Origin: a bacterium
GTDB lineage: Bacteria > SM23-31 > JAUVVT01
Reading direction: 5' to 3'
Length of the DNA: 17,377 nt
Assembly (NCBI GenBank): GCA_030616165.1
Contig: JAUWXV010000053.1
Location: 1 to 17,377, forward strand
Below the pieces are notes generated by a model. That model saw nothing but the letters and a program-made list of their open reading frames with translations, made no database searches and was not told where the DNA came from. Each line of letters opens with the position of its first letter. The stretch's first letter is position 1. Of the stretch, positions 1 through 17,377 are shown piece after piece. The translations under genes were made by a program, and so were the position numbers.

Positions 1-295
1 TCTGTCCGTTAACATATTTTTGAAAATTATACAAATATAAGAATTAAGGAACTTTTTTTATTTTCTCATTAAAAAAATGCTTAACTCCAGTCAAATTTTT
101 TTGTAAAAATTACAAAAAAGAACATATGTTATTTAACATGGAACTAGTTATAGCTAAAAATATTTGTAACAATTATTGATGTTAAAATTTATTAAATTCT
201 ATATAAAAAATCAGTTTTTTTTATTTTTAGTTAAATCAGCATTTTTTAGATTCTTTCTATAATTTTGTGTGAAGTATTTTTAAACCTTATTTTAC
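1..295. other. AT-rich intergenic region, no gene seen
   Basis: No credible reading frame was found here; this is the 3' flank of the leftward hexosaminidase gene. The only structure noticed is an A/T hairpin with arms 97-106 and 110-119 (TTTTTTGTAA / TTACAAAAAA) around a 3-base loop. It could be a weak bidirectional terminator, but it lies about 180 bases past the stop codon and has no GC in the stem apart from one G-C pair, so that role is not supported. Confidence 0.5.
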
Positions 296-2656
296 TTATT
301 GAATTTTTGGAATTTCTCTCTTTTTTACAACACTAAGTGCAATCAATATAATTGCATTGTTCTGAATAACCTTGTCACGATAACCTTTAAAATTCGTAGA
401 ACCTTTTAAATTAATTTCTTTCACTTTTTTTCCGAAGCGTTTGTTTACCCACTCAAATGCAAAGAAAGTTATTGGATTATCCTGCATCTGGGATGAACAA
501 TCAACAGCATCTGCACCATAACAATATGTATTTTGAGGCTGACCTGTTCTTCCTTCCCATCTTTTAGTATCATCAACTATGCCCACATTCCATTCAAGGA
601 TATTTACCCCATACCGTATTGGGATAGTTTCTATAAAATCATCCTCATAGATTACTTCATACCATCCCAAAAGGTCTGCGGTGTCGTCGAAATTATAGAT
701 ATAACGATATGCCTTTTCATTGGCTGCTGGTTTAGCACAGGCATGTAAAAAAATCAAACTGCTAATGTCTTCATCAATTTGAATTCCTTTGACCTCACTT
801 ACAAGAGGATTTTTCTCACCTCCCTCTGTTCCAATTACGACTGCACATTTGTCTTGTCTTAAAGATGGCTTTTCCAGATTAAACATCTTTTTCCCCACAC
901 TCACACTACCAATTTTTAAGGTGCTGAGGTCAGTACCGAACATTTCTTCCCCAGAGGATGCATTGAAGTAAGAAGCAATTTTCACAGGAACAACAGGGTC
1001 ACCCTCCTCGCTGGGAGGCTGCCTTCCACTAATGTTCATGCGCACTTTTGGCACCAAACTCTGAACGATTTCTAAAAGTTTTCTTTCTTCAAGAAGGTGT
1101 TTAGACCAGAGTAAGTTGGCACACCCAAGGAAATCATAGATGAGGTCTTTTCCAACATTAAACTCCGTTGTTGCTGCCCATGATGATGGCGCACCACCAA
1201 TCACACTGACCAGATTTGCCCGCCTATCCCATTCACTGATATTCGGTTTAAAATTCCCATATACTTGTTTGAAGCCAAACTGCTCCACCACAATATCATT
1301 TTTTTCATCGCCCCAAAACCAATTGAAGACCAAAATGTCCTTGGGAATTGATTCTTTGACTTGGGACGGCGATAATCCTCCGGGCACTTGGTATTTATAA
1401 CCTGTACGAGAAACTCTATCTCTTAACCCTTTGTTGCGAACACTTTCCAAAAGATGATCTCCCCACATAGCCACTTTAATCCCTTTTTTTGTTAAATAAT
1501 TATAAATTTTATTGACGTCCTGCACAAACAAATCGGAGTAGTCTTTTCCTTTGCATCGGGGACATACATCTATTGGCATTCGCCATTCATCATGACCGAT
1601 ATGTATCATTTTGGGGGTTATCACTTCGATGAATTCATCAAATACATCAAATAAAAGTTCATAGGATTTCGGGTTTGAAGGACAGTACGTATCGGGCCAT
1701 TCTGCGTTTTGAATTTCTGCTAACTCCCGATGGCGAGTCAGAAGATAGTATACATGAGTAAGTGAGGGTATCTCAGGGACTACTTCGATATAGTGCTGGT
1801 TGGCAAATCGCACCAGGTCTTTTACCTCTTGTTTTTCCAGAACACCTCCATCTGCTGCGTCGTGATGAGCAGAATCCTGGCTTTGGTCGCCTGGTCCTGC
1901 AGGTCGGTCACGCCGCGTGTAATTCAGGGCTTTTGCGAATTCTATCCATCCGGCGTTGAGTTCAGGATGTCGGTCAAATCTCATACAAGCGTTTACTTCA
2001 AGAATAATCTTGTTAAACTTATAAAGAGCCATAAAATCTCTCAAAAACCTTTTAAAAAATGGAATATTTTCGCACCCCGGAATATAAAGTCTTATCCCTC
2101 TGAATTGTGTATTTGGCCAATCCCGAACCTGTATGCAATTGATCTGAAGTCCTACATCCTTTTTAATCAACTGCCGCAGCGACTGCAGACCGTAAAAAGC
2201 CCCACGGACATCGCATCCTGCAATCACCACTATTTCTCTGTTGACCTTTAGGACATATCCTTCAGAACCTGGATTTTTGGATGTTACCTCCAGATTCTGC
2301 TGAGTACAATATTCCTTTATCAGGGGATTGTCAACTGAGCCCATTAAAATAATATGTTTATTAGAGGGCAACTTCGACACACGCTTTATACTGAGTGCAA
2401 GACCATATTTATCACTCAGTTCAGCAATAAGAAAACGTGCCAGAAACAAATCACTCTCCGATGCCTCTTCTGGAATTAAAATCATAGTCTTTTCATCTAA
2501 TTTAAAATGATTTTCTAAAACCTCCATTTCTTGAGGTAATGGGAATATCATTGGATGTTCACTGCCAATTGCCATCAAGCAATAACCAAAAAGAAACGAG
2601 CAGAAAACTATCGATATAACCACATTAGTTAATCGGTTAAAAAATTTACTTTTCAT
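296..2656 (-). CDS. Secreted glycoside hydrolase family 20 beta-N-acetylhexosaminidase-like protein
   Basis: Predicted to hydrolyse terminal beta-linked N-acetylhexosamine outside the cytoplasm. Residues 1-32 form an export signal or membrane anchor: basic start, then a hydrophobic run at about 12-30. Residues about 36-175 resemble the N-terminal GH20b alpha/beta domain. The TIM barrel follows at about 180-540. The adjacent Asp356-Glu357 in HIGHDEW is the GH20 substrate-assisted catalytic pair, and Asp400 lies in MWGD. A CPRC pair (365-368) follows the catalytic motif and may bind metal or form a disulfide. Residues about 550-786 are a C-terminal extension, probably beta-rich, of unknown role; the protein is therefore longer than many GH20 enzymes. 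ATG is preceded by AAGGAT at good spacing. It lies downstream of the sugar-phosphate operon in the same direction but 322 bases away, so co-transcription is uncertain. The family is clear; the exact substrate is not. Confidence 0.85.
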   Translation of the reverse strand: MKSKFFNRLTNVVISIVFCSFLFGYCLMAIGSEHPMIFPLPQEMEVLENHFKLDEKTMILIPEEASESDLFLARFLIAELSDKYGLALSIKRVSKLPSNKHIILMGSVDNPLIKEYCTQQNLEVTSKNPGSEGYVLKVNREIVVIAGCDVRGAFYGLQSLRQLIKKDVGLQINCIQVRDWPNTQFRGIRLYIPGCENIPFFKRFLRDFMALYKFNKIILEVNACMRFDRHPELNAGWIEFAKALNYTRRDRPAGPGDQSQDSAHHDAADGGVLEKQEVKDLVRFANQHYIEVVPEIPSLTHVYYLLTRHRELAEIQNAEWPDTYCPSNPKSYELLFDVFDEFIEVITPKMIHIGHDEWRMPIDVCPRCKGKDYSDLFVQDVNKIYNYLTKKGIKVAMWGDHLLESVRNKGLRDRVSRTGYKYQVPGGLSPSQVKESIPKDILVFNWFWGDEKNDIVVEQFGFKQVYGNFKPNISEWDRRANLVSVIGGAPSSWAATTEFNVGKDLIYDFLGCANLLWSKHLLEERKLLEIVQSLVPKVRMNISGRQPPSEEGDPVVPVKIASYFNASSGEEMFGTDLSTLKIGSVSVGKKMFNLEKPSLRQDKCAVVIGTEGGEKNPLVSEVKGIQIDEDISSLIFLHACAKPAANEKAYRYIYNFDDTADLLGWYEVIYEDDFIETIPIRYGVNILEWNVGIVDDTKRWEGRTGQPQNTYCYGADAVDCSSQMQDNPITFFAFEWVNKRFGKKVKEINLKGSTNFKGYRDKVIQNNAIILIALSVVKKREIPKIQ

Positions 2657-2978
2657 TTCATTTATCCTTATAAAATATATAGAAACTAAAGTTAATTCGA
2701 ATTTGAATCATATCATTCAGCCAATTTTAAAAAAAGTCATATTTTTAAAAACTGATAAAAATAGCATCATACTTTTCAATTAGTTAGGGCATTTCACAAA
2801 AGTCCATGTTTTAGGATTATTAAAGGAAACTGCTTAGATCGTATCACGTCGATAAGCCTCAGCGAACTGCGTGCAATTGCTAAGATTATACATTATCTTC
2901 AGCACAAAACTCAAATTTAATAAAATTCTCTTTTTATCTGAATTGTTCAAATTAACTCATGTCGTGTAAAGTGTGTAT
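2657..2978. other. Intergenic gap with a small GC-richer patch
   Basis: No gene is supported. A perfect 10-base palindrome, AATTCGAATT (2694-2703), lies about 40 bases upstream of the hexosaminidase start. Its central CG is reminiscent of LacI-family operators, but no second copy was found near other starts here. The stretch at about 2830-2885 is richer in GC than its surroundings and has a short open frame on the + strand with no start codon or ribosome binding site. It may be a decayed gene fragment. No convincing terminator hairpin was seen. Confidence 0.4.
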
Positions 2979-4172
2979 TTACCCAAATTTTTTTACAAAG
3001 TCATCATACATATTATTTGGAATTAATAAACCCTTATACTTAGGATGTGGAATATGTGTGTCATTATATTCTTTTTTTAATTTTAACCAGCATTCTCCCA
3101 CTTCTGCAATCAATTTCGCTAAACTATCCGGTTTAGGTTCCGGAGAAACCTGAATTATGCTACTACTATTCACTGTGTTGCGCAGCCAATCGTAGACATT
3201 ACCGTACAATTCGGGATGAGGTGAAAGTATTGCGTCTGGTTCTTCATACCGTGCAGTCAGGTCTTTTTCTATATTCTCTTCTGTCGGCATCCTGTGTTCA
3301 TTTTTATATAAAGCATTAAAATGGACAGTCCATCTTGGAAACTTAATGTTTGAGTACGCCATGATATCATAATCAGCCGGCTTTTTATCCTTTCCGGATA
3401 CAACAACATGACCAGTGTCCATGTGGGCTATAACAGGTTTATTAGAATTTGCCTGTAAAATCGTCAGAAATCTTTTCATCTGTTCTATTGTACATGGTTC
3501 CATACCTGGCTGATACATTAGTTCAGATGATGAGGAAACTGTCTCCGATGAGTCCTGGAGCATAATTGCTAATTCTAAATTTTTAGCCTCGGAACCAGTT
3601 ATTTCTGTCGCCGGGTCAAGACCGGCAAGGTCCAAATCTTCTTTATAGATTAATGAAGCAAACTGACGCAATGTAATACTTTCAAATTGTTCCGGATGAA
3701 TCGTAGCAACTCTGTGTCCGTTAATCTTTGATATCCCAAGATATTCAGCAATCTTTAAAAAATTAAGGAAAAGCTGCCAATTTTTAGATTTATTTGATTC
3801 TGATCCATCAAAATACCCTCCACTTATCTGCATAACACTGTAAAAGTCAGCACCAGTCCCAATTGATAAATTTTTTATTCCCAAATTTTCCGAAAGAGAA
3901 AGAATCCTATCCGCAAGTTTATTAACCGGGTCTGGATTTTTATGGCAGTTTAAAACGGGCACTATTCCGAAAACATCCTCTGAAATTTCCGCCATTACAA
4001 GTTCATTCCGCTGATGAATAATATACAAATACTCTTCGAGATTATGAAGATTTAACAATGTATAATGATATGTATTGGGAGTGTATAAGATAATTGCAGG
4101 TTGATGTTTTTCTCTGGTATGGTCTATATGGAATTTTTCAAGTGTGTCGAAATCAAGTTCGAATACAGCCAT
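2979..4172 (-). CDS. Xylose-isomerase-like TIM-barrel protein, predicted sugar or sugar-phosphate isomerase/epimerase
   Basis: A 397-residue soluble protein without a signal peptide. I did not recognise a named enzyme. The layout of acidic and histidine motifs resembles metal-dependent sugar isomerases of the xylose-isomerase-like TIM-barrel superfamily: MEP with Glu225, MDTGH with Asp252 and His255, and VHFN with His284. This spacing is close to that of the metal ligands in L-rhamnose isomerases. The predicted role is aldose/ketose isomerisation or epimerisation, probably Mn- or Mg-dependent. It is the last gene of a three-gene operon, 6 bases after the SorE-like gene. No strong Shine-Dalgarno precedes the ATG, so translation is probably coupled to the upstream gene. 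The tight linkage says it acts in the same pathway as the reductase and the aldolase/dehydrogenase. The superfamily call is fairly safe; the substrate is unknown. Confidence 0.65.
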   Translation of the reverse strand: MAVFELDFDTLEKFHIDHTREKHQPAIILYTPNTYHYTLLNLHNLEEYLYIIHQRNELVMAEISEDVFGIVPVLNCHKNPDPVNKLADRILSLSENLGIKNLSIGTGADFYSVMQISGGYFDGSESNKSKNWQLFLNFLKIAEYLGISKINGHRVATIHPEQFESITLRQFASLIYKEDLDLAGLDPATEITGSEAKNLELAIMLQDSSETVSSSSELMYQPGMEPCTIEQMKRFLTILQANSNKPVIAHMDTGHVVVSGKDKKPADYDIMAYSNIKFPRWTVHFNALYKNEHRMPTEENIEKDLTARYEEPDAILSPHPELYGNVYDWLRNTVNSSSIIQVSPEPKPDSLAKLIAEVGECWLKLKKEYNDTHIPHPKYKGLLIPNNMYDDFVKKFG

Positions 4173-4178
4173 TGTTTT

Positions 4179-5474
4179 TTATAATGTTAATTGCGGAGCA
4201 TTTTTCATTAAATATTGCTCTGCTCCAGTACACCACAGATTATTATTGTCTTTTATTATTGACGCCAATCCTGTATATAACTCCTTTAAAGAATTTTCTT
4301 CTTTGCTTAATCTCTCAAAATCGGAAATAGCAGTCAAAGGCATTCTAATATGCGTGTAAAGTAATTTTTTTCCCCCACCAATATCCGGCAGATTCATAAT
4401 TGTTTCTACGCCTGCATCCAAGCCTCCCACATGGCTTATCATGAATGATGGATCAATGGTACCATCTGACATTAATATTAATATTTCTTTCATATCTTCA
4501 GTATTGCCCCCACTTGTCCCCACTATCTTATGATAATTATAGTGTACATCGTAAAAATTTAAATCTGCAGAAAACTTTGAATCAGGAGGACCGGCAAAGA
4601 AATTTAGTGTTCCCTCAAATCCGAGTAATTGCTGTCCCTGCTCCACAACTGATTTGATAGGTGCAAATACAAAAACGTCATTCATCATTTTCCCATTTGT
4701 TAATTCACAAACACATTCAATAATATCTTCTTTATCCGGATTAATGTAAACCAATCTCACTCCATTTGATTGTGCATATTCTTCTGAAAGAAAAGATTTT
4801 GCCCTTATTAATCTTTCATCGTCAATATCTGTAACAACAAGTAAATTCGGTTTTCTTGGTCCATTGATAAAATAACTGATTGCACCAAGTCCCATTGGAC
4901 CTGCTCCTCCCAGTAAGGCAGTGTTCCCACTTTCAATAATTCCATTGATATGTTTATAGCATCCGATTTTTAAATGATACTGTGCATGTGCAGCCCCAAT
5001 AATACAGGACATTGGTTCAGCCAGCGAAGCTTTATAATAAGCATCACCCGAATAATCCAATAAACAATCCATAACTAATACATCTTTTGGCAAAATCACT
5101 TTTGTTGCATTTCCCCCAATATATTGATATGAATAGCCTGGTGCACTCAAGATTCCCACTGGACCATCTTCATAATTAATCGCCGGCTGTATCGTACATT
5201 TTTGTCCTACTTGCCATCTATCTTTATACTCTTCTCCTATTTCAAGAATTACCCCGCTGAATTCGTGACCAATTATTGTTGGCTCTTTGGAAATATTTTC
5301 AGGAATTCGCTTATGTCTTGCACCCTGTTTTGCCGCCTTGTACGAGGACAAACAAACACTATTAGTAATAATATCAATCAGTATTTCATCAGGCTTCAAA
5401 TCTGGCAGTTCAAATTTTTCCAATCGTAAATCATTTTCTCCATATATTCTTATGGCATAGGTTTCTGTTCCCAT
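4179..5474 (-). CDS. sorE: SorE-like L-sorbose-1-phosphate reductase family zinc alcohol dehydrogenase
   Basis: A medium-chain, zinc-dependent NAD(P)H dehydrogenase of 431 residues. SorE reduces L-sorbose 1-phosphate to D-glucitol 6-phosphate. Several stretches match what I recall of enterobacterial SorE closely: CLSSYK (41-46), APGYSYQYIGG (111-121), NFFAGPPDSKF (291-301), FYDVHY (307-312) and GTSGGNTEDM (319-328). Likely catalytic zinc ligands are Cys41, His70-Glu71 and Glu153. The Rossmann motif GGAGPMGLG is at 189-197. The four-cysteine structural-zinc lobe of classical alcohol dehydrogenases is absent. ATG is preceded by AGGAAGGA, which begins right after the stop of the upstream gene (12-base gap). 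The upstream gene carries a SrlD-like domain, the expected next step (glucitol 6-phosphate to fructose 6-phosphate), which supports the call. No sorbose transporter or PTS gene is present, so the natural substrate may be another ketose phosphate. Confidence 0.75.
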   Translation of the reverse strand: MGTETYAIRIYGENDLRLEKFELPDLKPDEILIDIITNSVCLSSYKAAKQGARHKRIPENISKEPTIIGHEFSGVILEIGEEYKDRWQVGQKCTIQPAINYEDGPVGILSAPGYSYQYIGGNATKVILPKDVLVMDCLLDYSGDAYYKASLAEPMSCIIGAAHAQYHLKIGCYKHINGIIESGNTALLGGAGPMGLGAISYFINGPRKPNLLVVTDIDDERLIRAKSFLSEEYAQSNGVRLVYINPDKEDIIECVCELTNGKMMNDVFVFAPIKSVVEQGQQLLGFEGTLNFFAGPPDSKFSADLNFYDVHYNYHKIVGTSGGNTEDMKEILILMSDGTIDPSFMISHVGGLDAGVETIMNLPDIGGGKKLLYTHIRMPLTAISDFERLSKEENSLKELYTGLASIIKDNNNLWCTGAEQYLMKNAPQLTL

Positions 5475-5486
5475 TGTTAATCCTTC

Positions 5487-7517
5487 CTATTTAAGCATAA
5501 CTTGACCACCTGTTACTGGAATAGCCTGGCCCGTTTCATATTGCTGTTCAATGGCATATATTACCGCTTTGTTTATATCATTTAAACTAACACCTTTCCC
5601 CATTGGGCATTTTGATTTATAATACTTTTTCACATTTTCAATATTTTTTGCACCCGGAACCTTTCCTGCTTTAAAATATTGAACGAATAATCCTTTTCTA
5701 TGGTTTGACCACAAAGGTCCCTCGAAGTAATTTCCCGGACAAATCGCATTAACCTTGATTCCATGTTTTATAAACTCATAAGCAAAACTCTGTATAAGCC
5801 CTATACCCCCAAATTTACTGCCAGCATATAATGCATTTGCCGGACTTCCCTGCAGACCAGATTTTGAACTGATTAAAATGATGTCAGATTTATAATCACG
5901 ATTAAATGTACTTTGCCTTTTCATGATACTCACACTTTCCCTTACGACTTTGAAAAATGCCTGATAATTTACACGTGTCATCATATCCAACTGCTCGTCC
6001 GTCAAACTCTCTGTTATCCCAGAAATTAAAATACCAGCATTACTTACCAGAATGTCAATACCGCCGTATAATCTGATAGTCTTATCAATCATTTTTTTTA
6101 TTTCACCTGTGTTCGTTACATCGACCTTGATGGCAAATGCACTTCCTGAGCCATACTGTTCATTGAGGCTTTCAGCAACATTCTCCGCAGTTTTTAAATT
6201 TATATCTGCTACAATCACATAGGCACCTTCTTTTGCCAGACCTCTCGCTATACCTTCACCTATACCCTGTCCAGCTCCAGTTACAATTGCCACTCGATTC
6301 CGGATTCTGCCATTTGAAGATTCGCTAATTACTTTTCTTCTGTAACTTTCAACTTCCCATTTTTCTATGAAATCCGCCTTCGACTTCGTCATAAAGCGCG
6401 GACCACCAAAGACAGCGGTGTTTTCAGCAACTTTTATAAAATTTCTATATATAGCCAAAGCAATTTCCGCCTCTTTAAAACTATCCCCGATTGCCAGCAT
6501 ACCTGTTCCGTGAATAAAAACAATCTTCGGATCAACTTTATTAGTTCTTCTATATTGTGAAAGCCCTGCTTGAACTTTTTTTGCCAGAACATCACTAATG
6601 TCATTTTTTGCATAGGGATTAATCCACATGGATTTTTCTTTACAGTAAACCATATGGTCTGGTGAAAACGTCCCTTTCGTAACAATCTCTCTGCCATTTG
6701 CACTATAAATTACTTTTCGCACCTCTTTAGAATCATCAAAAATAATAATCTTTCTTATATCTGTACTTAAAAGCCCACGCAGCGTGGGGGATACGACATG
6801 TAATATAGAAGATATTTCTTTTTTTGATAATTTTTTATTCTCACCACGTACAAACACAGATTGAACACGATTCGAGTTTCTCTTAATATAATTATTTACT
6901 TTTGTCACTATATTTTTAGTATTAATGAGAATATCTTCAACTGTATCACCAGAGACAAATAATCCATGATTCTGGAGTAAAATTATTTTTGGAACCTTAC
7001 CTTGTTGTCTTTTTTTATAGTTTCGTAATTTTTTCTCTAAAACTTTCGTAAGGGTATAACCAGGATCAGTATAGTCAATCCATAGGTAATCGTTCCCAAA
7101 TAATTTATCAGCAATTTTTTCCCCATTTTTTCCGCACGTTAGCCCATTAACGAGATTAGGGTGGGTGTGAACTACAAATTTGTAATCTATAATCTCATGC
7201 AATCCAGTTTCCACAGAAGCTCTTGGACCACACGAGTTTGGCTTAAAATACAATCTTGCATCGAGTAAATCCTGTTTTACCTGCTCCTCTCTTTTAAACG
7301 GAGCGGGGTCATACTTTTTTTCTAATATTTTTCTTATTTTTTTTCTATCAATTGCAATAAATTCTTCCTTTTTAATCGCTGCTAAAGTCGTTCCACTCGG
7401 CTTAATATACAATATGTCACCACTTTTAACAGAAGTATTACCTCCACCTGCTAAAATAAAATCCGGATTCTTCCCAAAAAAATGGGATATTTTAAGCAAT
7501 TGATCTAAATCAGACAT
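5487..7517 (-). CDS. Bifunctional class II aldolase/adducin-family protein fused to SrlD-like short-chain dehydrogenase
   Basis: A 676-residue two-domain enzyme. The N-terminal aldolase domain (about 1-215) has GGGNTSVK (24-31), catalytic-type Glu103 and probable zinc ligands His117, His119 and His184 (HTHP and NHG). A connecting region runs to about 400. The C-terminal SDR domain (405-676) has the NAD motif TGAGQGIG (413-420), NAG (493-495), and catalytic Ser551, Tyr564 and Lys568. Its SKSG, KFGGIGL and TGGQVM motifs match my memory of sorbitol-6-phosphate 2-dehydrogenase (SrlD). The overall architecture and length match the YuxG/RhaEW group, in which a ketose-1-phosphate aldolase is joined to an aldehyde or alcohol dehydrogenase. 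It is first in the operon; the start has only a weak GAG ribosome binding site. Two readings remain: rhamnulose/fuculose-type aldolase plus lactaldehyde oxidation, or a hexitol-phosphate dehydrogenase with an aldolase partner. The neighbouring SorE-like gene favours the second. Confidence 0.8.
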   Translation of the reverse strand: MSDLDQLLKISHFFGKNPDFILAGGGNTSVKSGDILYIKPSGTTLAAIKKEEFIAIDRKKIRKILEKKYDPAPFKREEQVKQDLLDARLYFKPNSCGPRASVETGLHEIIDYKFVVHTHPNLVNGLTCGKNGEKIADKLFGNDYLWIDYTDPGYTLTKVLEKKLRNYKKRQQGKVPKIILLQNHGLFVSGDTVEDILINTKNIVTKVNNYIKRNSNRVQSVFVRGENKKLSKKEISSILHVVSPTLRGLLSTDIRKIIIFDDSKEVRKVIYSANGREIVTKGTFSPDHMVYCKEKSMWINPYAKNDISDVLAKKVQAGLSQYRRTNKVDPKIVFIHGTGMLAIGDSFKEAEIALAIYRNFIKVAENTAVFGGPRFMTKSKADFIEKWEVESYRRKVISESSNGRIRNRVAIVTGAGQGIGEGIARGLAKEGAYVIVADINLKTAENVAESLNEQYGSGSAFAIKVDVTNTGEIKKMIDKTIRLYGGIDILVSNAGILISGITESLTDEQLDMMTRVNYQAFFKVVRESVSIMKRQSTFNRDYKSDIILISSKSGLQGSPANALYAGSKFGGIGLIQSFAYEFIKHGIKVNAICPGNYFEGPLWSNHRKGLFVQYFKAGKVPGAKNIENVKKYYKSKCPMGKGVSLNDINKAVIYAIEQQYETGQAIPVTGGQVMLK

Positions 7518-7553
7518 TTTATCTCAAATAATTTTACATACCCCTAAATTTTA

Positions 7554-7582
7554 AATATAGTTATTAAATATAAAATATTCAA
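7554..7582 (-). promoter_or_regulatory. Predicted sigma-70-type promoter for the sugar-phosphate operon
   Basis: On the minus strand TTGAAT (7577-7582) is separated by 17 bases from TATATT (7554-7559). Transcription would start near 7547, about 30 bases upstream of the aldolase/dehydrogenase ATG. It lies after the terminator of the preceding gene, where an operon promoter is expected. In AT-rich DNA such matches also occur by chance. Confidence 0.4.
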
Positions 7583-7627
7583 ATCAAAAGTTACTTATAT
7601 CGGGAAATCTTATAAAACTTAGATAGT

Positions 7628-7660
7628 AAAAAAAGGCAAGGACTAATCACAATCCTTGCC
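7628..7660 (-). terminator. Rho-independent terminator of the inositol-phosphate synthase gene
   Basis: A perfect 8-bp stem, GGCAAGGA (7635-7642) with TCCTTGCC (7653-7660), encloses a 10-base loop. On the minus strand it is followed directly by seven U residues (7628-7634). It sits about 37 bases after the synthase stop codon and reads only leftward, since no T-run follows on the other strand. It separates the synthase from the downstream operon. Confidence 0.9.
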
Positions 7661-7696
7661 CTTAGAATAGAATCCTTCTAAATCTACCTGAAAATA

Positions 7697-9013
7697 TCAG
7701 TCGTAGTATTCTAATCCCAGATGGGTAATCAACTCTTCTCCCCGCAGATGCCTCAATGTATTTTTCAGTTTCATTAACTGAATAAATATATCATTTTCGG
7801 GATACAATTCTGGTGCACACATAGGAGCTTTAAAATAGAAAGATAGCCATTCCTGTATTCCCTTCATTCCCACTCTTTGAGAGAGGTCCATAAAGCGTGC
7901 TAAGTCAAGTACCAGAGGTGCAGCTAAAATACTATCTCTGCACAGAAAATTAACCTTTATTTGCATGGGATAACCCAACCAGCCAAAAATATCAATATTA
8001 TCCCAGCCTTCCTTACTGTCTCCACGCGGTGGATAATAATTAATCCGAATTTTATGATAGACATTGCTGTACAAGTCGGGATATTTATCCACCTGAAAAA
8101 TCTGGTCTAATACACCACCTTTTGAGACTTCTTTTGATTTGAATGATTCAGGGTCATCAAGGACTTCACCATCACGATTACCTAAAATATTCGTTGAAAA
8201 CCATCCTGTTAAACCGAGCAGTCTCGCCTTTATCCCCGGAGCCAGAAGTGTCTTCATAAAGGTTTGTCCGGTTTTATAATCTTTACCTGCGATTGGAACC
8301 TTTTTATCATTGGCAAAATCAATCATGGCAGGGATATCTACCGTCAGATTTGGAGCCCCATTAGCAAAAGGAACATTGCATGATATGGCAGCATAAGCAT
8401 ATATCTGGCTGGGGGCAATATCTGGTGAATTCTCTTTCAAGCCCTTTTCAAAAGTTTCAATTGACTGATGCACATGAGTGGGCTCACGGTAAACTTCAGT
8501 ACTGGCACACCAGACCATCACCATGCTTTCAACCTTTTTCGCCTCTTTAAAATTCTGAATATCTTCAATCAACTGCTGAGCAAGATCATATTTGTTTTCT
8601 CCTTTCTTTACATTCGGACCAGAAATCAATTTCACGTAATCATTGCTAAAAACTGCTTTCATTGGCTTTAAATCTTCCAGTTCCTCCCTTACCTGCTTCA
8701 ATAAATCCTCATTGAGGACTCCTGCTTTCAGAGCGGCTTCGTATGCATTATCCTCAAAAATATCCCAGCCTCCAAACTCAAGGTCTTTCAATTTTGCAAG
8801 GGGGACAAAATCTTTAATTTGCAGAACACGATTTTCAGTCCTTTTACCAAGACGGATAGTCCCTATCTCTGTAATTGAACCAATGGGTTTTGACAGCCCC
8901 TTTATTACTGCATGCACTCCAGCAACAAAAGTTGTGCTTACTGCACCTAAACCAGGCAATAATACACCTAATTTCCCTTTTGATTTCGGAATTTCAATTC
9001 CCTTTTGAATCAT
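7697..9013 (-). CDS. ino1: myo-Inositol-1-phosphate synthase (inositol-3-phosphate synthase)
   Basis: Converts D-glucose 6-phosphate to 1L-myo-inositol 1-phosphate in an NAD-dependent, redox-neutral cyclisation in the cytoplasm. It is the first step to inositol lipids, phosphorylated inositols or compatible solutes. Family motifs are clear: the Rossmann loop GLGAVSTT (21-28), AGKDYKTGQT (242-251), NILGNRDG (275-282), and the region WDNIDIFGWLGYPMQIKVNF (337-356) before DSILAAPLVLDL. At 438 residues it is a full-length bacterial form, longer than the roughly 360-residue actinobacterial type. A strong AAAGGAGG lies 5 bases before the ATG. The gene has its own terminator and lies 199 bases after the E1 gene, so it may be a separate unit or be read through from E1. 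Nothing here shows inositol catabolism or a PI synthase, so the product's fate is unknown. Confidence 0.93.
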   Translation of the reverse strand: MIQKGIEIPKSKGKLGVLLPGLGAVSTTFVAGVHAVIKGLSKPIGSITEIGTIRLGKRTENRVLQIKDFVPLAKLKDLEFGGWDIFEDNAYEAALKAGVLNEDLLKQVREELEDLKPMKAVFSNDYVKLISGPNVKKGENKYDLAQQLIEDIQNFKEAKKVESMVMVWCASTEVYREPTHVHQSIETFEKGLKENSPDIAPSQIYAYAAISCNVPFANGAPNLTVDIPAMIDFANDKKVPIAGKDYKTGQTFMKTLLAPGIKARLLGLTGWFSTNILGNRDGEVLDDPESFKSKEVSKGGVLDQIFQVDKYPDLYSNVYHKIRINYYPPRGDSKEGWDNIDIFGWLGYPMQIKVNFLCRDSILAAPLVLDLARFMDLSQRVGMKGIQEWLSFYFKAPMCAPELYPENDIFIQLMKLKNTLRHLRGEELITHLGLEYYD

Positions 9014-9103
9014 CTTAACCTCCTTTGATAAAATATTCCACTTCTATATTAATAGATTATTAGTAAAATATATTAATTCTCACCTTTATTTAAATTTTTT
9101 ATC

Positions 9104-9212
9104 ACCACGGAAACATAAAGAAATAGAGAATTTTAAAGATTATTTACAATACGTTTTATACCATCTTTAAGAACAGAAATATTTTTCCTATGTTTCTCTA
9201 CGCCTCTGCGGT
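9104..9212 (-). repeat. Degenerate inverted repeat directly after the E1 stop codon
   Basis: Two 25-base arms, 9104-9128 and 9188-9212, are inverted copies matching at 17 of 25 positions. Read as leftward RNA, five of the eight differences become G:U pairs. The result is a long imperfect hairpin with a loop of about 60 bases that begins at the first base after the E1 stop codon (9213-9215). Arm sequences such as ACCACGGAAACATAAAG resemble the dispersed 'ACCACAGAGACACAGAG'-type repeats I associate with several candidate-phylum genomes. It may protect mRNA 3' ends or be a decayed small mobile element. Confidence 0.55.
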
Positions 9213-11495
9213 TCATTTTTTCTCCCAAGCCAATAGTTTCCGTGCTTCAGAAACGATTCGATCCACACTTGGAATGTTATCATCCTCGAGCGTCTGAGCC
9301 ATTGGTGGCGGAATGTTCCGTGCTCCTACTATTTTTGGGGGTACTTTCAGGTCTTTGAATACCCTCTGCTGAATCTCATACAGGATATGTTCCCCGAAAC
9401 ATCCAATCTCTGGAGCTTGCAGCACAACCATTACCCTTCCTGTCTTTTTGGCAGAGCGTGCTAATGCTTCAATGTCCAATGGGATAAGTGTGCAAGGGTC
9501 CAAAACCTCAACCGATACGCCATCCTCCCGACTCAGGACTTCCGCTGCAGCCAATGAAGTATTCACCAGATTCAGATAACTTATAATAGTAAGGTCATTT
9601 CCCTCCCTTCGGACACGGGCTTCTCCGAGGGGAATTAGATACTCCTCCTCTGGAACAACATCTTTTTCTGTGTAAAGTAGTTGATGTTCAATAAACACTA
9701 CAGGATTGTTATCCCTGATAGACATTTTCAGCATACCTTTCACGTCATAAGCGGTAGATGGAGCCACTACCTTTAGCCCTGGAAATTGAGTAACAACTGC
9801 TTCCAGGCTCTGGGAATGCTGACCAGCATATCCTTTCCCTCCTCCGATGGTAGTGCGGATGACAAGTGGAATTTCTGCTTTTCCTCCAAACATATAACGG
9901 GTTTTTGCAACCTGATTTCCTAATTGATCCAAAGCCAGTGGTATAAAATCTATATACATTATTTCAACTACTGGACGTAAGCCTGCCATTGCTGCTCCGC
10001 ACCCAGTTCCTACAATTGCCGCTTCAGAAATGGGAGCATTGAATACTCGTTCCCTGCCAAAAATCCCGAATAGACCAACAGTTGCCTGAAAAGCACCACC
10101 ATAATCAGCAACGTCTTCTCCATAAAGAACTACACGACTGTCTCGAAGCATCTCCTCCGTGAGAGCCTCCTGGACGGCATGTCTATACATGATTTTCCCT
10201 TCACCATCCCTATTTAGATGACGAGGTTGTTTTAAAATAGCAACATGACGAAACTTTTCAGGAATATTCGTTTCTACAGCATCTGAAAAGAGCCCATCGT
10301 ATATATGAATTGGCTTTGGGTCTTTCCCCTTGGCGGCTTTTTCTGAAGCAATATAGATTCGTTTCTTTATCTGTTGATACCGCTCTTCCATTTCATCAAC
10401 CGTAAGAAGAGCATTTTTCTGCATATCCCGCTCCAGTTTTGCAATGCAATCCAGCGACTTCCAAACTTCTTCCTCTTTGGCAGACCTGTATGTTGTACGG
10501 AGATCACTGAGAGAGTGCCCCATATACCGATACGTCATACATTCTAATAAAACAGGTCCATGCCCAGCCTTTATAGTAGCGACAGCCCTTTTCACTGCAT
10601 CATATACCGCCAGAACATCCATCCCATTTACCACTTCAGCGTGCATGTTGTCTTGAGCAACGCCTGCACCCCTACGTGCCAGAAAATCGACTCCCGTGAC
10701 TTCTCCAAAAGTCTGACCTGTCATTCCATACTGATTGTTTTCAATAATAAAAATGACCGGTAAACCCAATTTAAATTGTTTCTGGGCTGCAAAGTTCATA
10801 GCTTCAAGTGAAATTCCATTACAATTAGCGCCATCACCAACCAGAGAGGCTACTACTCTTCCTCGCTGGAGTTTTGATTCCGCTAATGCTGCTCCTGAGG
10901 CTATAGCAAAACTACCACCAACGATGGCATTCGCTCCCAGATGACCTACATTGAAATCGGCGATATGCATCCCTCCTCCCCTTCCACGACAATATCCTTC
11001 CTCTTTCCCGAATAATTCAGCAGCGGTTTTTAACAAATGTATATCAATAGCTTCGGGTAATAATTCTTCATGTGATTGGCAGGTATATTCTCTGCCGAGA
11101 AACTTGCATACCTCCTCAACAGACATTTTATAAAGCGCACAAAGCCCTTTGGCGATTGAATGTCCATGCCCCCGATGAGTGCTGGTAATATAATCGTCAG
11201 GCTTAAGATTCGCAATAACTCCAACAGCAACCGCCTCCTGACCAATAGAAAGGTGTGTAGCACCAACGAATTTGAATCCATCTACAGGTATAAACTTACC
11301 ACTTTTGAGTTCAACTATCATCTTCTCAAAAGACCTGATTGTTAGCATAGTTTCCAACATACGAAACACATCTTCTCTGGTAAGCCTCACTCCAAGTTCA
11401 TTTTTTAAAGTTCCCTGATACTGAAAACACGGGATAGGCTCAAAGGTTGCCTCCCTCGGCATAAAATCCGGTATAATATCTAATTCTTTAACCAT
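9213..11495 (-). CDS. Fused E1 alpha-beta subunit of a thiamine-diphosphate 2-oxo acid (or acetoin) dehydrogenase
   Basis: The E1 component decarboxylates a 2-oxo acid (or cleaves acetoin) on thiamine diphosphate and passes the acyl group to lipoyl-E2. Alpha and beta chains, usually two genes, are one 760-residue protein here. The alpha part (about 38-390) has HRGHGHSIAKG (107-117), GRGGGMH (171-177) and the cofactor motif GDG (220-222) to NN (253-254). The beta part (about 430-755) has GEDVADYGGAF (459-469), Glu491 in ISEAAIVG and His560 in GQHSQS. AAGGGA precedes the ATG. The alpha cofactor motif reads GDGANCNG rather than the usual GDGAANQG. No E2, E3 or lipoyl enzyme is in the window, so partners must lie elsewhere. 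The substrate (pyruvate, branched-chain 2-oxo acid or acetoin) cannot be decided. Its base composition is noticeably GC-richer than the flanking AT-rich genes. Confidence 0.88.
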   Translation of the reverse strand: MVKELDIIPDFMPREATFEPIPCFQYQGTLKNELGVRLTREDVFRMLETMLTIRSFEKMIVELKSGKFIPVDGFKFVGATHLSIGQEAVAVGVIANLKPDDYITSTHRGHGHSIAKGLCALYKMSVEEVCKFLGREYTCQSHEELLPEAIDIHLLKTAAELFGKEEGYCRGRGGGMHIADFNVGHLGANAIVGGSFAIASGAALAESKLQRGRVVASLVGDGANCNGISLEAMNFAAQKQFKLGLPVIFIIENNQYGMTGQTFGEVTGVDFLARRGAGVAQDNMHAEVVNGMDVLAVYDAVKRAVATIKAGHGPVLLECMTYRYMGHSLSDLRTTYRSAKEEEVWKSLDCIAKLERDMQKNALLTVDEMEERYQQIKKRIYIASEKAAKGKDPKPIHIYDGLFSDAVETNIPEKFRHVAILKQPRHLNRDGEGKIMYRHAVQEALTEEMLRDSRVVLYGEDVADYGGAFQATVGLFGIFGRERVFNAPISEAAIVGTGCGAAMAGLRPVVEIMYIDFIPLALDQLGNQVAKTRYMFGGKAEIPLVIRTTIGGGKGYAGQHSQSLEAVVTQFPGLKVVAPSTAYDVKGMLKMSIRDNNPVVFIEHQLLYTEKDVVPEEEYLIPLGEARVRREGNDLTIISYLNLVNTSLAAAEVLSREDGVSVEVLDPCTLIPLDIEALARSAKKTGRVMVVLQAPEIGCFGEHILYEIQQRVFKDLKVPPKIVGARNIPPPMAQTLEDDNIPSVDRIVSEARKLLAWEKK

Positions 11496-11967
11496 AATAA
11501 GTCCCTTCTATATATTTTTTATCTCGAAAACTTTAAATATATCCATTGAAATTAGTTGAATAATTAATGTTTATTAAATTATTATTAATGAAAATACATT
11601 TATAAATTTAATAAGAAATCCGATATGGCGGAAAGAACAATTTGGTTTAAATAATTTAGAATTGTGAAAAGAAAGACAATAAATCATTCTGTTGTTTTAA
11701 ATTGTTATTGCACTTTATTCATCAAAATTTTTTAAAAATAATAATACACTCGATTGCACAGTCTTTTAAATAATCACAATTTATTATAATTACACAATTT
11801 ATTGACAGAATAATCATTTGTCTTAATACAACATTATGCAATATGTAAAGAATAATTAATTTTTTCTTAAATGTCAAGTATAAAATTAATTTTTATTTCT
11901 TCAAGGAAATCATTAAGCTATCCTGATTTATTCACAAATCCTATTTTTTTCATTCTGAAAAACGGAC
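11496..11967. other. AT-rich intergenic region upstream of the E1 gene
   Basis: No gene is supported in either direction; it should contain the E1 promoter, but no clear minus-strand -35/-10 pair was found. One dyad stands out: TCCGATATGGCGGA (11619-11632), with TCCG/CGGA half-sites about 125 bases upstream of the E1 start. It is the only GC-containing dyad in an otherwise A/T region, so it is a possible operator. Confidence 0.35.
11802..11829 (+). promoter_or_regulatory. Promoter-like sequence pointing right, no gene downstream
   Basis: A perfect TTGACA (11802-11807) is followed 16 bases later by TAATAC (11824-11829) on the + strand. The following ~700 bases hold no protein gene on this strand, only the structured repeats at 11968-12062 and 12282-12380. 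If active it would make a non-coding transcript running toward the 3' end of the LacI gene. A chance match is quite possible in such AT-rich DNA. Confidence 0.25.
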
Positions 11968-12062
11968 TGTCATTCTGAACCCCGTGCTGAACTTGATTCA
12001 GTATTGTTTCGGAATCTATCTTCGGATTTCATATTAGATCCTGAAACGAGTTCAAGATGACA
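11968..12062. repeat. Nested inverted-repeat element (two concentric stems)
   Basis: Outer arms TGTCATTCTGAAC (11968-11980) and GTTCAAGATGACA (12050-12062) are inverted copies with 2 differences in 13. Inner arms GTTTCGGAATCT (12006-12017) and AGATCCTGAAAC (12036-12047) are inverted copies with 2 differences in 12. The phrases 'GTCATTCTGAA' and 'GATCCTGAAACGAGTTCA' resemble dispersed intergenic repeats I associate with metagenome-assembled genomes. It is non-coding; an open frame across it on the minus strand has no support. It may be a small non-autonomous mobile element or a relic. Confidence 0.6.
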
Positions 12063-12281
12063 ATAGTAGCGAAACTCAACATTGTTTCAGAGGCAATTCT
12101 ACAGTAGGGTCTACCGAAAAAGTTACAGAGACCATATAAGTACTTGATATTATGACAATTATTTATTATATTGAAGTAATTCATAAGGTTAAAAATGCAC
12201 ATAAATTTCAAACTAACCTGAAAAAAGCTTGCACTTTAATATAAAAATTACTCCAATTTTTAGTTGACCTTAATTAAGATT

Positions 12282-12380
12282 GTAGGGGCGGATTTATCCG
12301 CCCGAATTCATTTTGCTGTTACTGCTTAAGACCGTATTCATTAATTATTCAACAAGAAGGGCGGGTAAACCCGCCCCTAC
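12282..12380. repeat. Paired GC-rich hairpins in inverted orientation (REP/BIME-like)
   Basis: Two 22-base arms, 12282-12303 (GTAGGGGCGG...) and 12359-12380 (...CCGCCCCTAC), are inverted copies with only 2 differences. Each arm is itself a hairpin with a 7-bp stem: GGGCGGA/TCCGCCC with loop TTTA, and GGGCGGG/CCCGCCC with loop TAAA. The two differences fall on the two partners of the loop-closing pair (A-T in one, G-C in the other). That is a compensatory change. The arms stand out strongly in surrounding AT-rich DNA. The head-to-head arrangement is that of REP-type or BIME elements; no REP transposase is in the window. Confidence 0.75.
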
Positions 12381-12512
12381 GGATTTAGCATTGATAATTT
12401 GTGCGAAAAGGGATTTAATATAAATAATTTCTTTTTTCAGTAAACCCTATAGTAATTTTAATAGTATCAAAAATACTCCTAATAAAATAAAGAATTTTAT
12501 GAATTATTCAGG

Positions 12513-13538
12513 TTATATAGACTTGCATGATTCTCTCAGGATTAAATCGGGCTGAAGAACCACATGTTGTTTATATTTTGGTTGGTTTTTGGACAATTTT
12601 TTAATAAGAATATTAAAAGCCTCCTCAGCAAGTTTTTCTTGAGGTATCCGAATAGTGGTAATTGGAATCCTCCATAAATTCATTGTGTCCTGGACATCAT
12701 CATACATTATAAAAGATACATCATGAGGAATTCTAATTTTTAGTTCATACAATGCATTCAATGCTCCAACAGCAATCATATTATTAGCAGCGAAAATTGC
12801 TGTCGGTTTTTCCTTCAAGTTATTAAAAATCAATTTAATATAGTAGTATCCGGTAGATTTAGTAAAATCTTTCTGATATACTAAAGATTCATCTATATCT
12901 ATCTCCGAATCTTTAAGTGCTTTTTTGTAGCCTTCTAATCTATCACTACTGGAGGTCGCCTCAGGTAATCCACCTATAAATCCGATTTTCTCATGACCAA
13001 TAGATATTAAATATTTAATTGCATTATATGTTCCCCTCATATTATTGACAACTACATAATCTGTATCCAAATTTTTAAAATATCTGTCAATTAAAACAAA
13101 TGGATAATCTATTTTCAATAACTCCTTCAAATGTTCGTATTTTTGCTGTACAGGGCAGATTATTAATCCATCCACCTTTCTGTTTAACAATATATTAATA
13201 TACCTGATTTCATTCTCTTGTTCATCATTTGTATTGCATTGTATTAAATTATAATTATGTTTTTGAGCCATATTTTCTATAGTATAAGAAATAGATGACC
13301 AAAAAGGATTTGTTATGTCCGTAATAATCATCCCAACAGTATCTGTTTTCTGTAAATAGAAACTTCGTGCTAATAAATTTGGTTGATATTTATGTTTCTC
13401 GGCTATCCCACAAATTTTCTCAATTGTTTCTTGCTTATATTTATATTTATGGGAAGATTTTTTCCCACTTAAGATTCTCGAGACAGTGGATCTGGATACC
13501 CCGGCTAACTTTGCTATTTCTGATTGTGTAATTCCCAT
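12513..13538 (-). CDS. LacI-family transcriptional regulator
   Basis: A 341-residue repressor-type regulator. Residues 3-25 form the LacI helix-turn-helix (ITQSEIAKLAGVSRSTVSRI). The hinge helix is marked by YQPNLLARSF (about 51-60). The stretch between the two is slightly longer than usual and lysine-rich (SGKKSSHKYKYK). The rest is the periplasmic-binding-protein-like sensor domain, with VGMIITDITNPFW after residue 66 and the typical effector-binding and dimer motifs through DVSFIMYDD to the end. Such proteins bind a sugar or sugar phosphate and leave a palindromic operator. Candidate targets are the E1 gene about 1 kb downstream, the synthase and the aldolase/SorE operon; no repeated operator was found to prove this. 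The ribosome binding site is weak. The DUF2723 gene lies upstream in the same direction with a 99-base gap. Confidence 0.9.
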   Translation of the reverse strand: MGITQSEIAKLAGVSRSTVSRILSGKKSSHKYKYKQETIEKICGIAEKHKYQPNLLARSFYLQKTDTVGMIITDITNPFWSSISYTIENMAQKHNYNLIQCNTNDEQENEIRYINILLNRKVDGLIICPVQQKYEHLKELLKIDYPFVLIDRYFKNLDTDYVVVNNMRGTYNAIKYLISIGHEKIGFIGGLPEATSSSDRLEGYKKALKDSEIDIDESLVYQKDFTKSTGYYYIKLIFNNLKEKPTAIFAANNMIAVGALNALYELKIRIPHDVSFIMYDDVQDTMNLWRIPITTIRIPQEKLAEEAFNILIKKLSKNQPKYKQHVVLQPDLILRESCKSI

Positions 13539-13569
13539 ATTATATATCTCAATAGTCTATTTTTGTGCT

Positions 13570-13598
13570 AAAATAATAATTTTTTCATTATAAATCAA
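13570..13598 (-). promoter_or_regulatory. Predicted promoter of the LacI-family gene
   Basis: On the minus strand TTGATT (13593-13598) lies 17 bases from TATTTT (13570-13575), about 35 bases before the repressor start. An overlapping perfect TATAAT (13587-13592) is an alternative -10 but lacks a good -35. The match is modest in very AT-rich DNA. Confidence 0.3.
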
Positions 13599-13637
13599 AT
13601 TTATTTTTATATTCTTCATAATTTTACTCACAGACTT

Positions 13638-15713
13638 TTAATCATTATTATTCTTAAGAATTTTTTCAAAGTGTCTTACAAATTTATTTTGACTATCAGA
13701 ATATCTCCAATCGGGCAATTTTTCATTCATAATATTAAACAATTCTTTTGCCTTTTCCTTATTGCAGAGATTAATATAATGCTCTATAAGCTGGATAAAA
13801 ACATGCCTGAAATTATTGTATAATAATATAGTACCTTTATCTAACTGAATATCCGGGTTATTGAAATATCTAAATCTATATATTTGCACGAGATTCTTTT
13901 CAAGTGCTTCCGGTAAAATATCTTTTCCTTCTACAAGTAAAAGTTTGTTGACGATACCCACACAACTCAGGTAATTTTGTAATCCTATACGATTTTGCGG
14001 AGAAACTGTAGATGAAAAATAAACAGGCCTTTCCCATTTGTTTTCCCTTAAAAATGATAATAATACCCTATCCTGAATTAAAATTAAATTTTTATTGCGG
14101 GTTTTTCTGCCTTCATATGTAAAAATTAGCGAATCTTTTATCGAGTTATCAAAAGCAGGTGGAGGAATTTTAACTAATATCGGTTTATCCAGTGGAAAGG
14201 GAGAAAGTTTATCCGCGTTTATAATAGATGAACCAACAGGAAATGAGTAAGGTTCTTTAATGAGCCGTTCTAAATAAAACCGGGCATTCAGCAAGCTTAA
14301 ATTTGCCACACATATATCAGTGCGAAATCCTTCTACATTCTGTAAATACCATAACGGGTATGTGTCATTGTCTCCATTTGTAAATAATACTGCATCCTTT
14401 TCACAACCGCTTAAAATATTATATGCAAAATCAACAGGGAAATAATATTTGTTTCTATTGCATTTATCCCAGTTTGAGACAATAATGTTTAAAGGTAATA
14501 ATATAAAACTAATAATTGTTAATATATAAAGCGCAATCCTTTTGGCATTATCGGTATTTTTAAGTATCCCAAATATAATATTGTAGAAAAAGTAAATCCC
14601 TATTCCAATCCATATAGTGAATATATAGAAAGACGGTATAAAAAGCCTGTCTATTTCACGAATCCTGTGAAAACCGTCAACTACATTTGAGTAAAATATT
14701 AAAACTATCGAATAAAGGGTAAAAATAATTAATATAAGAATCCAGCTTTTAAAGTTCTTTATAATGTTGTAAAAAAACCCAAAAATCCCAAGAATTAATG
14801 GCATCCCTAATAAAATAGATATATGATATAAAGCATTTGGTTCTCCTTTGCCCAAAAAATTCCAGCCGAAATATCTAAGATACATAAATTTAATTTGATA
14901 ATCCCAGAGGGGAGCCCTTCTATTAAACAGGTTTAAAAAATTTGATTCTTTAATATACATTTCCATATTTATCCAGGATATCAATCCTTCCAAGGTACCT
15001 GTATTACCAACATCAGTTGGTAGATAATGCTGCGCACGGACCAGAAGATAAAGATGGATTGTCAAGCTTGTAAAATAAACTAAAACCATTACTCCCCAAA
15101 ATTTATAATTGAATAAATATTTTCTTAAAGGAAAAATGAGTAGAATAAGAATTACCGGAATAAATGGGGTATTCAATCGATGGGCAGAAAAATCGATTCC
15201 CATGATAAAAACGAGTAAGAGAAACAGCTTTACCTTTTTGCGTTCGTCATCTTCAAACCAGATTAAAACAGCACAGAGAAGAATAATACCTGTCAGTAAT
15301 AGTCCTAAAGTATATACCCTCGAAACATGTGCTTCAATCCAGATACTGTACAGAAAGGGAATAGACAAAGCGGTTATGAATGAAACAATATTCGCCCACT
15401 CATTTTTATGCGTTTGAAATTTGTTCAGAATAATCGACAGGGTATAATAAAAGCAAACAGCAGCAAAGGATGTTGATACAATGTTTACCAATGTTATTGC
15501 CTTTATTGCTGGAAGAAAGAAGAAAATAATTGTAAATAAACGACCAAGTAAAATATATAAAATCGATCCTCCGGGACTGGGAATACCCAAGTTGTAAGCC
15601 TTGGCAGCGTAATTGCCGCTGTCCCACCATCCGATAGATGGATGGGAGGTGTAAAGAAGAATTACAAAAGTTGAAGCAAATAGGATAATCGGAAAATATT
15701 TTTTAAAAGGCAT
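13638..15713 (-). CDS. DUF2723 (TMEM260-like) multi-pass membrane protein, predicted protein O-glycosyltransferase type
   Basis: A 691-residue integral membrane protein with many hydrophobic segments in roughly residues 1-430, then a soluble C-terminal part. The first loop carries the family signature WWDSGNYAAKAYNLGIPSPG, whose acidic residue parallels the catalytic Asp of GT-C mannosyltransferases. The C-terminal part has the typical TNGDNDTYPLWYLQ and NKWERPVYFSSTVS motifs and ends in a TPR-like helical stretch. The eukaryotic relative TMEM260 is an O-mannosyltransferase; the bacterial role is inferred. The usual HPPG after the signature is SPGG here. Start choice: an in-frame GTG at 15776 adds 21 residues, but its GAGGA abuts the start with no spacing. 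The ATG at 15713 leaves a normal short basic N-terminus before the first membrane segment, so I prefer it. Relation to the sugar genes is not evident. Confidence 0.85.
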   Translation of the reverse strand: MPFKKYFPIILFASTFVILLYTSHPSIGWWDSGNYAAKAYNLGIPSPGGSILYILLGRLFTIIFFFLPAIKAITLVNIVSTSFAAVCFYYTLSIILNKFQTHKNEWANIVSFITALSIPFLYSIWIEAHVSRVYTLGLLLTGIILLCAVLIWFEDDERKKVKLFLLLVFIMGIDFSAHRLNTPFIPVILILLIFPLRKYLFNYKFWGVMVLVYFTSLTIHLYLLVRAQHYLPTDVGNTGTLEGLISWINMEMYIKESNFLNLFNRRAPLWDYQIKFMYLRYFGWNFLGKGEPNALYHISILLGMPLILGIFGFFYNIIKNFKSWILILIIFTLYSIVLIFYSNVVDGFHRIREIDRLFIPSFYIFTIWIGIGIYFFYNIIFGILKNTDNAKRIALYILTIISFILLPLNIIVSNWDKCNRNKYYFPVDFAYNILSGCEKDAVLFTNGDNDTYPLWYLQNVEGFRTDICVANLSLLNARFYLERLIKEPYSFPVGSSIINADKLSPFPLDKPILVKIPPPAFDNSIKDSLIFTYEGRKTRNKNLILIQDRVLLSFLRENKWERPVYFSSTVSPQNRIGLQNYLSCVGIVNKLLLVEGKDILPEALEKNLVQIYRFRYFNNPDIQLDKGTILLYNNFRHVFIQLIEHYINLCNKEKAKELFNIMNEKLPDWRYSDSQNKFVRHFEKILKNNND

Positions 15714-15818
15714 GTTTACCCATTTATGATTAACATTATTTGTTATTATACAGACTGAAGGGAAAAAAGGATTCACTCCTCACGAATCAAAAATGATAAG
15801 ATTAATAACTGTAGATTG

Positions 15819-15846
15819 ATTATAATATTAATTAATTAATATTCAA
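15819..15846 (-). promoter_or_regulatory. Predicted sigma-70-type promoter of the DUF2723 gene
   Basis: On the minus strand TTGAAT (15841-15846) is followed after 16 bases by a perfect TATAAT (15819-15824). Transcription would begin near 15812, about 100 bases before the preferred ATG. The -35 hexamer is the same as that proposed for the aldolase/SorE operon. Confidence 0.45.
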
Positions 15847-15978
15847 TTATGTTCCCATGAGGTGCACTGAAACTTTTAATAAATTAATTATTCTAAATAT
15901 TTTAAAAAAATAAAAACCAAATTAAGAATATTTCCCCGACCATATTCGACAATCGGGTGCTTTAAGAATTAAAAGTAG

Positions 15979-16011
15979 TTGTAATATTACTAAAAAATTT
16001 TTAGATTACAA
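15979..16011. repeat. Interrupted A/T palindrome
   Basis: Outer arms TTGTAAT (15979-15985) and ATTACAA (16005-16011) flank an inner perfect inverted repeat, CTAAAAA/TTTTTAG (15990-15996 and 15998-16004). Only four bases, ATTA, are unpaired on one side. It lies in the gene-free region left of the DnaA-box cluster. It could be a protein-binding dyad or a cruciform-prone site. A second, weaker hairpin (CCCGA 15935-15939 with TCGGG 15953-15957) lies just left of it. Neither has a terminator T-run. Confidence 0.4.
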
Positions 16012-16220
16012 TGAATATTTTCTCCTGCCATACAAATTCTTACAGTTTTAGTATGAATTTGTTTTATTGGCAATATTGGTGAGAATATAATATAGATATG
16101 TGAGTATAGCAGTCATACACATTTGGTTTAAATTTTAAAGTTTTTATTTTTTACTTGACTTTTTTTAACCATTAAATAATTTAAATTGATTTAAAAATGA
16201 TAAAATTATATGTTGATAAG

Positions 16221-16392
16221 ATGTGGATAAGTTTTTATAAAAAAATCCAACCATTGTAATTATTATACTTTCAATTTCCTGAATATTGAAATTTGTGTAC
16301 AAAATTGTGAATAAAATTTTTAATAGTTTGTTTATTCACCGTTTAGTTATATCTGATTAAATAATCAAAAATGTGGATAAGTTTTTATAAAA
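16221..16392 (+). repeat. Direct repeat of 22 bases containing the perfect DnaA boxes
   Basis: An identical 22-base sequence occurs at 16221-16242 and 16371-16392, 150 bases apart. It consists of the DnaA box followed by GTTTTTATAAAA. The conserved flank beyond the 9-base box suggests that more than the box itself is maintained, for example an adjacent unwinding or single-strand DnaA-binding sequence. Confidence 0.7.
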
Positions 16393-16603
16393 TTCATGTG
16401 GGAAAAATTTATCAAAATTTATTTTAGAAGATATTTGTTAATTTAGATAAGTTCTTGTTAAAAATATATTTTTAGCCTTTAAATACTCCAAAAACAGAAA
16501 ATACGTCAATCATAATAAGGTTTATCAACTTATAAATGTATAATCGAAAGTTTTGGTGGTGAAATTAATCTAAAAAACAAGATTAAGGGAAAAGTGCAAG
16601 TTG

Positions 16604-16609
16604 TATAAT
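16604..16609 (+). promoter_or_regulatory. Predicted -10 element of the signalling gene
   Basis: A perfect TATAAT (16604-16609) lies about 38 bases before the ATG at 16647, with no good -35 at 16-18 bases. The start itself is preceded by GAGGTG at good spacing (16635-16640). The promoter would sit at the right edge of the DnaA-box cluster and overlap its last weak box. Confidence 0.35.
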
Positions 16610-16646
16610 AAATTATCCAATTCCTAAATAATATGAGGTGTAATTT

Positions 16647-17377
16647 ATGGAAAAAGAGAGCATACTCATAGTTGAGGATGACAGGCAAGAGTTATCGAGT
16701 TTTGAAAAAACATTATCCAAAGAGGATTATAATATTACAGCAGTAGATAACATAGAAAAGGCTTTGAAATTGATAAAGGAGAATAAATATAATTTAATAC
16801 TGATAGATATAGTAATGAAAAGAATTAATGGAATACAAATTTTTGAGGAAACTAAAAAGATTTCTCCTGAAACAGAAGTAATTCTAATTTTAGAATATGG
16901 ATCAGCCGACATATCATTTAATATATTGAGAAAAGATGCCATTGACTTTATAGTTAAACCCTATGATAAAGATGAATTAAGAATAAGAATTAAACACGCA
17001 CTTGAAAAACAAAAATTGGGAAAGGAATCTTTGAAAGATGAAATATATAAAAAAATGTCAGAAACATTAGGAGCAATTGCCCACGAAATAAATAATCCGT
17101 TAACAGTAATACTCGGCAATGCTGAATTGCTGCTTTATGATTTATCAAATGACAATCCGATATATGAACAGATAAAAGCAATTGAATATTCTGCGGTAAG
17201 AATTGCTGAAATCACAGAAAAAATGAGGAAAGTGAGAGGAATTGAAATAAAAAAATATACAAAAGATTCAAAAATAATTGATATTCAAAAAAGCAGTAAA
17301 TTCGAAAAACCTGAAGAAAAAGCAGTTTTGATAGTCGATGATGAAGAATCAATAACAAGTCTATATTCAATGGTTCT
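16647..17377 (+). CDS. REC-HisKA-REC two-component signalling protein (3' end beyond window)
   Basis: The first 243 codons are open and run off the window. Residues 5-118 form a receiver domain: acidic Glu10-Asp11-Asp12, phospho-acceptor Asp54 in LILIDIVM, and Lys104 in VKPYD. The usual switch Thr/Ser is replaced by Leu (ILILEYGS, Leu82). Residues about 135-198 form a HisKA dimerisation/phosphotransfer domain with the H-box AIAHEINNPLTVILGNAELL and phosphorylatable His146. A second receiver starts at about 224 (VLIVDDEES, Asp231-Asp232) only ~25 residues later. There is no room for the HATPase_c ATP-binding domain of a normal kinase between HisKA and REC2. It therefore looks like a phosphorelay hub, or it gains a catalytic domain after the window end. 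ATG is preceded by GAGGTG. It is the only rightward gene here. Confidence 0.85.
   Translation, partial: MEKESILIVEDDRQELSSFEKTLSKEDYNITAVDNIEKALKLIKENKYNLILIDIVMKRINGIQIFEETKKISPETEVILILEYGSADISFNILRKDAIDFIVKPYDKDELRIRIKHALEKQKLGKESLKDEIYKKMSETLGAIAHEINNPLTVILGNAELLLYDLSNDNPIYEQIKAIEYSAVRIAEITEKMRKVRGIEIKKYTKDSKIIDIQKSSKFEKPEEKAVLIVDDEESITSLYSMV

Follow-up and report, generated by a model that had tools for sequence, protein, structure and literature searches.

A dense cluster of DnaA boxes in the draft genome G000 appears to be a duplicate of the dnaA control region that selection has kept intact in front of a signalling gene, and may act either as a DnaA-controlled switch or as an extra or relocated origin of replication. 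The window, i.e. the whole stretch of DNA that was analysed, is the entire contig C121 (17,377 bp) of this 3.74 Mb draft, which consists of 343 contigs and is 90 % complete and 1.6 % contaminated. dnaA was found once in the genome, on contig C165. In a named collection, the DnaA proteins closest to its product come from two unclassified MAGs, at 59 and 54 % identity; a Latescibacterota MAG follows at 51 % and Calditrichia MAGs at 46 %. The genomes for comparison included one family member (G001) and four members of the same class.

The DnaA-box cluster

The first-pass annotation had described two perfect DnaA boxes and several variants at this site. The dense cluster was confirmed with one perfect box more, i.e. 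three perfect TTATNCACA boxes and three with one mismatch lie within 170 bp (16211–16380; Table 1), and so was the reported spacing of one helical turn, the boxes at 16211 and 16222 being 11 bp apart. The 411-bp stretch contains three perfect boxes and six with at most one mismatch, compared to simulated means of 0.05 and 1.0, respectively, and neither observed value was reached in any of 2000 Markov simulations of the local sequence.

In a scan for the full box covering 1.26 Mb (105 contigs, 34 % of the genome), the cluster of the window and one on C165 were by far the two strongest. Throughout the whole genome, TTATCCACA occurs at 64 sites, with pairs less than 1 kb apart at these two places only, and the 11-bp doublet pattern is found only at the window site and upstream of dnaA. 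It is on these TTATCCACA sites and the doublet pattern that uniqueness in the whole genome is based, as TTATNCACA itself has at least 100 places. The site also has the three or more DnaA boxes in an AT-rich intergenic region by which origins are recognized. The AT content of the module is 82 %, at which chance matches to the DnaA-trio/BUS unwinding pattern (.A.){3,} (PMC8287927) arise too easily.

Table 1. Features of the DnaA-box module and its flanks in the window
Feature	Position	Strand	Remarks
TMEM260-like (PF11028) membrane protein gene	13638–15776	-	Leftward neighbour
Duplicated dnaA-upstream module	16147–16453	+	75–77 % identical to G000:C165:7179–7483 (minus strand), blastn E 2e-52
Promoter-like pair TTGACT – 16 nt – TAATTT	16155–16182	+	Common to the dnaA copy; CTTGACTTTT invariant in all three sequences
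DnaA-box doublet	16211–16230	-	TTATCAACA (16211–16219, 1 mismatch) and TTATCCACA (16222–16230, perfect), 11 bp apart
Near DnaA box TTGTACACA	16294–16302	-	1 mismatch
Perfect box TTATTCACA (matches TTATNCACA)	16306–16314	-	TTATTCACA of the dnaA copy 12 bp away in the alignment
Near DnaA box TTATTCACC	16332–16340	+	1 mismatch
Distal perfect DnaA box TTATCCACA	16372–16380	-	Kept in the dnaA copy
Histidine-kinase gene, decayed 3' end	16465–16628	+	75 % identical to C272:13080–13241; relic protein SFGGEINLKNKIKGK, stops upstream
Response-regulator/HisKA protein gene, cut by contig end	16647–17375	+	Response_reg 8e-23, HisKA 2e-10

Paralogy with the dnaA upstream region

When the right end of the window was searched against the whole genome, it matched C165:7179–7483 on the minus strand (75 % identity, E 8e-52; 2e-52 in direct comparison), i.e. 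the intergenic region directly upstream of dnaA (C165:5694–7028, minus strand). The homology starts about 8 bp upstream of the TTGACT hexamer (-35, 16155) and ends near 16453, and in the dnaA copy the ATG lies about 150 bp past the end of the homologous block. On its other side, the C165 module is flanked by a divergent gene for an MFS-type transporter, so called on the basis of its sequence without a family search. Promoter, 11-bp doublet and distal box are all retained in the window copy and oriented as in the dnaA copy; homology to the dnaA upstream region thus includes promoter and boxes, but dnaA does not follow. A richer box cluster beside dnaA had been named in the first-pass annotation as a finding that would refute an origin here; the sister cluster on C165, with three perfect and three near boxes, is equal rather than richer. 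Since the longest exact run shared by the two copies is 18 bp, they are diverged paralogues and not an assembly repeat. Further blastn matches of the module, beyond C121 and C165, were short and AT-rich, and those inspected lacked a comparable box cluster.

The three-way alignment of the window copy, the C165 copy and the G001 sequence shows a doublet core conserved in all three, and star-tree branch lengths of 0.164 (window), 0.134 (C165) and 0.326 (G001). The 12-bp shift of the perfect TTATTCACA between the module copies is read here as box turnover. The generic promoter scan did not list the TTGACT/TAATTT pair and gave no excess over shuffles, so that the promoter is called from conservation only.

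The dnaA neighbourhood of G001 is that of G000, with sigma-factor-like and anti-sigma-like genes, dnaA, the module and the MFS-type gene, and with boxes at matching positions. This shared arrangement identifies the dnaA site as the ancestral home of the module and the window site as the derived one. When a module position beside the TMEM260-like gene was sought in the relatives, only distant homologues turned up (best 35 %).

Flanking genes and the junction

The coding-strand switch reported at the cluster is real as a change from leftward to rightward genes, although eight long leftward ORFs precede it, not seven, and dnaA and dnaN are indeed both missing from the window. The neighbours are the TMEM260-like and response-regulator genes; with the contig ending 1 kb rightward, no origin indicator gene (dnaA, dnaN, rpmH, gidA or similar) is adjacent, and no plasmid or chromid initiator or partition gene was found among the nine window proteins scanned.

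The response-regulator gene, which is intact up to the contig end, has the same orientation to the module as dnaA has on C165, with the kinase relic in between, and its paralogue at C192:9203–9874 still follows an intact histidine kinase. Considering that the relic and the regulator gene stand where dnaA would follow, the module must have replaced, or have been inserted into, the front of a kinase–regulator pair, in its dnaA orientation.

The remainder of the window holds two fused-enzyme genes, i.e. a class II aldolase and a short-chain dehydrogenase in one chain (5490–7517) and the E1 alpha and beta parts of a 2-oxoacid dehydrogenase in another (9216–11495), both in a leftward cluster with myo-inositol-1-phosphate synthase (7700–9013). 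A 397-aa protein without a Pfam match at 1e-5 (2982–4172) is encoded within an otherwise readable sugar-related cluster. Between the E1 and LacI-type regulator genes, positions 11970–12018 are 88–93 % identical to C272 12267–12315 and 12347–12388, and possibly represent an interspersed repeat.

Constraint on the window copy

Module identity is 68 % between C165 and G001 and 66 % between the window and G001, with 35 % expected at random. For thirteen genes common to G000 and G001, identity at fourfold sites is 39 % (saturation 29 %), and the module changes at 0.32 times the rate of these sites. Unique changes number 28 in the window copy and 24 in the dnaA copy, i.e. 28 of the 52 fall on the window branch, where a neutral window copy predicts about 76 % of the post-duplication changes (P 5e-4). 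This test, which assumes no gene conversion between the copies and neutral change at fourfold sites, becomes weaker at a true ratio of only 2.5 (P 0.005) or 2 (P 0.04). Since evolution of the window copy has not outpaced that of the dnaA copy, the former is probably under selection rather than a fossil, bearing in mind that the fourfold sites are near saturation.

The columns of the doublet and the distal box, which were chosen after seeing the alignment, are more conserved than the rest (25/27 vs 154/279, P 7e-5); with all six boxes pooled, P is 0.03. Conservation spans the whole 300 bp of the module. As far as the alignments go, the window copy is most likely a working DnaA-binding module.

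GC skew and the position of the origin

The GC skew of the 17-kb window is negative to about 15 kb and positive thereafter, and a recount of 16681–16800 gave the G:C ratio of 21:11 reported earlier. As a draft in 343 contigs yields no whole-replicon skew curve, local skew was taken from coding-strand third positions, which track the replication strand in G000, i.e. the correlation is +0.58 between adjacent genes on the same strand and -0.27 between neighbours on opposite strands. Plus-strand skew at the window changes from about -0.25 (genes to 13.5 kb) to +0.23 (52 informative third positions on the right side), which is a weakly origin-like polarity. The step at 16.2 kb ranks 34th among 663 gene boundaries sampled, and the adjacent leftward 2-kb gene (13641–15713) has a third-position skew of -0.01.

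On C165, coding skew is +0.30 for the plus-strand genes to the left of the module, opposite in sign to what an origin at that place would give, and there is no skew switch at the dnaA locus of G001. In a more distant relative with dnaA-dnaN-gyrB order (L024), the skew of plus-strand genes goes from -0.13 to +0.20 across the dnaA upstream region, which suggests that the module was, probably, ancestrally an origin.

In this family dnaA lies apart from dnaN and rnpA, which are found on C151 and C289 of G000. The classic sites rpmH-rnpA (C289) and mnmG-gyrB-dnaN (C151) showed no box cluster, with 121 bp seen upstream of dnaN, where one imperfect DnaA box, GGTGGATAA, lies at the contig end. Both family members have the dnaN-DUF721-gyrB-mnmE-mnmG-rsmG-mfd block broken off within dnaN or immediately upstream of it (L154:13900–14122, i.e. 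the right end of G000:C151, and the right end of L157, i.e. G001:C4), and no end overlap joining C121 to the dnaN contig was found. Because the dnaN upstream region is cut off in both G000 and G001, it is a third candidate for the true origin beside the window and dnaA sites. oriC is not always near dnaA, and an indicator gene is no absolute requirement (PMC10225481). Regarding the candidate replication origin of the first-pass annotation, the sequence supports well a DnaA-binding cluster with origin-like architecture, but not that it is the origin of the chromosome.

Second modules in Calditrichia

The doublet pattern was found in 22 of 40 Calditrichia genomes, the reversed pattern in one of the 40. 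Of the doublet loci examined, eighteen are linked to dnaA. Another seven, each in a different genome, have as neighbour a symporter-like gene, identified as such from its sequence, and two are in a third shared neighbourhood. The geometry at the symporter-linked loci (L113, L114, L274, L278, L283, L285 and L298 of G064, G063, G066, G071, G081, G083 and G080, respectively) is nearly that of the dnaA module, i.e. an 11-bp doublet and a box about 160–210 bp away, and several Calditrichia genomes have one dnaA-linked and one unlinked module. With seven genomes carrying a dnaA-unlinked module, second modules thus recur. L276 and L280 (G068:C72 and G078:C81) share a further neighbourhood with the same doublet and distal-box geometry.

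The TTGAC promoter is absent from the unlinked Calditrichia modules. Therefore, these are not simply copies of a dnaA promoter, and modules of this geometry can serve a function other than driving a gene. Local GC3 skew at the Calditrichia dnaA loci was uninformative. The symporter-linked module is a candidate for the true oriC, or for a titration site, of Calditrichia.

Possible roles of the window copy

The explanation we favour, although its chance falls somewhat short of even, is that a DnaA-bound regulatory module was captured by the response regulator as a DnaA-controlled promoter. It brings together the observed duplication, conserved elements, same orientation, slow evolution and loss of the kinase. 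A block with the dnaA promoter and DnaA boxes would have been duplicated to a place ahead of a two-component gene pair, whose kinase gene would then have decayed, and the response regulator would now occupy the place of dnaA relative to the module. DnaA would most likely bind the doublet just downstream of the promoter as well as the distal boxes, so that the regulator may be transcribed under DnaA control and in step with dnaA, and some of the DnaA pool would be bound there as well. Three points speak against a captured promoter: its match was weak in the generic scan, conservation over 300 bp exceeds what a promoter would need and would fit an origin equally well, and the unlinked Calditrichia modules of this geometry do without the dnaA-type promoter.

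It is less probable, though still a serious candidate, that replication of the chromosome starts at the window copy, either as an oriC relocated from dnaA or as one of two origins, with the dnaA copy now only autoregulating dnaA. A full origin-like module with 82 % AT and three perfect boxes is what this predicts; the skew polarity of the window fits, as do the wrong sign on C165 and the missing switch at the G001 dnaA locus, and the L024 switch suggests an ancestral origin function. However, the skew step is not outstanding in rank, the adjacent leftward gene is neutral in skew, few third positions inform the right side, no replication gene is nearby, and another candidate may sit in the cut-off region upstream of dnaN on C151. 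The variant in which the dnaA and window sites are two homologous DnaA-dependent origins, both under selection, which would be a natural case of origin duplication or else a relocation in progress, has a slim chance; in a wider form, a dnaA-unlinked second module may be regular in Calditrichia and the lineage of the window. We consider equally doubtful a DnaA-titration or -recycling site of the datA/DARS type, without promoter or origin output: dense and apparently constrained DnaA sites far from dnaA, and the recurrent modules beside the Calditrichia symporter gene, are in its favour, but pure titration gives no reason for the kept promoter elements and the dnaA-like orientation. Finally, a draft in this many contigs might include one from a related co-binned organism, or a misjoin, but this is the least probable explanation, at a very low chance. 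In its tetranucleotide profile the contig lies near the centre of the bin (distance quantile 0.13 of 68 contigs), its GC content is 0.344 vs 0.350 for the bin, paralogues of the kinase and regulator genes are in the same bin, contamination is low, and dnaA is single. Exact matches to the four other loci in the comparison are 13–22 bp at their longest, too short for a k-mer misjoin, and the module cannot merely be the dnaA locus of another strain, since dnaA is missing behind it.

Comparison with known systems

How origins come to leave dnaA is an open question, as is whether one bacterial chromosome can maintain two of them; a second-site paralogue of the dnaA upstream region that is under constraint offers a concrete and testable case. 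If the promoter was indeed captured, a signalling protein would be under the replication initiator, and a two-component pathway linked to the cell cycle.

The module resembles the dnaA-upstream oriC/dnaA promoter of the rpmH-oriC-dnaA type (DoriC) in its doublet, distal box, AT-rich spacer and promoter, and is homologous to G000's own dnaA upstream region, but it is not beside dnaA, dnaN, rpmH or gyrB and is followed by a response regulator. Like datA and DARS of Escherichia coli (PMC4585315), to which it is likened by description and not by sequence, it is a DnaA-box cluster outside oriC, but one with a dnaA-type promoter. Bacterial double origins are treated as rare and unproven, and evidence for a chromosome with two functional origins was lacking according to Gao (2015; PMC4403523), whose duplicated cases carry dnaA copies and whose separated ones adjoin parB or hemE. 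G000 shares with these putative double origins the presence of two DnaA-box clusters, one at dnaA and one elsewhere, but the cluster of the window is a demonstrable paralogue of the dnaA cluster, without dnaA.
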